64,000 nucleotides of DNA from an uncultured Rubripirellula sp. (GTDB taxonomy: Bacteria > Planctomycetota > Planctomycetia > Pirellulales > Pirellulaceae): assembly GCA_938045805.1 (NCBI GenBank), contig CALIBL010000067.1, positions 1 through 64,000 of the forward strand, given 5' to 3'. Below the pieces are notes generated by a model, which worked only from the letters and a program-made list of their open reading frames with translations, searched no databases and was not told the DNA's origin. Positions 1 through 64,000 of the stretch are shown one piece after another. The number at the start of each line of letters is the position of its first letter. Within the stretch, counting starts at the first letter, position 1. Both the position numbers and the translations under genes were made by a program.

Positions 1-671
1 GTTTCCTCGAAAGAAACCTTTTCACTCTCCACGGCGCTGCCCGACAGGCTCCGCCGATCGCTACCTCGAATCAGGTTTTAATCCAACGCGTCTCGAGAAG
101 GACGTCGAACGATCCAGAATTGTGACGGACAGTCGGGCGACTCTGGCGATCCCCCTCAGTCCGGGCTACCTTTTCTTAGGCGGCCAGTGCAAGACTTTCA
201 TCTGCAACTAAAAATTGTGATCAGCTTTTAACGTGGCCCACTGATCAACCACGACACGCAACCTACGCTTCATTACATCCGGTCGAATCCGGTTCACCCC
301 CTTTTTGGGTTTCAAAAACTCTCTTGTTACCCAACACACTCAATGGTGCTGCAGCGAGAAACCACTCGGCGATTGCCTCATAAACTCGCTGACATCAGTA
401 TACCCCGACTTCAGCAAACTGACCATGATCAAATCTGACGGATGACACATCGGGGCGACGAGCAAACTGGAGATCCAAACGGGCCAGTCTACGGAACCAC
501 CGGCTACAAATCTTTTGAGTAACAACACAACCTAGCACGAGCCAACTTCGCATCTCAGCGTTGAAGCTCCGCACGGAGAGACTCGCTCAATTAGAAACGG
601 TATCGACCGTGCGCCGGTGTCAATCCACTGAAACCACCGCGAGACCTAACCAAGAGGATTCGGCGAAGCAC
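1..671. other. Left-edge region without a confident gene
   Basis: No recognisable gene. One plus-strand frame is open from base 2 to a TAA at 209-211, about 69 codons with no start inside the window. It could be the tail of a gene that begins outside, but I recognise no family and the composition is not decisive. The rest, up to the stop of smc at 672, has only short open frames. I see no tRNA fold and no terminator with a T-tract downstream of smc. Confidence 0.4.
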
Positions 672-3600
672 CTAAGCCGCTTCACCGCCATCATTGATCT
701 CACCGTTCTCGCTGACGTCCTCAAATCGGATCGACACCTGCTTACTGACACCCGACTCCTGCATGGTGACCCCGTACAGAGTCGTGGCCGAAGTCATTGT
801 CTTCTTGCTGTGCGTCACGATCACAAATTTTGAGTGGTCAAGGAACTCGTTTAGCACCGTAACAAACCGCCCAATATTAGCCTCGTCAAAAGGTGCATCG
901 ACCTCATCGAGCACACAGAATGGGCTCGGCCGGTATTTAAAAATCGACATCAAAAGAGCGACCGCCGTGAGCGCTTTTTCACCACCGGAAAGCAACGAAT
1001 TACTAAAGCTGGGTTTACCAGGGGGTGTTGCAACGATCTCCACACCCGCTTCGAGTGGGTCATCACTGTCTTCAAGGATCAAGTCAGCGTGCCCACCGCC
1101 AAACGATTTCCGATAGAGTTGCTGGAAGTTTTGACGAATCGCTTCCAATGTATCGAGGAATAGTCTTCTCGAATCCGCATTGATGCGTCCGATGATTCGC
1201 TGAAGAGAATCCTTCGCGGCGGAGAGATCCTGATACTGGTGATGCAACTCATCATAACGCGATTGCAGTCCCTCTAATTCCTCGAGTGCCTCCATGTTGA
1301 CGCTACTGGTTTTCTGCAACTGATTACGAAGCTGAGTGATTTCTGACTCCACCGCGCGACGATCCTCGGGCTTCTCCCAGTCCTCAGGTCGCTCGTCAGC
1401 ACGCAGGTCGATTTCGTAATCATCACGAATTCTCTCGGCCAACGTATCCCGTCTTAACTTCGCGCTATCGCGTCTTGCGGTGATCGCATGGACCGCTTCG
1501 CTAGCAGAAGCGACCTCTTTCATCGCATCTTCGCTAGCTTTCATGATTTCGCGATTATCGCGCTTGACCTGATCCGCCTTGACGGCGAGTCCCCGCAACC
1601 GTTCCTTGCACTTCTCAGAGTCCCACTGGAGTTCAGCAAGCTGACTGGTTGCATCAAGCACGCGAAGCGTGAGTTGATCAAGACGACGTCGCCCTTCAAC
1701 CGCCACCTGCCTCACCTCTTCAACCGCCGCCTCCCGTTGCGATTGATCTCGTTTCTGTTGCAGCATGGTGGCACTTAGCGCCTCCACTTTCTGCTCAGCA
1801 CGCGCCAGATCCACCGAAATCGACATGACCTCGCTGGTTGCTGACTGCAACGTCGTTTGCGACTCAGAGAGCATTTCCTCAAGGGATGCGGATTCAAGCT
1901 CAAGCCGCTCAATCTCCTGTCGCCCAAGCATCATCTCCTGATCAAGCTGAGTCGACTCCACTTTGGCGATCGAATTCTGTTCTTCAACGGACTGAATCTC
2001 TTCTCGGATGTCCTTACAGACCACACGCTGCGCATCACGTCGCTGATCGACGTGTCGCTGCTCTGCCTGTGCCGCCGCACGATCAGCGATCAAGACACGG
2101 TGTTTCTGTTCAAAACGCCCTAGAGTCGCCGTCTCCTCATCGACCTTCTCGGCTAATCGACCGGTCTCCTCCTGAGCTTGCTGCAACTGGTATTCGTAGT
2201 GTTCGATTGACTGGCTGGCCGAAGTCAACTCACTCTTGCGACTCACGAGACCGCTCGCAGAACCGACCGGTCCGACCACCATCGATCCGTCCTTTTCCAG
2301 CACCTCGCCTCGCGTTGTCACGAACCGCAACCCAGCTCCACCAAGCTTCTTCAGCCCGACCGCGATCTCCATCGAGTCGACGATCCAAGTTTTGCCGAGA
2401 AGGTGCCGTACCATCGCCGCATGTTCTGCCTTGCAACGCACCAACCGATCGGCCCGCCCAACAACACCCTTAAGTCCATCGAGCCGAATCCCCTCTCCGC
2501 TGCGAGGTCGCGGCAGTTGGTCGATTTGAAGCAATCCCACCCTGCCGTTGATGGATAACTCACCGGACACGATCGCGTCTTGAATCCCAGAGCCGTTGAC
2601 GACCAAATACTGACTTCGATCTCCCAAGGCCGCATCAATCAGCGGAGCAACTTTTACATCAACGTCCAGTTGCTCGGCGACCATCCCATGCACATCGTCG
2701 GCATAGGGTGATGCGTTTCGACGGAGGAGCTCCAAAATTGATCGAACCCCACCGGAAACACCTTCTTGACGACGCTCCAAATCTTGTAGCACATCATAGC
2801 GCTCACTCAATCCTTGAAGTCGAATCTTCAGGGCAGAGATTTCCTCGCGGCGTCGATCCAGAGTGCGGCGGCTCGATTGAAGCTCAGCGTCCGCCAATTC
2901 AATCTCTCTCATGACCGAAGAGATGGATTGCTCGACTTCTGCTACCCGCGCCGCCGACGACGTGGAACGCTGTTCCGATTCAATAAGTTGCTGCTCCGCC
3001 ACACGCAAACGTTTATCAAGACTGCCGAGCTGTCGCTTAGCCTCCGAGATTCGCTGCTCACAGCGTTGCCTTTTTGCATCGAGATCGGCCACTCGCCTCA
3101 CGTGACTCAGGTGCGTTTGTTGAACCGCGTCACGTTTGACTCGAACCGACTCCACCTCTTGTTCAATCGTATCGCGACCCTGCTCGGCAATCTTACTCCG
3201 CTTGCGAATCACATCGAGATCACTTTCGTAATGCCGAAGGCGCTCGCCCGCGTTACGTAGCTCCGCCGCCGCAGAACCGGCTCGGGTCTGCAGCAGACGG
3301 ACACGCCTAAGAGATTTAGCGATACTGGTTCTTAAATCGGCAATCGCTACTCGATCCGCATTCCGACGTCCGGAATATTCAGCGACCTGCTGAGAACAAT
3401 CACTGCGTTGTTGATCCACGCGTTGGGCTTCATCCGCAATCCCCTGCAGTTGAACCTCAGCGACTTCACGCTGCTTCTGTAACTCTTCGCGTCGAACGCC
3501 CAACGCTTGATGACGCTCAACCGCCTGCTTGAGTTCTGTCTCGGTGAATTGAAGCTCGCCACTAAACTCACCCCAGTCAGCCCACGCAAGTTGCGTCCTC

Positions 3601-4271
3601 AGTTCCTTGAGACGCTGCGTCGCCTGACGATACCGCTCGGCCTTACTCGCCTGACTCCGAATACTCTTGAGTCTCCCTCCAACCTCGTCAACGATGTCAC
3701 CAAGTCGCGTCAGATTGGACTGCACCCTCGCAAGGCGTCTCTCCGCCTCAAGCTTCTTCGCTTTGAAACGACTAATTCCAGCCGCTTCCTCAAAGATGGC
3801 TCGGCGATCCTTCGCGTTTGCTTGGAGCATCCGGTCGACTTTACCCTGCTCGATCAAGCTATACGCATCGATCCCGATACCCGTTCCTCGGATCAGGTTC
3901 TTCACATCTTTGAGTCGAACTGCCTGATTGTTAATCAGGTACTCACCCTCACCGCTCCGGTAGACACGACGAGTCACGTGGACTTCCGGCGCGTCGATCG
4001 GTAAGTTGCCACTCTGGTTATCGAAAACAATCGTCGCTTCGGCAGCACCTGAAGGACCGCGTGTCTGTGACCCTTTGAAGATCACATCAGCCATGTCTTT
4101 GCCGCGGAGACTTTTTGCGCTTTGGGAACCCAAAACCCACTTGATTGCATCAACAATATTTGACTTCCCAGACCCATTGGGTCCGACCACCACGGTGATT
4201 CCATCAGGGAAATCGAAACGCGTCCGATCCGCGAAGCTTTTGAAACCGGCAAGCTCAAGTGCTTTTAGCAT
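672..4271 (-). CDS. smc: Chromosome segregation/condensation ATPase SMC
   Basis: Structural maintenance of chromosomes protein, the ATPase core of bacterial condensin, which organises and helps segregate the nucleoid. At 1199 residues it has the usual family length and layout. The N-terminal ATPase head carries the P-loop GPNGSGKS at residues 30-37. Long charged coiled-coil arms follow on both sides of a hinge with glycine-rich segments near residues 510-680. The C-terminal head has the ABC signature LLSGGEK near residue 1095 and the Walker B stretch CVLDEVDAPFDEAN. The ATG start sits directly before the canonical MLKALELAGFKSF opening, with no clear Shine-Dalgarno. No scpA or scpB is adjacent. 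Family assignment is secure. Confidence 0.98.
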   Translation of the reverse strand: MLKALELAGFKSFADRTRFDFPDGITVVVGPNGSGKSNIVDAIKWVLGSQSAKSLRGKDMADVIFKGSQTRGPSGAAEATIVFDNQSGNLPIDAPEVHVTRRVYRSGEGEYLINNQAVRLKDVKNLIRGTGIGIDAYSLIEQGKVDRMLQANAKDRRAIFEEAAGISRFKAKKLEAERRLARVQSNLTRLGDIVDEVGGRLKSIRSQASKAERYRQATQRLKELRTQLAWADWGEFSGELQFTETELKQAVERHQALGVRREELQKQREVAEVQLQGIADEAQRVDQQRSDCSQQVAEYSGRRNADRVAIADLRTSIAKSLRRVRLLQTRAGSAAAELRNAGERLRHYESDLDVIRKRSKIAEQGRDTIEQEVESVRVKRDAVQQTHLSHVRRVADLDAKRQRCEQRISEAKRQLGSLDKRLRVAEQQLIESEQRSTSSAARVAEVEQSISSVMREIELADAELQSSRRTLDRRREEISALKIRLQGLSERYDVLQDLERRQEGVSGGVRSILELLRRNASPYADDVHGMVAEQLDVDVKVAPLIDAALGDRSQYLVVNGSGIQDAIVSGELSINGRVGLLQIDQLPRPRSGEGIRLDGLKGVVGRADRLVRCKAEHAAMVRHLLGKTWIVDSMEIAVGLKKLGGAGLRFVTTRGEVLEKDGSMVVGPVGSASGLVSRKSELTSASQSIEHYEYQLQQAQEETGRLAEKVDEETATLGRFEQKHRVLIADRAAAQAEQRHVDQRRDAQRVVCKDIREEIQSVEEQNSIAKVESTQLDQEMMLGRQEIERLELESASLEEMLSESQTTLQSATSEVMSISVDLARAEQKVEALSATMLQQKRDQSQREAAVEEVRQVAVEGRRRLDQLTLRVLDATSQLAELQWDSEKCKERLRGLAVKADQVKRDNREIMKASEDAMKEVASASEAVHAITARRDSAKLRRDTLAERIRDDYEIDLRADERPEDWEKPEDRRAVESEITQLRNQLQKTSSVNMEALEELEGLQSRYDELHHQYQDLSAAKDSLQRIIGRINADSRRLFLDTLEAIRQNFQQLYRKSFGGGHADLILEDSDDPLEAGVEIVATPPGKPSFSNSLLSGGEKALTAVALLMSIFKYRPSPFCVLDEVDAPFDEANIGRFVTVLNEFLDHSKFVIVTHSKKTMTSATTLYGVTMQESGVSKQVSIRFEDVSENGEINDGGEAA

Positions 4272-4825
4272 ACGGTGAAGAATTCGGGTTCGGTTTCAAA
4301 TAACAAAAAAGACGGCTTTTTGCGAAGAAAGCTCCTATACATAGAGTAAATCAAACCCCGCTCATCTCCTAGCGCTGTTTTGTCAAAACCCCCCCGAGAC
4401 AGCGACGCGCGCTCATCAATCGCTTGCCGATCGTCCAGAAATCCGTCGAGAACCCTACGAAACACTTTCAAATTCCATCTCGCGGGCTTGCTGATGCTCT
4501 TTCGGCCAAAATCTGTTCCGGACCTACAACTCGCAACGCACTGCTCGCAGTCAGGAGGTGTGGAGAAAATGGGCAAAATAACAGCTTTGCCTCGAAATGA
4601 CTCATCGCTTTTTTTTGCACTGCTAGTCACTCCACCAGCAGCCTAGCCGTCGGGACGGGATTGGTGAGATGGGATGACCGGTCTACACTGCCACCTGATC
4701 CTCAGCGGCTTCATCATCATCTACAGACTCAGTTCATTCGCCCGAGTGACCACCATCATCTTCGCTGGATTTGAACTCGAAACAACGCTTCACTACCACT
4801 AGCCATCGATTGCCCCAATCCATCC
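4272..4825. other. Intergenic region between smc and the SUI1 gene
   Basis: This 554-base stretch separates the divergent smc and SUI1-like genes and should hold both promoters. A 121-codon minus-strand frame (4265-4630) overlaps the smc start, but it looks like chance: no domain, no ribosome site, and composition unlike its neighbours. I could not pick out a convincing -35/-10 pair or an operator. Confidence 0.4.
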
Positions 4826-5173
4826 ATGTCTCGACTTTTCGCTGGTACACCTTTCGACATTCCGCCGACCTGCGACCGCTGTGGAAAAATGGAAGAAGAC
4901 TGCGATTGCCCACCGTTGGAGCAGACCCCAAACTGGCTACCAGCTAACCGTCAGCGAGCCAAAGTGCGACTGGATCGACGCAAGGCTCAACGGGTGGTGA
5001 CCGTTGTTTGGGGACTAGCCGCCGATGAAACTGACCTACGTGCTCTACTGAGCGAATTGAAAATAGCATGCGGCGCTGGTGGATCGCTGCAGGACGATAA
5101 GATTGAAATTCAGGGTGATCACCTTGCTCGTGTCACCGACAAATTGCAACAGATCGGATATCGTGTTGGATAG
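4826..5173 (+). CDS. SUI1/eIF1-like translation factor with Cys-rich N-terminus
   Basis: A 115-residue protein. Its C-terminal two thirds (about residues 45-115) match the SUI1/eIF1 fold seen in bacterial YciH-type proteins. The visible signs are a basic strand around RRKAQRVVTVVWGL, a glycine-rich turn CGAGGS, and the closing HLARVTDKLQQIGYRVG. The family binds near the ribosomal P site and influences start-codon fidelity; its bacterial role is only partly known. The N-terminus adds CDRCG and a CDC pair (near residues 18-30), which suggests a small metal-binding knuckle. The start is the ATG before SRLFAGTPF; no Shine-Dalgarno is evident. The next gene begins 56 bases downstream on the same strand, so they may share a transcript. 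Confidence 0.85.
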   Translation: MSRLFAGTPFDIPPTCDRCGKMEEDCDCPPLEQTPNWLPANRQRAKVRLDRRKAQRVVTVVWGLAADETDLRALLSELKIACGAGGSLQDDKIEIQGDHLARVTDKLQQIGYRVG

Positions 5174-5229
5174 AACTTTGGCCTGACGATGACAGTTAGT
5201 CCATCAATCATGTGATAATCTGTCCAGCG

Positions 5230-6303
5230 ATGCAGTCACTCAAACGTCAAACCATCGACATTCCTCTGTGGGTCGCCCAAATGACGGCTCCACTTATGTT
5301 CGGTGTAGCGATCACTTTTCTGGTCTGCCAAGCGACTTTAGTGGTTCTTTGGATTGACGTTCCACAGTTCACCGAAAGTGCTCGAGCCTTTCTTCTCGAA
5401 CAGCCCAAAGAATTCAGAACAGAAGCGGAGAAACTGCTCACCGTTACCTCGATCGATCGCAATCTGAAAACCTTTGCTCTCGGAGTCACTTTCGCCTTGT
5501 GGCCGCTAGTGATTGCTGAATCCGTTTTTCACTTGCTTACCAGAAGCTGGAAAAAGTCGGAGCGACGCTTTCATTATTTCAGCTTACTCTTTTGCGTTTG
5601 CCCGTCACTGCGAATCTGTGCGAGAAGCCCGGAGATGGACTACCGGATCTGGCTTCCGGGGATGGGCTGGCGACATCCCAATAAACGATTGCGTCGCAGA
5701 CTGGAACGAAGATTCAGTCTGCCAATGTTCTTAATCGCACTGATGATTCTTCCGGTACTCCTGGTGGAATATTTCCTCAAAGCTCAGGTGATCTCACATC
5801 CCTCATTGAGAGTGGCAATCCATATTAGCACGGGCATTATCTGGTTTGCTTTTGCTTTTGAATTCATCGTCCTTGTCGCGGTGGCCCAAAAAAAGTTTGC
5901 GTATTGCAAAACTCATTGGCTGGACATTGTGATCATTCTGCTGCCACTGTTTTCATTTCTTCGAACACTGCAAGTAATGAGGGCCTCGCAGATCAGCAAG
6001 ATGGCGAGGGTTTATCGGCTAAGAGGAACGGCAGTTCGAGCCCTGCGAGCCTTGATCCTACTTGAATTTTTTCAACGCTTCGCAGGACGCGACACTGCGG
6101 TAAGGATTGACCGCATGGAAAAGCAGCTTGAAGAAGTTGAACTGCAGGCAAAGATCCTCCGTCGCCGCATCGGATTTCTCAGAAATATCCTCCGGCAGGA
6201 AGAAGAAACTCGAAGGTCTGAAATCAAGCATGACGGCGCAAAATCTGACAAAGAAGTGGATGCCGTGCCGTCTCCCTCCGCCACAAACGGCGGCAATGAC
6301 TGA
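5230..6303 (+). CDS. Voltage-sensor-like membrane protein with C-terminal coiled coil
   Basis: A predicted inner-membrane protein of 357 residues. Two hydrophobic segments near the N-terminus (about 15-40 and 80-105) are followed by a four-helix block from about residue 165. The last part of that block contains a WLDIVIILLPLF helix, then a positively charged helix with basic residues in the K-x-x-R-x-x-R pattern (KMARVYR). This resembles the S1-S4 voltage-sensor module of ion-transport proteins. No S5-pore-S6 segment follows; the chain runs instead into a charged heptad-like coiled coil (about residues 285-330) and a polar tail. An in-frame GTG at 5212 exists, but the ATG at 5230 starts closer to the first basic/hydrophobic segment. 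Channel function is inference. Confidence 0.6.
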   Translation: MQSLKRQTIDIPLWVAQMTAPLMFGVAITFLVCQATLVVLWIDVPQFTESARAFLLEQPKEFRTEAEKLLTVTSIDRNLKTFALGVTFALWPLVIAESVFHLLTRSWKKSERRFHYFSLLFCVCPSLRICARSPEMDYRIWLPGMGWRHPNKRLRRRLERRFSLPMFLIALMILPVLLVEYFLKAQVISHPSLRVAIHISTGIIWFAFAFEFIVLVAVAQKKFAYCKTHWLDIVIILLPLFSFLRTLQVMRASQISKMARVYRLRGTAVRALRALILLEFFQRFAGRDTAVRIDRMEKQLEEVELQAKILRRRIGFLRNILRQEEETRRSEIKHDGAKSDKEVDAVPSPSATNGGND

Positions 6304-6485
6304 TCGGTCGCCACCGCCCGAGCTAGCGATCAAGAGCCGATTCACCGCGAAAAACGTGTCACAAGCCGTAAAACCGCGAGGAAATCCAAGCGGACAGGGC
6401 AACTAATGTCGGCATAGGGCTACCAAACGGTTTAAACTAGGGCATAGCACGGTTGCTATCCGCCCCCCCTCCCTCCGCAGCGCCC

Positions 6486-8732
6486 ATGGCCCACCTGCTG
6501 CCAAATCAAATTATCCTCGCATCAGTCCTGTTCGCGTTGATTTCAGGGATCGCTACCGGTGCAGAATCGACACCGGTGGCAGCAAAGCGGCAAGCCGAGG
6601 CGGGTAGAACATCGTCAGATAGCTCCTTGATCAGTTTCGAGCTCGATGTGCAACCGATCCTTGCAGCATACGGCTGCAACTCGGGACCCTGCCACGGGAA
6701 ACAACGTGGACAAAACGGGTTCCAGTTATCGCTCCTAGGTTTTGATTCCGATTTTGATTACGCGTCACTCAGCCAAGACGCGCGGGGTCGACGTCTATTT
6801 CCTTCAGCACCCTCGCAAAGCCTTCTGTTGCGTAAGGCGATTGGAAGTGATCCTCATGGTGGAGGCAAACGTTTTGACACCAACAGCGAAGCCTATAACA
6901 CCCTCTACCGATGGATCAATCAAGGAGCGACGAGGCGGGTAGCCGGAGAGCCAACACTCGCCAAGGTGGAATTGGAGCAAACAGACTTTATCCTCGGAAC
7001 CGGCGAAGATGCTGATCTAAAAACCGTGGCCACCTACAGCGATGGGTCCACTCGTGATGTGACCACACTGACAACCTACCTCTCCAACGACGATGCGACG
7101 GCATCGGTGAATCCCAACGGTCAGATATCGGCAGGTGATCTACCGGGCGAAACCGCAATCATGGTGCGGTACATGAATCACATCTGCGTTGCCAATATTA
7201 TGATCCCTCGCGCCACCCCCGTTGATGCTGAGAAGTTCGCCAAGCGGCCCAAGAACAATTACATCGATGAGCTCATTTACAGCAAACTTGCAACGCAGCA
7301 GATTGAACCGTCCTCGGAGGCTTTGGAGCACGTTTTTGTTCGTCGAGTTCATCAAGATTTAATTGGGCGATTACCCAGCGTCGACGAAGCACGGGAATAC
7401 TTTCGTTCCGACGAAACGAATCGCCGTGAGCGGCTCGTTGATTCACTGCTGAATCGTCGAGAGTATGCGGATCACTGGTCAGGTTACTGGGCGGATCTTT
7501 TGAGGCCTAATCCTTACCGTGTCGGCATCAAGGCGGTCCTCAATTACGACAACTGGATAAGGGAACAGTTCCGTGAGAACGTCCCCTATGACGATTTTGT
7601 TCGACAGTTGGTGACGGCCAAGGGAAGCACATGGCAGAACGGGGCGGCGACGATGTTTCGTGATCGCCGAAGCCCCGATGAGATCACCACCATTGTGAGT
7701 CAATTATTTCTTGGCATTCGACTCGAATGTGCAAAATGCCACCATCACCCTTTCGAAAGTTACAGCCAAGAAAACTTCTATCAATTCGCGGCTTACTTTG
7801 CCAAAGTCGGACGTAAAGGCACCGGTCTGTCGCCACCGATCTCCGGTGGCGAAGAGATTGTGATGTCCGTGGACAGCGGCGAAGTCAAACATCCAATCAG
7901 CGGTGAATCGCTAGCCCCAGAGCCGCTCTACGAGGCGAACCACCAAGTGGATGAGTCCGATCCACGTGAGACCTTTGCAAATTGGCTGACTTCAACGGAG
8001 AACGATTATTTCGCCAAGGTGCAGGTCAATCGACTTTGGGCATCGCTCATGGGACGTGGGCTGGTCGAACCGGTGGATGATCTCCGAAGCACCAATCCCG
8101 CCACCAACCCGCAACTACTGGACGCCTTGGCCAAGGACTTTCAAGACTCCGGCTACGATCAGAAACACATCCTAAAGACCATCACCCTGTCCCATGTGTA
8201 CTCCCATCAATCGCAGCCAACCTCCTCAAATGCATCAGATCGCGTGAATTACTCACGACACTATCGACATCGAGTCCGTGCCGAAGTCCTCCTTGATGCG
8301 ATCGCAGATTTTACCGAGACCACCCCCAACATGCAGGCGATGCCACCCGGTGCTCGAGCCAATCAAGTTTGGACCACCCGCGTTGACTCGGTGTTCCTAG
8401 ATACCTTTGGTCGCCCTAACGAAAACCAAGATCCACCCTGCGAGCGAACTCCAGACTCAACGATGACCCAATCACTGCACCTGATGAACTCCCGCGAGCT
8501 GGACTCTAGAATCAAGGATCCTGGGGGTCGTGCAGCTCGACTGGCCAAATCAGAGCAATCGATCGAGCAGGTGATCGAAGAGCTTTACCTCGCTGCATTC
8601 ACTCGATTTCCTTCGGCCGAGGAGAGCGAGTTTGCTGTGAACCTTGTGAAACAAAGTGAATCCAAACAGTCAGGGATCGAAGACCTGATGTGGGCGATGA
8701 TTAACGCCCCTGAATTTTCCATTCAGGATTAG
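6486..8732 (+). CDS. Secreted DUF1549/DUF1553 protein with Ig-like and haem-type motifs
   Basis: A planctomycete-type secreted protein of 748 residues. An N-terminal signal segment (about residues 1-28) is followed by a cytochrome-like region whose motif is CNSGPCH, a C-x4-CH variant rather than C-x2-CH. Next come an Ig-like BIG2-type stretch (about 165-240) and the DUF1549 domain from NYIDELIYSKL. A canonical CAKCH then sits within LECAKCHHHPFE, and the C-terminal DUF1553 domain includes the NRLWASLMGRGLVEP stretch. The family is numerous in planctomycetes and its function is unknown. A TTG start at 6453 is possible, but the ATG at 6486 gives a cleaner signal peptide. The next gene's ribosome site overlaps this stop codon, so the two are probably translationally coupled. 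Confidence 0.9.
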   Translation: MAHLLPNQIILASVLFALISGIATGAESTPVAAKRQAEAGRTSSDSSLISFELDVQPILAAYGCNSGPCHGKQRGQNGFQLSLLGFDSDFDYASLSQDARGRRLFPSAPSQSLLLRKAIGSDPHGGGKRFDTNSEAYNTLYRWINQGATRRVAGEPTLAKVELEQTDFILGTGEDADLKTVATYSDGSTRDVTTLTTYLSNDDATASVNPNGQISAGDLPGETAIMVRYMNHICVANIMIPRATPVDAEKFAKRPKNNYIDELIYSKLATQQIEPSSEALEHVFVRRVHQDLIGRLPSVDEAREYFRSDETNRRERLVDSLLNRREYADHWSGYWADLLRPNPYRVGIKAVLNYDNWIREQFRENVPYDDFVRQLVTAKGSTWQNGAATMFRDRRSPDEITTIVSQLFLGIRLECAKCHHHPFESYSQENFYQFAAYFAKVGRKGTGLSPPISGGEEIVMSVDSGEVKHPISGESLAPEPLYEANHQVDESDPRETFANWLTSTENDYFAKVQVNRLWASLMGRGLVEPVDDLRSTNPATNPQLLDALAKDFQDSGYDQKHILKTITLSHVYSHQSQPTSSNASDRVNYSRHYRHRVRAEVLLDAIADFTETTPNMQAMPPGARANQVWTTRVDSVFLDTFGRPNENQDPPCERTPDSTMTQSLHLMNSRELDSRIKDPGGRAARLAKSEQSIEQVIEELYLAAFTRFPSAEESEFAVNLVKQSESKQSGIEDLMWAMINAPEFSIQD

Positions 8733-8745
8733 GAGCAACCGAAAG

Positions 8746-10164
8746 ATGTTCTCAATTCCACGTCCAAGCGGTAACACGTCGGATCACTCATTGGCGTTTT
8801 CAATGAGTACCCAATCGCGACCACATCGCAGCTTTGGAAACCAGAACTGCGAGGGAATCACCCGTCGAGACAGTATCAAACTTGGGCTTGGCGGCTTGGT
8901 TGCAGGCGGCCTGTCCGGTGCATTGCAAGCCACCAATGCCTTGGCTTCCACCTCGTCATCCGCAGGGAAACGCCAAGCAGATGCGTGCATTCTGATTTGG
9001 ATGGATGGTGGCCCGAGCCACTATGAAACCTTTGACCCCAAGCCCGACGCCCCCGCTGAGATCCGCGGCGAGTTTAGCCCGATCGCCACCCAGACCCCGG
9101 GCATTCATTTCTCGCAACTCATGACAAAACTCGCCGGCATCACCGACGATCTCGCGATCGTCCGTTCCATCCGACATGATCAGGGAAATCATGGCGCTGG
9201 CAATCATTACATGATGACCGGTGCACCACCGAGAATCCCGGTTGGCTGCGGTGCCTTTGTTAGTTTTCATCCAAGCCTCGGGAGTGTGGTCTCGCGAGAG
9301 GTGGGAGCGCCGGAAGGCATTCCCGCTTATTTCTCAATGCCCAATATGTCTCGGTCTGGTGGTCCCCATTTCCTCGGTGCGAGGCACGCGCCGTTTGTGG
9401 TACCGGACGATCCCAACTCAAGTTCATTTCGGGTTCGAGATGTCACTCTGCCCAATGGATTGAGCGAAGGACGTTTTGAGTCTCGCCAGGCAATTCGACA
9501 CCAGATCGATCAAATGGTTCGAATCACCGAAGAAGCGGCGGGAGATCCAGTGCTCGCCTCGGACGAGTTCTTCGCGCAAGGACTCCAACTGATCAGCAGT
9601 TCTCAGGCGCAAGCAGCGTTTGATATTCATCAAGAGTCGGGAGCCATTCGAGAAGCCTACGGTCGACATCCTTTCGGGCAGCGTGCCTTGCTTGCTCGTC
9701 GCCTCGTCAGCGCCGGTGTTCCCTTTGTAACGCTCTATCATGGCGGGTGGGATCATCATACGGACATCTTCAAGTCGTTCGAATCGAAAATACCACCGTT
9801 TGAATCCACCATTGCCGCTTTGATTTCCGACCTCAAACAACAGGGGATGCTCGAACGAACCCTAGTGATTGCACTTGGTGAGTTTGGCAGGACACCCAAG
9901 ATTAACGACCGTGGTGGTCGAGATCACTGGTCCAATGCCATGAGTGTCATGTTTGCCGGTGGTGGTACACCCGGTGGTCAGGTGATCGGCGCTACGGATC
10001 GACAAGGTTACGCGGCAGTTGAACGTGTTCTCTCCCCTGAAAATTTCGTTTCAACCGTCTACGCGAAGCTGGGTATCAATCCGGGTCAACTCATGTACAC
10101 GCCGGATGGTCGCCCTGTTCACCTTGTCAGCGATGAAACTCCGATCACGGAACTGATGGGTTAA
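8746..10164 (+). CDS. DUF1501 family secreted protein
   Basis: A 472-residue DUF1501 protein, a family with a sulfatase/alkaline-phosphatase-like fold usually found next to DUF1549/DUF1553 proteins. TRRDSIKLG followed by a glycine-rich hydrophobic stretch near residues 38-65 looks like a Tat export signal. Recognisable family segments are IWMDGGPSHYETFDPK, RHDQGNHGAGNHYM, LYHGGWDHH and LGEFGRTPKINDRGGRDHW, all rich in potential metal-binding Asp and His. An AGGAG ribosome site at 8731-8735 overlaps the upstream stop and supports the ATG at 8746. A second in-frame ATG lies at 8803. The biochemical role is not established; pairing with the upstream haem-motif protein suggests joint export and action at the cell surface or periplasm. 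Confidence 0.92.
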   Translation: MFSIPRPSGNTSDHSLAFSMSTQSRPHRSFGNQNCEGITRRDSIKLGLGGLVAGGLSGALQATNALASTSSSAGKRQADACILIWMDGGPSHYETFDPKPDAPAEIRGEFSPIATQTPGIHFSQLMTKLAGITDDLAIVRSIRHDQGNHGAGNHYMMTGAPPRIPVGCGAFVSFHPSLGSVVSREVGAPEGIPAYFSMPNMSRSGGPHFLGARHAPFVVPDDPNSSSFRVRDVTLPNGLSEGRFESRQAIRHQIDQMVRITEEAAGDPVLASDEFFAQGLQLISSSQAQAAFDIHQESGAIREAYGRHPFGQRALLARRLVSAGVPFVTLYHGGWDHHTDIFKSFESKIPPFESTIAALISDLKQQGMLERTLVIALGEFGRTPKINDRGGRDHWSNAMSVMFAGGGTPGGQVIGATDRQGYAAVERVLSPENFVSTVYAKLGINPGQLMYTPDGRPVHLVSDETPITELMG

Positions 10165-10165
10165 C

Positions 10166-11866
10166 ATGAGTCGTCGTTCCCTTCTTCGCTTATTCCCTCT
10201 GTTCGTCCTTGCGATTGGTCTTCCGAGTCAAATTCAAGCGCAGGTGCAACTTGATCGCTTGTTCCCGTGTGTGGTGCAGAGTGGAAAAAGATCGACGATC
10301 AAAGCGGAGGGTAAATTTCCCGCGTGGCCGGTCAGTCTTGTTGCCGATCGAGAAGATCTACAGTGGGAAGCCGAAGATGAAGCGGGGAGCTTGGCGGTAA
10401 CTGTCCCTGAAGGTACACCACCGGGGATCGTCTGGCTCCGAATGACCGACGAAACCTCATCGAGTGACCTCGTCCCTCTTCTCATCACGACCGCACCGAC
10501 ACTACTTGAAACGGAACCCAACCAAACAGCGGGTGAGGCAAACCCCGTCACCACTCCAATCGCGGTTTGCGGAAAACTTGGCAAAAGTGGCGACTTAGAT
10601 GCCTATCGCCTCTCAGCGAAATCAGGGGAATCCATCAACGTCTCGCTAACCGCCAACCGTATCCTTGCTAGTCCAATGGATGCGGTGCTTCAGATTGCGG
10701 ACATACGCGGTAATGTCCTCGCTCAGGAAGATGACACAAGAGGCCTCGATCCATCAATCCGATTTGTGGCACCCGAGGATGGTGAATACCTGATTCGAGT
10801 CTTTGCATTCCCTGAAACTCCCAACAGCACGATCGGTTACGCCGGTGCCGCAACCTTTGTGTACGGTTTAACGATCGCCCGAGCCGAAAAATTTGTAGAG
10901 CACTTCCTACCCATGGAATTCACCGGCGGTCGCGAATCAGATCGCCTCCTCGGTCAAACTCGCGCCTTTGGCTGGCAACTGCCCCAAGAAATCCCTCTCA
11001 CCTTAACCAAAGCAACCCCTGTATCGCCAAGGGTCGCATCAGGAAATGGATTCTTTGGCTGGCAATGGATCCCTGAGATCGATGACAGCGAGTTAGAGGG
11101 GATCATCGAAACCTCGGACTCGACCGACAAGACTACCGCTGCTGAAGAATCGCTCAAACCTCACCAGGTTCCATTCAGTTTTTCAGGACATCTTGCGACC
11201 CAAAAGGAAGTGGACTCCGTTACCTTCGAGGTGCAAGCGGGTCTCAAATACCGAGCCTCGATTAACTCCAAACGCTTCGGCTACCCGATCGACACCGAGC
11301 TCAAAATTGTCGACTCAAACTCCGGAGAGATCATCGCGAGTAATGATGACCAAAGTCGCAATGACTATGACTCCTCGTTAGTGTTTACCGCGAAAGAGGA
11401 TGGCAGATTCATTGCCGAGATCCGGGATGCGGTTGACGGATATGGTCCACATCACGCCTACACTTTGAAGATTCAAGAAGTCCAACCCCATTTTTCACTT
11501 AGCGTGACTGCACAGAGTTATAAGATCGAACCGAGTAAGACGCTTGAAGTCACTGTTAATGTTAGTCGTCAGGATGGCTTCAACTTCCCGATTGAGATCT
11601 CACTGGCCCCCTTTCCCGATGCAGATGTCAATTCGTCAATCACTGCACAACCGGTGACGTCAGCGGAAAAAGGCGACACGGCAAAAACCGTCAAGCTCAT
11701 TGTCTCGGCCAGTGATGGTGCGAACTTTCAGGGTTGGTTTCGTATCGTGGGTCGTTCGATCGAGGGAGACAAAACGAACAGCGAAACCACCTCAACAGCA
11801 ACTTATTCGCTACGCCCCGAGATTGCCCTAAAGAACCTTTGGCTGAACGCGAAACCATCCAAATAG
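10166..11866 (+). CDS. Secreted protein with PPC (pre-peptidase C-terminal-like) domains
   Basis: A 566-residue exported protein. Residues 1-26 form a signal peptide ending near QIQAQ. Two regions resemble bacterial pre-peptidase C-terminal beta-sandwich domains: one around TEPNQTAGEANPV with GKSGDLDAYRLSAKSGE (about 110-235), the other around KEVDSVTFEVQAG (about 340-430), with DSNSGEIIASNDDQ as the typical acidic turn. No protease catalytic triad is visible, so it is probably a binding or structural partner. The ATG lies one base after the DUF1501 stop, making this the third gene of the operon; the same gene order recurs in planctomycetes. What it binds cannot be read from the sequence. Confidence 0.8.
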   Translation: MSRRSLLRLFPLFVLAIGLPSQIQAQVQLDRLFPCVVQSGKRSTIKAEGKFPAWPVSLVADREDLQWEAEDEAGSLAVTVPEGTPPGIVWLRMTDETSSSDLVPLLITTAPTLLETEPNQTAGEANPVTTPIAVCGKLGKSGDLDAYRLSAKSGESINVSLTANRILASPMDAVLQIADIRGNVLAQEDDTRGLDPSIRFVAPEDGEYLIRVFAFPETPNSTIGYAGAATFVYGLTIARAEKFVEHFLPMEFTGGRESDRLLGQTRAFGWQLPQEIPLTLTKATPVSPRVASGNGFFGWQWIPEIDDSELEGIIETSDSTDKTTAAEESLKPHQVPFSFSGHLATQKEVDSVTFEVQAGLKYRASINSKRFGYPIDTELKIVDSNSGEIIASNDDQSRNDYDSSLVFTAKEDGRFIAEIRDAVDGYGPHHAYTLKIQEVQPHFSLSVTAQSYKIEPSKTLEVTVNVSRQDGFNFPIEISLAPFPDADVNSSITAQPVTSAEKGDTAKTVKLIVSASDGANFQGWFRIVGRSIEGDKTNSETTSTATYSLRPEIALKNLWLNAKPSK

Positions 11867-11903
11867 AAGTCTTGGGCCAAAATAGCGTTCGTCGGCGCTC
11901 ACG

Positions 11904-13121
11904 CTACGCCGGTTGCTCCATCATCAAGGCGGCCAGCAATGCGGCTCTCTTGGGTAAATCGGCCAGCATGAGATGTTCGTTTGATTGATGAGCACCTGCC
12001 CCAACCGCTCCCAAACCATCGAGTGTGGCAGCAACCGGACTGGTGAAGTTACCATCTGAACCACCTCCCACCGCAGTTTGATCAATTTCAAAACCAAGGC
12101 GATCAGCAAGACGACTAGCGGACTCCCACAACCGCTGATTCCGATCATTCCCCTCCATCGGCGGACGCTCCAAATCCATCTCGAGGTCAACTCGAAAGTC
12201 ATCGGATTCGCTCACGAGTGAATTCAACTCTTGCTTGATTCTTCCAAGGTCATTTTGTGAACTCAATCTGACATCCACCACGACCTCGCAATGCGGCGCC
12301 ACCACGTTAGCGGCGATGCCACCGTGAATCAGACCTGGGCTGAAGTTGACCGAAGGAAACCTCTGCCGAATCGCTTCGAGTTGATTCAGTGTCCGCACCA
12401 TCTTGTCAATCGCGTTACGCCCCTCGGTTGGATTCAATCCCGCATGGGCCGCTCTTCCCTCAACCTTCAAGGTAATAAAACCACCTCCCCGACGTTCGGT
12501 TTTCAGTAACCCCTCGTGGCCGACAGGTGGTTCTAGGACGAAGACTCGATCGCAACAGGCAGCCAACGTCCTAATGATTTCGCTTGTGCCGGGACTTCCG
12601 GTTTCTTCGTTGGTGTTCAGTAGCATGATTGGTTTCAGCGTCGGAGTAAGACTTAAGTCGCAGATTACCTTCAGAGCAAACATCGCTTGAACAATGCCGC
12701 CTTTCATATCAAAAACCCCCGGCCCATAGAGTCGTTGATCCGCCTGATGAATCGGCATCTTCTCCAATGTTCCTAGAGGCCACACGGTATCCACGTGACC
12801 AAGCAACATCTGACGCCTCGACTTACCGGCGCGATGCGGTAACACCTCCGCGAAGTCTCTTTTAGGAACAAAAACGCACACACCCGCGGACTGGAAATCC
12901 GTAGGTCGCGACTGCTCGGCCCCTGTCACGCGAATCCAGCGAGCTCGATAACCGAGCGGCTTCAACCAGTCTTCGATTTTTGAAACCACTCGCCTCTGCG
13001 AGCTAAGATCGGACGTTGGAGACTCAATCGCAGCAAGATCCACTACCAATTGCACCATCGCATCCGACTGCTTCAAAAGCCGGTCGGCTAAACAACCGAG
13101 AAGATCATCGCTTAACGCCAT
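11904..13121 (-). CDS. M20-family zinc metallopeptidase (carboxypeptidase G2-like)
   Basis: A 405-residue M20 peptidase/deacylase. The metal-binding elements are in order: GHVDTVWP, GPGVFDMKGG with the bridging Asp, NTNEETGSPG with the catalytic Glu pair, a following LEPP, and a late His in AHQSNEH. The dimerisation domain lies between, starting around RRGGGFITLKVEGRAAHAG. These features fit glutamate carboxypeptidase-like enzymes, which cleave C-terminal glutamate or similar acyl-amino-acid bonds; the substrate is undetermined. A longer frame reaches 13190 but would overlap the upstream gene. The ATG at 13121 leaves a 25-base gap and begins at MALSDDLLG, so I prefer it. No signal peptide is seen, so the product is probably cytoplasmic. 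Likely co-transcribed with the CvpA-like gene. Confidence 0.9.
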   Translation of the reverse strand: MALSDDLLGCLADRLLKQSDAMVQLVVDLAAIESPTSDLSSQRRVVSKIEDWLKPLGYRARWIRVTGAEQSRPTDFQSAGVCVFVPKRDFAEVLPHRAGKSRRQMLLGHVDTVWPLGTLEKMPIHQADQRLYGPGVFDMKGGIVQAMFALKVICDLSLTPTLKPIMLLNTNEETGSPGTSEIIRTLAACCDRVFVLEPPVGHEGLLKTERRGGGFITLKVEGRAAHAGLNPTEGRNAIDKMVRTLNQLEAIRQRFPSVNFSPGLIHGGIAANVVAPHCEVVVDVRLSSQNDLGRIKQELNSLVSESDDFRVDLEMDLERPPMEGNDRNQRLWESASRLADRLGFEIDQTAVGGGSDGNFTSPVAATLDGLGAVGAGAHQSNEHLMLADLPKRAALLAALMMEQPA

Positions 13122-13146
13122 CAAACGGCCCCCTCGAGGATCGCGT

Positions 13147-14136
13147 CTAGAACATCGGCTTAGGGCCAAGCGGGTCAATCTTGGACGCATCCAACTGATC
13201 TAACAGATCGATCACATTGGCCCGAAGTGCTGGTTCATCCAACAATCCCATGATGCTGGGATGATTCAATAGAAGCCTAATGTCTTTTCCTGAGAGAGGC
13301 ACGTTGGTACTAAACATTTTTTTGATGGCTTGATCTTCTTTGAGTCGGGTTAACCACTGCTGCACCGACTGATCACTCACCAGATTCTGATAGGCAGGAA
13401 ATTTCTTTAATGAGCGGATCGCTGAGGGACGGGAAATGAATTCACAAACGGTGATGGCTTTCTTCACGATCCCCCAGTCTCTCACAGATATCAGCGGACG
13501 CGCTCCCACAAATGCTCCGCCAACTCGGGATGCCTCAAACTGCTCACCGGTCTTTTCGATCCAAACAAGCACCTTGCCCTTCGGATCTTCAACCCTAAGT
13601 CCTGATAGCCAGCTTTGCGGCGTGTTATCACGCTGATGCTTTGCAATCGCCGTCACCAGACCTACGAGCAACGCGACCAATAGAAGCCCCTCGAGGCAGC
13701 CCACTCCAAATCCGAGCCAGTGATTCCATCTTGCTCGATTGCCGCTGCTTAGAAAACCTCGGGCAAATAAATGACACAGCAAAGTTGTGCTTGTGATGAC
13801 GACGACTGCCACCAAAATGCAACCCAAAGAGCGATTGGCCAGTCCAGTGAGTCCCGTAACCTGTGAGATCGGTTGTTTGATCTGGATCGCCAGCGATTCG
13901 CCAAAGCTAATGAGAAGAAAAAATGACAACAGCAATGCGAGATGGGCCAGGAGACCGATGCGATAGCCGATTAACATCGCCGCTGCGGCGAGCATCCATA
14001 GCACTAACGATGTCATATCAGACTGAAGAAAGAACATCACCGATGGTGCAGAGATGCAACTCATCACGATGAAATCATCAAGCAACGAGCGTTTCTTCGA
14101 GCCTTTGGGCGATTCTTCTTCAGATGCTTGTGACAT
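13147..14136 (-). CDS. CvpA-like multispanning membrane protein
   Basis: A 329-residue inner-membrane protein. A short charged N-terminus (about 20 residues) precedes four hydrophobic helices between residues 25 and 165. The arrangement and the RNHWLGFGVGCLEGLLL-type helix match CvpA family proteins, which are linked to colicin V production and cell-envelope stress. The C-terminal half is soluble and helical, with repeated short blocks around FPAYQNLVSDQSVQQWL and LLNHPSIMGLLDEPALR, an uncommon extension for CvpA. It is first in a two-gene minus-strand unit with the M20 peptidase 25 bases downstream. I judge CvpA membership likely from helix pattern rather than from invariant residues. Confidence 0.65.
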   Translation of the reverse strand: MSQASEEESPKGSKKRSLLDDFIVMSCISAPSVMFFLQSDMTSLVLWMLAAAAMLIGYRIGLLAHLALLLSFFLLISFGESLAIQIKQPISQVTGLTGLANRSLGCILVAVVVITSTTLLCHLFARGFLSSGNRARWNHWLGFGVGCLEGLLLVALLVGLVTAIAKHQRDNTPQSWLSGLRVEDPKGKVLVWIEKTGEQFEASRVGGAFVGARPLISVRDWGIVKKAITVCEFISRPSAIRSLKKFPAYQNLVSDQSVQQWLTRLKEDQAIKKMFSTNVPLSGKDIRLLLNHPSIMGLLDEPALRANVIDLLDQLDASKIDPLGPKPMF

Positions 14137-14360
14137 GAAAACTGCGCTCGCTCCTCGTCACGACTGTTGGCCGATCCGAAAACTTAAACCGACAGGACTA
14201 CCTGAAACAATATCGGCCAGATTGCCGCTGGATTGCTTCCATTTGCAGTGTGTTAGTTTATTCCGGTTGTATGGGCGGCACCGAATTTTTCGAATTTTAG
14301 AGTCATTTGAGCCGAAAACGCATCCTAAGGTATCTCCACAAATTGGATTCAGGTGACCCT

Positions 14361-15041
14361 ATGTTGCGTGTGATGAGCAGGAAAACCGCTCTGTTTTGCT
14401 TCGCGAGCGTCTTTTGCTCTGCGTGGTTGCATGAGGCACCGGCCCAATCTCCCTTCGATGCTCCTGTTATGGTGGCTGAAGTCCTCATCGCTTCACCGCT
14501 TGATGAGGTGACCAGGGGAAACACAGAAGGCTTACGTCAATTAGTTCAGAACGAACAGATTCCGCAGGCCGTCAACGGCAGCTTCGTCCTCCCAAAACTC
14601 TCCGCTGCCTCGACCACCCAAAACTTGGATGGTCTGAAACATCTGCCCAAGGATTTCCGTGATGAGCAGACAGTGCCGCGAATGGATCTTCCCGAGAGCG
14701 GATCCGATCGCGAACAGGATTGGGAATGGACCGAAATTCAGTGGGAAGCGGCGAACACCTATTCAAATCCACGTTATTTCGAAGATCGAATGCTTGAGAG
14801 GCACGGGCACCAGACGTTGGGTAAGCTGCAGCCTTTAGCAAGCGGAGCACGATTTTTTGCAGCGATTCCAATGTTGCCTTACCTGATGGCGGTCAGCGAA
14901 CCGGACGAGAAGGAGTACTCGCTGGGCTATTACCGCAGTGGGAATGCTGTCCCCGCACTGAGACAACGCCCCCCCTTCGAGAGACGTGCTGTTCTATCGG
15001 AAACAGCGGTTCTCTCGGGATTTTTCCTGCTCGTCCCATAG
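14361..15041 (+). CDS. Secreted protein of a planctomycete-specific type, function unknown
   Basis: A 226-residue protein of unknown function. A basic N-terminus and hydrophobic core ending near HEAPAQS (about residue 29) indicate a signal peptide. The middle is polar; the C-terminal part has the block NPRYFEDRMLERHGH, then a hydrophobic region ARFFAAIPMLPYLMAV and EYSLGYYRSG, a combination I associate with conserved planctomycete exported or membrane-anchored proteins. A TTG start at 14307 would add an implausible 18-residue leader, so the ATG at 14361 is preferred. It precedes the DUF6580-like gene on the same strand with a gap of about 140 bases. Confidence 0.6.
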   Translation: MLRVMSRKTALFCFASVFCSAWLHEAPAQSPFDAPVMVAEVLIASPLDEVTRGNTEGLRQLVQNEQIPQAVNGSFVLPKLSAASTTQNLDGLKHLPKDFRDEQTVPRMDLPESGSDREQDWEWTEIQWEAANTYSNPRYFEDRMLERHGHQTLGKLQPLASGARFFAAIPMLPYLMAVSEPDEKEYSLGYYRSGNAVPALRQRPPFERRAVLSETAVLSGFFLLVP

Positions 15042-15184
15042 TTGCCGCGGCGGGTGCCTGAACGGTGAAGATTCTCCATGGGATCTCCCAGTTTCGTTCG
15101 CCGCGCTCTTTTCCTCGCTTTCGCAAGCGTATAGAACATGGGGGAAGAACTTTGTTTTTGGATGCCCCTCGGAGACGGATTTTG

Positions 15185-15718
15185 ATGTTCTATCTTCTGA
15201 TGATTGCTGCGGCCGCAAGCCGACTGTTACCTCATCCGCCCAATGTCGCTTGCATAGGAGCTCTCGGGCTGTTCGCCGGGTGCTATCTGACCGGTAAGCG
15301 AGCCTTTCTTGTCCCCTTGGGGGCTCTACTCTTGAGCGATGTGGCTGGTCAGATTCTCAGTATTCCCGGTATGGGCTTCTACCAACCACTGACCATGGCG
15401 GCTGTCTATTTGGGTGTACTGGCTTCGGTTCCAGTTGGCCGTTGGATGGCATCACGAAAATCATTGTGGATCAAAGCACCTGCTGGCTCGGTTGCTGCTT
15501 CCACTGCGTTCTTCCTGATTAGCAACTTCGGTGTTTGGATCAGTGGCTGGTACTCCTTGACATTAGGCGGTCTTGCCGCCTGCTACGTCAATGCGATCCC
15601 CTTTTACGGGTACACCTTGGTGGGTGATCTTGCCTTCACTGGCATCCTGTTTGGAGCATACGAACTATCCAGGAGAGCATCCAAGTCTCAAATCAATGCC
15701 CAGCAGGTTGCCCTCTAG
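15185..15718 (+). CDS. DUF6580-like integral membrane protein
   Basis: A 177-residue hydrophobic protein with about five or six membrane helices. The opening AAASRLLPHPPN, then IGALGLFAG, LVPLGALLLSDV and FFLISNFGVW match a DUF6580-type family found in planctomycetes and relatives, which resembles small ECF-transporter substrate-binding (S) components in general form. No ATPase or transport partner gene is adjacent. A frame open from 15065 would add a highly basic 40-residue leader; the ATG at 15185, directly before the first helix with GGAG upstream, is the better start. An intrinsic terminator follows at 15756-15782. Transport function is inference only. Confidence 0.7.
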   Translation: MFYLLMIAAAASRLLPHPPNVACIGALGLFAGCYLTGKRAFLVPLGALLLSDVAGQILSIPGMGFYQPLTMAAVYLGVLASVPVGRWMASRKSLWIKAPAGSVAASTAFFLISNFGVWISGWYSLTLGGLAACYVNAIPFYGYTLVGDLAFTGILFGAYELSRRASKSQINAQQVAL

Positions 15719-15755
15719 CAGCAACCCTCCAGCTAGTACTGGAACACACTATCAG

Positions 15756-15782
15756 AAGCCCTTCCAGCGGAAGGGCTTTTTT
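15756..15782 (+). terminator. Intrinsic terminator after the DUF6580-like gene
   Basis: A perfect 10-base inverted repeat (AAGCCCTTCC / GGAAGGGCTT) with a three-base loop is followed by a run of six T. It lies 38 bases after the DUF6580-like stop and between two convergent genes. The T-tract is on the plus-strand side only. Confidence 0.92.
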
Positions 15783-15834
15783 CGTTTCCAGAAGGAAACC
15801 AGTGGAAGCTACCCTAAGTCACGTGACTGTTCTG

Positions 15835-18800
15835 TCAGTCCAACGCCACCCTTTCCATCTTCGCCTCCAAGTGCACCTGCTCGCTGAGCCTACCACCCGC
15901 GCTCCAATAAATTGAATAGGTAACTGGAACGAGATAGAGAACAACAATGGTTGCAAATAGTTCCCCAAAGGCAATGCTGGTCGCCATGGGGATTAGGATC
16001 TGAGCCTGAATGGATGACTCAAGCAAGATCGGAGTCAGGCCACCAATGGTGGTGATCGTTGTGAGTAGAACTGGCCGAAAACGTCTTGAACCCGACTCTT
16101 CGAGTGCCTGCTGAATCGGCACGCCACTCCGCACTCGACTGTTGATAAAGTCAATCAGAACGATGGAGTCGTTCACAACAATCCCCGTCAGGGCAACAAT
16201 CCCGTACATGCTAAAGAGCGTGAGCGGGATATCCATAAACAGATGGCCCATCACGGCTCCAAGCATGCCGAACGGGATGATCAACATGATCATGGCTGGT
16301 TGAATCGCAGACTTGAACTCCAAAGCCAACAACACAAACATGACGATCAACGCAACGCTGAATCCAAAAAACAGACTCCCCAATGACTCGGCTCGCTGCT
16401 CCTGCTGACCTTCCCACTTCACTCGGAGTGTCGGAAACTCGCGTAATAATTCGGGTTCAAAGTTTGCCTGTAAATCCGCGACCACCTCGGCGGCGTTTGC
16501 CACCTCTTCATCTAGGTCACTTGAAATCGTGATGGACCTCGCTTGATCAATTCGATTGATCTCGGAATAACTTCGAACAATATCGATTTGAGCAAGTTCT
16601 GTGATCGGACGTTCAACATCATCTTCGAGTCGGACACGAATTTCATCAAAATTGGACAGTAGCTTTCGATCTTCGCGTGGATAGGTCACCATCACCTTGA
16701 CTTCATGTCGACCTCTCTGAACTCGCATTACCTCCTCGCCGTAATAGGCTGCGCGGACGGTCTCCGCGAGGTCGGATGTTCGGACTCCCATCGCGAATGC
16801 CTCGGGTTTGATCCTAAAGCGATATTCCCACTTCCCCGGAACGGAATCATCTCGAATATCGAATAGCCCTGGATAGGTACTCAGCTGCTGCTTGCACCGC
16901 TCGACAGCCTCTTCAAGTTCAGCCACTGAATCAGCAGACCCGAGTAATTTAAATTCAACCGGTGCGCCACCCGGGCCGAACGATCGGGTCCCCAAAGTCA
17001 GCTCCTCCGTACCTGGGATGAAACCGACCTCTTCCCGCCACTTACCCACAATCTCTTGGCTGCGAACACCCCGATCTTCCGACTTGATTAATTCGATTTC
17101 AACGCTTCCCTTGTGGCTGCCTCCGCCAGCAGGCGAAGCAGATCCGCCAGGGCCTGAACCTTGCACTTGGGCTCCAACCACACGAAAGGAGTTCTTAGCG
17201 ATTGGGCGTCCTTGTTGCTCGTAGTCGTCGGCAACCTTCCAGAACGCATCCTCAACTTTCTGCATCGCCTTCGCCGTGACACTTGCGGGAGTGCCGTCAG
17301 GAAAAGAAACCGATGCGTTAAGAGTGTTGCCGTCGACACGCGGAAAGAAAGTAAATTTGACGATTCCAGACTTCTGCAGTCCTGCCGTCAGCAAGATCGC
17401 CCCCAAGCACGCCGCGCCAACGATCAGGCGATGATTCAGCGCAAACCGCAATGACGGCTGATAAACCTTGGTGATGAACTTATCCAACGCGCCGCTGGCG
17501 TACCGATTACCGATCTTGGCAGGAATCATCACCCACCTGAATGCAAAGAAGATGACATTCAACACACGAAACAGAAGACTCTTCTCATGAGCAAGATGAC
17601 AAGGCAAGATCGTCACGCATTCTAGAAGTGAGGCGAGCAGCATGGCGATGATCGCTGCGGGCATCACCGCCGTGAATTTACCCATGGTTCCACTGACGAA
17701 CAGCAAAGGAGCGAAAGCGACGACGGTGGTCAAAACGGCTGTCACCACCGAAGGAATCACCTCAACCGTGCCATCAATCGCAGCCTGCAAGTAGGACTTT
17801 CCCATTTGCCGGTGCGCAAAAACATTCTCACCGACGACAATCGCATCATCCACCACGATGCCCAATGCCATGACAAATGCGAACATCGAGATCTGATTCA
17901 ATGTCTGTCCGGTCAAGTATAAATAGGCAGCAGCCGCAAACAGAGAAAAGGGAATACCTAAAGCCACCCAGAACGATAGCTTGGGATCCAAAAACAAAAG
18001 AAGGATCACAAAAACGATGACCAAACCTTGCCCGCCGTTGCGCACAAGCAGGTTCAAGCGACCACGAACTTCAACTGACTCATCGCTCCAAGTCATCAGC
18101 GAATACCCATCAGGCAGCTCCGTCCGCTCCACAAAACTCTTGACCGAATCGATCATGGCAAAGAGATCTTGAGAGGTGCTACGCTGCACCGAGAGCGCCA
18201 TAGCGGGCTGCCCGTTGATAAAATTAAGCGAGGTCGAATCGGCAAACTCATCGCGAACCAATCCGAGATCACCCACAGTAAGGACGGCGCCGTTGGCATC
18301 AGCCACCAAAGGTAGTTTCGCAATCTCACCGCCTTCGGTCCTGCGGTTGTTACCTCGAAGAAGGACTTCCTGAGACTGACTCCGAATAGAACCCGCAGGT
18401 AGTTCGCGATTTTCTCTACGGATCACTTCAGCAGCCCTGCGAAGCGTGAGGCCATAGGAACGCAGCGTCTCTTCGGGAATCTCGATATCGATCTGGTAAT
18501 TGCGAGCAGCCAAGTAGTCCACCTGCGCAACCTCGGACAAAGCCAAGAGATCATCGCGTACTCGCTCTGCCACCTCACGCAATTGCAACTCCGCATCCAC
18601 ACTGATCTTGCCACTCTCATCGGCCTCATGTGGTCCGATGATCCCGACGCGAATGGAAGGCCGCCGGTTGGTGACCAGACTGATCTGATGCTGTTCGGCT
18701 TCGAGAGGGAAACTGGGAATACGATCGACCTCACTGCGGACTTCATCCAGAACTCGATCGGGTGACCTGCCCCCCGGGATTAATTCAAGCACCACATTGC

Positions 18801-19071
18801 ACGCCCCCTCCTGGGCCACCGTTGTGACTTTCTTCACACCCTCGATTGTTCTGACGGCCTCCTCAATTTTCTGACCGACTCCCTCCTCAACTTCCTGCGG
18901 AGCGGCACCTGGATAGGGCACGGTGACGAGAATCCGATCGAGATCGAACTCTGGGAATGATTCACGTCGCATCTCACCCATGCAGTACCAACCGACCACC
19001 AAGACGGCGACCATGCAGAGATTCAATGCGGAAGAGTTAGCAATGGAGGATCGTACTAAACCTCGCATCAT
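15835..19071 (-). CDS. RND-family efflux transporter (AcrB/HAE-type permease)
   Basis: A 1078-residue inner-membrane RND permease of normal family length. It has the duplicated RND layout: a first helix near residues 12-32, a large periplasmic loop, a helix bundle around residues 330-530, a second helix near 560, a second periplasmic loop and a final helix bundle. The GIVVDDAIVVGEN motif of the fourth helix carries the acidic pair needed for proton coupling. The opening stretch PEFDLDRILVTVPYPGA is typical of the family. It is co-transcribed with the adaptor gene: the two overlap by ATGA at 19068-19071. The substrate (drug, lipid or other amphiphile) cannot be decided. No TolC-like outer-membrane channel gene lies nearby. 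Confidence 0.95.
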   Translation of the reverse strand: MMRGLVRSSIANSSALNLCMVAVLVVGWYCMGEMRRESFPEFDLDRILVTVPYPGAAPQEVEEGVGQKIEEAVRTIEGVKKVTTVAQEGACNVVLELIPGGRSPDRVLDEVRSEVDRIPSFPLEAEQHQISLVTNRRPSIRVGIIGPHEADESGKISVDAELQLREVAERVRDDLLALSEVAQVDYLAARNYQIDIEIPEETLRSYGLTLRRAAEVIRRENRELPAGSIRSQSQEVLLRGNNRRTEGGEIAKLPLVADANGAVLTVGDLGLVRDEFADSTSLNFINGQPAMALSVQRSTSQDLFAMIDSVKSFVERTELPDGYSLMTWSDESVEVRGRLNLLVRNGGQGLVIVFVILLLFLDPKLSFWVALGIPFSLFAAAAYLYLTGQTLNQISMFAFVMALGIVVDDAIVVGENVFAHRQMGKSYLQAAIDGTVEVIPSVVTAVLTTVVAFAPLLFVSGTMGKFTAVMPAAIIAMLLASLLECVTILPCHLAHEKSLLFRVLNVIFFAFRWVMIPAKIGNRYASGALDKFITKVYQPSLRFALNHRLIVGAACLGAILLTAGLQKSGIVKFTFFPRVDGNTLNASVSFPDGTPASVTAKAMQKVEDAFWKVADDYEQQGRPIAKNSFRVVGAQVQGSGPGGSASPAGGGSHKGSVEIELIKSEDRGVRSQEIVGKWREEVGFIPGTEELTLGTRSFGPGGAPVEFKLLGSADSVAELEEAVERCKQQLSTYPGLFDIRDDSVPGKWEYRFRIKPEAFAMGVRTSDLAETVRAAYYGEEVMRVQRGRHEVKVMVTYPREDRKLLSNFDEIRVRLEDDVERPITELAQIDIVRSYSEINRIDQARSITISSDLDEEVANAAEVVADLQANFEPELLREFPTLRVKWEGQQEQRAESLGSLFFGFSVALIVMFVLLALEFKSAIQPAMIMLIIPFGMLGAVMGHLFMDIPLTLFSMYGIVALTGIVVNDSIVLIDFINSRVRSGVPIQQALEESGSRRFRPVLLTTITTIGGLTPILLESSIQAQILIPMATSIAFGELFATIVVLYLVPVTYSIYWSAGGRLSEQVHLEAKMERVALD

Positions 19072-20510
19072 CTCCCCACCTCCGCGACCGATTTACCGTC
19101 AAAGGGGCTTGCCAATGGACTAACGACAACCAGATCACCAGCCATTAGCCCATCTTTTTCCTCATAGGCTATTACATCATCTCCCTCCACCACGGCGCGT
19201 CGGACACGACGACTCACCAGAGTTCCATCGCGAACGCACCACACGATATCACCGGGCTGAATTGCCTTCTGTGGAACTCGTACCAAGGGCATCGGGGGAG
19301 TCACAAAAATATGCACCTTGACGAACATCCCTGTCATGAGTGCCGGTGGCTGAACCACTTTCCCAATCAAACCATCCGGTTCCGCGACACCGGCGACCAA
19401 CTCAACGTTCAGCGGTTGATCAATATGAACACGACACGGAACCATCCGAGTTTGCGCATCAATCCCAGCGCCGTCAAAACGATCCAGCACACCACTCCAC
19501 TGATACTCTCGTCCTTCCAATTCAAATCTCACGACAGCCTTGGCTTCAGGAAAGTCATATCCCGATGAAGATAGCTTTGTTGCGGCGGCAAGCTGCGAGG
19601 TACTTTCTCCCGCTTCCCGAGTGGTTCCATCCTGAGCGATGCTGGTCGATTGGTCACCTGCCGCGGTTTGATTGGCCGGTTGGCTTTGCCAGAGCCAATG
19701 CATCTGACGCATGTGAAGTTTGCAGGTCACATCGAACTGTGAATTGTCCTGCACCACAATCACTGAACTTCCAGCTTGCACATATCCATCTTGCTCAACG
19801 CTTTCATCAACAATCACGCCATCGAGCGGCGAGTAAACCTTGGTCCGTTCGAGTGCAAGCTTCGCTTTATCGAGGTTCGCTCTGACAAGATCTTTCCCAC
19901 TTTCCATGCGAACGAATCGCTGGCGGAGTAGATGTTGACTATCGGTGATCTCTCGAAGTGTATTTCGAGTTGAAAGTTCAGCTCGCATCGCCGCATCGAT
20001 TTCACTTTGGGACGCGGCCGCGGTCGATGACAGTCGCTGATTGCGTTCAAGTTGTCGGGTATCGATTGCAAGTTGCTGCGTGATCAATTCCTTCTGGTTT
20101 TCCGCAGTCTGTATCTCAACTTCAAGTTCGCGAATCATCGCATCAGCCTGTTGAAGCTCTTCTTCAAGTCGCTTTACATCCAACTGATAATCCCGTGGAT
20201 CGATTTCGATCAAGAGGTCGTCCTGACGAACTTCTCGACCTTTTCGGCAGTTCTCCGACTTACTTGAAACTCGCCCCTGCACCTCAGCGGCAATCTCGAC
20301 TTGCCGAAACGGAATCACCACGCCATCGACTTCAATCCGCAAATCTTGATCGTGACGCTCCGCTGGTAGCGTCTGCACCGCTGGAGCACCGTTGCGACTC
20401 GGTGGTCGCTTGGCTACCTCGGGTTCTCCCATGGCAAAGTAACCAAAGATGCTGCCGCCAACGATTGCCAAAGAAATAACAGACTGAACGATGATCCCGA
20501 GAGATTTCAT
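19068..20510 (-). CDS. RND efflux periplasmic adaptor (HlyD/MFP family)
   Basis: A 480-residue membrane-fusion protein, the periplasmic adaptor for the downstream RND permease. An N-terminal membrane anchor (about residues 6-28) precedes a lipoyl-like half (RQVEIAAEVQGRVSSK). An alpha-helical hairpin of heptads follows (about 110-205), then the second lipoyl half (LERTKVYSPLDGVIVDESV) and beta-barrel regions. Residues 270-315 hold a Gln/Ser/Thr/Ala-rich insert that looks disordered and is not typical of the family. The gene is first in the two-gene unit and its stop overlaps the permease start. Assignment is firm; substrate unknown. Confidence 0.93.
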   Translation of the reverse strand: MKSLGIIVQSVISLAIVGGSIFGYFAMGEPEVAKRPPSRNGAPAVQTLPAERHDQDLRIEVDGVVIPFRQVEIAAEVQGRVSSKSENCRKGREVRQDDLLIEIDPRDYQLDVKRLEEELQQADAMIRELEVEIQTAENQKELITQQLAIDTRQLERNQRLSSTAAASQSEIDAAMRAELSTRNTLREITDSQHLLRQRFVRMESGKDLVRANLDKAKLALERTKVYSPLDGVIVDESVEQDGYVQAGSSVIVVQDNSQFDVTCKLHMRQMHWLWQSQPANQTAAGDQSTSIAQDGTTREAGESTSQLAAATKLSSSGYDFPEAKAVVRFELEGREYQWSGVLDRFDGAGIDAQTRMVPCRVHIDQPLNVELVAGVAEPDGLIGKVVQPPALMTGMFVKVHIFVTPPMPLVRVPQKAIQPGDIVWCVRDGTLVSRRVRRAVVEGDDVIAYEEKDGLMAGDLVVVSPLASPFDGKSVAEVGR

Positions 20511-20855
20511 ATGCGATTCATTTCCTTTAACTTCCTTCAGGGATGATAACTGACCAACGAGGAGACCTTATCATCCCGCCCCAGCGCAAGGGCAAGGTTC
20601 CGCCTTCATCCAACAGTTTAGCCCAAAAGGTCGCAATTACAGTCCTCGTTGATAAAACGCATTGGATCTTTGTGCGAATTTCGGCTGCACAATTGATCCG
20701 AAGAGCAGGACTGATGGGAAAAGCCGACGAGTTGATCCAAAATAATGATTTGCACAATCAGACATGCGACAAGCCACACTAATGGCTAAACTACTCGAGG
20801 GGCCGTATCCTTCTGACGGCTTCGTCAAACAAAACTCAGCCGAGCGAATACCATT
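20511..20855. other. Divergent promoter region, adaptor/DUF1552
   Basis: These 345 bases separate the divergent RND adaptor and DUF1552 genes. Overlapping short frames of 60-80 codons occur on both strands, none with domain content or a good ribosome site. Both promoters must lie here, but I see no confident consensus boxes or operator repeat. Confidence 0.4.
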
Positions 20856-22160
20856 GTGAAACCCAACATCGACAACGCGCGACGCTCGTTCCTCAAAGCC
20901 TCTGGAATCGCAATCGCACTTCCAACCTTGATCTCCGATTGTCGATCGGTGGGTGCCTCAGAGGAAAAAGACTTATCCGGCGATGCGGGATCACCACCGA
21001 CCCGATTGGTGTGTGTTGGGAATGAGTTTGGGATGTACCCGGGTGCCTTTTGGCCAAGCTCCAAACATTCGGAATACGAACTCACTCCACTGCTTGAGCC
21101 TCTGGCGTCTCATACATCGGACTTCACACTGTTCGCCAATCTGGATCACGGCCTCAAAGGCGGTCACTTTGCAGTCCACACCTTCTTGACAGGGGTCAAA
21201 TCCGCAGATGCAAAGACGATGCCTGATGGCGGCATCAGTCTGGATCAGAGAGCGGCCGAGCATGTGGGTGCCAAAACGCGTTTCCCATCGCTAACCATCG
21301 GCTCAGAAAGCGGGCTCCATGGAGGTTGCCGGATGAGCTGGACGCGAACCGGCACCAGGGTACCACCCATTGAAGGACCAAGAGATCTTTTTCGATTACT
21401 GTTCATTGACCAGAAAGCCGAAGCGAAGCAAGCGAATCGCAACCGACTCGAACTTCAGGGATCGATTCTCGATACGGTCATGCAAGAAGCCAAGTCACTT
21501 GAAAAGAGAATCAACCCTTCTGACCAACACAAATTGAATGAATACCTCTCCTCCATTCGAGATGTTGAAATCAGCTTACAACTCCAGCGTCAGTGGCAAT
21601 CCGTCCCCAAGCCCAAGACAACAATGGAGGAGCCAAAGGATCTCGGCCTGACTCGTGATCTTCCCAAGCTCTACGACTTGATTGCACTGGCACTGCAGAC
21701 GGACTCGAGTCGGGTTGCAACGCTCGAAATTGGAGGCTCTTTTGCGGCTTCCGACATGGGAATCAAAAAAGGGTATCACTCGCTTTCACACCACGGTCAG
21801 GTTCAAGAAAACATTGATCTCTTGGTACAGATTGAGCGATACCAAGTCGAGCAATTCTCGAGATTCCTTGATCGCCTCAAGTCGATTAAGCAATCGGGAA
21901 CCGAACAAAGCCTTCTCGATTCAACCATCACTCTGTTCGGTAGCGGAATGGGTAATGGAAACTCCCACACCAACGACAATCTTCCTATCATCCTTGCTGG
22001 GGGTGGGTTCAAGCATGGCCGCCAACACATCTCCCCGAGCGAATCGGGGCGGCGAGTTCCACTTTGCAATCTGTATCTAAGCCTGCTTCAAAGGTTCGGG
22101 GTCGAAACAGAATCGTTCAGCACAAGCACCAGCACACTGAACGGACTGGAGCTCGCTTGA
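20856..22160 (+). CDS. DUF1552 family exported protein
   Basis: A 434-residue DUF1552 protein, in the same broad alkaline-phosphatase-like class as DUF1501. ARRSFLKASGIAIALP at residues 8-23 is a Tat-type signal. Recognisable parts are VGNEFGMYPGAFWP, NLDHGLKGGHFAVHTFLTG, HGGCRMSWTRTGTRVP and the late FGSGMGNGNSHTNDNLP with ILAGGGFKHG. The start is GTG at 20856 and the Shine-Dalgarno is weak. The downstream gene, 77 bases away, encodes the usual partner of this family (DUF1587/1592/1588/1585 with haem motifs), so the two probably work together in the periplasm. Biochemical function is unknown. Confidence 0.92.
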   Translation: MKPNIDNARRSFLKASGIAIALPTLISDCRSVGASEEKDLSGDAGSPPTRLVCVGNEFGMYPGAFWPSSKHSEYELTPLLEPLASHTSDFTLFANLDHGLKGGHFAVHTFLTGVKSADAKTMPDGGISLDQRAAEHVGAKTRFPSLTIGSESGLHGGCRMSWTRTGTRVPPIEGPRDLFRLLFIDQKAEAKQANRNRLELQGSILDTVMQEAKSLEKRINPSDQHKLNEYLSSIRDVEISLQLQRQWQSVPKPKTTMEEPKDLGLTRDLPKLYDLIALALQTDSSRVATLEIGGSFAASDMGIKKGYHSLSHHGQVQENIDLLVQIERYQVEQFSRFLDRLKSIKQSGTEQSLLDSTITLFGSGMGNGNSHTNDNLPIILAGGGFKHGRQHISPSESGRRVPLCNLYLSLLQRFGVETESFSTSTSTLNGLELA

Positions 22161-22237
22161 TGGCTTTGTGAGACTGCGAGTTGGATTCCAACGACACCAG
22201 CTATCATCGTTTCATCAACACCGCATACAAACCGCAG

Positions 22238-24754
22238 ATGGCCAATCCACACCTGCTAAAATTTTTATCATTGGGATTGTTATTCTGCTTGGCTTGTTGC
22301 TGCGTGTCGGACTTGGGTTCTGAAGAGCTCATAAAAAAGAACGCGGAGACACCTCAGCACCTTCATTTCGTTCAGCGTTACTGCATTGATTGCCACCATG
22401 GCGATGACCCGCAAGGCGACCGCAGTTTCGATCAACTTGGGACCAAAATCACCGCGGACGCTGATTTGGTGGATTATCAAGAAGTGGTTGACCAGCTGAA
22501 TCTGGGCAAGATGCCACCACGTGATGCGGACCAGCCAAGTGTGGCTGAGCGTCGCGAAGTCGTCGCTGTGATGTCAGCCAAGATCAAGGAGTATCAAGAT
22601 AAACACAAAGGTTCAAATGGCCGCACCCCACTGCGTCGCCTTAACGCTCGCGAATATCGCAACACCGTTCGCGATCTTTTTCAGCTCGACATGAGAATGT
22701 TTGATCCCACCACCAAGTTCCCTCGTGACCAAACCAGCGATTGGTTTGACAACCACGCCGAATCCCTCACCACCTCTGGTCATCTACTGCAGGCCTACCT
22801 CAATGCAGCAGAACAGGTGGTTAGTAAAGCAACTGGACATCCCGAAAAACCAGAGGCACAAGTCTGGTCTTTCACCGATCACTTTGATCAACAACCTGAG
22901 ATTGACCAGGTGCACCGCAAGACCAACGGCTTCACTCACCTAACCCTCTATGATGTGATCCATGCCGACAAACACGAAGGAGCCTACGCGCCGATCCATC
23001 AGTTCGCCGACGGCGTGCCCGCTGATGGTTTTTACGAGATACGCTTCGAAGCCGAAGCGATGAATCGTCAGCATCCCTACGACCCAGAATTTCTGGGAAT
23101 GGATCCCAGAGAACCGTTACGACTTGGTATCGTTGCAGGGCATCAAGATGCGGGTACGCTTCATTTACCTCAACCCATCGAGCCTCAGCTTGCAGAACAA
23201 ATACTAGCCGATGAGAAGCGATGGTACTCCGCAATGGTGTGGCTCGATGAAGGTTTCACCCCGCGATTCACCTTCCCCAATGGGTTAATGGATGCCAGAA
23301 ATCTTTGGAGTCGATTGATTCGCAAGTACCCAGATCAGTTCCCACCGGGAAGCAATCAAGGGATTGTCAAAGCGCGTTACAACGCGATTCATTTGGGAAA
23401 ACTGCCTCACATTCGAATTTACGAAGTTGAGATCAAGGGTCCGATCATCGACCAGTGGCCCACCGAGCCACAGCGATCCTTGTTTGGTAAAACTCTTACC
23501 CCCAATCAGCCACTCGCTGAATCGAACGTCACCGAGGCTTATCGCGAACAGATTTTGCACCTAGCAAGGCGAGCATACCGGAGACCACTTTTGAAGCACG
23601 AAGCGGATCGACTTCTCGCCTTCTTTGAAAGTCGATCGCAGGCAAGCGATCTTTACCATGAGAGTTTTCTAGACACCGTGAAGGTGATTCTTTGCTCACC
23701 CCACTTCCTCTATCTCAATGCGGACACGTATCAGGCGGATGAACTCACCTATTTATCCGCCCATGCCCTTGCGTCGCGTCTCTCGTACTTCCTTTGGTCC
23801 TCCATGCCAGATCATGAACTAATAGAGAGAGCCGACGACGGGACGCTGCTAGAAGAAAAGGTGCTGCGATCGCAAGCCGAGAGGATGCTACGTGATCCAA
23901 AAGCAGAAGCGTTTGCGACCGGATTCCTCGACAGTTGGCTTGGCCTTCGTGACCTCGGCGCGACTCCACCAGATCGCGGTCGATTCAATCATTTCTATCA
24001 CAAAGATCTGGATGCGGCGATGCGTCAGGAAACGCTTCTCTTCACGGCTCACATGCTCAGGGAGAACCTACCGACTATCAACTTCCTCGACTCCCACTTC
24101 ACTTTCGTGAACGCTCCCCTAGCTAAACATTACGGGATGGATCCAGTCGAGGGCTCAGGATTTGAAAAAGTCATGCTAACCGACCCATCTCGTGGTGGCC
24201 TGCTCGGACAAGCAAGCGTCCTTACGCTGACTGCCAACGGAATCGATACCTCACCGGTTGTACGAGGCGTTTGGGTTTTAGAACATCTCTTGGGCTTGCC
24301 GCCTTCACCGCCACCTCCAGATGTTGAACCACTCGATCCAGACATCCGCGGGGCAAAAACCATTCGAGACCAATTGGAAAAACATCGCAGCAATCCCGCC
24401 TGCTTCGATTGCCACCAAGAAATCGATCCACTTGGATTTGCTCTTGAGCAATTTGACCCAATCGGTGGAATTCGCAGTCGCTATCCTTCAGGCCAACCAA
24501 TTGATACATCAGGCGAACTTCCCAATGGCAGCAAGTTTCAAGGTATTGCAGGATTAAAAAAACAGCTCGTCCAACAACACGATTTTTTCTACCGTGCACT
24601 TGCCTCCAAGATGCTCACCTACGCAATCGGCCGACATGTTCAACCACTAGATCGTCGGCACATTGAAGCGGTTCTCGAAAAGACTGGTGAGTCGGTCCGA
24701 CTTCGTGATCTCGTGATCGAGACAGTGATGAGTGAAGTGTTCAGGCAACCATGA
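22238..24754 (+). CDS. Secreted DUF1587/DUF1592/DUF1588/DUF1585 protein with two CxxCH motifs
   Basis: An 838-residue planctomycete-type protein. A signal segment with a Cys cluster (LLFCLACCC, about residues 9-26) may be a lipoprotein signal. CIDCH near residue 54 is followed by a region typical of the N-terminal cytochrome domain. DUF1587 (RLNAREYRNTVRDLF), DUF1592 (RAYRRPLLKHEADRLL, then HALASRLSYFLWSSMPD), DUF1588 (GGLLGQASVLTLTANG) and DUF1585 follow. A second haem-type CFDCH lies within the C-terminal NPACFDCHQEIDPLGFALE. A TTG start at 22181 is possible; the ATG at 22238 gives a better signal. The protein pairs with DUF1552 upstream. Two haem c attachments are predicted from the motifs; the redox role is inference. 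Confidence 0.92.
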   Translation: MANPHLLKFLSLGLLFCLACCCVSDLGSEELIKKNAETPQHLHFVQRYCIDCHHGDDPQGDRSFDQLGTKITADADLVDYQEVVDQLNLGKMPPRDADQPSVAERREVVAVMSAKIKEYQDKHKGSNGRTPLRRLNAREYRNTVRDLFQLDMRMFDPTTKFPRDQTSDWFDNHAESLTTSGHLLQAYLNAAEQVVSKATGHPEKPEAQVWSFTDHFDQQPEIDQVHRKTNGFTHLTLYDVIHADKHEGAYAPIHQFADGVPADGFYEIRFEAEAMNRQHPYDPEFLGMDPREPLRLGIVAGHQDAGTLHLPQPIEPQLAEQILADEKRWYSAMVWLDEGFTPRFTFPNGLMDARNLWSRLIRKYPDQFPPGSNQGIVKARYNAIHLGKLPHIRIYEVEIKGPIIDQWPTEPQRSLFGKTLTPNQPLAESNVTEAYREQILHLARRAYRRPLLKHEADRLLAFFESRSQASDLYHESFLDTVKVILCSPHFLYLNADTYQADELTYLSAHALASRLSYFLWSSMPDHELIERADDGTLLEEKVLRSQAERMLRDPKAEAFATGFLDSWLGLRDLGATPPDRGRFNHFYHKDLDAAMRQETLLFTAHMLRENLPTINFLDSHFTFVNAPLAKHYGMDPVEGSGFEKVMLTDPSRGGLLGQASVLTLTANGIDTSPVVRGVWVLEHLLGLPPSPPPPDVEPLDPDIRGAKTIRDQLEKHRSNPACFDCHQEIDPLGFALEQFDPIGGIRSRYPSGQPIDTSGELPNGSKFQGIAGLKKQLVQQHDFFYRALASKMLTYAIGRHVQPLDRRHIEAVLEKTGESVRLRDLVIETVMSEVFRQP

Positions 24755-24774
24755 ACGGACTCTCATTCCACTGA

Positions 24775-26061
24775 TCAATTTGCCAGGCGAAATTGCCCAC
24801 CGGACTCATCGGCTAGACGCTTTAGAAACCCTTGCGTGAAACCATCAACCGCCACACCAATTGTGTTGAGGTTAAGATGACGGAATCGATTTCGATGCAA
24901 GATATCCATCAAGATCGACTGGTGTGAAACCAGCTCGCCGATGGTCGGCTTGCCGTCCGTTAGTAGGTACACCGCCTCAAGATCAGCATCGTAATCCAAA
25001 GCGGTGCGCAACGCACCGTAAGTGTTCGTCCGATCGCCGTACCCCAGTCCCCGCACAAACTCAATGGCCAAGTCCTTGTTTTCGATCGTGGCTTCAACCA
25101 ATCCATCGTTCCATTGATGGACGCGAGTATGAAAGGCAACGATTCCAAATTCCACATCGCCAGGCAGAGCTCTGATCGCCTTGATCAATTCACCTTTTGC
25201 ACGATCGAGACGCGGCATGCCGTACCAAGGATCCTTCATGCTGCTTGAGTGATCGAGGATAAAAAGAAGTCGCTTTGAATGGATCTCAATCCCGTAATAC
25301 TCTTGCGGGGCAAACTTCAGCCGATTCAGCGACGCTGGCTCAGAGTCGGACAGTTTAAAGAGTCCGCTAACACTGGCCAATCTCGCCTGGGGCTCATCTG
25401 CAACCTGAGTCATTTGACTTGAGAAGCCTTCGTCGAGTCGCTTTGAGAAGGCTTCGAAACGAACTTGATCGCCATTAAAATCTTCGATCGTCTGCTCATC
25501 AAAATAACGATCAACATGATATTGCAACTGGCCGTCTAAACCGCGCCTGAGGAGCAACAACGCTTCGGTCGCGTCAGGGTGATTCATTTCAATCAGTGAA
25601 CGAATCACCGAGAATCGGAAAGCGTAACTATCCAGGTAGGCCTCGCGTCGAGGAAGCCCCTTCAACTCATCAATGCTGTCAAGGTATCGGTGATGCCCCA
25701 ATTGACCAATCGCCAACATTGAAACATTCAAATCGCGATGTTTCATCAATCTAACAAGCGCAGCCTGAGCGTCTTCGCTCTTCAGCTTCCCGATCAATTC
25801 ACAAAGTGCAACCGTGCTTGCTTCAGGTGGACGATGGTCGCTGACCTCCTCTCCGTGCCTTTCAATCGCCTGGACAACAGAATCAAGCGATTTGGTCAGG
25901 CGTTCCACATTTAGCTGGAGTCGGTTGATCTCCCGAAACCGAGTGTTCTCGGAGGGAGCCACGAGCGACCTGAAAACAATATCATTTGCAAAGACGTTGC
26001 CAAATGCGAAAAGCCCTAAGATGCAGCTTGCGAAGGTACGAAAGATGCCTGAGTTTTTCAT
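24775..26061 (-). CDS. Secreted von Willebrand factor A domain protein
   Basis: A 428-residue exported protein. Residues 1-25 form a signal peptide (hydrophobic core FASCILGLFAFGN, cleavage near FAND). Residues 30-200 are helical and resemble HEAT-type repeats (AALVRLMKHRDLNVSMLAIGQLGHH). From about residue 225 a VWA domain begins with the metal-site motif DHSSSMK, preceded by the LLFIL strand, and continues through GIVAFHTRV and YLLTDGKPT. An upstream frame to 26151 lacks a signal peptide, so the ATG at 26061 is preferred. The final residues reach ESGGQFRLAN. A binding or scaffold role at the cell surface is likely; the ligand is unknown. The downstream DUF1592-type gene is convergent, 20 bases away. 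Confidence 0.85.
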   Translation of the reverse strand: MKNSGIFRTFASCILGLFAFGNVFANDIVFRSLVAPSENTRFREINRLQLNVERLTKSLDSVVQAIERHGEEVSDHRPPEASTVALCELIGKLKSEDAQAALVRLMKHRDLNVSMLAIGQLGHHRYLDSIDELKGLPRREAYLDSYAFRFSVIRSLIEMNHPDATEALLLLRRGLDGQLQYHVDRYFDEQTIEDFNGDQVRFEAFSKRLDEGFSSQMTQVADEPQARLASVSGLFKLSDSEPASLNRLKFAPQEYYGIEIHSKRLLFILDHSSSMKDPWYGMPRLDRAKGELIKAIRALPGDVEFGIVAFHTRVHQWNDGLVEATIENKDLAIEFVRGLGYGDRTNTYGALRTALDYDADLEAVYLLTDGKPTIGELVSHQSILMDILHRNRFRHLNLNTIGVAVDGFTQGFLKRLADESGGQFRLAN

Positions 26062-26426
26062 GGAAGCTAACCTGTTGAGGTCATCCATAACCCAGTGAAT
26101 CTGCACTTGAACAAGGAACAACAAACCGATTTCGGCTTGCACTGAAACCACGGCAGCTACGCCGCATGATCGAGTCCCATTGCATAAAACTCAGCGACAA
26201 GAGCAGAGTTTTATCTGTCAACCGTCAGAGTGCCCGCTGCCCTCGTAGCAGCGTAAAAACAATGTCCATGCTGAATCCTTGCCGATGATCAAGCAACGAA
26301 CGGATCACATGATTTAAAAATAACAGAAAACGTGCTGCTCTGCAGTCATCAGCCGTATTTCCCGCAATCTTTAACAAGACAGCGTGGGCTCAGAGCTTCA
26401 CGCAGTCCTGCCTAGAGAGGAAGCCT
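26062..26426. other. Intergenic region between FAD oxidoreductase and VWA gene
   Basis: These 365 bases upstream of the minus-strand VWA gene contain its promoter and the end of the preceding gene's transcript. I see no ORF with domain content. The only distinct structure is the short hairpin at the oxidoreductase stop, listed separately. Confidence 0.4.
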
Positions 26427-26436
26427 TTAGGCTTCC
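26419..26436 (-). other. Perfect hairpin enclosing the oxidoreductase stop codon
   Basis: GGAAGCC and GGCTTCC form a perfect 7-base inverted repeat with a four-base loop. The TAA stop of the oxidoreductase (26427-26429) lies in the loop. No T-run follows on the minus strand, so it is not a standard intrinsic terminator; it may affect mRNA 3' end stability or be chance. Confidence 0.4.
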
Positions 26437-27671
26437 ATGGCATTCATCTCGGCCCGCTTGATCGATGCATCCATATCCTCAAAGACGTCCCCTACACCTT
26501 CCTGGAAGACTCGCCCAATGAGAAGGTTTGTGACGTTACCTCGGTGCTCCGGGTGCTCCTTCATGAAGCGCCCGATGCTGAACTGCTTGTTGTAGAACGC
26601 ATGGACGAGCTTACGCACCCAAGTCGCTCCCTCTTTGAACTCGGGAATCCACCCACCCAACTGCTCGCCGCTTAGATCTTCTTTGCGAAATCCTTCGACC
26701 ACCGCATCTCCGGCTCGAACCCCCATCTCTAAGGCAAAGTAGACGCCGGATGAGTAGACTGGATCAATGAATCCGAGTGCGTCCCCAACAAGAACCCAGC
26801 CTGACCCAGCACTCTGGCTGGTCATGTATGAAAACTCTTTGGCAACGCGTATATCACCCAATTGCGTGGCTTTCTCCAATCGCGGTGCCAGCCCGGGGCA
26901 CTTCGCTAATTCTTCTTGGAACACGACTTCGGCTGAACCACGGCCCTTGAGCAGATATTCATGATCCGAAACGCAACCGATGCTTGTGATGCCGCGTGAG
27001 AGTGGAATGAACCAGAACCACGCTTGCTTGTCTTCGGTGTTAAGGATGATGGTCGCACCCGAGTTGTCACCATCACCCCGCATGGCGTCTTTGTAGTATG
27101 TCCAGATCGCAGCCTTTTTTAAATCCGGATCAACCTGCTTGAGACCAAGTTTGTTCGCAATGAATGATTGCTGTCCCGTTCCATCAATTACCACACGGCA
27201 AGCAATCTCGCGTTGCTCACCGTCTTGATCCTTTACCACCACACCGTTTGCGTTTCCTGCATCATCGAAAAGGACATCGACCAATCGTGTTCGATCGAAG
27301 GTATCGGCGCCCACCTCCGCCGCCCGATCAAACAGCATCTTGTCAAACTCGCTTCGTTCGACCTGCCAGGTATCACTGCAGTCCCGATCGTCGTGCTGCC
27401 TAAAGAAAAAAGGATCCGATTCCGTCCCGCGATGCGTGACGAACTGTACGCTCTTTTTGACTTGCCACCCCTGTTGACGAATCCGATCATTCACACCTAG
27501 CCTCTCCAACGCCCAAAATGTTTCGGGCATCAAAGATTCACCCACGTGGAATCGAGGCATGGCCTCACGCTCAATCAAAAGGGTGCTGTGACCACCTTCG
27601 GCAACAATAGTTGCAGCGGAAGCACCGGCGGGGCCTCCCCCAATCACCACGCAATCGTAGTTATCTTTCAT
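26427..27671 (-). CDS. FAD-dependent oxidoreductase, halogenase/geranylgeranyl-reductase-like
   Basis: A 414-residue flavoprotein. It opens with the dinucleotide-binding motif CVVIGGGPAGASAA, followed by RFHVGESLMPETFWALERLG, a stretch typical of flavin-dependent halogenases of the CmlS type and of related geranylgeranyl-reductase-like proteins. AWFWFIP matches the WxWxIP signature seen in flavin halogenases, and WVLVGDALGFIDPVYSSG is the second FAD-binding segment. The frame extends to 27818, but the ATG at 27671 (MKDNYDCVV) is the natural start. Halogenase and reductase relatives share much of this scaffold, so substrate and reaction are open. The gene is downstream of the zinc-ribbon membrane protein, with a 315-base gap, so they are probably separate units. 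Confidence 0.78.
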   Translation of the reverse strand: MKDNYDCVVIGGGPAGASAATIVAEGGHSTLLIEREAMPRFHVGESLMPETFWALERLGVNDRIRQQGWQVKKSVQFVTHRGTESDPFFFRQHDDRDCSDTWQVERSEFDKMLFDRAAEVGADTFDRTRLVDVLFDDAGNANGVVVKDQDGEQREIACRVVIDGTGQQSFIANKLGLKQVDPDLKKAAIWTYYKDAMRGDGDNSGATIILNTEDKQAWFWFIPLSRGITSIGCVSDHEYLLKGRGSAEVVFQEELAKCPGLAPRLEKATQLGDIRVAKEFSYMTSQSAGSGWVLVGDALGFIDPVYSSGVYFALEMGVRAGDAVVEGFRKEDLSGEQLGGWIPEFKEGATWVRKLVHAFYNKQFSIGRFMKEHPEHRGNVTNLLIGRVFQEGVGDVFEDMDASIKRAEMNAMEA

Positions 27672-27986
27672 TGCTTCACTCCGATTCATCTCGATGGTCT
27701 CAGTCGTGTGGGCACATCTAAAAGCCCGGATCATCCGAGCGGTCTTGATCCTCAAAGAGGTTGGACGGGAAATCCAAAACCAACAAATCTCATCACTAGG
27801 AGGATATCTGCAGGTCAACCCAGCAGGGAGACCGCAAATAGAAGGAATTTTTAACCAACGTCATTTTGATCATCCGAGTCATCCATTTTGATCCTCAAGT
27901 TGCCCGAAATGATCAGGAAGGCAGCAAGGCCGAATGGCGTGCAAAAGCCGTGCTTGATCCTCTGATTTTCGCGCCCCCGCACTCGC
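27672..27986. other. Upstream region of the FAD oxidoreductase gene
   Basis: This 315-base gap between two same-direction minus-strand genes has short open frames only and no recognisable domain. It probably contains the promoter of the flavoprotein. I see no tRNA or obvious operator. Confidence 0.4.
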
Positions 27987-29441
27987 TCAATACCTGAGGC
28001 TTCCCGAGACGAAAAGGTAGATCACAAAAACACACAGACCGACGGGAAGGAGTATGGCACTAAGGATTCCAGTGGAGTCCATCAAGTTGAGGAAAAGCCC
28101 GCCAAAGATTAGCAGGCCAAACGTGATCGCTGCCCCTTTAACGCAACCACCAGAATCTACCTTGCTCATGCCGCTTGCAGCGGCCAACTGATCATTGACG
28201 CGTCCTCTGACGTCGTCGGCTGATTTCCCCTGTAATATTTCTCCGGTGTATGGATTCCGTTCAGGTTCAATTCCGACCTCTGACTCGGTCGCGTTGATCA
28301 AATCACCATCGTCGACCGCCAGGACATCCTGAACATCCAGCACTTCATCTTCGATTTCGAGCGACTTCAGCAACTCGCCAGCTGCATTCGAATCGGTACC
28401 AAGAGTCTCATCATCATTTTTATCGCCTTTTGCATCCGACACCGTTGTTGTCTTGGGGCCGATGGCAAAAATGGCCAGCAGTGGAACCCAACCAAGTAGC
28501 ACCATCGTCAAGCAGAGCATTCCGAGGGGGCTTATATAACTGTGCTCACCTCGATAGCGTGAAGCGGCCAGCCGCGCCGAGGGGCGTTCCTCAGCTACCA
28601 CCACCAAGTAGAACCAAAATATTTCCCAACCGATGATCGCCAACACCCCTACCATCGGCCGAATTTCTACCCAAAAAGAGATTAACGCATCGTTGAGAGT
28701 CGTCTTACTACCTTTCGCGTCCATTACCGAACGCTCGCTGCTTGAGGTCGCATTTCCACCTTCGGATTCTTGGGCGGCACCTGCTTTCGCTGATTCCATC
28801 GGAGTCACCGAGCTGGCTCCCGTTCCCGTGGAATTTTCTCGCAAGGCATCTCGAATGGCCTGGCGATTGATCGTTTTCAGAAAGGCATAGACAAAGGGAA
28901 CCAGTCCACCGATTGCGATGCCAAGGTAAAGATTCGACAGAGTGCTTGAGTGAACTTGCCCCCTGAGTTTCATATCTTCGTTCAGCAGCCACAGATTGCA
29001 CCAGTAAACAAGCCATCCAACCGCACCGGCGGCGCTCAACCAGGGAATGATCCAAATCCATTTCGGTGGTTCAGACAACTCATCGTTATCCTGAGGATTG
29101 ATACCGCTGTCCTCTGTGCTGGAAGCTGCTACCCCTCGAGATTCAGGAAGTTCTCGGGGCAAATCGGCGAGATGCGAGGTAGCAACCGGGGAAACTTCAG
29201 CCGAAATGTTGACCTGCTCAGCAGTCACACTCGGTGAATCGGCACTTGTCGATGAAGCTGATTGGTTTTTGCCGCGGGCCTTTGCACTGGCAACGTCGGC
29301 TTGTTCCCCGTTGCCATTATTCGCACCAACTTCTTGAGACTTAAGATCCTCTGGCGGTGGAGCAGCTCCGCAGTTGTCGCACTTCGGCTTGCCAAAAAAA
29401 CCCGACTTGATCCGTCCGAAACCGCACTGTTTGCACTCCAT
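27987..29441 (-). CDS. Zinc-ribbon membrane protein, function unknown
   Basis: A 484-residue protein of no recognised family. Its N-terminus is a four-cysteine zinc-ribbon (CKQCG and CDNCG about 20 residues apart). A long polar, Ser/Ala/Glu-rich and probably disordered segment (about 30-120) follows. Then come two membrane helices (about 125-150 and 170-190), a second disordered stretch, two more helices (about 265-345), an acidic disordered segment, and a hydrophobic C-terminus with two helices ending near residue 484. The GTG at 29447 lies two codons upstream; I prefer the ATG at 29441. The cytoplasmic ribbon and alternating disordered linkers suggest a membrane-anchored regulator or scaffold, but this is inference. 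Confidence 0.7.
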   Translation of the reverse strand: MECKQCGFGRIKSGFFGKPKCDNCGAAPPPEDLKSQEVGANNGNGEQADVASAKARGKNQSASSTSADSPSVTAEQVNISAEVSPVATSHLADLPRELPESRGVAASSTEDSGINPQDNDELSEPPKWIWIIPWLSAAGAVGWLVYWCNLWLLNEDMKLRGQVHSSTLSNLYLGIAIGGLVPFVYAFLKTINRQAIRDALRENSTGTGASSVTPMESAKAGAAQESEGGNATSSSERSVMDAKGSKTTLNDALISFWVEIRPMVGVLAIIGWEIFWFYLVVVAEERPSARLAASRYRGEHSYISPLGMLCLTMVLLGWVPLLAIFAIGPKTTTVSDAKGDKNDDETLGTDSNAAGELLKSLEIEDEVLDVQDVLAVDDGDLINATESEVGIEPERNPYTGEILQGKSADDVRGRVNDQLAAASGMSKVDSGGCVKGAAITFGLLIFGGLFLNLMDSTGILSAILLPVGLCVFVIYLFVSGSLRY

Positions 29442-29709
29442 ATCCACTCAAATCCCCGTGAGGCTGATAGACCCATCCAATCTCATGTCAGTACATCCAG
29501 TAAGGCCAGAACGGCCCAGTTGAATCCATTAAACATCGAAAACTCCCGCCGGATCCTAACAGTTTGCGTATCGTCATTCCACACCTTCAACACACCAAGC
29601 CTGTTACGGCTACAAAACACAATCCCCCCTCTTTCCATTACACTATCGATCAAAATCACCTTGTGAACCTTAACTAGAAGCCCCTCAACGGAAACAGAAA
29701 TCAGAGCCC

Positions 29710-31512
29710 ATGAAGTCATCACTTCAGTTCATCGGTCAACAACTTGTCGTGCTCATTTGCCTCTTGGGATTACAAGTCGGCAGCATCCAAGCGGATACCA
29801 ACTCCAAGCCAAACGTCGTCATTGTCATCACAGATGACCAAGGCTACGGCGATCTATCTTGTCACGGTAATCCGATCCTCAAGACTCCGCACCTCGATGA
29901 ACTCTATTCTGAAGCAGTTCGCCTCAAGGACTACCACGTCGCCCCGACCTGCTCACCGACTCGGTCAGGCTTCCTGACCGGTCACTGGACCAACCGCACC
30001 GGCGTGTGGCACACCATTATGGGGCGATCGATGCTTCGAGAGAACGAAGTAACAATGGGTCAGATTTTTAAGGACAACGGCTACGCTACAGGAATGTTTG
30101 GCAAGTGGCACTTGGGTGACAACTATCCCTACCGCCCCGAAGACCGTGGATACACTGAAGTGCTTCGCCACGGTGGTGGTGGAGTCGGCCAAACTCCAGA
30201 CTACTGGGACAACGCCTACTTTGACGGAAGCTACTGGCACAACGGTACTCCAGAAGCGGTGAAAGGATTCTGCACCGATGTGTTTTTTGATTACGCAAAG
30301 CGATTCGTCAAAGAGCAGAAATCAAAGGGACAACCTTTCCTCGCATACATCGCCACCAACGCCCCTCACGGGCCGATGCATGCCCCAGAAGAGTCAAGCA
30401 AGCCTTATCAAGACCAGAACGTCAACCTTGCCAACTTCTTCGGGATGATCGCGAACATTGATGACAACGTCGGCGCTTTCCGCGCGTTCTTGGACGACGA
30501 GGGACTGACGGACAACACGATCTTCATCTTTACTACCGATAATGGCACATCATCCGGAGCCGGTGTCTTCAACGATGGAATGCGTGGCAAAAAAGGCAGC
30601 CAGTATGACGGCGGCCATCGCGTGCCACTGTTCATGCATTGGCCAGACGGAAAACTGACTGGAGGGTATGACGTGGAGCCCATTACCTCTTATGTGGATG
30701 TGGTTCCAACACTCATCGACCTCTGCCACCTCGAATCACCAAGCAATGTAAAGTTTGATGGGGTCAGCATTGCACCACTATTAGGTGGCAAGACACCAAG
30801 TGACTGGCCGGATCGAATGCTGGTGACCGATTCGCAACGAGTCAAGGATCCGATCAAATGGAAATCGAGTGCGGTGATGACCAATCAATGGAGATTGATC
30901 GATGGCAAAGAACTGTACGCGATCAAGGAAGATCCCGGACAAAGCAACAATGTTGCGGACAAACACCCGAAAGTTTTCAATCGGATGCGCAACTTTTACG
31001 AATCCTGGTGGGCCGAACTCGAGCCAAGTTTCTCCAACGCCACCGCAATCTACCTAGGCCATCCCAACGATAACCCAGCAAGATTGACAAGTCATGACTG
31101 GATCACCACCGGTTCAACCCCTTGGAATCAGTCTCACATTCGTCGCGCCTTAGCCGGCAAAGGAAACACAGGATTCTGGAACGTGAATGTTCACGAGGCT
31201 GGACGCTACGAGATTCGACTTCGCCGCTGGCCCGAAGAAGCAGACCTTCCCATCAACGCTTCGCTGCCACCTGGGAACAGCGTTCCCGGCGCCAAAGCGT
31301 ACCGGACCACCCCCGGTGCGATGATTAATCCGAATCAAGCGAAGCTGTCCATTGGAAACGTCGAAGCGGAAAAAGAGGTCAAAGAGGGTGACAGAGAAGT
31401 GGTCTTCGAAGTCACGCTACCCGCCGGCAAGACCAGAATGTCCGCACTATTCACGGCAGCCGATGGCCAGCAACATGGTGCGTACTATGCCTACGTGACC
31501 AAGAAAGAATAA
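29710..31512 (+). CDS. Arylsulfatase, formylglycine-dependent (S1 family)
   Basis: A 600-residue secreted type I sulfatase. A signal peptide ends near residue 28 (GSIQADT). The metal-binding ITDDQGYGD lies near residues 40-48. The catalytic motif CSPTRSG begins at Cys81, the residue converted to formylglycine by the sulfatase-modifying enzyme. MFGKWHLG, NAPHGPMHAP, FTTDNGTSSG and GGHRVPLFMHWP complete the active site. A C-terminal domain of about 140 residues after the core is typical of planctomycete enzymes. The downstream dioxygenase-like ATG is one base after this stop, so they are co-transcribed. The enzyme should remove sulfate esters from a glycan; which one is not visible. Confidence 0.96.
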   Translation: MKSSLQFIGQQLVVLICLLGLQVGSIQADTNSKPNVVIVITDDQGYGDLSCHGNPILKTPHLDELYSEAVRLKDYHVAPTCSPTRSGFLTGHWTNRTGVWHTIMGRSMLRENEVTMGQIFKDNGYATGMFGKWHLGDNYPYRPEDRGYTEVLRHGGGGVGQTPDYWDNAYFDGSYWHNGTPEAVKGFCTDVFFDYAKRFVKEQKSKGQPFLAYIATNAPHGPMHAPEESSKPYQDQNVNLANFFGMIANIDDNVGAFRAFLDDEGLTDNTIFIFTTDNGTSSGAGVFNDGMRGKKGSQYDGGHRVPLFMHWPDGKLTGGYDVEPITSYVDVVPTLIDLCHLESPSNVKFDGVSIAPLLGGKTPSDWPDRMLVTDSQRVKDPIKWKSSAVMTNQWRLIDGKELYAIKEDPGQSNNVADKHPKVFNRMRNFYESWWAELEPSFSNATAIYLGHPNDNPARLTSHDWITTGSTPWNQSHIRRALAGKGNTGFWNVNVHEAGRYEIRLRRWPEEADLPINASLPPGNSVPGAKAYRTTPGAMINPNQAKLSIGNVEAEKEVKEGDREVVFEVTLPAGKTRMSALFTAADGQQHGAYYAYVTKKE

Positions 31513-31513
31513 C

Positions 31514-32344
31514 ATGATCGACGCAAAGCTTCTGTCTGATTATCACGCTTTTGGCTACCTGCTACTGCGTGCGTTTTTTAGCAAAGAAGAAGTCGATCTG
31601 CTTCGAGAAACGGCAAAGCGAGATAAAGCTCTTGACCAGCATTCCTTTGGCCGCAAGGACGGAGAAGGGGGAACGGTAAGACTTTCGCTTTGGAATCATC
31701 CGGGGCAAGGGATCTACGGAACGTTTGCCCGCTGCCATCGAATGGTTGACGCCGCTGAAAAATTGCTCGCAGATGAACCCTACCACTACCATTCCAAGAT
31801 GATCATGAAGGACGCCCGTGTTGGCGGTGCGTGGGCATGGCATCAAGATTATGGGTATTGGTATCAGAATGGTGTGCTAACACCTAATTTAGTCAGTGCA
31901 TTCATCGCGGTTGATCCAGCAACGACCCAAAATGGTTGCCTGCAAGTGATCAAAGGCTCTCATCACTGCGGAAGGATCGAACATGTACTCACAGGTGATC
32001 AGGCAGGAGCCGACCCCGAGCGAGTCGACGCGATCATGAACCGCATGGAACACCAATCGATTGAGATGGACTCCGGTGATGTCCTCTTCTTCCATAGCAA
32101 CCTACTTCATCGCAGTGACCGCAATCGCTCCGAGAATCCCCGCTGGTCGATGATTTGCTGCTACAACGCGAAGTCGAACGATCCCTACGTGGATTCACAT
32201 CACCCGAGGTACACACCTCTTACACGATGCGAAGACTCAGACATTCTCGCCGTAGGTAAACAACAGTTAAATCAGTCGGGTGGTGCAAGCGATTTTTTAG
32301 ATCCCGATCGTGATTCCAGCGCCACATCACTGCGTGACGAATGA
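31514..32344 (+). CDS. Phytanoyl-CoA dioxygenase (PhyH)-like Fe(II)/2-oxoglutarate enzyme
   Basis: A 276-residue PhyH-superfamily oxygenase. The iron site is visible as HQD in AWHQDYGYW and a distal His in NLLHRSDRN, and the following Arg of RNRSENPRWS could bind 2-oxoglutarate. YLLLRAFFSKEEV at the N-terminus and GCLQVIKGSHHCG in the middle are family-typical. No signal peptide is present, so it is cytoplasmic. It is tightly coupled to the sulfatase and followed after 123 bases by a Gfo/Idh oxidoreductase. In planctomycetes such clusters usually serve sugar or methylated/sulfated glycan degradation; oxidative demethylation or hydroxylation of a sugar derivative is plausible but unproven. Confidence 0.88.
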   Translation: MIDAKLLSDYHAFGYLLLRAFFSKEEVDLLRETAKRDKALDQHSFGRKDGEGGTVRLSLWNHPGQGIYGTFARCHRMVDAAEKLLADEPYHYHSKMIMKDARVGGAWAWHQDYGYWYQNGVLTPNLVSAFIAVDPATTQNGCLQVIKGSHHCGRIEHVLTGDQAGADPERVDAIMNRMEHQSIEMDSGDVLFFHSNLLHRSDRNRSENPRWSMICCYNAKSNDPYVDSHHPRYTPLTRCEDSDILAVGKQQLNQSGGASDFLDPDRDSSATSLRDE

Positions 32345-32467
32345 AGTATTCCTCCTCAACTCTACCACACCTCATTGGCACAGGCATCGTGATCGTCACA
32401 CCAAACCCAATGCTGCAACGGCGCCTTGCAGCATCCCAAAACGCAGCGGCTAGGAACCTTTAGTCAA

Positions 32468-33589
32468 ATGATATCCGCCGAAGATCTCATCCATTCTGCA
32501 TGCACCTTACCTCTTCCGCAGGATCGAAGTGTAGCGGTCGGCTGCATTGGTACGGGTTTCATCATGGATGACTGCCATCTTCCCGCGTACCGAGATGCCA
32601 GCCTGAATGTCCACGGTATCGCCGGTCGAGATTTTTCGAAAACAAAGCAAGTCGCACAGCGACATCACATCGAAAAAGCCTACCAAGACTACCTACAACT
32701 TTTGGATGACCCTGAAATTGAGGTGGTGGACATTGCGGTTCCGCCCAATGCACAGGTCGGTGTGATCCGTGAGGCGGTTAAGCGAAGGCACATTAGGGGA
32801 ATCCTCGCACAAAAACCTCTCGGTAGTGACCTCGCCGAGGCACAAGAGATTGTCAGGCTTTGCCTTGATCGCGACATCACGCTAGCGGTCAATCAAAACA
32901 TGCGTTTCGACCAATCCATCCGAGCCGCGAAAAGCCTGATCCAAGCACAGCCTGATCGCACTTCCGTGATTGGAAATCCTGTTCTAGCAACCATTGATAT
33001 GCGAGCCATTCCGCATTGGATGCCTTGGCAGCAGGAGCAGGGCTGGTTGACCTGCCGCATCATGTCCATCCACCATCTCGATACCATGCGTTACTGGTTT
33101 GGAAACCCAGCTCGTGTCTACGCCAGTTTCACCAAGGACCCACGAACTGCTTTCGAACACATCGACGGCATCGGACTTTACATTCTGGAGTATGATTGCG
33201 GATTGCGTTGTCAGATCTGCGATGACGTTTGGACTGGACCTGCGCGAGAAGGGAGTGGTTCAGACATTGGAATCCACTGGCGAATCGAAGGGACCAATGG
33301 CCTCGCTAGAGGGACTATCGGCTGGCCTTCGTACCCACAACGCACTCCAAGCACAATCGACTATACCTCCATTGGTCACCAAGATTGGATCCGGCCACGT
33401 TGGGACCAAGTTTGGTTCCCGGATGCGTTTATCGGTCCAATGGCTGACCTGCTGATTTCAATGGAAGAAAAACAGACGCCGAGCATCAGTGGACTGGACA
33501 ACCTACACACGATGGCCTTGGTCGACGCTTGCTACAAATCAGCCCAAGAAAGAAAGGCAATTGAACTGCCCACTGGTAATCTTGTCTAA
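32468..33589 (+). CDS. Gfo/Idh/MocA-family NAD(P)-dependent oxidoreductase
   Basis: A 373-residue oxidoreductase. The Rossmann motif [18 protein letters not shown] near the N-terminus, [13 protein letters not shown] and the AQKPLG segment (in place of the usual EKP, with the Lys retained) identify the family. The C-terminal domain includes [15 protein letters not shown] with the usual His pair. The frame begins with a TTG at 32426; the ATG at 32468 is preferred because it starts just before the conserved N-terminus. Substrates in the family are sugars, inositols or sugar acids. The neighbours (sulfatase, PhyH) suggest the last step of a sugar-derivative pathway. The stop overlaps that of the convergent zinc-ribbon/TerB gene. 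Confidence 0.9.
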
Positions 33590-34224
33590 ATCAATGATCC
33601 ATCTTCCCATTGGAGACAGTCTTGAATCAGTGCTTCAAAATCCGCCTCGCTGACTCCCGCCCGTTGGCGCATCCACAGCAATAGCCGAGTCCTCTCCTCA
33701 CCCATCTCCCGACGAAGCGATCCCGCCATAAAAAGAGCTTGTATCGCTAACGCCTGCTGCTCGGAATTCCAACGCTGAAAAACACTCTCTAGATAATTAT
33801 TAACCGGTATCTCCGTCTGCTCCGCTAAAGAACAGAGTCGTCCGAGCTCTTCGCGACCGATCGTTCGTCCAAAAATCCTCGAGGCAAGTTTTCCCAGTGG
33901 TCCAACCTCGTCAACTTCCATGTAGCCATCGACCAACACAAAGAGCACCATCGCACGAAAAATTTCGTGCTGAGCCTGTTCATCCTCGACCTTGCTAACC
34001 GCCATGGAACTCAAATGCAGCACCGATGGATCCCAGTTGCCGCGACACGAGTCACACCGAATCGTCAACTCCACCGAACCAATGGGAACCACCGGAATCA
34101 AGTAAAGCGTTAGCCAAGGGCGTTTGGCGCGAAGACGGTAATTCTGGTGCGATTGACACGAGGGACAGTGAAACTCACCCCGTTCACGCGTCCTCGAAAC
34201 ATTGATCGTCCCGATAAAGATCAC
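33586..34224 (-). CDS. Zinc-ribbon plus TerB-like domain protein
   Basis: A 212-residue cytoplasmic protein. The N-terminus has a CPSC...CDSC zinc-ribbon (FHCPSCQ near residue 18, CDSCRG near 56) wrapping a hydrophobic strand pair ([10 protein letters not shown]). The C-terminal 120 residues are helical and acidic, with [22 protein letters not shown], which fits a TerB/DUF533-like metal-binding domain linked to envelope stress and tellurite responses. The start is GTG at 34224, matching the usual opening of this arrangement. Its stop overlaps the stop of the convergent Gfo/Idh gene. The function is uncertain; it may be a membrane-stress sensor or scaffold. csrA lies divergently, 251 bases away. 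Confidence 0.75.
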
Positions 34225-34475
34225 CTAGTTGCTCCCATCACTAGCATCGTTTCCTCAAGTCGCTCCCCGCTCCAACGACACGGTGCCATATCAATCGGCA
34301 CGACCGTTACCTACGGACGCAAGGCTGTGGTCACTAACTCTCGAACCATCAGTGGTCGATACCTCTTTTAACACCCGAGATCAAATATCATCAGACAATT
34401 TGTTGATCCCCTCGGGTCGTCTCATCCATCTTAGAGTTTACCCACCTTGTCCAACACGATCCGCCCGAGCCAGTC

Positions 34476-34700
34476 ATGTTAGTTCTATCCCGCCACCGCG
34501 ATGAAAGCATCATGATCGGTGACGATGTCGTCATCACCATTGTGGACATCCGCGGAGACAAGGTTCGCCTGGGCATTAAAGCACCCCAAGAAATTCCGGT
34601 GCATCGTGAAGAGGTCTTCGACGCGATTAAGCGAGCGACCCCAGACAAAAATGAAGAGGCCTCTCAAGCGACCAAAGAGGTCGGCCAAAGCGTTCAGTAG
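34476..34700 (+). CDS. csrA: Carbon storage regulator CsrA
   Basis: A 74-residue CsrA/RsmA post-transcriptional regulator. The core [17 protein letters not shown], the beta strands [17 protein letters not shown] and the conserved [13 protein letters not shown] include the RNA-contacting residues (L4, R6, the VHREE helix). It binds GGA motifs in mRNA leaders and dimerises. The C-terminal 15 residues ([15 protein letters not shown]) are a charged tail longer than in Escherichia coli. No FliW or flagellar gene and no csrB-type RNA is adjacent. The target RNAs cannot be determined, but its presence predicts leader-level control elsewhere in the genome. Confidence 0.95.
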
Positions 34701-35384
34701 CCCCATCGCGAGCTGAACGCTGGCAAAAACATAATCGCGCGCGAACGGGCGGAAAAACTTCCAACCCGCAGCCATATCCGCTTGCTTCTCGCAACGCCGA
34801 ACCCACGAGGGACGCCGGCTAACCCACAGCCGAGCCTCAAACAAGCACTAAGTCAGGCTCCACCTCGCGGCATTTGCTATCAACTGCCTTTTCTGACTTT
34901 CGTCGAGGACTCACTCGCGAGCGACCGGCTAAATGCCGATAACAGGGTCGGTGTGCGTTGCGACCGTGACAATCGTTACCAACGGAATCGACCCAATGAT
35001 GTTGATTCCGCTATTTAATTTGTCTCCTGAGACACGACGATTTGGCACGAAAATCGCATCACATCGCATTCACAGATTCTAATCGACTCAAATGCATCGA
35101 AGCGGTGCAGCGACATGAAACAGGTGTAGCATTTTGCAACACCCGAGTCATGGTCTCGGTGGAGGACGAATCGAGTTTGCTTGTTTTTTCATGGAGAATC
35201 ATGGCGTTTGCAAATAGACTCTAGGATCGAGTCTGTTTCGACTCCCAGATGATTCAACACCGGAAAAGCCGGCTAAAAATGAGTCACACGCCTCACGGGT
35301 TCACACAAAGCCGGTGGGAAACGTGAAATTACGAGCGATTTCCCAACAGCGCATTCGCGTTCACAGATAAGCGGAGAAACTTCC
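34701..35384. other. Long noncoding region before the 1403-residue gene
   Basis: A 684-base stretch between csrA and the large VWA-like gene. Short open frames occur (one of 60 codons at 35042-35224), but none has a domain or a good ribosome site. A GGAG ribosome site sits eight bases before the ATG at 35385. No transcript features (hairpin plus T-run, riboswitch core, tRNA) were recognised. A long leader or small RNA remains possible. Confidence 0.4.
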
Positions 35385-38300
35385 ATGGGATTGCGACACG
35401 TCGCACGCACCGCAAAACGAGCGGCCCTTTTTTCATTGATTGCCACATTCAGCACTCCAGCGATCGATCTGCATGCTGCAGAGATCATGGATTCGGCCAG
35501 TGCTCGAATTGCCACCTACCAGACCGAAGAAGGCGAAAGCTTTTTCGCGGTCGCCCTACAGCCGTCTGCTGACGAAGCGATTCTTGAGTCGGTGCGATCC
35601 CAACCCGCGGATATCGTTGTCATCGTTGACACGTCCGCAACTCAGGTCGGGGAATTTCGCAAAGATTCAATTTCCGCACTTGATTCGATCATCAACCGCC
35701 TGCGTAGTGAAGATCGGATCCGCGTTTACGCCGCTGACGTGATGACCAGCGAATTGACGGAAGGATTTGTTTCCTCGGGCGAGGCCGCTTCGAGCATCGA
35801 CGCTCTATCTCAGCGACTACCACTCGGTAACACCAACCTGATGGATGCGATTGAGACAGCGAAGGGTAACTTCGCTACAAGCAAATCCAATCGCACTCGA
35901 TCGATCGTCTACATCGGTGACGGCACAGCAATTGACACCATGGGTGATCAAGAGCGTTTCGCTGGCGTGGTGGATGGGCTGCGTGGAGACAAGATCTCGC
36001 TCCACAGTGTCGCCATCGGAGCGACTCGCAATATAGAACTGATGGGCATCCTCGCAAATCAAACCGGCGGAGTCATCGGTGTGGTGGGTGATGATGCATC
36101 CAGCGCTGCTGAAGCAATCGGAAGTCGCGTTGCAGACTCTGCCAAGATGTCAGCAATCTGGGTTCAAGAGGCCAAGCTCCCCGGTGGGATGGAATCTGTC
36201 CAAGCGGATCGTCTTCCACCTCTGCGTCTCGATCGCGATTCAATCCTTCTCGGTACCGCCGCTACGGCTACCGATAAAGGCGAACTGGAAATCATTGGGC
36301 AATCTGCTGACGACACCATCCGACTAACCTCGGTGGTAACCGTTGAAGAAAATCATCCCGACTTCGCTTTCCTACCAGGATTGGTGCGTCACTCCTCATC
36401 CAACGATGGATTGATGCTCCCCTCTGCAGGCTCGGATATGCTTCGTGAGACCGTTCGCGTGCTGTCCAATCAGGCCGACCAACTGGTTCATGCCGCCAAT
36501 ATCGCGATGCAGCAGGGAAACAAGGCGGGCGCGAAAGCGGTCGTCAAGAAAGCTCTTGAAGCCGACCCGAATAACGCGGAAGCTCAGGCCATTGACCGAA
36601 TCATGGGCAATCGTCTGATCACGCAGAATCAGCAGGTTGACGATCCGTTTGCCGCACCTGCTCCGGCTCCCGCTCAAACTGCTGACAACGAGAACCCGTT
36701 CGCTGAGCCTGCACAGGCCGCGCAAGCACCGGCACCTGCGGCTCAAGCACCCGCACCGGCACCAGCACCAGCACCAGCACCTGCCACGTCGGATGTTATC
36801 GGTGGTGACGATGACCTAACTGAGGTCCCCGGAAATCTCTTGAATCAAGTTCAGGCCCAGCGTGAGGCTCAGGAAGGTCGCTGGCGAGCAGAGGTTCGGG
36901 CTCAGCTTCGAGAAGCCAACCGCCGTCTCAGGGACTCACCGGTTGGAGTCGCGGGGAGCTTAAAAAGCCTACTTGCGAACTTGGAGGTGCTTCCAGATAT
37001 CAGCCCACAGACTCGTCAAGAACTCACCTCACAGGTGCGTGCTTCGATCCAGGTCGCGAGCCGACGAGAAGCATCGTTTTTAGAGAGTCAACGTAACCTC
37101 GAACAGGTTGCACAAGGTGCCGCTTCAGCACAACGAATGCTGCAGAATCGAGTACGCCGTGAAGCGACACTGAAGGTTCTTTCTCAGCAAATGAACGCTT
37201 TGGTGGATGAAGAGCGATACGCCGAAGCACAAAACGTTTCGGTGGACTTCGCCGAAGATGCGGGTATCACCATCACGAAGAACTCGGTCGAAGGACAACA
37301 TTTCGTCGAAGAGCCGTTGATGCTCGAGATGTACGCCCACGACAAAAAGCTTAAAGTTCTCCGAGAACGAGCCTTTGTCGATGCGATGGCCTTGGTTCTC
37401 AAATCAAACATCCCGTTTGTCGATGAACCACCAATCCAGTACCCAGATTCGGATTGGTGGCGAACCATGAGTCGTCGTCGAATCGAACGTTACGGTGCCA
37501 TTGAACTCGTTGGCGACAACGAAACGGAGCGACGCATTCAGTCAGCGTTGGGTGACGAAACCAGTTTCAGCTTTGTCGAACTGCCCCTAAGCGATGCTGT
37601 TCAACAAATCAGCGAAGCTCACGACATTCCAATTGTTGTTGACACACGAGCGTTGGAAGAAATCGGTCTTTCAGCAGAAGAACCCGTCAACATCTCACTC
37701 AAGAACGTTTCACTGCGTTCGTTCATGCGTCTGATGCTGCGTGAAAACGAGCTGACCTACATGATCAAAGACGAGGTCATGCAGATCACGACTGTTGAAG
37801 CAGCAGAGCAGAACCTTGTGACCAAAGTCTATCCCGTGGGTGACCTCGTCGTCCCAATCATGCAGCTCGGTGGCATGGGTGGCGGCATGGGCGGCGGCAT
37901 GGGCGGCGGAATGGGCGGCGGCATGGGCGGCATGGGCGGCGGAATGGGCGGCGGCATGGGCGGCATGGGCGGCGGCATGGGCGGCATGGGCGGCGGCATG
38001 GGCGGTGGCGGATTCGGCGGCGGCGGCATGCTCGCAGTCCCCGACGATGCGTCACTGAAGTCCAAGGCAGTCTCCGAAGCCACAGTTGCTGAAGCTTCGA
38101 CCGATAAGAGCCTCGTCATTCGCATCGAAGAGTCCGCGGGCCAATCTCGTCAAGAGGCATGGAATCAGTACTTCACCGACGCTGCAAAAGACAGCCCAGA
38201 AGAAGCTAGCTTGCTCGATCAGAAGCTTCGCGCCACCGTGCGATACCTTTCCGTCCGAGCTAGCAAAATGCAGGACTCTGGACAAGAAGACGCGGCAACC

Positions 38301-39596
38301 GACTGCATGATGCAAGCTCGCGAAGCGATCTCGGCCGCAATTCTTGCTGGTCAAGTTCAACCTTGGATGTACCCTGCTTACGCCTTGGCACTCCAAGCAA
38401 CTGATGCTCCCAAGGCTGAAGTCGAAAGAGCACTACTCTCCTCGGTTGACTTTGCCGAGAATCCGGAGGTGATCCTGCACATTGCTCTGAAGCTTGAAGC
38501 GATGGGATCCTCTAAGGCTGCATTGAAGCTATGTCGAAATGTGGCTTCAGTTGATCCGTACCGTAGAGAAACCTACGTTGCCGGACTCCGAATCGCACAA
38601 GATTTGGATGACCTGGATGGCTTGGTCTGGGCGACAAAAGGGATCCTCGCTCAAGCGTGGCCAGAAACCCTCGCCGATGTCGTTCAAGAAGCTCGATTGG
38701 TGGCGCGTGCCACTCACGCTCGGATGCTCGAAGAAGGGAAAACGGAAGCGGCAGCCGAGTTCAACGCGGATCTTAAAACGGCCCTTTCTCACGATGTGAT
38801 TATTCGAGTAACCTGGACAGGCGATGCAGATATCGACCTCGCTGTCGAAGAACCAGCCGGCACGGTTTGCTCGATTCAGAACCGTATGAGTGCCGGAGGC
38901 GGAACTCTGCTGAGTGACTCCTTCAGCGGAAGCGGAAAAGATCAGTCGGGAGAGGTTTCCGAGACCTACATTTGCCCTGAAGGATTCACCGGACAGTACC
39001 GTCTTCTCATTCGCCGTGTTTGGGGCAACGTCTCCACCGGAAATGCAACTGTAGATATCGTCACCGACTTGGGCCGTGAATCAGAAAGAGTGATTCGCCA
39101 AGAAGTGCCACTGACTGAGAAAGACGCGTTGGTTGTCTTTGAGGTCAAGGAAGGACGCCGTCAGCAAGAGATCGCAGCTGCACAATTGGTGCAATTGCAA
39201 GATGCTCAACAGGACATGCGTGGTCAGGTCTTGGGTCAATTCCTTGATGACCCGACCAACAGCTCCAACGAGCAGATCATGGCTGAGCTTTATCGTGATC
39301 AACGTCGAATGGGTCTCCTGGGACCAAACGGCTTCCGCAATCGCGGTGCAGTGGGTTTCCGACCTGAAATCACGATTCTTCCTGAGGGTGCCATGGCAGC
39401 TTCGCTCGCTGTAATCTCTGGAGATCGTCGCTACGTGCGAATCTCACCCATGCCGTTCTTCTCTCAAGTCGGTAACGTGACCACCTTCAACTTTGTTACC
39501 GGTGACACGGGCCAAGGCGGCCAAGGCGGCGGCGGCGGCGGCTTTGGTGGCGGCATCGGCGGCGGTGGTGGCGTCGGCGGTGGCATCGGAAACTAG
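35385..39596 (+). CDS. Giant secreted protein: VWA-like, secretin-N0-like, GGM repeats, DUF2135-like
   Basis: A 1403-residue exported protein with an unusual domain string. Residues 1-30 are a signal peptide. A VWA-like domain (about 75-235) has a degenerate metal site, DTSAT, and ends around residue 230. A Pro-Ala linker (about 420-470) is followed by heptad-rich helices (about 480-690). Residues 725-806 resemble a secretin N0/STN domain (VELPLSDAVQQISEAHDIP, then LRENELTYMIKDEVMQI). A 54-residue GGM/GGGM repeat occupies 829-882. Residues 990-1095 look TPR-like, 1135-1240 match a DUF2135-like domain (VTWTGDADIDLAVEEP), and the tail is glycine-rich. GGAG at the start supports the ATG. A terminator follows at 39659-39693. 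Surface scaffold or fibre-forming roles are inference; I know no single family with this whole architecture. Confidence 0.8.
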   Translation: MGLRHVARTAKRAALFSLIATFSTPAIDLHAAEIMDSASARIATYQTEEGESFFAVALQPSADEAILESVRSQPADIVVIVDTSATQVGEFRKDSISALDSIINRLRSEDRIRVYAADVMTSELTEGFVSSGEAASSIDALSQRLPLGNTNLMDAIETAKGNFATSKSNRTRSIVYIGDGTAIDTMGDQERFAGVVDGLRGDKISLHSVAIGATRNIELMGILANQTGGVIGVVGDDASSAAEAIGSRVADSAKMSAIWVQEAKLPGGMESVQADRLPPLRLDRDSILLGTAATATDKGELEIIGQSADDTIRLTSVVTVEENHPDFAFLPGLVRHSSSNDGLMLPSAGSDMLRETVRVLSNQADQLVHAANIAMQQGNKAGAKAVVKKALEADPNNAEAQAIDRIMGNRLITQNQQVDDPFAAPAPAPAQTADNENPFAEPAQAAQAPAPAAQAPAPAPAPAPAPATSDVIGGDDDLTEVPGNLLNQVQAQREAQEGRWRAEVRAQLREANRRLRDSPVGVAGSLKSLLANLEVLPDISPQTRQELTSQVRASIQVASRREASFLESQRNLEQVAQGAASAQRMLQNRVRREATLKVLSQQMNALVDEERYAEAQNVSVDFAEDAGITITKNSVEGQHFVEEPLMLEMYAHDKKLKVLRERAFVDAMALVLKSNIPFVDEPPIQYPDSDWWRTMSRRRIERYGAIELVGDNETERRIQSALGDETSFSFVELPLSDAVQQISEAHDIPIVVDTRALEEIGLSAEEPVNISLKNVSLRSFMRLMLRENELTYMIKDEVMQITTVEAAEQNLVTKVYPVGDLVVPIMQLGGMGGGMGGGMGGGMGGGMGGMGGGMGGGMGGMGGGMGGMGGGMGGGGFGGGGMLAVPDDASLKSKAVSEATVAEASTDKSLVIRIEESAGQSRQEAWNQYFTDAAKDSPEEASLLDQKLRATVRYLSVRASKMQDSGQEDAATDCMMQAREAISAAILAGQVQPWMYPAYALALQATDAPKAEVERALLSSVDFAENPEVILHIALKLEAMGSSKAALKLCRNVASVDPYRRETYVAGLRIAQDLDDLDGLVWATKGILAQAWPETLADVVQEARLVARATHARMLEEGKTEAAAEFNADLKTALSHDVIIRVTWTGDADIDLAVEEPAGTVCSIQNRMSAGGGTLLSDSFSGSGKDQSGEVSETYICPEGFTGQYRLLIRRVWGNVSTGNATVDIVTDLGRESERVIRQEVPLTEKDALVVFEVKEGRRQQEIAAAQLVQLQDAQQDMRGQVLGQFLDDPTNSSNEQIMAELYRDQRRMGLLGPNGFRNRGAVGFRPEITILPEGAMAASLAVISGDRRYVRISPMPFFSQVGNVTTFNFVTGDTGQGGQGGGGGGFGGGIGGGGGVGGGIGN
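37869..38030 (+). repeat. In-frame GGM/GGGM-coding tandem repeat
   Basis: About 160 bases of alternating 9- and 12-base units (GGC GGC ATG GGC type) encode 54 residues of Gly-Met repeat inside the 1403-residue protein. The codons are almost invariant (mostly GGC), so the array can slip in length at the DNA level. The minus-strand frame that crosses it encodes proline-rich translation and is an artefact of the repeat. Confidence 0.95.
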
Positions 39597-39658
39597 TCCA
39601 CGACCCCAAATTTCAACCCTCCGAGCCAAATGCTCAATCAGGGCTTGAACGAGTCAAG

Positions 39659-39693
39659 AAGGCGGGATCGAATCCATCGACCCCGCCTTTTTT
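39659..39693 (+). terminator. Intrinsic terminator after the 1403-residue gene
   Basis: AAGGCGGG and CCCGCCTT form an 8-base stem. The inner part carries a short TCGA/TCGA extension. Six T follow, starting at 39688. It begins 63 bases after the stop of the large secreted-protein gene and before ispG. Confidence 0.88.
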
Positions 39694-39894
39694 CATGCGC
39701 GTACGATGGTCGCACTTGCTAACCACAAACAATCCTCTGCATTCCTTCTTTTCAGCTCACCGCTTGGGCCGCTATCCTGATGGATGTACAGGAAGAAACT
39801 CGACGCCACGAAGACCATGGCACGCCGCGTGCCCCCTTTTCGACCAATATTCGTCTTCAGTCATTTGCACTCAGATCCGCCGATAAGACAAATC

Positions 39895-41037
39895 ATGGAA
39901 ATCAAACGAACTCCCACTCGCTCCGTCTCCATTGGTGGCATTCACGTTGGTTCTGCTCATCCAATTGCCGTCCAAAGTATGACCGCGACCAAAACCACCA
40001 ACATTGATGCGACCGTGGCACAGGCTGAAGCGTTGCACGAACGCGGCGCGGGTGTGGTAAGGATTGCGGTGGACAGTGTCAAAGATGCAGAGGCTCTAGC
40101 CGAAATTCGGAAACAAACCAAAGCCAATCTAGCGGTTGACCTGCAAGAGAATTTTAGGCTCGCCGAGGTGGTGGCACCCCATGTCGACAAGATCCGCTAC
40201 AACCCAGGACACCTCTACCATCACCAGAAAGATAAACCTTGGCAGGACAAAGTTAGGTTCATTATCGGCCAAGCAGTCGAGCACAACTGCGCGATTCGTA
40301 TCGGAGTGAACTGCGGGAGTGTCGATCCTGCGAAAAAAGAAAAATACGATGCCACCGACTCGATCACTCCGATGCTTGAAAGCGCGATTGAGCATTGCGA
40401 GTTCGTTGAGTCACTCGATTTTGAACGGTTCGTCGTGTCACTCAAAGATAGTGACCCCGCGAAAGTCATTGATGTAAACCGCCGATTCTCGGAAGCTAGA
40501 CCTGAAATACCTCTTCACCTCGGAGTCACCGAAGCGGGAATGCCCCCCGAGGGAATCATTAAGACACGAATCGCTTTTGAACAATTAATCGGTCACGGGA
40601 TCGGAGATACTGTTCGAGTTTCTCTAACGTTACCTAACGACCGAAAGCCGGAAGAAATTGACGCTGGCAAAGAAATCATCAATGACATCTACGCAGGTCG
40701 CTTCCGAAGTGTCGTCAAGCTCAACGAAAAAGCCCTCAACATCATTAGCTGCCCAAGCTGCTCTCGAGTGGAAAATGAAGCTTTCATCGAGCTAGCAGAG
40801 AGCGTTAAAGAAATGACGGCATATGCCAAAGACCACGCGATCACAATCGCCGTGATGGGTTGCCGTGTTAATGGCCCTGGTGAAACCGATGATGCAGACC
40901 TGGGACTCTGGTGTGGTCCCGCAAAGGTAAATCTCAAACGCGGCACCGAAGCTTTAGGTGCATTCGGCTACGATGAAATCCTACCGATCCTTAAAAAAGA
41001 ACTGGATCAAATCATCGCGACACGTGCGAACGATTGA
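39895..41037 (+). CDS. ispG: 4-hydroxy-3-methylbut-2-enyl diphosphate synthase IspG (GcpE)
   Basis: A 380-residue cytoplasmic enzyme of the MEP isoprenoid pathway. It reduces 2-C-methyl-D-erythritol 2,4-cyclodiphosphate to the HMBPP precursor of isopentenyl units. The opening [16 protein letters not shown] and [13 protein letters not shown] are diagnostic; a TIM-barrel half follows, and near the C-terminus the Cys residues of ISCPSCSR and [10 protein letters not shown] bind the 4Fe-4S cluster. The frame can begin at 39784, but the ATG at 39895 is at the conserved N-terminus; the upstream 37 codons are atypical. The length matches the short bacterial form without the extra central domain. It is preceded by a strong terminator, so it has its own promoter. 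Confidence 0.97.
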
Positions 41038-41130
41038 ATGAGATGGCGTCGACCCGATAGCGATCAACCAGTGGTTGAAAGAATCCAAGCGACTGGGATA
41101 AAGAATTTGATTCAGTCTTTTTGCTGATCA

Positions 41131-42963
41131 TTAGTCAAAGTAGCCGTGAAGCATCCACCAAGATCGACGGTCGGCTAGTTCACTTGCACAAAACCCACGA
41201 AAAATCCACCACCACTGCCCGTCGTGCAATTCAACTCGGTAGTAGTCGCGCCGAACTGTTGAACCTTTCCACCATCCAGTCTCAATCCGCTCTGGTCCCC
41301 AAGAATGAACGATCTGGTGGGTCTTACCAGCCAGTTGAATCTGACTTGGGAGCAGGGTTGACTGTGTCTTGTGGACAAATGCTCCGTTCGCCGAAAGCAC
41401 CAAGAGTCGTAGCGGCTTGGCAAGCAAGGTTGTGGGACGTCGCATGGGATCGTTCGGCGTGGCTTGCCGAAAAGCGGGGAGGTTATCACATTCCCGAGAC
41501 AATCTCGTCTGATTCCTATCCGTCTTAGGTAAAGCAGATGTGTCATCATCTGGGAAACGCATGGACGCCTGCGAGCCGGATTTCTCAGAATGCTTTCGCT
41601 TCTCTGAAAATCTCGCACTCAACGTCTTCCTCTGCAAGCCAATTAATGTGGTCGCACGAAAGGCTTCCTCTGGCAAAGGTTCTTTTGTGGATGACACGGA
41701 AACGACCGAGCGATCCCCCAACCTTGCCCCCAAAGCGTTAATCAATCGATTGAGTTCCACATCGCTTAGCCCCTCGGCCCATGATCCAACACCTCGCTGA
41801 TGAAAGAGGTCATTTTGGACGGTCCTGAGAGGTCCGGTTAGACTCGCAGTCAGATCGATCTTTTGAACAAGGTCCACCAGACTCGTCGCTTCTAATTGCT
41901 GCTGCAGAAGCCCCACAATCTGTTGCTCATCCACGGTCGGTGAAAACAAACCGACCTCCAATTCCTTCTTCGTTCGATCCACGAGATCAAAGCGTAAACA
42001 AACCTTTAATGCGCCTTTCTGGCATTCAGCTAATTCCGCACAAAGTGGATTTACCAGCTTCTGAATTCGATCTAGCAGCAACGGGATATCCCGCGTTGGA
42101 TACTCCAAATCCAGAGCGTATTGATTTTCACTCGGTGGCCGATAAGTCCTCAACGGCTCATCTACTTCCCCCAACATCCGGGAGAGTTGGAGTACTAACG
42201 GTTTACCAAAGCGCGAAACCAAAGCGTTCCTTGGGAGTGAAAACAACTGATCAAGCCGATCGATCCCGAGCCGTTTGAGATTTTGATAGGGCTCAGGAAA
42301 GATACGCAATGATTCGATGGGCAACCGCCCTCGAAACCTTTCTTCGGCAAGCTTGGATACCACTGCAATGGGCCTCGCTGGATTTGACCAGCCATAATGA
42401 GAAAAGGCCCATGCTGCGGCTACAGTCTCAGCAACAGCTAGACGACAAGCCAACCCATAACGAGACAATGCCGACGCGATCGCTTCGCACAAACCAGATT
42501 CACCACCAAAGAGGTGCGATACCCCTGTCACATCACCCATCAACGACTCTCGTTGATACCGTGTCACGCCAGCCCATTTTTTTTGATCAAGTGATTCCAA
42601 AGCCACGACAGGTGTGATTCGCTGCTGAATGAACTTGGCAATGCTGTGGAGCATTGCGTCATCCGCTTTGGTATCTCGCTGGCAGAGTTGAAATGGTTGT
42701 TGTGAACCTTGCCGCAGCAGTTCAACGGCATGGCTCAAGGGCATCTGAGGCTTCACACCCATTCGCCGGCTTCGGATACAAGCGGCAAAGACTATCCTGC
42801 CTCGTCTTGGATGCTCATCCCAAATCACTGATGGATGATCATTCTGTTTCATAAGCCGTAAATGGGTTCCAAGATCATCCTGCAAAATCAACCCTAAACG
42901 CTCTAGATTTTGAATTCTCTGGATTGGCCAATTTGGAAACCAAATGCATAGTCGTCTTACCAC
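41131..42963 (-). CDS. imuB: ImuB, Y-family polymerase-like mutagenesis factor
   Basis: A 610-residue protein of the ImuB family. It starts RRLCIWFPNWPIQR, where active Y-family polymerases have a catalytic Asp motif; here that is replaced, as expected of catalytically dead ImuB. A palm/finger-like region follows through PVVALESLDQKK, GDVTGVSHLFGGE and CRLAVAETVAAAWAF. The C-terminus (WWIFRG, then SWWMLHGYFD) is the typical ImuB tail. In the ImuA-ImuB-DnaE2 system, ImuB is the adaptor that links the error-prone polymerase DnaE2 to the beta clamp. A TTG at 42993 is possible; the GTG at 42963, immediately before VRRLCIWF, is preferred. It overlaps imuA by about 89 bases, so the two are co-transcribed. 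No dnaE2 is in the window. Confidence 0.92.
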   Translation of the reverse strand: MVRRLCIWFPNWPIQRIQNLERLGLILQDDLGTHLRLMKQNDHPSVIWDEHPRRGRIVFAACIRSRRMGVKPQMPLSHAVELLRQGSQQPFQLCQRDTKADDAMLHSIAKFIQQRITPVVALESLDQKKWAGVTRYQRESLMGDVTGVSHLFGGESGLCEAIASALSRYGLACRLAVAETVAAAWAFSHYGWSNPARPIAVVSKLAEERFRGRLPIESLRIFPEPYQNLKRLGIDRLDQLFSLPRNALVSRFGKPLVLQLSRMLGEVDEPLRTYRPPSENQYALDLEYPTRDIPLLLDRIQKLVNPLCAELAECQKGALKVCLRFDLVDRTKKELEVGLFSPTVDEQQIVGLLQQQLEATSLVDLVQKIDLTASLTGPLRTVQNDLFHQRGVGSWAEGLSDVELNRLINALGARLGDRSVVSVSSTKEPLPEEAFRATTLIGLQRKTLSARFSEKRKHSEKSGSQASMRFPDDDTSALPKTDRNQTRLSRECDNLPAFRQATPNDPMRRPTTLLAKPLRLLVLSANGAFVHKTQSTLLPSQIQLAGKTHQIVHSWGPERIETGWWKGSTVRRDYYRVELHDGQWWWIFRGFCASELADRRSWWMLHGYFD

Positions 42964-44095
42964 GATTCGTCGTCTCCCTGTTCCCGAATACAACCTCCTT
43001 TAGTTCTCCCAACTCATTCATTTCGAAACGCCCCCGACGACCGACTCTCCCGCCGCGGCAACGTTCTAGGGTGATCAAAAACTGTCGATTTCGTTGCGTC
43101 GAAGATTGTGCCTGAGATCGATGCGATCTCTTTTGGAGATTCGATCTATCGTCCGAGAGTCCAACCTGAAACGTCTCTCGTGCATCCCTTGATCGACCAA
43201 TCACCGGTTTGCAACAACCCACATGAAACCGAACGTCGGCGAAACAAGGTTGACTTCTAGCCGAATTGGGACGCACAAAGAAACCAGGGGTCCTTCCTTG
43301 CTCGGCTGCTAATTGAAATCGTCGAGCATCTCTTTCATCCAATTGCCGGGGTAGCAAAGCAAGAACCGCCGCAGTCGATCTGCACCTCAATGCCTGATCA
43401 ATTGCCCAAACTTGATCGTGTTGTTTCTGAGCCTTCACCCAAAGAATTTGACGAGACGGAATACCAAAAGCAAAAGCTGACGGAGGATAAAAGTCCTCTC
43501 CCGCACTCACTACCACAAGTGGCCCCCCTGAATGCGACTCGGCTGCATTTTTATGACTTACTGGTTCTTTATGTTTTGCTGGGTTTGTCCGACTTTCTAC
43601 GTTTAATCGATTCGCTGCGGCCAATAGAGCAAGTGTGATCGCCCCACTTCCTCGACAATCACTGACCCACTCGGTGATCGCATCAAATCTTAAGCCACCC
43701 ACCGGAAGCCAAGCATCCAAGCCCGCAACACCGGTTGAAAAAGTTGCCACCGCAGAAGCACCCTCTGAATGCTGAATGCATTTGGTTTGCTGACGAAGTT
43801 GACGCATCAGGGCGTCACGTTCCGCATCACCGGAAATGAGTTCAGCGTCGCCGCATTCCTCTTCTAACTCATCCTCAGCAGCAACCGGCACAACCCATGC
43901 CGCCTCACGGACAACCTCAGACTGAAGATTTTCGTTCACGTTGAGGTGAGATTCAAAATCAAATGCAATCTGTTCACCGGCCATCATGCCTATCCCATCG
44001 AGATTTACTCTGTCCCCTTCCCTGTAAATTTGCTGAATCCCACTCAGTCCAGCTTGTCCAAGATCTGCAACCTTGGGTTCATATCTTGGGTTCAT
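42875..44095 (-). CDS. imuA: ImuA, RecA/SulA-like mutagenesis factor
   Basis: A 406-residue ImuA homologue, partner of ImuB in damage-induced mutagenesis. The RecA-like core opens at VATFSTGVAGLDAWLPVGGLRFDAITEW, where a RecA-type P-loop is degenerate, and continues through ITLALLAAANRL, PLVVVSAGEDFYPPSAFAFG and the ILWVKAQ strand. A polar N-terminal region of about 100 residues and a basic C-terminal tail are longer than in many homologues. The frame extends to a TTG at 44122; the ATG at 44095 is preferred. It lies downstream of a 126-residue gene and overlaps imuB. DNA-damage (SOS) control is the norm for this cassette, but I could not identify a LexA box. Confidence 0.87.
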   Translation of the reverse strand: MNPRYEPKVADLGQAGLSGIQQIYREGDRVNLDGIGMMAGEQIAFDFESHLNVNENLQSEVVREAAWVVPVAAEDELEEECGDAELISGDAERDALMRQLRQQTKCIQHSEGASAVATFSTGVAGLDAWLPVGGLRFDAITEWVSDCRGSGAITLALLAAANRLNVESRTNPAKHKEPVSHKNAAESHSGGPLVVVSAGEDFYPPSAFAFGIPSRQILWVKAQKQHDQVWAIDQALRCRSTAAVLALLPRQLDERDARRFQLAAEQGRTPGFFVRPNSARSQPCFADVRFHVGCCKPVIGRSRDARETFQVGLSDDRSNLQKRSHRSQAQSSTQRNRQFLITLERCRGGRVGRRGRFEMNELGELKEVVFGNRETTNRGKTTMHLVSKLANPENSKSRAFRVDFAG

Positions 44096-44275
44096 ACCGA
44101 GCGATTCATCATGTGATTCCAATCAAACACATAACTATACACCCGTTCACTACTCTTGCAAATCACATCGACCAATTTTCAAAGTCACTTGCGGTCAAAA
44201 CGTGCCATTGACAGTGAATCACTTAAAAAACAGCCTCATAGCCGATCTTCTTCCACTCGCTCCATGACCTGATTT

Positions 44276-44656
44276 TCAACGTGCACAACGACGTGCGGCG
44301 TACTGAGCACGACGCTTCGCCATCAAGTCGTATCGCAAGAGAACCAAACGAGCCAAATCCCCCATCCGCTGAACTCCATCCTCATCCGAAACCGAACTCC
44401 GCTGCCCCCGGAAGCCCAACACTTCGCTCTTCTCCGTACAGCTTGATCCTTCGACAAAGCCAGCTGATTGAAAATGCCCTGATCGCTTTGCACAAAGTCG
44501 CTCGCTCGTTAACGATGAGTTCGAATTGAAATGTGAGGAAGACGATCGTCGCCCGATTTTTGAATTCCCGGACTCAGCTCCAATCGCTTCACTGGTGGAG
44601 TAGACAGCGGTTGGGGCAATTTCGATCGGAGCGTCAAAAAGCATCATCTGAGTCAT
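44276..44656 (-). CDS. Small protein leading the imuA-imuB unit, function unknown
   Basis: A 126-residue protein with no family I can name firmly. It starts MTQMMLFDAPIE, is Ser-rich in the middle, and ends with MGDLARLVLLRYDLMAKRR, a helical motif I associate with short planctomycete proteins beside imuA, though from memory only. GAGG lies seven bases before the ATG at 44656, supporting that start. Upstream in frame, VTQIVLLTRG mirrors MTQMMLFDAP, an apparent local duplication, so a GTG start there is also possible. It is on the same strand as imuA, 180 bases upstream, suggesting one transcript. A role in the mutagenesis cassette is inference from position. Confidence 0.55.
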   Translation of the reverse strand: MTQMMLFDAPIEIAPTAVYSTSEAIGAESGNSKIGRRSSSSHFNSNSSLTSERLCAKRSGHFQSAGFVEGSSCTEKSEVLGFRGQRSSVSDEDGVQRMGDLARLVLLRYDLMAKRRAQYAARRCAR

Positions 44657-45129
44657 GAGGAAACCTCGAGTAAGAAGAACAATCTGAGTCACAAGGAGGC
44701 GTGGAATAGTTGCCAACGCCTGGTACATCAGATTCTTCGCGACCCCCATGACACGTCTGGTCACGCATCTAAACAGTTTTTCAGAACAATTTCTAAAATT
44801 GCCTTTCCCCGCCCAAAAACCGGCTTCAAAACCGACCACGTCGGTACCCAAAAAGCGACTTAAATACGATCAAAATCAGTTTTCAATCACCGTGAATCGC
44901 TTCCTCAAGGCGGCAATCATCCGTGATTCAGTGGCCGCCTCTCATTGGTGGAACCGGCTTCGCCCGATATCATGGAATTCGGTCGATTCGCCACCCTCGC
45001 GACGCCACGGCAGCAAGACGCTGGCAGGACAGCCAGTTAGACGACTGCCCGTTTGAGAATCATTTTTTATCCACAGAGAGAGTGCGGAGATCCCGCTAAC
45101 GCTTTCTCCTCCGAAGGTACCGCCAGACC
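44657..45129. other. Divergent region between the imu unit and hflX
   Basis: These 473 bases should hold the promoters of the imu unit and of hflX. A plus-strand frame of 102 codons at 44748-45056 exists, but it has no domain and overlaps likely regulatory sequence; I left it out. A short repeat of TGACTCAGAT at the imu start is described separately. No clear LexA-type palindrome was found by eye. Confidence 0.4.
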
Positions 45130-46434
45130 GTGCGAGAACCCAAAACCGTCATCGACGATTCCCCTGAACTCAGCATCCTCGCGCGACTGATTCTTCCTTC
45201 ACAAAACGTTGATGAAGACCCCTTAGAAGAACTTCATGGCTTGGCCAAAACAGCGGGGACCGAGGTGGTGGGTGAACTCATCCAAAAGAGAGAAAACCCT
45301 GATCACTCCACCTACCTTGGAAAAGGCAAAGTGGAAGAACTTAGGCTCATGGTGGAACAGCACAATGCTGACGTGGTGATCTTCGACAACGATCTCACTC
45401 CTGCACAGGTGCGTAATCTCGAGAAAGCGACCAAAGCCAAGGTGCTTGATCGCACCGAACTCATCTTGGACATCTTTGCCGCTGGTGCTCGCACCCATGA
45501 ATCTCGACTAGCGATTGAACTCGCCCAGCTCGAATACTCACTCCCGCGACTCAAACGCATGTGGACCCACCTCTCTCGACAAGCAATGGGTGTCGGCATG
45601 CGAGGTCCTGGTGAAAAACAACTCGAAGTTGACCGTCGCCTAGCACAAAAACGCATTCACGATCTTAAAGAAGAGCTCTCCAAAGTGGAGCGGCGTCGCG
45701 AACGCGAAGTGGAAGCTCGACACGATATTCCAACGATCTCACTAGTTGGTTACACCAACGCTGGCAAAAGCACTCTCATGAATGCTTTGACTCACGCTGA
45801 AGTACTCGCCAAGGACAAACTGTTCGCCACACTTGACACTCGCACAAGACGCTGGTCCATCCCCGATTGGGGCACGGTTCTACTGAGTGACACCGTCGGG
45901 TTCATTCGGGACTTGCCTCACAGCCTTGTCGCGAGTTTCAAGTCCACACTCGAGGAGACAAGACAGGCGGATCTACTGATCCACGTCGCCGATGCCAGCA
46001 GCCCATCGGTCTTTCAACAGATCCACTCCGTCTACCTCGTTCTCAAAGAACTGGGGATCGAAGCGAAAGACACACTTCTGGTCCTGAATAAAATGGACGC
46101 AATCTACGGCTCTCAATCACTCAACCGAATTCTCGATCGATACCCTCATGCAATACCGGTCAGCGCCAAGACGGGACAAGGATTCGAGATGTTCATCGAT
46201 CGCGTCGGACAAGCGCTCAGCCGTGAGTTCCTTGATATCGAGGTCGATCTCGAACACTCCGACGGAAAACTCCTATCCTATCTTTCTGAGAAGAGTGAAG
46301 TAATCTCCAGAAACTATGGAGAAGACTTTGTGACACTCAAGGTTCGTATACCCGCCGGTGCGATGGGTCCGGTTCAACGCTCAGCGATTGCGATTCGCCA
46401 AGATGAAAGAAGCGACTCGGAAGATAACCACTGA
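45130..46434 (+). CDS. hflX: Ribosome-associated GTPase HflX
   Basis: A 434-residue GTPase of the HflX family, which splits stalled or heat-damaged 70S ribosomes. The N-terminal HflX domain contains KGKVEELRLMVEQHNADVV and VLDRTELILDIFAAGARTHE. A helical linker follows with RGPGEKQLEVDRR. The G domain has the P-loop GYTNAGKST near residue 206, SDTVGFIRDLP (G3) and NKMD (G4). The C-terminal tail is typical in length. The start is GTG at 45130; the Shine-Dalgarno is weak. The overlapping frame of the downstream SDR gene starts after this stop if the ATG at 46532 is used, giving a 97-base gap. The gene is divergent from the imu unit. Confidence 0.96.
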   Translation: MREPKTVIDDSPELSILARLILPSQNVDEDPLEELHGLAKTAGTEVVGELIQKRENPDHSTYLGKGKVEELRLMVEQHNADVVIFDNDLTPAQVRNLEKATKAKVLDRTELILDIFAAGARTHESRLAIELAQLEYSLPRLKRMWTHLSRQAMGVGMRGPGEKQLEVDRRLAQKRIHDLKEELSKVERRREREVEARHDIPTISLVGYTNAGKSTLMNALTHAEVLAKDKLFATLDTRTRRWSIPDWGTVLLSDTVGFIRDLPHSLVASFKSTLEETRQADLLIHVADASSPSVFQQIHSVYLVLKELGIEAKDTLLVLNKMDAIYGSQSLNRILDRYPHAIPVSAKTGQGFEMFIDRVGQALSREFLDIEVDLEHSDGKLLSYLSEKSEVISRNYGEDFVTLKVRIPAGAMGPVQRSAIAIRQDERSDSEDNH

Positions 46435-46531
46435 ACTGATCACCAAAATTGAACCGGACTGCCGAAAAAAGAATCGACGATCCCATCAGCACCTGCGTTT
46501 GCGAATCACAACAAGGATCGAGGACCTGATC

Positions 46532-47350
46532 ATGAAAAGATGGAATCCCGAAGGAGCCATCGCGGTCTTGACCGGCGCGAGCAGCGGAATCGGTCGCTGC
46601 CTGACTCACCAACTGGCCGACTGCGGAGCGACGGTTATTGCTGTGGCGCGACGCGAGCCGCAACTCACTGAAACGGTGAGCAGCTGGCAATCGAAGGGTC
46701 AAGGTCGCATTCTTCCGTTGGTTGGCGACATCACCGATCCGGAAACTCACTTGCTGATCAAAAATGAATTGACGCAATTGACCGACGATCATCGCCTCGA
46801 CCTTTTAGTCAATAACGCCGGAGTGGGTGCGATCGGCCCCTTCGCCGAAGCAACACCGCAGCGTTTGCGGCAAGTGATGGAGATCAATTTCTTCTCGGCC
46901 GCCGAGCTTACCCGAACGCTGCTGCCCTCGCTCCGCCAAAGCTCTTCTCCCGTGATCTGCAATATCGGAAGCGTTTTGGGTCATTGTGCAGTCCCGGACA
47001 AGAGTGAGTACTGTGCCTCCAAGTTCGCCCTGCACGGCTGGAGTGATGCGTTACGCTGCGAACTGGCATGCGAGGGTTTCCAAGTGACGCTTGTGAGCCC
47101 CAGTACAACCCGAAGTGAATTCTTCCACTCGCTCATCGAAACGGACTCAAAAACAAAATCGAAAAGTCTCGGTAGTTGGCCAGCAGATCGTGTTGCGGCG
47201 GCGACGCTCAATGCAATTATCCGACGTAAGCGAGAAGTGGTGTTGAGCATCGGTGGTAAACTCTTGGTTTACGCGGATCGACTGATCCCGGGAATCATGA
47301 ATAAATTCCTGAAGCGGCCACACTACGCCGTCAAAGCAAATGTGAATTGA
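46532..47350 (+). CDS. Short-chain dehydrogenase/reductase
   Basis: A 272-residue classical SDR. TGASSGIG (residues 14-21) is the NAD(P)-binding motif, NNAG the stabilising segment, and a Ser in CNIGSVLG with YCASK form the catalytic Ser-Tyr-Lys set. A longer frame starts at 46358 inside hflX; the ATG at 46532, with AGGA upstream, begins just before the first strand and is preferred. The C-terminal part (LLVYADRLIPGIMNKFLKRP) is hydrophobic/basic and could associate with membranes, as in some lipid-modifying SDRs. The substrate is not evident, and the neighbours (hflX, a pseudouridine synthase) do not help. Confidence 0.9.
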   Translation: MKRWNPEGAIAVLTGASSGIGRCLTHQLADCGATVIAVARREPQLTETVSSWQSKGQGRILPLVGDITDPETHLLIKNELTQLTDDHRLDLLVNNAGVGAIGPFAEATPQRLRQVMEINFFSAAELTRTLLPSLRQSSSPVICNIGSVLGHCAVPDKSEYCASKFALHGWSDALRCELACEGFQVTLVSPSTTRSEFFHSLIETDSKTKSKSLGSWPADRVAAATLNAIIRRKREVVLSIGGKLLVYADRLIPGIMNKFLKRPHYAVKANVN

Positions 47351-47451
47351 CTGAGTCAAGCTGGAGCATCCGTGATTCCATGCGAATCCTTAAAACCCGC
47401 ACCTCCCTAATTAACGCTTTTCAAAATGAATCCCTCGCTCAACTTTGATTC

Positions 47452-48201
47452 ATGAAACCACTTCACATCCTCTTCGAAGATAATCACCTTCTGGTTGTCA
47501 ATAAACCGTCCGGTATTGCGACCATGGGATCTGAGTCGGGTACCACCTTGCACTCACTCGGTTGCTCCTACCTCAAGAAGAAATACAAAAAGCCGGGAAA
47601 CGTCTACCTAGGAGTAGTAAGTCGTCTTGATGCAATGACCAGCGGTGTGATCGTCTTTGCCAGAACGAGTAAGGCGGCCACGAGACTGAACCAACAATTT
47701 TCGGGAATTGGGGCAAAAACCGCCAACAAAATTTATCTCGCACTCGTCAATGGAAACCTACCGACCGGCACATCGGCAACATGGACGGACCATGTCTACA
47801 AAGACGATGCCGCCCATCGCATGAAAATCTCGCAGCACGCAAACGCTGGAACCAAAGAAGCTTCCCTTTCGTGGACATCCCTACACGGTCAAAGAGACTG
47901 GTCTTTGGTTGCGGTAAAAATACACACGGGACGCAAGCACCAAATTCGCCTTCAATTTTCGCAGCGTGATCATGCGATTCTCGGCGATCGCAAATACGAC
48001 TCAACAAAGTCATTTGGCGAAGGAATTGCATTGCATAGCTGGAGTCTATCGATTGATCACCCCACGAAAAACGACTCCATGACCTTCCATTCACCGCCAC
48101 CCGAAACCTGGCAAAAACACTTTAATCAAGTCAATTCCTCAAGCCACCCAGTGGTCAACCCAACGCTGTTGCAACGAGTAAGATCAACGCTGAGTCCATA
48201 A
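47452..48201 (+). CDS. RluA-family pseudouridine synthase
   Basis: A 249-residue RluA-type pseudouridine synthase, modifying rRNA or tRNA uridines. FEDNHLLVVNKPSGIAT is the usual opening. The catalytic Asp is D60 in SRLDAMTSGVIVFARTSKAA. KIYLALVNG and TGRKHQIRLQF are the other signature segments. No N-terminal S4 RNA-binding domain is present; the length suits the short RluA/TruC-like group. The ATG at 47452 starts the conserved domain directly. It follows the SDR gene by about 100 bases on the same strand, so it could be co-transcribed. The exact target uridine cannot be read from this. Confidence 0.93.
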   Translation: MKPLHILFEDNHLLVVNKPSGIATMGSESGTTLHSLGCSYLKKKYKKPGNVYLGVVSRLDAMTSGVIVFARTSKAATRLNQQFSGIGAKTANKIYLALVNGNLPTGTSATWTDHVYKDDAAHRMKISQHANAGTKEASLSWTSLHGQRDWSLVAVKIHTGRKHQIRLQFSQRDHAILGDRKYDSTKSFGEGIALHSWSLSIDHPTKNDSMTFHSPPPETWQKHFNQVNSSSHPVVNPTLLQRVRSTLSP

Positions 48202-48766
48202 CCGCTATTGCCGACGGAGCTCACCAAGCAATCAGTCCGTCAAAGAGGCTGCAATCTTAATCACTCGATCAAAGTGCCATTCGGTATCCCAATTACGGCG
48301 AGAAGGATTGATCGATTGGATCAGTCGTCACAACCTGCACGGGAACCTTGAATCATTGCATCTTTACTGACCCAAAGAGCAAGCCTGATTGCTCAATGGG
48401 ACGATAGCTGCACTGTTCCACTAATCGGATAAGTCACCTCCGCTTACCCGACTCCCATCGACCAAGAGATCTGAGGCGTAGAGATCTCCTGTGTCGGGCA
48501 ACCACTGATTTCCGATCGCTCACCCCCTTTCCATGCTGGATCTCCCGCGAATGCGGATCATCCATCTCGTTGCTCCATAAAACGGAGTTCCAGCAAGTCG
48601 TTTCCTCCCAGCGTTCGGTTTCAGTGGTCCTTGGAAAGCTTCAAGCAAGCTGACCATTGAACCTCGTGTACGAAGTGTCGCGACGATCCCACGCGGATTC
48701 GCCCAGATAATTCGTAAGCCACAGCATCAAGATTTCAACGTCTAGGCTCAGGAGCTCTTCAGAAAT
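48202..48766. other. Large gap with no recognised gene
   Basis: A 565-base stretch with no open frame of note on either strand. AGAGATCT occurs twice about 15 bases apart in its middle, and small inverted repeats are scattered, but nothing reaches the standard of a terminator, tRNA or riboswitch. It precedes an unrecognised secreted-protein gene and may hold its leader or a small RNA. Confidence 0.4.
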
Positions 48767-50185
48767 ATGGACGTGTTCTCCTCAACACAGAAGTCATCTT
48801 TCATCCCATTCGCCCTTTCGACCTTCCTAATTTCAGTTCTCACCCTCTGTCAAGCATCTCCAACCATATGTAACGCTCAAGAATCTGGCTCCGTCACCAC
48901 TGCCATCCCCCCGCTGCCCTCGTCAGAGGAACACTTACGTCTCGCAGCACTGCTAGGTCCACACGCTTACCTGCCCACAATCAACCCATCGAAGCAACAT
49001 CGACCACAAGCATACTCACGCGATTCAATCTCAACGCAGGTTGCCCTTGGCTTACGCTTGCTGAGAGAATCACAGATTTGGTGGGTGATCAATGCCGAGT
49101 CATCCGAGCCTATTGAATCTTCACCCTCGGACCGAACGCTCGTTAACGATAACGGAAACATGCTGCCAGCGTTGGTGGAGCAGACCGCCCCTGTTACCGT
49201 GAGGCCAGAGCGTGACATTCAGGCTCACTCACCCCTGCCAGTTCAACTGATTACGGGGAACCCAATGGATGAAAAGTCTGACACACGAAATTGGATTCAC
49301 GCAAGAAAAGAAATTGATGCCACCAACACAAATGGCATGGTGGGAAGCGCCCCCATCATTCTCTACATCGAAGAGCCATACCTCTCTTACGATCTCAGTG
49401 TGGATGACCACAATGCGGTACTCAGCTTGAAAGAAAGCATTGTGGAAGGACTCAGCTTCGATGGAGTCGACAGGAACGAGCGGAACTCGCCCACCGGAAG
49501 CGAGCGAATCATCAAAAACGATCTTGCACTGAATGCGATTCGCCTGCATGCCTCAAAACCTTTGACGTCACCAACTCCAACCTCTGAAATCATGAGATCG
49601 GAGCCCCCGACAACCATCGATGCCACCGCGATCGACAATTCGGAGACACCGCTCCGGACGATGGACACCGACGGCTCATCTTCTACCAAGGCTGAGTTCG
49701 TAGCGAGTTTAGATTCCCAGCCTAGAAGCTCCGTTCAATCGCAAGTGCCTCATACAACCAAATCCGATCAGGTGTGGGATGATTTTGATCGACTGATTGC
49801 TACCGAGACTGCTATCACCATCGCGGATGTAAGAACGATCCGTGACTCCGACACCAAGCAGTACCAATTCACAAAACAGCCTCAAAATAACTCGGTGTCA
49901 TTCGCCACACGACAGTTGACTCAGGCACTCATCACGCTGGGCAAGATTGAGTCGTTTGCTCAGCAACAGATCCGAAGCGAAATGTCGAGCCAGTGGCAAG
50001 CGTTCCAGGAACGTTGGGAACATCAACGCAGCGAAAGCCGTCGTGTAGAGCGAGAACGGACACAGCCCAGTGCTGCGGGTCTTGCTTTGTTATCACGGGC
50101 AGAAGCGTCAACCACGAGCCAAGACCCTCGGGCGATCGCGATTAAACCTAACAGCGAGCCGTCCAGAAGGGCGGAAACTCGCTAA
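48767..50185 (+). CDS. Secreted, mostly disordered protein of unknown function
   Basis: A 472-residue protein that I do not recognise. Residues 1-38 are a signal peptide (hydrophobic FALSTFLISVLTL, cleavage near NAQES). The mature part is Ser/Thr/Glu/Asp-rich with few hydrophobic blocks, so mostly disordered. A short possible domain lies at about 70-110 (VALGLRLLRESQIWWV). The C-terminal 90 residues are helical and basic (LTQALITLGKIESFAQQQIR, then SQWQAFQERWEHQ). No catalytic motif is seen. It is convergent with the DUF2237 gene, stops only four bases apart. A surface or periplasmic linker is one guess; confidence in the CDS itself rests on its length and signal peptide. Confidence 0.7.
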   Translation: MDVFSSTQKSSFIPFALSTFLISVLTLCQASPTICNAQESGSVTTAIPPLPSSEEHLRLAALLGPHAYLPTINPSKQHRPQAYSRDSISTQVALGLRLLRESQIWWVINAESSEPIESSPSDRTLVNDNGNMLPALVEQTAPVTVRPERDIQAHSPLPVQLITGNPMDEKSDTRNWIHARKEIDATNTNGMVGSAPIILYIEEPYLSYDLSVDDHNAVLSLKESIVEGLSFDGVDRNERNSPTGSERIIKNDLALNAIRLHASKPLTSPTPTSEIMRSEPPTTIDATAIDNSETPLRTMDTDGSSSTKAEFVASLDSQPRSSVQSQVPHTTKSDQVWDDFDRLIATETAITIADVRTIRDSDTKQYQFTKQPQNNSVSFATRQLTQALITLGKIESFAQQQIRSEMSSQWQAFQERWEHQRSESRRVERERTQPSAAGLALLSRAEASTTSQDPRAIAIKPNSEPSRRAETR

Positions 50186-50189
50186 TCGT

Positions 50190-50567
50190 TTACTCGGTGC
50201 CTCTCGGAGGGATCGCGTGCTCGCTCAGTTCCTCAATGGACGCAAACTCGAGCGTCGACATGTGGGTCGCCTCGAGAACAACCGCCGGTGCACACCCGGC
50301 ATCATAGGCTTCCTTCCATCTTGCGGCACATAAACACCACTGATCTCCCGGCACAAGACCGGGAAACTGATACTGTGGCATCGGCGTTGAGAGATCATTT
50401 CCAACCGAACGACTAAAATGCAGAAATTCGGCGGTGACCCTTACACATACCGTGTGTAACCCACGATCGTCTGCACCGGTATTACAGCAACCATCACGAT
50501 AAAAACCCGTCATTGGATCGGTGCTGCAACTCTCTAACTCGGTTCCGAGGACATTCTTACCGGCCAT
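50190..50567 (-). CDS. DUF2237 family protein
   Basis: A 125-residue DUF2237 protein. The whole sequence follows the family pattern: NVLGTELESCSTDPMTGF, then RDGCCNTGADDRGLHTVC, AEFLHFSRSVGNDLSTP, PGDQWCLCAARWKEAYDAG and VVLEATHMSTLE. Several Cys residues (CS, GCC, VC, WCLC) are conserved and could bind metal or redox partners; the function of the family is not established. A longer frame starts at 50675, but the ATG at 50567 is exactly at the family N-terminus. It converges with the secreted-protein gene and is divergent from the helicase gene. Confidence 0.93.
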   Translation of the reverse strand: MAGKNVLGTELESCSTDPMTGFYRDGCCNTGADDRGLHTVCVRVTAEFLHFSRSVGNDLSTPMPQYQFPGLVPGDQWCLCAARWKEAYDAGCAPAVVLEATHMSTLEFASIEELSEHAIPPRGTE

Positions 50568-50945
50568 TGAGCTACCTATGTGGATGATGATCAGTGCGAA
50601 GTAAAACGGTTTTGGTGTTTTTTCAAAGAGTGACAGTTTAGCATCGAGTCGCCCCGAAAGAAGTGCTGAACACAAACTGTCCCAGCCTTAGAAACGTCGC
50701 CTTCTGAACCATGTCACGCCTGACATCAAACAATTCGGTGTGATTCCCGACGTTTTGGTACGCGGCGCGAGAGGGTGCCGTTGGAACACTGAGCGAGTAT
50801 ATTTGTCAAACAGGCCTGAGATATTTCTTTGGTCGCCCAACTGACCTGCTGCTGAAGCCTTCCGGTCCTAAATCAACCAAGGAGAACCCAGCACAATTGG
50901 TGATTGAGTTACGAAAAAGCGAGAAGTGGAAAACGGACCCAAGAC
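50568..50945. other. Divergent region, DUF2237/helicase
   Basis: A 378-base promoter region between DUF2237 (-) and the PcrA-like helicase (+). No domain-bearing frame and no clear regulatory palindrome was found. A TTG-started extension of the helicase frame from 50904 is possible but not favoured. Confidence 0.4.
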
Positions 50946-53441
50946 ATGGATGCAATTTTTGCCAGCCTCACCGAACCGCAGAAAGAGGCAGTTGCGCACA
51001 TCGATGGACCGATGCTGATTCTTGCTGGCCCAGGCTCCGGCAAGACACGTGTCGTCACGCACCGAATCGCTAACTTGCTCAATCACGGAATTCCGCCATG
51101 GCAGATCGCCGCGTTGACCTTCACCAACAAAGCAGCCGACGAGATGCGGGCAAGAGTCGACCGCCTCGCACCCGGAGAAAGCGTTTGGATGGGAACATTC
51201 CATCGTTTTTGTGCCCAATTACTTCGCCGTCACGCGGCGATGGTCGGCCTGAGTGAAAACTACTCAATTCTCGACATGTCGGATGCGAAGCAGGCGATGA
51301 AGCGGGCGATTCAGGCAGCCGAAGTTTCCACGAGCCACGCTTCACCCGATCAGATTGCAAACTCCATTAGCCACGCAAAAAACCGACTGGTCACACCGGA
51401 GATGATGGCTGACCAGGCACTCAACCCACGAGATACCATTGCCGCTCGCGTCTATCCTGTCTACCGACAACAACTGCTTACAGCCAATGCGGTTGACTTC
51501 GATGATCTCCTGTTCCACATCGCAAATCTGCTGCGCGAGAACCCAGCGATTCGCGAGGACCTTGATGGACGCTACCGCTACATTCTGGTCGACGAGTACC
51601 AAGATACCAACCTAGCGCAGTACGCCATTGTGAGAGCTCTCTCGATCAATCATCCGAATCTCGCCGTCACCGGTGACCCGGATCAATCGATCTATGGTTG
51701 GCGAGGAGCAGATCTCAACAACATCCTGGACTTTGAAAAAGATTACCCGAACGTCAAAACGGTCCGACTAGAAAAGAATTACCGCAGCACCCCAAACGTG
51801 CTCCGCGTCGCAGATCACCTCATCCAACACAATCGCCACCGGAAACCCAAATCGCTGTTCACGGATCAACCTGAGGGTGAGCCCGTCGTGCTTCGTTTCC
51901 ACGAAGACGGATACCAAGAAGCCGATGCGATTGCGGATGACATCACATCGGCAATGCTCAGTGACGGTTGCCGCCCGAGTGACTTTGCGGTCTTCTGCCG
52001 GATGAATGCGATGACGCGCTCACTCGAGCACGCCCTGCGCAACCGATCGCTGCCATATCAAATCGTCAATGGAGTGGAGTTTTATCAGAGACGCGAAATC
52101 AAGGACCTGATGGCCTACCTCCACTTGATCAACAACCCAAATCATGATGTGGCTTTGCAGCGAATCATCAACGTTCCAACGCGTGGAATTGGCGCAAAGA
52201 CAATTGAGAAGCTTCGCAACTTCGCCGACAGCAACCAGATCCCGATGCTCGAAGCGGCGAGACATGTCGATAAGATCGAAACGTTGGCAAAACGCTCTGC
52301 CGCAATGGTTAAAAAATTTGTCACCCTCTTCGACCACCTTCAAGTCAAGTCAACCGCCACACTCGAAGACCTCCTGCGATATCTCGTCGAAGAAATTGAC
52401 TTCGATGCTTACATGGAGAAGACCGCTTCCGATGATCAAGCAGATAGCCCCATGGCAAACGTGGATGAATTGATTTCGGCTGCCGTTGAATTTGATCGAC
52501 AACATCCCGAGGACGGATCGCTCGAGGCATTCCTTGAACAAGTTGCTCTGGTCTCTGACACCGATACCTTCGAAGATGCGAGTGATCGGGTCACCATCAT
52601 GACCCTTCACGCCGCCAAAGGCTTGGAGTTCAAACGTGTCTACATTATTGGTGTGGAAGATGAACTCTTACCCCACAAGCGATCAAAAAATAGCGAATGG
52701 GAAATCGAAGAAGAACGACGCTTGCTATTTGTGGGAATCACTCGAGCGGAAGAACGACTGGAATTGAGTTGCTGCAAGCGGAGAAATATCCGAGGCGAGT
52801 TGCGACCGGTAATCCCAAGTCCGTTTCTTCACGAGCTACCGCTTGATGAGATCAAGCGTGTTGAGAGCCGGTCTGATCGCGATTGGTTTGATGATGACCT
52901 CGACCAAAGCTACCCCGATAGTTGGGACCTACCCGAACACGGGAGCGATGTTGCTTCTCGTCCGTTGGAAAATCCGTCCGCACAACTGCCACATCCAGGG
53001 CACACCTCAGCGGATCCTTCGGATGAGTGGATCGACACGTCTGAATCACAGGACACACCCCATGTTGAGCGTGAGAACTACAATCAGACGGAACAGTACC
53101 AAGCTGCTTCGACCCGATCGTTTGATCGTAATGACTTAGAACAACCAGACAACATCGAATTGACGCCATTTGATGCCCCTCTCCCATCCTCCAGAAAACC
53201 TGAAACCAAATCGTCCAAACGCGACCTTCAAAGCTCCCTGAAAACTGCCGCCGACCTGATGGCCGGCTTCAATCAGCCGTTGACCATTTTTCAGGCTGGT
53301 ACTCGGGTTCGGCATGAGGAATACGGGGAGGGTGTGATTATCGAAGTCTCCGGTCGTGGGCCAAAGCGGATTGCCAGGGTCGAGTTTGAGGATGGTGAAC
53401 ACCGCTTTCGACTTGCGTTTGTTAAACTCGAAGTCCTCTGA
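50946..53441 (+). CDS. pcrA: ATP-dependent DNA helicase, PcrA/UvrD type
   Basis: An 831-residue superfamily 1A helicase for repair and replication-conflict resolution. The helicase motifs are in order: AGPGSGKT (Walker A, residues 27-34), TFTNKAADEMRARV, ILVDEYQDTN (Walker B), GDPDQSIYGWRGAD, YRSTPNVL, TLHAAKGLEF and FVGITRAEERL. A disordered, Ser/Asp/Glu-rich linker of about 150 residues then precedes a Tudor-like C-terminal domain (AGTRVRHEEYGEGVIIEVSG), which in PcrA contacts RNA polymerase. The linker is longer than usual. The ATG at 50946 starts directly at the conserved N-terminus. Naming as pcrA rather than uvrD is based on the C-terminal domain and is moderately sure. Confidence 0.92.
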   Translation: MDAIFASLTEPQKEAVAHIDGPMLILAGPGSGKTRVVTHRIANLLNHGIPPWQIAALTFTNKAADEMRARVDRLAPGESVWMGTFHRFCAQLLRRHAAMVGLSENYSILDMSDAKQAMKRAIQAAEVSTSHASPDQIANSISHAKNRLVTPEMMADQALNPRDTIAARVYPVYRQQLLTANAVDFDDLLFHIANLLRENPAIREDLDGRYRYILVDEYQDTNLAQYAIVRALSINHPNLAVTGDPDQSIYGWRGADLNNILDFEKDYPNVKTVRLEKNYRSTPNVLRVADHLIQHNRHRKPKSLFTDQPEGEPVVLRFHEDGYQEADAIADDITSAMLSDGCRPSDFAVFCRMNAMTRSLEHALRNRSLPYQIVNGVEFYQRREIKDLMAYLHLINNPNHDVALQRIINVPTRGIGAKTIEKLRNFADSNQIPMLEAARHVDKIETLAKRSAAMVKKFVTLFDHLQVKSTATLEDLLRYLVEEIDFDAYMEKTASDDQADSPMANVDELISAAVEFDRQHPEDGSLEAFLEQVALVSDTDTFEDASDRVTIMTLHAAKGLEFKRVYIIGVEDELLPHKRSKNSEWEIEEERRLLFVGITRAEERLELSCCKRRNIRGELRPVIPSPFLHELPLDEIKRVESRSDRDWFDDDLDQSYPDSWDLPEHGSDVASRPLENPSAQLPHPGHTSADPSDEWIDTSESQDTPHVERENYNQTEQYQAASTRSFDRNDLEQPDNIELTPFDAPLPSSRKPETKSSKRDLQSSLKTAADLMAGFNQPLTIFQAGTRVRHEEYGEGVIIEVSGRGPKRIARVEFEDGEHRFRLAFVKLEVL

Positions 53442-53594
53442 AGCTCGATTCGACTCCACGCTGGCGAGTGGTTGATCGATGGATGACGAGTGGGTTACCA
53501 ATTGGTCGCCTTCTCAATCGCAGCTGATCTGATTACAAAATCGCCAAGAGAAACCGCCAAAGCCCCCCCAACTCAAAAGACTGGAAGCCTCAAA

Positions 53595-54104
53595 ATGGAA
53601 GCCGCAACTGAATTTGGCTCAACCACTGCCAAGGTTGGCGTCATCATGGGTAGCCGTAATGATTGGGAAACCATGAAGGCGACATCCGAAGTTCTCTCAC
53701 AACTTGAAATTGAGCACGAAAAGTTAGTCGTCTCCGCGCATCGCACGCCCGCGAGGATGGTCTCCTACGCCCAGTCGGCGGCGGATCGCGGTCTACAGGT
53801 GATTATCGCGGGGGCGGGAGGCGCTGCTCATCTACCGGGAATGGTTGCATCTGAAACCACCCTGCCAGTGATTGGGGTACCAGTCCAAAGCCGCGCGCTT
53901 CAGGGACTCGACTCCCTGCTCTCAATCGTTCAAATGCCGGGCGGCATCCCCGTTGCAACCATGTCGATCGGCACCTCGGGCGCAAAAAACGCAGGTCTCT
54001 ACGCCGCGAGAATCCTGTCCCTGACCGACAACTCCCTTAAACAGCGTCTCGAGCAATTCATTCAAGATCAAACGCAAGCCGTACTCGACACCGCCGAGTT
54101 GTAG
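53595..54104 (+). CDS. purE: N5-carboxyaminoimidazole ribonucleotide mutase PurE
   Basis: A 169-residue class I PurE, interconverting N5-CAIR and CAIR in purine synthesis. The motifs [36 protein letters not shown] and [14 protein letters not shown] are all present and identify the enzyme. The frame reaches back to 53490, but the ATG at 53595 (MEAATEFGS) is the sensible start; the upstream residues are not conserved. It is first in a purE-purK operon with purK 31 bases downstream. Confidence 0.97.
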
Positions 54105-54135
54105 GCCATCACGAGGCAACCAAGAGCAAGAATCG

Positions 54136-55287
54136 ATGGAAAATCAATCCAAACTCACCATCCAACCAGGATCCACGATCGGAATGGTTGGGGGTGGACA
54201 ACTCGGGCGGATGTTCGCGGTCGCAGCTAGTGCAATGGGGTTCCGCGTGATGATTCTATGCGACGACGCCAATGCTCCGGCTGCGCAAGTGGCACACCAA
54301 ACCGTCCTTGGTGATCTGAATGACATGGAAGCGGTTGAGCGTTTCGCGCAGCAGTGCGACGTGATCACCTTGGAATTCGAAAATATCCCAGCGGAAACCA
54401 TCGCGAGGTGCGGCGAACATGCTCCGACCTATCCCTCCGCGCAGGTCCTAGCGACTGCCCAAAATCGACTTATTGAGAAATCGACACTTCGCGATGCAGG
54501 TCTTCCCGTCACACCTTTCCGCTCGGTATGCGACCTCGATTCCCTAGTTGCAGCAGGTGATGAACTAGGCTGGCCGATGATCGTTAAGACTGCGACGAGC
54601 GGATACGATGGAAAGGGTCAAGCAAAGGTCTCCAATCCATTGGAGGCTGAGGCAATCCAATGGGATCATTGTGATCAATGGATCGCGGAAAAGTGTATTG
54701 GATTTGACCTAGAAGTTTCAGTCGTTGTCGCGAGAACGGTAGCCGGTGTGGTGTCGGCATTCCCCGTGTTTGAAAACGCACACCGAAACCACATCTTGGA
54801 CCTATCCATTGCACCAGCACGTATAGAACAGTCAGTGGCGACTCGCGCAATTGAAGTCGCTAAGTGTGCGGCGGAAACACTCGATGTCGTTGGTCTGCTT
54901 TGCGTGGAGTTCTTCGTTTCCGACGGCGAGGTGATGATTAATGAAGTAGCACCTCGTCCCCATAATTCAGGACACCTGAGTATTGAGGGGTGTGAGACCA
55001 GCCAATTCGAACAGCACGTTCGTGCAATCTGTAACCTGCCTCTCGGATCCACTGAACTGCGTAGTTCCGCAGCGGCGATGATCAACCTACTTGGTGATCT
55101 ATGGCAAGACGACGGAACACCACCTGTCTGGTCAGACGCACTGCAGGACCCAACTATTTCACTCCATCTTTACGGCAAAGCCGATGCCAAGCCAGGCCGA
55201 AAAATGGGCCACATGACAACGACCGGCGCATCCGCCGAACAACTAGAGCGGCGTCTTCTCGAAGCGCGACGGCAGATCGGCGACTGA
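54136..55287 (+). CDS. purK: N5-carboxyaminoimidazole ribonucleotide synthase PurK
   Basis: A 383-residue ATP-grasp enzyme making N5-CAIR from AIR, bicarbonate and ATP. GMVGGGQLGRMFAVAA opens it; TLEFENIPAETI, VKTATSGYDGKGQ (ATP loop), ECSVVV-type central strand FDLEVSVVVAR and NEVAPRPHNSGHLSIEGC (metal-binding Glu and the family's most conserved stretch) follow. Length and order match the family. It is downstream of purE with a 31-base gap, so one mRNA is likely; the product of PurK feeds PurE. No regulatory leader (for example a purine riboswitch) is recognisable upstream of purE. Confidence 0.97.
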   Translation: MENQSKLTIQPGSTIGMVGGGQLGRMFAVAASAMGFRVMILCDDANAPAAQVAHQTVLGDLNDMEAVERFAQQCDVITLEFENIPAETIARCGEHAPTYPSAQVLATAQNRLIEKSTLRDAGLPVTPFRSVCDLDSLVAAGDELGWPMIVKTATSGYDGKGQAKVSNPLEAEAIQWDHCDQWIAEKCIGFDLEVSVVVARTVAGVVSAFPVFENAHRNHILDLSIAPARIEQSVATRAIEVAKCAAETLDVVGLLCVEFFVSDGEVMINEVAPRPHNSGHLSIEGCETSQFEQHVRAICNLPLGSTELRSSAAAMINLLGDLWQDDGTPPVWSDALQDPTISLHLYGKADAKPGRKMGHMTTTGASAEQLERRLLEARRQIGD

Positions 55288-55362
55288 ACAAGGTCGGACG
55301 AGCTACAAGGGGTTGAGGCTATCACGAGAATGCCACCGTCAACGACGGGATACGATCAGTTT

Positions 55363-55923
55363 TCAGCTTGGGAAAAACCGTTCGCGTACCTTCTGCTCCC
55401 AACCACTTAGTGTGAGTTTTGCAACGATATAGGCGATGATCGCAGTCCATAGACCGAGTGAATCGGCGACGAAATCGGCAACGTCAGGATAGCGTCCGGG
55501 AACAAAACGCTGGGTGTACTCATCGATCCCCGCATAGGCCATCCCCAACACGCCTATCGAGATGAAACGCTTCAGCCAACGATCTGAGTTGGTGACGTAG
55601 CAGAGCAGGGTTCCGAGGACAAAAAAGGCTCCAAAATGCTTGACCTTATCACTGACCTGTGGCCCGAAAGAATCTGCTACCTCCAAGGTCGATGCCGCCA
55701 AGTGGGTGCCCGTGAACATCATTAGCCAGTACAAACCCAGCACCATGATTGCTAATCTGACACCCAAGACGCTAATTTTTGTGACCGGCTGCATGAAAGG
55801 ATCACCAATCGTGTAGGCTACACGTCTCCAGCCTGTAATCAAATCGATCACGGGACGCCCAAAGACCGTCACGGATCGAGGCAGTTTCGTTTGGCTTGGC
55901 CGGTAAGACAATCGAGACGACAT
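55363..55923 (-). CDS. VanZ-like membrane protein
   Basis: A 186-residue membrane protein of the VanZ-like class. Hydrophobic helices occur at about 55-75, 105-125, 130-150 and 160-180. SDKVKHFGAFFVLGTLLCYV and GIDEYTQRFVPGRYPDVADFVADSLG are the characteristic motifs, the second containing conserved acidic residues. The name comes from teicoplanin-resistance VanZ, but most members have no such link. A longer frame starts at 56025, overlapping the divergent gene; the ATG at 55923 leaves a 53-base gap and is preferred. Function unknown. Confidence 0.85.
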   Translation of the reverse strand: MSSRLSYRPSQTKLPRSVTVFGRPVIDLITGWRRVAYTIGDPFMQPVTKISVLGVRLAIMVLGLYWLMMFTGTHLAASTLEVADSFGPQVSDKVKHFGAFFVLGTLLCYVTNSDRWLKRFISIGVLGMAYAGIDEYTQRFVPGRYPDVADFVADSLGLWTAIIAYIVAKLTLSGWEQKVRERFFPS

Positions 55924-55976
55924 TGTTGACCCTCCAACTCGTAAGAACCCCTCAACGCTCACATCAGGTAGGCATC

Positions 55977-56735
55977 GTGAATTCAAAGACTTTTGGTCAG
56001 TTTTTTTCAGTATCGACAGCTGCATTCCTCTTCATCATCCTGATTTCGACACCCGCTACTTTTGCAGATGAGGCAAACCCGAGGATCAAATGGGTTCGTA
56101 AAATCTTCAGCGGCAAACGCAATCAATCTCAAACGGAACAAAGTACCGCCAACAGTTGGAAGTCACTCCAAGGCGCCTGGGAAGTCAGCCAATTCGGCGG
56201 CGATGGTCCAGTTGAAATCAGCGACTCCTTGATCTCATTTGGATTTGGTGACCCAATGACTGGCATTCGGTGGGAAGGCGAACTCCAGAAAGAAAACTAC
56301 GAGTTTGAACTCGAAGCCCGTCGAACCGATGGTTTCGACTTTTTTTGCGGCGTCACCTTCCCCATTTCCGAGAGCCACGCAAGCTTTATTCTCGGTGGTT
56401 GGGGTGGAGGTATCATCGGCATCAGCAGCATTGACGGTCGAGATGCTAGCGAAAACGAGACCACGAACTTCCGAAACTTCGATAATGAGCGTTGGTACAA
56501 AGTGCGGGTGCGTGTGGATGAATACCAAGTGCAATGCTGGATTGATGACAAACTAGCTTGCGATGTCCCCCGTGCTGGCAAAGAATTTGATATTCGATAC
56601 GAGATGGACCAATGTGTCCCTCTGGGGATTGCAAATTTTCAGTGCAAATCCGAGCTTAGGAATTTACGCTACCGATCGCTAACGGAAGGCGAAATTGCGG
56701 AAGCAAAAGCACTCGCCGCCGAAGCGAATGAGTAA
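55977..56735 (+). CDS. Secreted DUF1080-like (concanavalin-type) protein
   Basis: A 252-residue exported protein. A signal peptide (AAFLFIILISTPATF) ends near residue 32. From about residue 65 a beta-sandwich follows: WKSLQGAWEVSQFGGDG, YEFELEARRTDGFDFFCGV, GGWGGGIIG and RWYKVRVRVDEYQVQCWIDDK. This pattern fits the DUF1080/3-keto-disaccharide hydrolase-like class that is abundant in planctomycetes, usually for sugar binding or hydrolysis. The GTG at 55977 has AGGTAGG upstream and is the best start; an ATG-like start at 55896 would overlap the divergent VanZ-like gene. Substrate unknown. Confidence 0.78.
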   Translation: MNSKTFGQFFSVSTAAFLFIILISTPATFADEANPRIKWVRKIFSGKRNQSQTEQSTANSWKSLQGAWEVSQFGGDGPVEISDSLISFGFGDPMTGIRWEGELQKENYEFELEARRTDGFDFFCGVTFPISESHASFILGGWGGGIIGISSIDGRDASENETTNFRNFDNERWYKVRVRVDEYQVQCWIDDKLACDVPRAGKEFDIRYEMDQCVPLGIANFQCKSELRNLRYRSLTEGEIAEAKALAAEANE

Positions 56736-56805
56736 GTTGGCATGAGAGGTGTTATTATCGCCCTCCCTTTTGCCCTGACGCTCCTTTCCCCAATTTCTGG
56801 TGAAA

Positions 56806-57294
56806 ATGGATACTGACCACATCGCAGCACTCGATGCTGATCAATTCTGGATGGGCCGTGCGCTTGAATTGGCGGTTGAGGCAGCAACCGCTGACGAAGT
56901 GCCGGTCGGGGCGGTCATTATCCATAACGGCAGCATGATTGCAGCAGCAAACAATCAGCGTGAATCCTTAAAAGACCCCACAGCACACGCTGAAATGATT
57001 GCAATCACCCAGGCGGCTTCCGCTTTGGGCGATTGGCGACTCGAGCAGACAACGCTCTACGTCACACTTGAACCCTGCCTCATGTGTGCCGGAGCGATCC
57101 TGCAATCGAGGATCCCACGCGTCGTTTTTGGAGCAAGCGATCCCAAAGGCGGAGCGGTCAGCAGCCTCTACGAAGTGCTAAGCGATCCGCGTTTGAACCA
57201 TCAATCTTTGATCACACGCGGTGTACTTGAGGAACCTTGCGGCCGAATTTTGACGGAGTTTTTCGCTACCAAGCGTGCCATCGGGAAGAAGTAG
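56806..57294 (+). CDS. tadA: tRNA-specific adenosine deaminase TadA
   Basis: A 162-residue zinc deaminase that converts the wobble adenosine of tRNA-Arg(ACG) to inosine. HAEM (the His and Glu of the active site) and PCLMCAG (two zinc Cys) are present with the usual spacing. DEVPVGAVIIHNGSMIAAANNQRE and FGASDPKGGAVSSLY are typical. A GTG two codons upstream (56800) is possible; the ATG at 56806 is preferred. The 71-base gap to the upstream gene leaves room for an own promoter. The enzyme is essential in most bacteria. Confidence 0.96.
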   Translation: MDTDHIAALDADQFWMGRALELAVEAATADEVPVGAVIIHNGSMIAAANNQRESLKDPTAHAEMIAITQAASALGDWRLEQTTLYVTLEPCLMCAGAILQSRIPRVVFGASDPKGGAVSSLYEVLSDPRLNHQSLITRGVLEEPCGRILTEFFATKRAIGKK

Positions 57295-57594
57295 GCCAGA
57301 TTTCGTCATGATTTAGCTCGTAATCGGTGTCAAAATGTTCCGATTCCGCGGATTCTCCGACTTTTGCTGAATCTATTCTTATTCGAGTTAAGCCTTCGGG
57401 GGTAGTTCGACCGATACTAAACGCACGACCGGAACTAGAGGGCCATTTGGCCAGATGATTATCCGCTCGCGGATATCGTCTCCTTCGGTTCGGAGAGTAA
57501 ACCTTTGGATGGTTTGCTCTCGTATGATGCGATGCAAGGGCAAGACAAGCAAAGTCGCCCATAACTCACTTACTGCAAGACGGTGGAACAAGCG
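57295..57594 (+). other. Upstream region of the outer-membrane protein gene
   Basis: A 300-base noncoding stretch. It contains the hairpin at 57493-57521 described separately, and likely the promoter. No domain-bearing frame is present. Confidence 0.4.
57493..57521 (+). promoter_or_regulatory. Stable hairpin upstream of the outer-membrane protein gene
   Basis: GAGAGTAAACC and GGTTTGCTCTC pair as an 11-base stem (one G-U in the RNA) around a seven-base loop. It lies 73 bases before the ATG at 57595 and has no T-run after it, so a terminator is unlikely. If transcription starts upstream, it would be a 5' UTR stem, possibly controlling mRNA stability or translation. Confidence 0.5.
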
Positions 57595-58749
57595 ATGTCG
57601 GTACGGAAGCTGACTGCAAGCCTGCTAGCGGCCTTAGCCGTTGCTGGTGCGGCCAATCTGGCTACTGCTCAGGAAAGTAAACTGGCGGATCCATTCGAGT
57701 TTGATCCGGATTTCCATTGGTTCGAGCCTGTTTACGACGCTGACCTCCAGGACGTAACAGCTAAGAAGCGTGCGTCTACCGGTTGGTTTGCTACCTATGA
57801 CCGAATCCATCTTTATGGCACCGGCCCTGAAACCACTGAACCGGGTATCGACAAGAATCGACTCGATGGTGGCTGGGGTTATCGTTACGAACTCGGCTAC
57901 ATGCTCCCAGGTGAAAATCATGGGTGGCTTTTCAACTGGACTCGCAACAAAGTTGGTGAGTACCACATCTTCCGTCAGGAACGGCTGAACCGCTTCATCG
58001 ATCCAGAAGATGGACCGTCCGTGGTGCAACCGCCCTTCGGTGATGCTCTTCTTCCGGAAGAGGGCAACAACATGGGATACAACTATCGTTTTTACGATAT
58101 TGTAGACACTCAGAATCACCTCGAGTACGACAGCTATGAACTCAACAAAACTTGGAGAATGGATCCTCTTCATTATGGCGGGATCATCGAACCATTCGTT
58201 GGTCTTCGCTGGATGAGAATGACCGATGCGAACGGATTCATGGACTACCAGAGTACCGACGAAAATCCACCGCTGATCGGACCAAACTTTGAGGACGCTG
58301 AATTGCTCACCGTCACGGGTGCGACAACCGAAAATGAATTAATTGGTCCTCAACTCGGCTTCCGATTTTTCCGTGCTCGCGAAAGATATGTCTTCTCAAC
58401 TGACTTCAGAGTCTTCTGCGGTGCCAACTTCCAGCAAACCTTCTCTCAGAAGCTGGAAACGCTGACGATCTATGATGGAGCTGGGCAAGGTTCAGAGGTA
58501 GAGCGAATCATTCGCAACTCAACCGAGCCTGTGTACAGCACAAACGAAGAGTTCTATATCGGATTCGATGTGCGAGCAGAACTTGGCTACCAGCTCACCA
58601 AGATGATTCAGGTCCGAGGCGGCTTCCAACTGATCGATGTTGCCCAAGGTGTCTGGCGAGGTGGTGACGGCTCCATGGTCAACGGTGGAGACGATGACCA
58701 GAACTACCTCATGGTTGGTATCACCGCCGGTGTCAGTGTGAATCACTGA
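57595..58749 (+). CDS. Planctomycete-type outer-membrane beta-barrel-like protein
   Basis: A 384-residue exported protein. Residues 1-28 are a signal peptide (hydrophobic LLAALAVAGAANL, cut near TAQES). The mature part has many alternating aromatic/polar strands: WGYRYELGYMLPG, GWLFNWTRNKVGEYHIF, EPFVGLRWMRMTDA, IGPQLGFRFFRARERYVFSTDFRVF, FYIGFDVRAELGYQL and a final VGITAGVSVNH. This matches the outer-membrane barrel proteins found in planctomycetes (BBP7-like, by my recollection). The final aromatic-poor end is less typical. A GTG at 57583 is possible; the ATG at 57595 is preferred. A hairpin precedes the gene and a strong terminator follows it, so it is probably a monocistronic, well-expressed unit. 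Confidence 0.75.
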   Translation: MSVRKLTASLLAALAVAGAANLATAQESKLADPFEFDPDFHWFEPVYDADLQDVTAKKRASTGWFATYDRIHLYGTGPETTEPGIDKNRLDGGWGYRYELGYMLPGENHGWLFNWTRNKVGEYHIFRQERLNRFIDPEDGPSVVQPPFGDALLPEEGNNMGYNYRFYDIVDTQNHLEYDSYELNKTWRMDPLHYGGIIEPFVGLRWMRMTDANGFMDYQSTDENPPLIGPNFEDAELLTVTGATTENELIGPQLGFRFFRARERYVFSTDFRVFCGANFQQTFSQKLETLTIYDGAGQGSEVERIIRNSTEPVYSTNEEFYIGFDVRAELGYQLTKMIQVRGGFQLIDVAQGVWRGGDGSMVNGGDDDQNYLMVGITAGVSVNH

Positions 58750-58771
58750 TCCAAACCATCACAATCAAACG

Positions 58772-58808
58772 AAAAGCCCCTGCCGGACGACCGGCAGGGG
58801 CTTTTTTT
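58772..58808 (+). terminator. Strong intrinsic terminator after the outer-membrane protein gene
   Basis: A perfect stem AAAAGCCCCTGCCGG / CCGGCAGGGGCTTTT with a four-base loop is followed by a T-run of seven. It begins 23 bases after the stop codon at 58749. Pairing of the flanking A and T runs makes it bidirectional in form. Confidence 0.96.
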
Positions 58809-58906
58809 CTTGGCTTGTCGTGACTGTGCGTTTTAATCAAAGCCGATTCGATGATCGCTGACCTGTTACCCGCTTCGGGCATCCAGTCAATCAGTGGTGC
58901 GGTAGT

Positions 58907-59200
58907 CTAGTCTTTTGCTGAAAGCGATCTCAGCTCGTCAAGCTCAACTGAAAGACGGTGACGCAGCGGACTCTCGGGACGCAGTTCCTCTTCTAGAAGC
59001 TCTTCTGCCTTATCAAACGTTTCTTCGTTGCGATTCGGATCATTTATGAGGCGGCGGAACATGGTCTCGACAGTGGACTCAGTAAGCAACGTTTGATCTC
59101 CTTGCTTCGGGGCATCGATAGACGGGAACGCTCGCCGGTAGTCATCCAGACTGAACCAGAAGGAACGGCATCCCCGAAGATCCGATTCTAGAATGAACAT
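58907..59200 (-). CDS. Small acidic protein of unknown function
   Basis: A 97-residue protein from the ATG at 59200 (MFILESDLRGCRSFWFSL). I do not recognise a family. It is polar and predicted helical, with a C-terminal half rich in Glu and Leu (FDKAEELLEEELRPESP, then LSVELDELRSL). No signal peptide or membrane helix. A longer frame starts at 59308, but its first residues look unlike a real protein start. It lies downstream of, and on the same strand as, the large fusion gene, with a gap of 204 bases. The call rests on ORF length and coding-like composition. Confidence 0.45.
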   Translation of the reverse strand: MFILESDLRGCRSFWFSLDDYRRAFPSIDAPKQGDQTLLTESTVETMFRRLINDPNRNEETFDKAEELLEEELRPESPLRHRLSVELDELRSLSAKD

Positions 59201-59380
59201 CCTAAGTCGCAAGACCATTGTGGTCAGTTCGTGTCGAAACTGACAATGATTTGACGAAACGCAGCATACTTGATTCATCCCATGCTCGACAGATTCGCCA
59301 CGCACCATAGAAGAAGCAAATTTCCTAACGGGTAAATCGACCCGTTGTTGTTCGGGCAGGGCGAGAGGGCGTCTTTGGAG

Positions 59381-59396
59381 CCGCCCTTTTGGGCGG
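59381..59396 (-). terminator. GC-rich hairpin just after the fusion gene
   Basis: CCGCCC and GGGCGG form a perfect six-base stem with a TTTT/AAAA loop, ending nine bases downstream of the fusion gene's stop on the minus strand. There is no T-run after it on that strand, so Rho-independent termination is uncertain; it may act as an mRNA 3' stabiliser. Confidence 0.45.
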
Positions 59397-59404
59397 TTCA
59401 GAGT

Positions 59405-62400
59405 CTAGGATTTTGCCTGCTCACTCGAGACTAGTGACTTCGGATTGAAGCCGAGCTCGGCGTACCGTTCTGCCACCCTCTGGACGGTATATCGAATCTG
59501 TTCTTCGGTATGCTCGCAAGTCAGGAAGAAACGCAAACGGGCGGCCGATTCGTCCACTGCAGGGTACAGAATCGGTTGGACGTTGATACCATCCCCACGC
59601 AGTCGGTTTGAGAGCCGGAGTGCGACCATTGAGTTCCCGGTGATGACCGGAATCACAGGCGTTCCCTCGCTGTCACCCGTATCAAGCTGAGCTTCACGAC
59701 ACAGAGAGAGGAACAGCTCACTACGCTCTCGTAGCCGCTCAACACGCTCCGGCTCTCTCTCGAGTGTCTCGAGAGCGGCCAAGGCTGCTGCGACCTGAGC
59801 AGGTGGAGCACCCACGCTAAATACGAACCCTGGGGCGGTGTAACGGAGGAGTTCGACCAAAGCCTTCGAGCCAGCGATATATCCGCCACAGGACGCCGCG
59901 GATTTACTGAGAGTCCCCATCCAGATATCAACATCCCGAGCATCAATGCCGTAATGCTCAGCCATGCCGTGACCAGTCGGCCCCATTGTGCCAAAACTGT
60001 GCGCCTCATCGACCATCAACATCGCTTGATGCCGCTTTTTCACTTCGATGAATTTCGGTACATCCGCAAAATCACCGTCCATGCTGTAGACGCCTTCAAT
60101 GGCGATCAGCACACGGCGGTATTGTCCACGAATCTCCGAGAGCATTCGGTCCAAAGCATCGTAATCATTGTGCGGAAACGGTCTTCTGCGGGCACCGGAT
60201 AGCAAGGCACCTTGCACGATACTGTTGTGCGCAAGTGAATCGTGCACAATTAAGTCACCCGCTCCGACCAGATGCCCGATGGTCGTCTCATTGGTCGCAT
60301 GTCCGCCGACCATTAAGATCGAATCGTCGACCCCAATCCAATCGGCAATCTTCTTCTCAAGCTGACCGTGAATTGGTTTCTCGCCCGAGACAAGTCGGCT
60401 TGCAGACACACTCGTTCCGTATTGCCTCACAGCGGCGGCAGCAGCTTCTACCACGTCCCGATGGCCACTCAAGCCAAGGTAATTGTAGGACGCAAAGCTA
60501 ATTAACTCCTGTCCCCCGACAACAGTCGTGTCCCGAACCACGCCTTCATGAACGGTAAAGTAAGGATTGGGGACACCGGTCATCATCATCTGCTGCTTCG
60601 TGTTCTGCAGACGCTGGTACTCAGCAAAGTCCTCCACTCGCGACTCAGGTGGGACAGCTACCTTCGTTGCAGTATTGATGCTATCACTGACAATCTCCTC
60701 GCGAGGTGTCTCCCCACTGAGAAATGCCTCTGCCCTACTGCCTGAACCACTGGGCAAGTAGCGTTCAATCGCGATGGCGGTTTGGCCAATGGTTTCGATC
60801 TCATCCAACACCTGCTCGGGGAATCGTCCACCAAAGGTTCTCTCAAGAATCCGAGCGATCTCCAAGCGTTCGAGGCTATCCAGCCCTAGATCGAGAACGA
60901 TATTGGTTCCCAATTCCAACGAACTCGCCCGCTCACCGGCAATCTGACGCACGTGGTGTTGGATAACCTGCACAATCGCCGGATTTACATTTTCGGCACC
61001 AATCTCGTCATTCGCACCAGCAGCGGCTGCAGCTTTCATCATGGTTTCGCCGCCCGCGGCAAATCCACCTCCGCTGGCCTCTTCCCAACGGACCCATTTC
61101 GCGATGATTTTTAAGTCGCCATCGCGAACGGCATGGAGACATGCATGACGTTGTATTTTCCCGCTACTCGTCTTGGGAACGCTGCTGTTTCGAACCAGAT
61201 AAATCGCATCCGGTGGGAGTTCATGCTCCTCGGTCACCGCACGACGAATGGCTTGTAGGTTTGCATCCCAATCGATGTCGCGAACTCGAACCGTCTCGGC
61301 GACCACCACCAACTGCTCGCGTCCTTCGTAATCCATTGCGAAAGCCGCCACCGAGCCCGCCTGCACCACTTCGCTCGCACGCTCAACCGTCTCCTCAATG
61401 TCCTGCGGATAGCGATTAACGCCTCGCACGATGATCATGTCCTTGAGACGCCCGGATACATACAGTTGGCCGTCATAGAGGAAACCGAGATCTCCGGTTC
61501 TCAGATATGGACCATCACCCTGATTGGTGAACGCGTTAAACGTTCGTTCCGTGGCTTCTTTCCGCTGGTAATAGCCCACACCGACGGAAGGGCTCTTGAC
61601 CCAAATTTCACCAATTTGGTCGCTATCTAATGCCTGATGGGTCTGTGGATCAACAATCGTTACGGTCTCGTCGGTCAGCACCGCTCCACAACCCACTAGC
61701 TTTCTCGCACGCTCATGCGACTCATCAACCGCCTCAACCCGCTTCTCCTCAAGGCGGCTCCCATCAAACGTCTTCAACACTGGCCGTGTCTCAGAAGGAC
61801 CACCAGTGACCAAAAGCGTCGTTTCAGCCATCCCATAGCAAGGAAGCAGAGCCCCACGCCGAAACCCGTATGGCTCAAAACGTTCGCAGAACGCTTCGAG
61901 TGTGGACGAACGAATCGGCTCGGCGCCGTTAAAAGCAATATCCCAAGTCGATAGGTCAATACCTTCCAGCTCGTCGTCTGGGATTTTGTCGATGCACAGT
62001 TGGTAGGCAAAATTGGGACCGCCGCTGACGGTGACCCCATACTTCGTGATCGCCTGTAGCCACCTCACAGGACGCTGGAGAAACGTCATCGGGCTAGTAA
62101 GAACATCTACCCGACCAATGTATAGCGGCATCAGAATGCCTCCAACCAACCCCATATCGTGGTAGGTGGGAAGCCAGCTCATCCCCACCAAATCCGGCGC
62201 AGGCTGAAACCCTTCACGAATCAACTCGCTGTTGGCAATCAGATTCGAATGATTCAGCATCACGCCTTTGGGTGATCCGGTTGATCCCGAGGTATATTGC
62301 AAAACCGCTAACGATGAATCTTGCAACTTGGGTCGACGCCACTTGGAGACATCTCGAAGTTCGGGCGTATCAGTTGCTAGAAGTTGCACGCCAATAAGAT

Positions 62401-62827
62401 CGTCATGTGGCTGATCGCCTTTGAGCTGATCAACCACTGATCGCGAGGACAGGGCCCAACGAGCATCCGAGTCAACGACAATCGAACGAATCCGTGATGC
62501 CTTGCGGTTTCTGCGTGGCGGGTAGGCGGGTACCGCGATCGCTCCGGCAGCGTGACAGGCAAAAAAGCCAATGATGAATTCGAGCCCAGGTGGATAAAGA
62601 AGTAGCACGCGATCACCTGCACGAATCCGGCACTGATCCTGCAGTGCACCTGCCAGCGCGCACACTTCCTCCCAAAGCTGCGCGTAGGTCAACGTCTCTT
62701 CCAACGACTCGACGTCGGTGAAGGTAAACGCAGCATCATCCGAACGGTATTCCGCCCAGTGCTGAAGCACGTCGATAAAATTGGTGCGTGGTGGAGGCTG
62801 TACGCCGTCAAATACTTGCAAAGCCAC
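59405..62827 (-). CDS. Fused acyl-AMP ligase, acyl carrier protein and alpha-oxoamine synthase
   Basis: An 1140-residue fusion. Residues 1-590 are a fatty acyl-AMP ligase: YTSGSTGSPKG near 177-187, AYPPRRNRK, SWLPTYHDMGLVG, CYGMAETTL and YLRTGDLGFL. An Ala-rich linker leads to an acyl carrier protein (about 610-690) with the phosphopantetheine serine in LGLDSLERLEI near residue 647. From about 740 an alpha-oxoamine synthase follows (serine palmitoyltransferase, KBL and BioF class): SYNYLGLSGH, DDSILMVGGHATNETTIGHL, VDEAHSFGTMGPTG and the PLP lysine in GTLSKSAASCGGYIAG near 974. Together they could load a fatty acid on the carrier and condense it with an amino acid to a 3-oxo amine, as in sphingoid-base synthesis. 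Partners must supply 3-keto reduction. The family calls are firm; the product is inference. Confidence 0.9.
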   Translation of the reverse strand: MALQVFDGVQPPPRTNFIDVLQHWAEYRSDDAAFTFTDVESLEETLTYAQLWEEVCALAGALQDQCRIRAGDRVLLLYPPGLEFIIGFFACHAAGAIAVPAYPPRRNRKASRIRSIVVDSDARWALSSRSVVDQLKGDQPHDDLIGVQLLATDTPELRDVSKWRRPKLQDSSLAVLQYTSGSTGSPKGVMLNHSNLIANSELIREGFQPAPDLVGMSWLPTYHDMGLVGGILMPLYIGRVDVLTSPMTFLQRPVRWLQAITKYGVTVSGGPNFAYQLCIDKIPDDELEGIDLSTWDIAFNGAEPIRSSTLEAFCERFEPYGFRRGALLPCYGMAETTLLVTGGPSETRPVLKTFDGSRLEEKRVEAVDESHERARKLVGCGAVLTDETVTIVDPQTHQALDSDQIGEIWVKSPSVGVGYYQRKEATERTFNAFTNQGDGPYLRTGDLGFLYDGQLYVSGRLKDMIIVRGVNRYPQDIEETVERASEVVQAGSVAAFAMDYEGREQLVVVAETVRVRDIDWDANLQAIRRAVTEEHELPPDAIYLVRNSSVPKTSSGKIQRHACLHAVRDGDLKIIAKWVRWEEASGGGFAAGGETMMKAAAAAGANDEIGAENVNPAIVQVIQHHVRQIAGERASSLELGTNIVLDLGLDSLERLEIARILERTFGGRFPEQVLDEIETIGQTAIAIERYLPSGSGSRAEAFLSGETPREEIVSDSINTATKVAVPPESRVEDFAEYQRLQNTKQQMMMTGVPNPYFTVHEGVVRDTTVVGGQELISFASYNYLGLSGHRDVVEAAAAAVRQYGTSVSASRLVSGEKPIHGQLEKKIADWIGVDDSILMVGGHATNETTIGHLVGAGDLIVHDSLAHNSIVQGALLSGARRRPFPHNDYDALDRMLSEIRGQYRRVLIAIEGVYSMDGDFADVPKFIEVKKRHQAMLMVDEAHSFGTMGPTGHGMAEHYGIDARDVDIWMGTLSKSAASCGGYIAGSKALVELLRYTAPGFVFSVGAPPAQVAAALAALETLEREPERVERLRERSELFLSLCREAQLDTGDSEGTPVIPVITGNSMVALRLSNRLRGDGINVQPILYPAVDESAARLRFFLTCEHTEEQIRYTVQRVAERYAELGFNPKSLVSSEQAKS

Positions 62828-63269
62828 TGTGGTTCGCTATCCGATTGGATCGAGTTTTGGATACAAATCCGCTGGCAAACCTGTACTTGCGGCTCTTCAT
62901 GAACCGGTCCGCTAGGCGATGCCAACAGAAAATGTAAGATCTTTCATGCCGGAACCGTACCCGTCAGTACGCATTATTCGTCAGATCGGGGCCGGAAAAC
63001 ACGTTGGAGGTGGTCTTCAGGCCGCCGAGGCCGGACGAATGCAGCGACATTGCCCTGCGGAAATGCGGTAAATTCAGGATACTCGTTCGATGGTGGTCGA
63101 TTCGCCATGACGAGGTGCGTCAGAGAAGCGAGTTTCTGCTCGGTTTTCTCTGATGATCAGCGTCGGACATACCGTCCCACGCTCTGTTTTGTCGGACGCC
63201 GCCATACTTCGAAGTGAACCGTGGTGCCGGTGTTGGCTCAACCCTAAAAACTCAAATTACTGGCTTGAC
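62828..63269. other. Divergent region between the fusion gene and the asparagine-synthetase-like gene
   Basis: A 442-base shared upstream region. It holds the promoters of the oxoamine-synthase fusion and of the edge gene. No domain-bearing frame and no confident operator or riboswitch was found. A 68-codon frame at 63214-63420 is a shadow of the edge gene. Confidence 0.45.
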
Positions 63270-64000
63270 ATGTCTAATTCGTCCACCCCTCGCAAATCCA
63301 CCCCCTGTGAGGCTACCCAAGTCGATCCCGAAACGGCCTCCACCCAAACTGGCCAAAAATCAACGTTGGCAGCGACTCAGCCAGTTCAAAGGGACTTTGA
63401 CGGCCGGCAAGCGGAATTGATCGACCGCGTAGTTAACCTACTCGACCCAAAGGGGAATCTCCTACTGGGCACCTCCTTTGAGCAAGCGGCTCAGGCGGTT
63501 CGTGATGGGGACACCGCAGCAATACGTCGGATCTGCGGACAATTTGCGATCTGCGAACAGTCTGGGAAAACCATTCGAATGGCGAGATCCCTTGGTAGGC
63601 CAATGCGATACTTCCTTGCAAAACGGGCAGAAGGACCCGCGTTGATCATCGCTGAGCGGATGGACGAAATCCGAGAGCAACTCGAGCAAGAAGGTCTCGC
63701 AGATCAGTTTCACCCGTCCTACACCCGAATGGTTCCCGCGCATCACCTTCTCGAACTTCAACTCGTTGGATGCCCAGACCCCAACCCAACCCTTCATCGT
63801 TTCTTTGCCCCCAAACGCAACCGGTTACAAAGCGACATTGATGCAATTGGCGGCCAATACATCGGAAAGGTCGCTGAGATCTGCGACCGGTGGCTCGACT
63901 TAGTACCGCCAAATGAACCGATCGGCTTGATGTTCAGTGGCGGAATTGACAGTGGTAGTCTGTTGATTCTTTTGGATTACCTACTACGCCGAAAAGGACA
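63270..64000 (+). CDS. Asparagine-synthetase-like protein, N-terminal part (cut by window edge)
   Basis: An open frame from the ATG at 63270 runs off the right edge after 243 codons with no stop, so only the N-terminal part is visible. After about 45 polar residues it has a glutaminase-like (Ntn-type) fold: CGQFAICEQSGKTIRMARSL and PALIIAERMDEI. Then FMSGGIDSGSLL-like LMFSGGIDSGSLL near residue 230 is the PP-loop ATP-binding motif of asparagine synthetase and beta-lactam-synthetase relatives. It lacks Cys at position 2, the glutaminase nucleophile, so the N-domain is probably not active with glutamine. It is divergent from the oxoamine-synthase fusion. The reaction (amide or lactam/amide-ligase chemistry) is open. 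Confidence 0.82.
   Translation, partial: MSNSSTPRKSTPCEATQVDPETASTQTGQKSTLAATQPVQRDFDGRQAELIDRVVNLLDPKGNLLLGTSFEQAAQAVRDGDTAAIRRICGQFAICEQSGKTIRMARSLGRPMRYFLAKRAEGPALIIAERMDEIREQLEQEGLADQFHPSYTRMVPAHHLLELQLVGCPDPNPTLHRFFAPKRNRLQSDIDAIGGQYIGKVAEICDRWLDLVPPNEPIGLMFSGGIDSGSLLILLDYLLRRKG

Follow-up and report, generated by a model that had tools for sequence, protein, structure and literature searches.

A three-domain fusion in one open reading frame

The window analyzed here, a stretch of 64,000 nucleotides from an uncultured Rubripirellula sp. (contig CALIBL010000067.1), encodes a protein in which a fatty acyl-AMP ligase (FAAL), an acyl carrier protein (ACP) and an alpha-oxoamine synthase (AONS) follow one another on the same chain (Table 1). 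The four Pfam matches in this protein are each above the family cut-off: AMP-binding (residues 22-420) and AMP-dom_DIP2-like (463-576) in the ligase, PP-binding (621-684) in the carrier, and Aminotran_1_2 (774-1118) in the AONS domain. The solved structures nearest to the ligase domain are FAALs (7r7e/7r7f/7r7g, 3kxw, FadD23 and FadD32), and this domain is 34% identical to AasR of Escherichia coli BL21, named in RefSeq as a fatty acyl-AMP ligase. The predicted structure is a middling model (mean pLDDT 74.7, pTM 0.51).

Table 1. Position of the fusion gene in the window, with its domains, linkers and key residues
Feature	Coordinates	Strand	Residues	Remarks
Whole ORF, FAAL-ACP-AONS fusion	59405..62827	-	1140 aa	GTG start
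FAAL domain	61094..62785	-	15-578	Pfam
K557 of ligase domain	61157..61159	-	557	70/70 alignment rows
Linker 1	60974..61087	-	581-618	Variable
ACP domain	60776..60967	-	621-684	PP-binding
S651 in GLDSLE, ACP domain	60875..60877	-	651	70/70 alignment rows
Linker 2	60629..60757	-	691-733	Variable; 19-51 residues long in sampled rows
AONS domain, SgaB/RkpG clade	59447..60628	-	734-1127	Pfam and trees
K975 in TLSKS, AONS domain	59903..59905	-	975	69/70 alignment rows

To describe conservation, we aligned the protein of the window with 69 homologs (70 rows); these came from 80 homologous loci, of which 69 gave an ORF of 1080-1400 aa and the rest were left out as cut, too long or too short. Five ligase residues (K187, E335, D446, R460 and K557), S651 of the ACP, and D940, H943 and R1099 of the AONS domain are identical in every row. 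We take K557 to be the C-terminal catalytic lysine of the ligase, S651 to be the phosphopantetheine attachment site and K975 to be the PLP lysine; the last has been lost in a single homolog (L068). The linkers are far more variable, with the majority residue present in fractions of 0.36 and 0.32 of the rows, versus 0.67-0.76 in the three domains. The original prediction had described a ligase, an ACP and an oxoamine domain on one 1140-residue chain with all three active-site motifs present: Pfam and the ORF agree with the first part, and residues kept in 69 or 70 of the 70 rows agree with the second.

Wide occurrence of the fusion within the order

The fusion is present in 56 of 60 relatives and is encoded by a single open frame in 50 of them, counting one copy (G008) in which a contig edge removes residues 1-21. 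In six others it is cut, split over contigs or interrupted by stops (G009, G010, G013, G023, G026 and G030). The same chain architecture is found in three single-chromosome records (CP036526, CP036272 and CP036432). Since the chain occurs in these records and in one frame in 50 of the 60 relatives, an assembly artifact, which the original prediction had named among the findings that would refute it, is ruled out, and we regard an origin of the fusion by misassembly or frameshift as vanishingly improbable. Its distribution makes the fusion a core gene of the order and not a local oddity.

A single origin of the fused AONS domain is neither rejected nor demonstrated (p-AU 0.061). In a wider tree, the copy of a Phycisphaerales relative (L073) and a truncated copy (G195) group with AONSs associated with polyketide synthases (PKS). 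Among 656 AONS-matching records of a plasmid collection, the 10 viewed with their surroundings (11 matches, two without annotation) contained no FAAL-ACP-AONS protein; the collection did yield PKS-associated AONSs.

The AONS domain is of the SgaB/RkpG type

The AONS domain falls in a clade of 41 rows (support 100/100) together with PKS-associated AONSs of the SgaB/RkpG type. This clade is separate from KBL, BioF and ALAS (97/91) and from the clade of canonical serine palmitoyltransferases (SPTs; 97/91). Identities point the same way, being 50-60% to PKS-associated AONSs versus 32-35% to canonical SPTs. The motif GTSVSASRLVSG is unlike the GTGxxGSRxxNG of canonical SPTs, and the same type of motif is found in PKS-associated AONSs. 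Here the domain has no PKS partner in cis or in an adjacent gene, and FAAL-ACP takes the position of the PKS. Pirellulaceae also encode PKS-ACP-AONS proteins of 2555-2607 aa, whose AONS domain is close to that of the fusion (60-62%).

The fusion could have been an enzyme of biotin or threonine metabolism, of the BioF/KBL type, with an acyl-loading front end. The NCBIfam family bioF indeed gives the top AONS-family score for the domain (352 bits), yet this is under the cut-off of 426, and no equivalog cut-off of the BioF, KBL or ALAS families in NCBIfam is reached. Elsewhere in the genome, on contig C11, is a distinct BioF-like gene, for biotin, which scores higher against bioF (387 bits). Together with the trees, this gene rules out a BioF/KBL/ALAS identity of the AONS domain, and we consider the corresponding role of the whole fusion very improbable. 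The clustering with BioF/KBL that had been named beforehand as contrary evidence was looked for in the trees and did not occur. The trees also rule out membership of the canonical SPT clade, and the description of the domain as a serine-palmitoyltransferase-type enzyme has to be amended to an AONS of the SgaB/RkpG clade. We found no SPT candidate besides the fusion in the genome of the window.

Homologs of ceramide genes in fusion-bearing genomes

We newly found that the genome of the window encodes homologs of both bCerS, a ceramide N-acyltransferase (aca/bCerS; YghO in E. coli), and CerR, a reductase. The one bCerS homolog (G000:C72) is an intact ORF of 377 aa, 41% identical over 398 aa to the gene of L073; the family shares 33% identity with E. 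coli YghO across 380 aa. There is one strong CerR homolog, an SDR (G000:C32, 47%); the CerR proteins of E. coli and L073 are only 26% identical to each other. The fusion, bCerS and CerR-like genes lie on three contigs.

The bCerS gene closely follows the distribution of the fusion. All 56 fusion-bearing relatives have it, and three of the four that lack the fusion do not (p ~1e-4, uncorrected for kinship). The closed genome G041 has neither of the two genes. In a sample of 197 genomes of the order, bCerS was found in 103 of the 104 with a clear fusion, and the 28 genomes sampled from other orders of the class had neither bCerS nor any fusion row. There are exceptions: an intact fusion without a bCerS match (G363), a truncated fusion without bCerS (G195) and bCerS in a genome lacking the fusion (G037). 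Shared descent accounts in part for this co-occurrence. CerR does not track the fusion, because strong matches are found in 41 of the 56 relatives with it and in two of the four without it; these counts do not bear out CerR as a third co-occurring gene. In eight of the 60 relatives, bCerS adjoins a CerR-like gene (G023, G026, G027, G035, G042, G054, G057 and G059).

The genes lie together in L073, where bCerS starts within ~25 nt after the fusion and is followed by an LPG_synthase_C gene, CerR, MlaC, MMPL and MlaA (Mla-type transport). This is the only one of the 80 homologous loci in which the fusion itself adjoins bCerS. Among ACP-AONS kin, one is divergent from an adjoining bCerS (L208) and another adjoins CerR (L210). 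A conserved operon around the fusion was sought and not found: only the fusion is widely common to the 80 loci, and the next families occur in 24 and 20 loci, numbers that closely related genomes or multicopy families account for. Only five loci have a KAS III gene in the vicinity of the fusion (L030, L031, L054, L083 and L084).

Comparison with known systems

The AONS of Sinorhizobium meliloti pSymB (L197), which we take to belong to RkpA/RkpG of a rhizobial capsule cluster, is 50% identical to that of the fusion and belongs to the same clade, but it has a PKS partner and a capsule context, and no FAAL. SgaA/SgaB of Pseudomonas fluorescens MYb115 resembles the fusion in that an AONS of the same clade type, a comparison made with a homologous Pseudomonas plasmid protein and not with PfSgaB itself, works on a carrier-bound chain; SgaB is described as a serine-specific SPT (PMC12134224). 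There, the chain comes from an iterative PKS and the AONS is a separate gene, whereas the FAAL of the fusion would recruit a ready fatty acid and all parts are joined. In the proteobacterial route described for Caulobacter and E. coli B, a FAAL-type acyl-ACP synthetase (AasR), an ACP (AcpR) and an SPT also act in series and are associated with the aca (bCerS) and epi (CerR) genes (PMC9386255), homologs of which are present in the genome of the window. These are three proteins and not one chain of 1140 aa, as anticipated for known bacterial sphingolipid pathways, and the SPT among them falls in the canonical clade, with 33% identity to the domain of the fusion, which is of the SgaB/RkpG type. 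Within the phylum, Spt-like proteins accompanied by bCerS and CerR were described in Planctomycetota from Black Sea metagenomes (138 MAGs; PMC11334938), a likeness in AONS and partner genes. In the loci viewed here, however, the AONSs beside bCerS are stand-alone proteins of ~390-490 aa of the canonical SPT clade.

The fused chain is real, but its architecture is not new. Blastopirellula presumably belongs to the same order as the organism of the window. Table 2 of a 2013 study lists “A-CP-PLP2,” with the domain order of the fusion, in Blastopirellula marina (A3ZWL3) and Microscilla marina (A1ZVW4) (PMC3870968). The architecture is therefore already in print, as a domain listing that gives neither specificity, nor cluster type, nor product. 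According to the same study, Bacteroidota and Cyanobacteria also have A-CP-PLP2 proteins. In the open-access literature that we searched, which included few subscription papers, no study assigns a function to the FAAL-ACP-AONS fusion.

A putative single-chain route to sphingoid bases

We propose that the fusion is probably a single-chain 3-keto-sphingoid-base synthase that feeds a bCerS/CerR ceramide route in place of canonical SPT in Pirellulales. The FAAL would use ATP to activate a free fatty acid to acyl-AMP, and the acyl group would then be loaded onto the phosphopantetheine of the neighboring ACP. The PLP-bound AONS, presumably as a dimer, could take the acyl chain from the ACP and, with loss of CO2, condense it with an amino acid, for which L-serine is the likeliest candidate, to give a 3-keto sphingoid base. 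This product would be N-acylated by the bCerS homolog and reduced by the CerR-like SDR to dihydroceramide. The fusion may thus act like AasR, AcpR and SPT of Caulobacter or E. coli B, on one chain. A sphingoid-base-like product was also the outcome first predicted, and it stands as the likeliest one on the basis of the sequence. Since the AONS is of the SgaB/RkpG clade, the fusion would stand in for canonical SPT in Pirellulales. That the fusion and bCerS are found together across the order suggests that this group makes ceramide-like lipids by a route of its own.

We also lean toward a broader reading, namely that Pirellulales make ceramide-type sphingolipids via the fusion, a polyketide-type domain having displaced canonical SPT while bCerS, and often CerR, were kept. 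Within the phylum, the gateway enzyme would have undergone non-orthologous displacement, because the SPT that accompanies bCerS in other Planctomycetota is of the canonical type. On this reading, sphingolipid synthesis would count among the core traits of Pirellulales, and the sphingolipid makers would gain a large, widespread order of bacteria, by way of an enzyme that searches based on SPT may misfile. A condensing domain of polyketide type would have taken over the gateway step of the pathway within a single phylum. Such a chain, being single and self-loading, is also easy to assay: supplied with fatty acid, ATP and amino acid, it should yield a 3-keto amine.

Other products should be weighed against this proposal. 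The fusion might make a long-chain amino ketone or alcohol serving as a lipid anchor of the envelope or of a polysaccharide, and not ceramide. RkpG-type AONSs are thought to do so in capsule clusters, and the clade includes rhizobial RkpG and homologs from Paraburkholderia, Caballeronia and Pseudomonas in or near capsule, polysaccharide and LTA-synthase genes; the close AONS domain of the large PKS-ACP-AONS proteins of Pirellulaceae would also fit. Yet capsule genes do not, as a rule, surround the fusion in the 80 loci, where it is the only conserved family, and both the co-occurrence and the synteny in L073 involve bCerS. Hence, we find an anchor unlikely. A still less likely alternative is that the fusion uses glycine, alanine, lysine, cysteate or another amino acid than serine, leading to deoxy- or other oxoamine lipids. 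The choice of amino acid cannot be read with certainty from sequence, and GTSVSASRLVSG departs from the canonical SPT motif. But PKS-associated AONSs share this type of motif, and PfSgaB is reported to prefer serine almost exclusively (PMC12134224).

Domains and active sites of the fused protein

The original prediction, that a fatty acyl-AMP ligase (FAAL), an acyl carrier protein (ACP) and an alpha-oxoamine synthase (AONS) form one chain with all active-site motifs, is borne out. The AMP-binding domain, the DIP2-like C-terminal AMP domain, the phosphopantetheine site and Aminotran_1_2 all score above their own Pfam cut-offs. The solved structures nearest to the ligase part are FAALs (7r7e, 7r7f, 7r7g, 3kxw, FadD23 and FadD32), and those nearest to the AONS part are the serine palmitoyltransferase (SPT) of Sphingobacterium (3a2b), the Thermus-type BioF/KBL and KBL. 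All 70 aligned rows keep the ligase lysines K187 and K557, the serine S651 of the ACP and most active-site residues of the AONS, and one row departs at the PLP lysine K975; the linkers between domains differ in sequence and length. Judged by its residues, the chain bears three intact catalytic units. The deviating row, a fused protein of another Pirellulaceae (L068), has threonine for the PLP lysine, aspartate for the HNSI histidine and a long branch, and its AONS domain is probably inactive.

Coordinates of the features (L numbers, loci or homologue regions; G numbers, genomes, G000 being the window's own; bCerS, homologue of the ceramide N-acyltransferase; CerR, reductase of the sphingolipid cluster)
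Feature	Location	Strand	Length
FAAL-ACP-AONS fusion	window 59405-62827	minus	1140 residues
Divergent gene upstream of the fusion	window 63153-63998, running past the window; in full L135:7154-8734	plus	526 aa
Fused protein with altered AONS	L068:10001-13480
Beta-ketoacyl-synthase-like protein	L132:5825-7408		527 aa
ACP-AONS protein and adjoining bCerS (length, ACP-AONS)	L208:6108-9072		502 aa
ACP-AONS protein and adjoining CerR (length, ACP-AONS)	L210:5673-8790		532 aa
CerR and bCerS of G241	L232:7772-10134
FAAL-ACP protein of G037	L228:8727-10955		742 aa
AONS and second bCerS paralogue of G037	L226:7980-11357

Occurrence of the fusion

The window's genome (4.8 Mb, 94% complete, 113 contigs) shares the gene most closely with Rubripirellula MAGs. 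Homologues with the same domain order were found in 56 of 60 relatives, in 50 as a single open frame and in 6 cut, split or with stops; with 50 uninterrupted copies, the idea that the fusion is an artefact was rejected. The other four (G037, G038, G041 and G048) yielded at best a FAAL-ACP protein, FAALs within giant proteins or a stand-alone AONS. In G037, the FAAL-ACP protein lies elsewhere than the stand-alone AONS, which is divergent from a second bCerS paralogue. Across 244 genomes sampled from the phylum, the matches listed show the fusion in at least 12 (11 Pirellulales and a truncated copy in G195), a lower bound since weak or broken copies may escape. It is also present in Phycisphaerales MAGs (L073 and L080).

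A table published in 2013 already lists this domain order for Blastopirellula marina and Microscilla marina, leaving its specificity and product unassigned (PMC3870968), and Spt-like proteins are described for 138 Planctomycetota MAGs of the Black Sea (PMC11334938). The literature searched yielded no function for the fusion, no placement of it in the clade of the PKS-associated AONSs SgaB and RkpG, and no link to bCerS in Pirellulales.

Kinship of the AONS domain

The condensing domain had been predicted to be SPT-like. Phylogeny against SPT, KBL and BioF places it outside KBL, BioF and ALAS, and also outside the canonical SPT clade. A 48-row tree joins 24 fused domains with 8 PKS-associated AONSs in a single clade (100/99), which in a 66-row tree holds 41 rows (100/100): 27 fused, 11 PKS-associated, 2 ACP-AONS and 1 stand-alone. 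In the larger tree, a branch of 97/91 parts the fused-domain clade from KBL, BioF, ALAS and a PigH-like row, and a further clade (97/91) unites four SPTs, known or presumed, with six stand-alone planctomycete AONSs adjoining bCerS. The window's domain shares 50-60% identity with the PKS-associated proteins, against 32-35% with SPTs, 33% with KBL, 27-38% with BioF and 32-35% with ALAS. Sources of the PKS-associated rows are a Pseudomonas plasmid on which a PKS adjoins the AONS, clusters of Paraburkholderia and Caballeronia that also contain PKS, polysaccharide and LTA-synthase-family genes, a cluster on Sinorhizobium pSymB that includes an SDR and capsule genes, and PKS-AONS fusions of Planktothrix and Streptomyces; SgaB is represented here by the homologous protein of the Pseudomonas plasmid.

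Five Pirellulaceae loci (L213, L214, L215, L216 and L233) encode proteins of 2555-2607 aa whose last domain is an AONS sharing 60-62% identity with that of the window; the three placed in the tree group with it. Going by their size and by comparison, these proteins resemble PKS-ACP-AONS fusions.

Genomic context and co-occurrence with bCerS

Fusion neighbourhoods are mostly uninformative. An exception is L073 of Phycisphaerales, where the genes after the fusion are, in order, a GNAT-type gene, LPG_synthase_C, an NAD-dependent epimerase, MlaC, MMPL and MlaA. The first possible start of the GNAT-type gene overlaps the fusion stop by four bases, with an in-frame ATG some 20 bases on. Compared with the E. 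coli BL21 sphingolipid cluster (NC_012971), its product matches YghO (33% identity over 380 residues, E 7e-70), listed as aca of that cluster (PMC9386255), and the epimerase matches epi/CerR (26%, E 6e-25). The window's genome has one homologue of the GNAT-type gene (41%, an intact 377-aa frame on contig C72) and one strong homologue of the epimerase (47%, contig C32), both on other contigs than the fusion.

Among the 60 relatives, bCerS is found in 57, and the three lacking it (G038, G041 and G048) are all among the four without the fusion. Chance would give this co-absence with a probability of about 1e-4 if genomes were independent, but they are related, and co-occurrence among kin is weak evidence alone. 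In an order sample of 197 genomes, bCerS is present in 184. The fusion appears there as one match with E = 0 in 104 genomes (in G354 without its first 178 residues), 103 of which have bCerS; for the other 93 the fusion call is not firm in every case. The exceptions to the pairing are G363 (intact fusion) and G195 (truncated fusion), both without a bCerS match, and G037, which has bCerS and no fusion. In the phylum sample, bCerS occurs in 75 of 244 genomes; it is absent from all 28 genomes of the same class but other orders (27 of family f21, 1 of f22), for which the matches listed hold no fusion either. In other classes, a stand-alone AONS lies, by coordinates, less than about 650 bases from bCerS in at least 22 genomes, and the six put in the tree all fall in the canonical SPT clade. 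One N-acyltransferase family is thus found alongside two different gateway enzymes in the phylum, the fusion and canonical-clade AONSs.

CerR does not track the fusion: strong matches (E <1e-35) occur in 41 of the 56 relatives that carry it and in 2 of the 4 that do not. By position, CerR does track bCerS, the two genes being no more than 600 bases apart in eight relatives (G023, G026, G027, G035, G042, G054, G057 and G059).

Proposed function

FAALs form acyl-AMP and hand the acyl group to a carrier, and AONSs join an acyl thioester to a PLP-bound amino acid with release of CO2. Most likely, the fused chain would load itself with an acyl group and condense it with an amino acid, by analogy probably serine, and the product would be N-acylated by the bCerS homologue. 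The choice of serine follows the SgaB precedent: PfSgaB, the AONS of a PKS pair, makes 3-ketodihydrosphinganine from acyl-CoA and L-serine, preferring serine virtually exclusively over alanine and glycine (PMC12134224). The fusion would thereby resemble in function the separate AasR, AcpR and SPT of the proteobacterial sphingolipid route, but its condensing domain is not of that SPT's descent.

Other observations on neighbouring genes

Immediately after bCerS on contig C72 of the window's genome comes a gene for a beta-ketoacyl-synthase-like protein, with homologues in the same position in 12 of 26 other loci (11 of the same genus and L174), most of which have 1500 bases of flank only. Set against the FabF motif by eye, the protein seems to lack the active-site cysteine (GPNNSIVLGD). 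ACP-AONS proteins stand divergent beside a bCerS homologue (L208) and beside a CerR homologue (L210) in Pirellulaceae genomes that also carry the fusion. At one contig end of G241, bCerS adjoins a CerR gene 64% identical to its L073 counterpart. The genome yielded no fusion, but this contig breaks off at the point where L073 has it. An SGGIDSG motif in the divergent gene upstream of the window's fusion is reminiscent of ATP-binding domains of the asparagine-synthase type; no Pfam family matches the first 282 aa of its product, and of 80 loci compared, 16 have a homologue of this gene upstream of the fusion.
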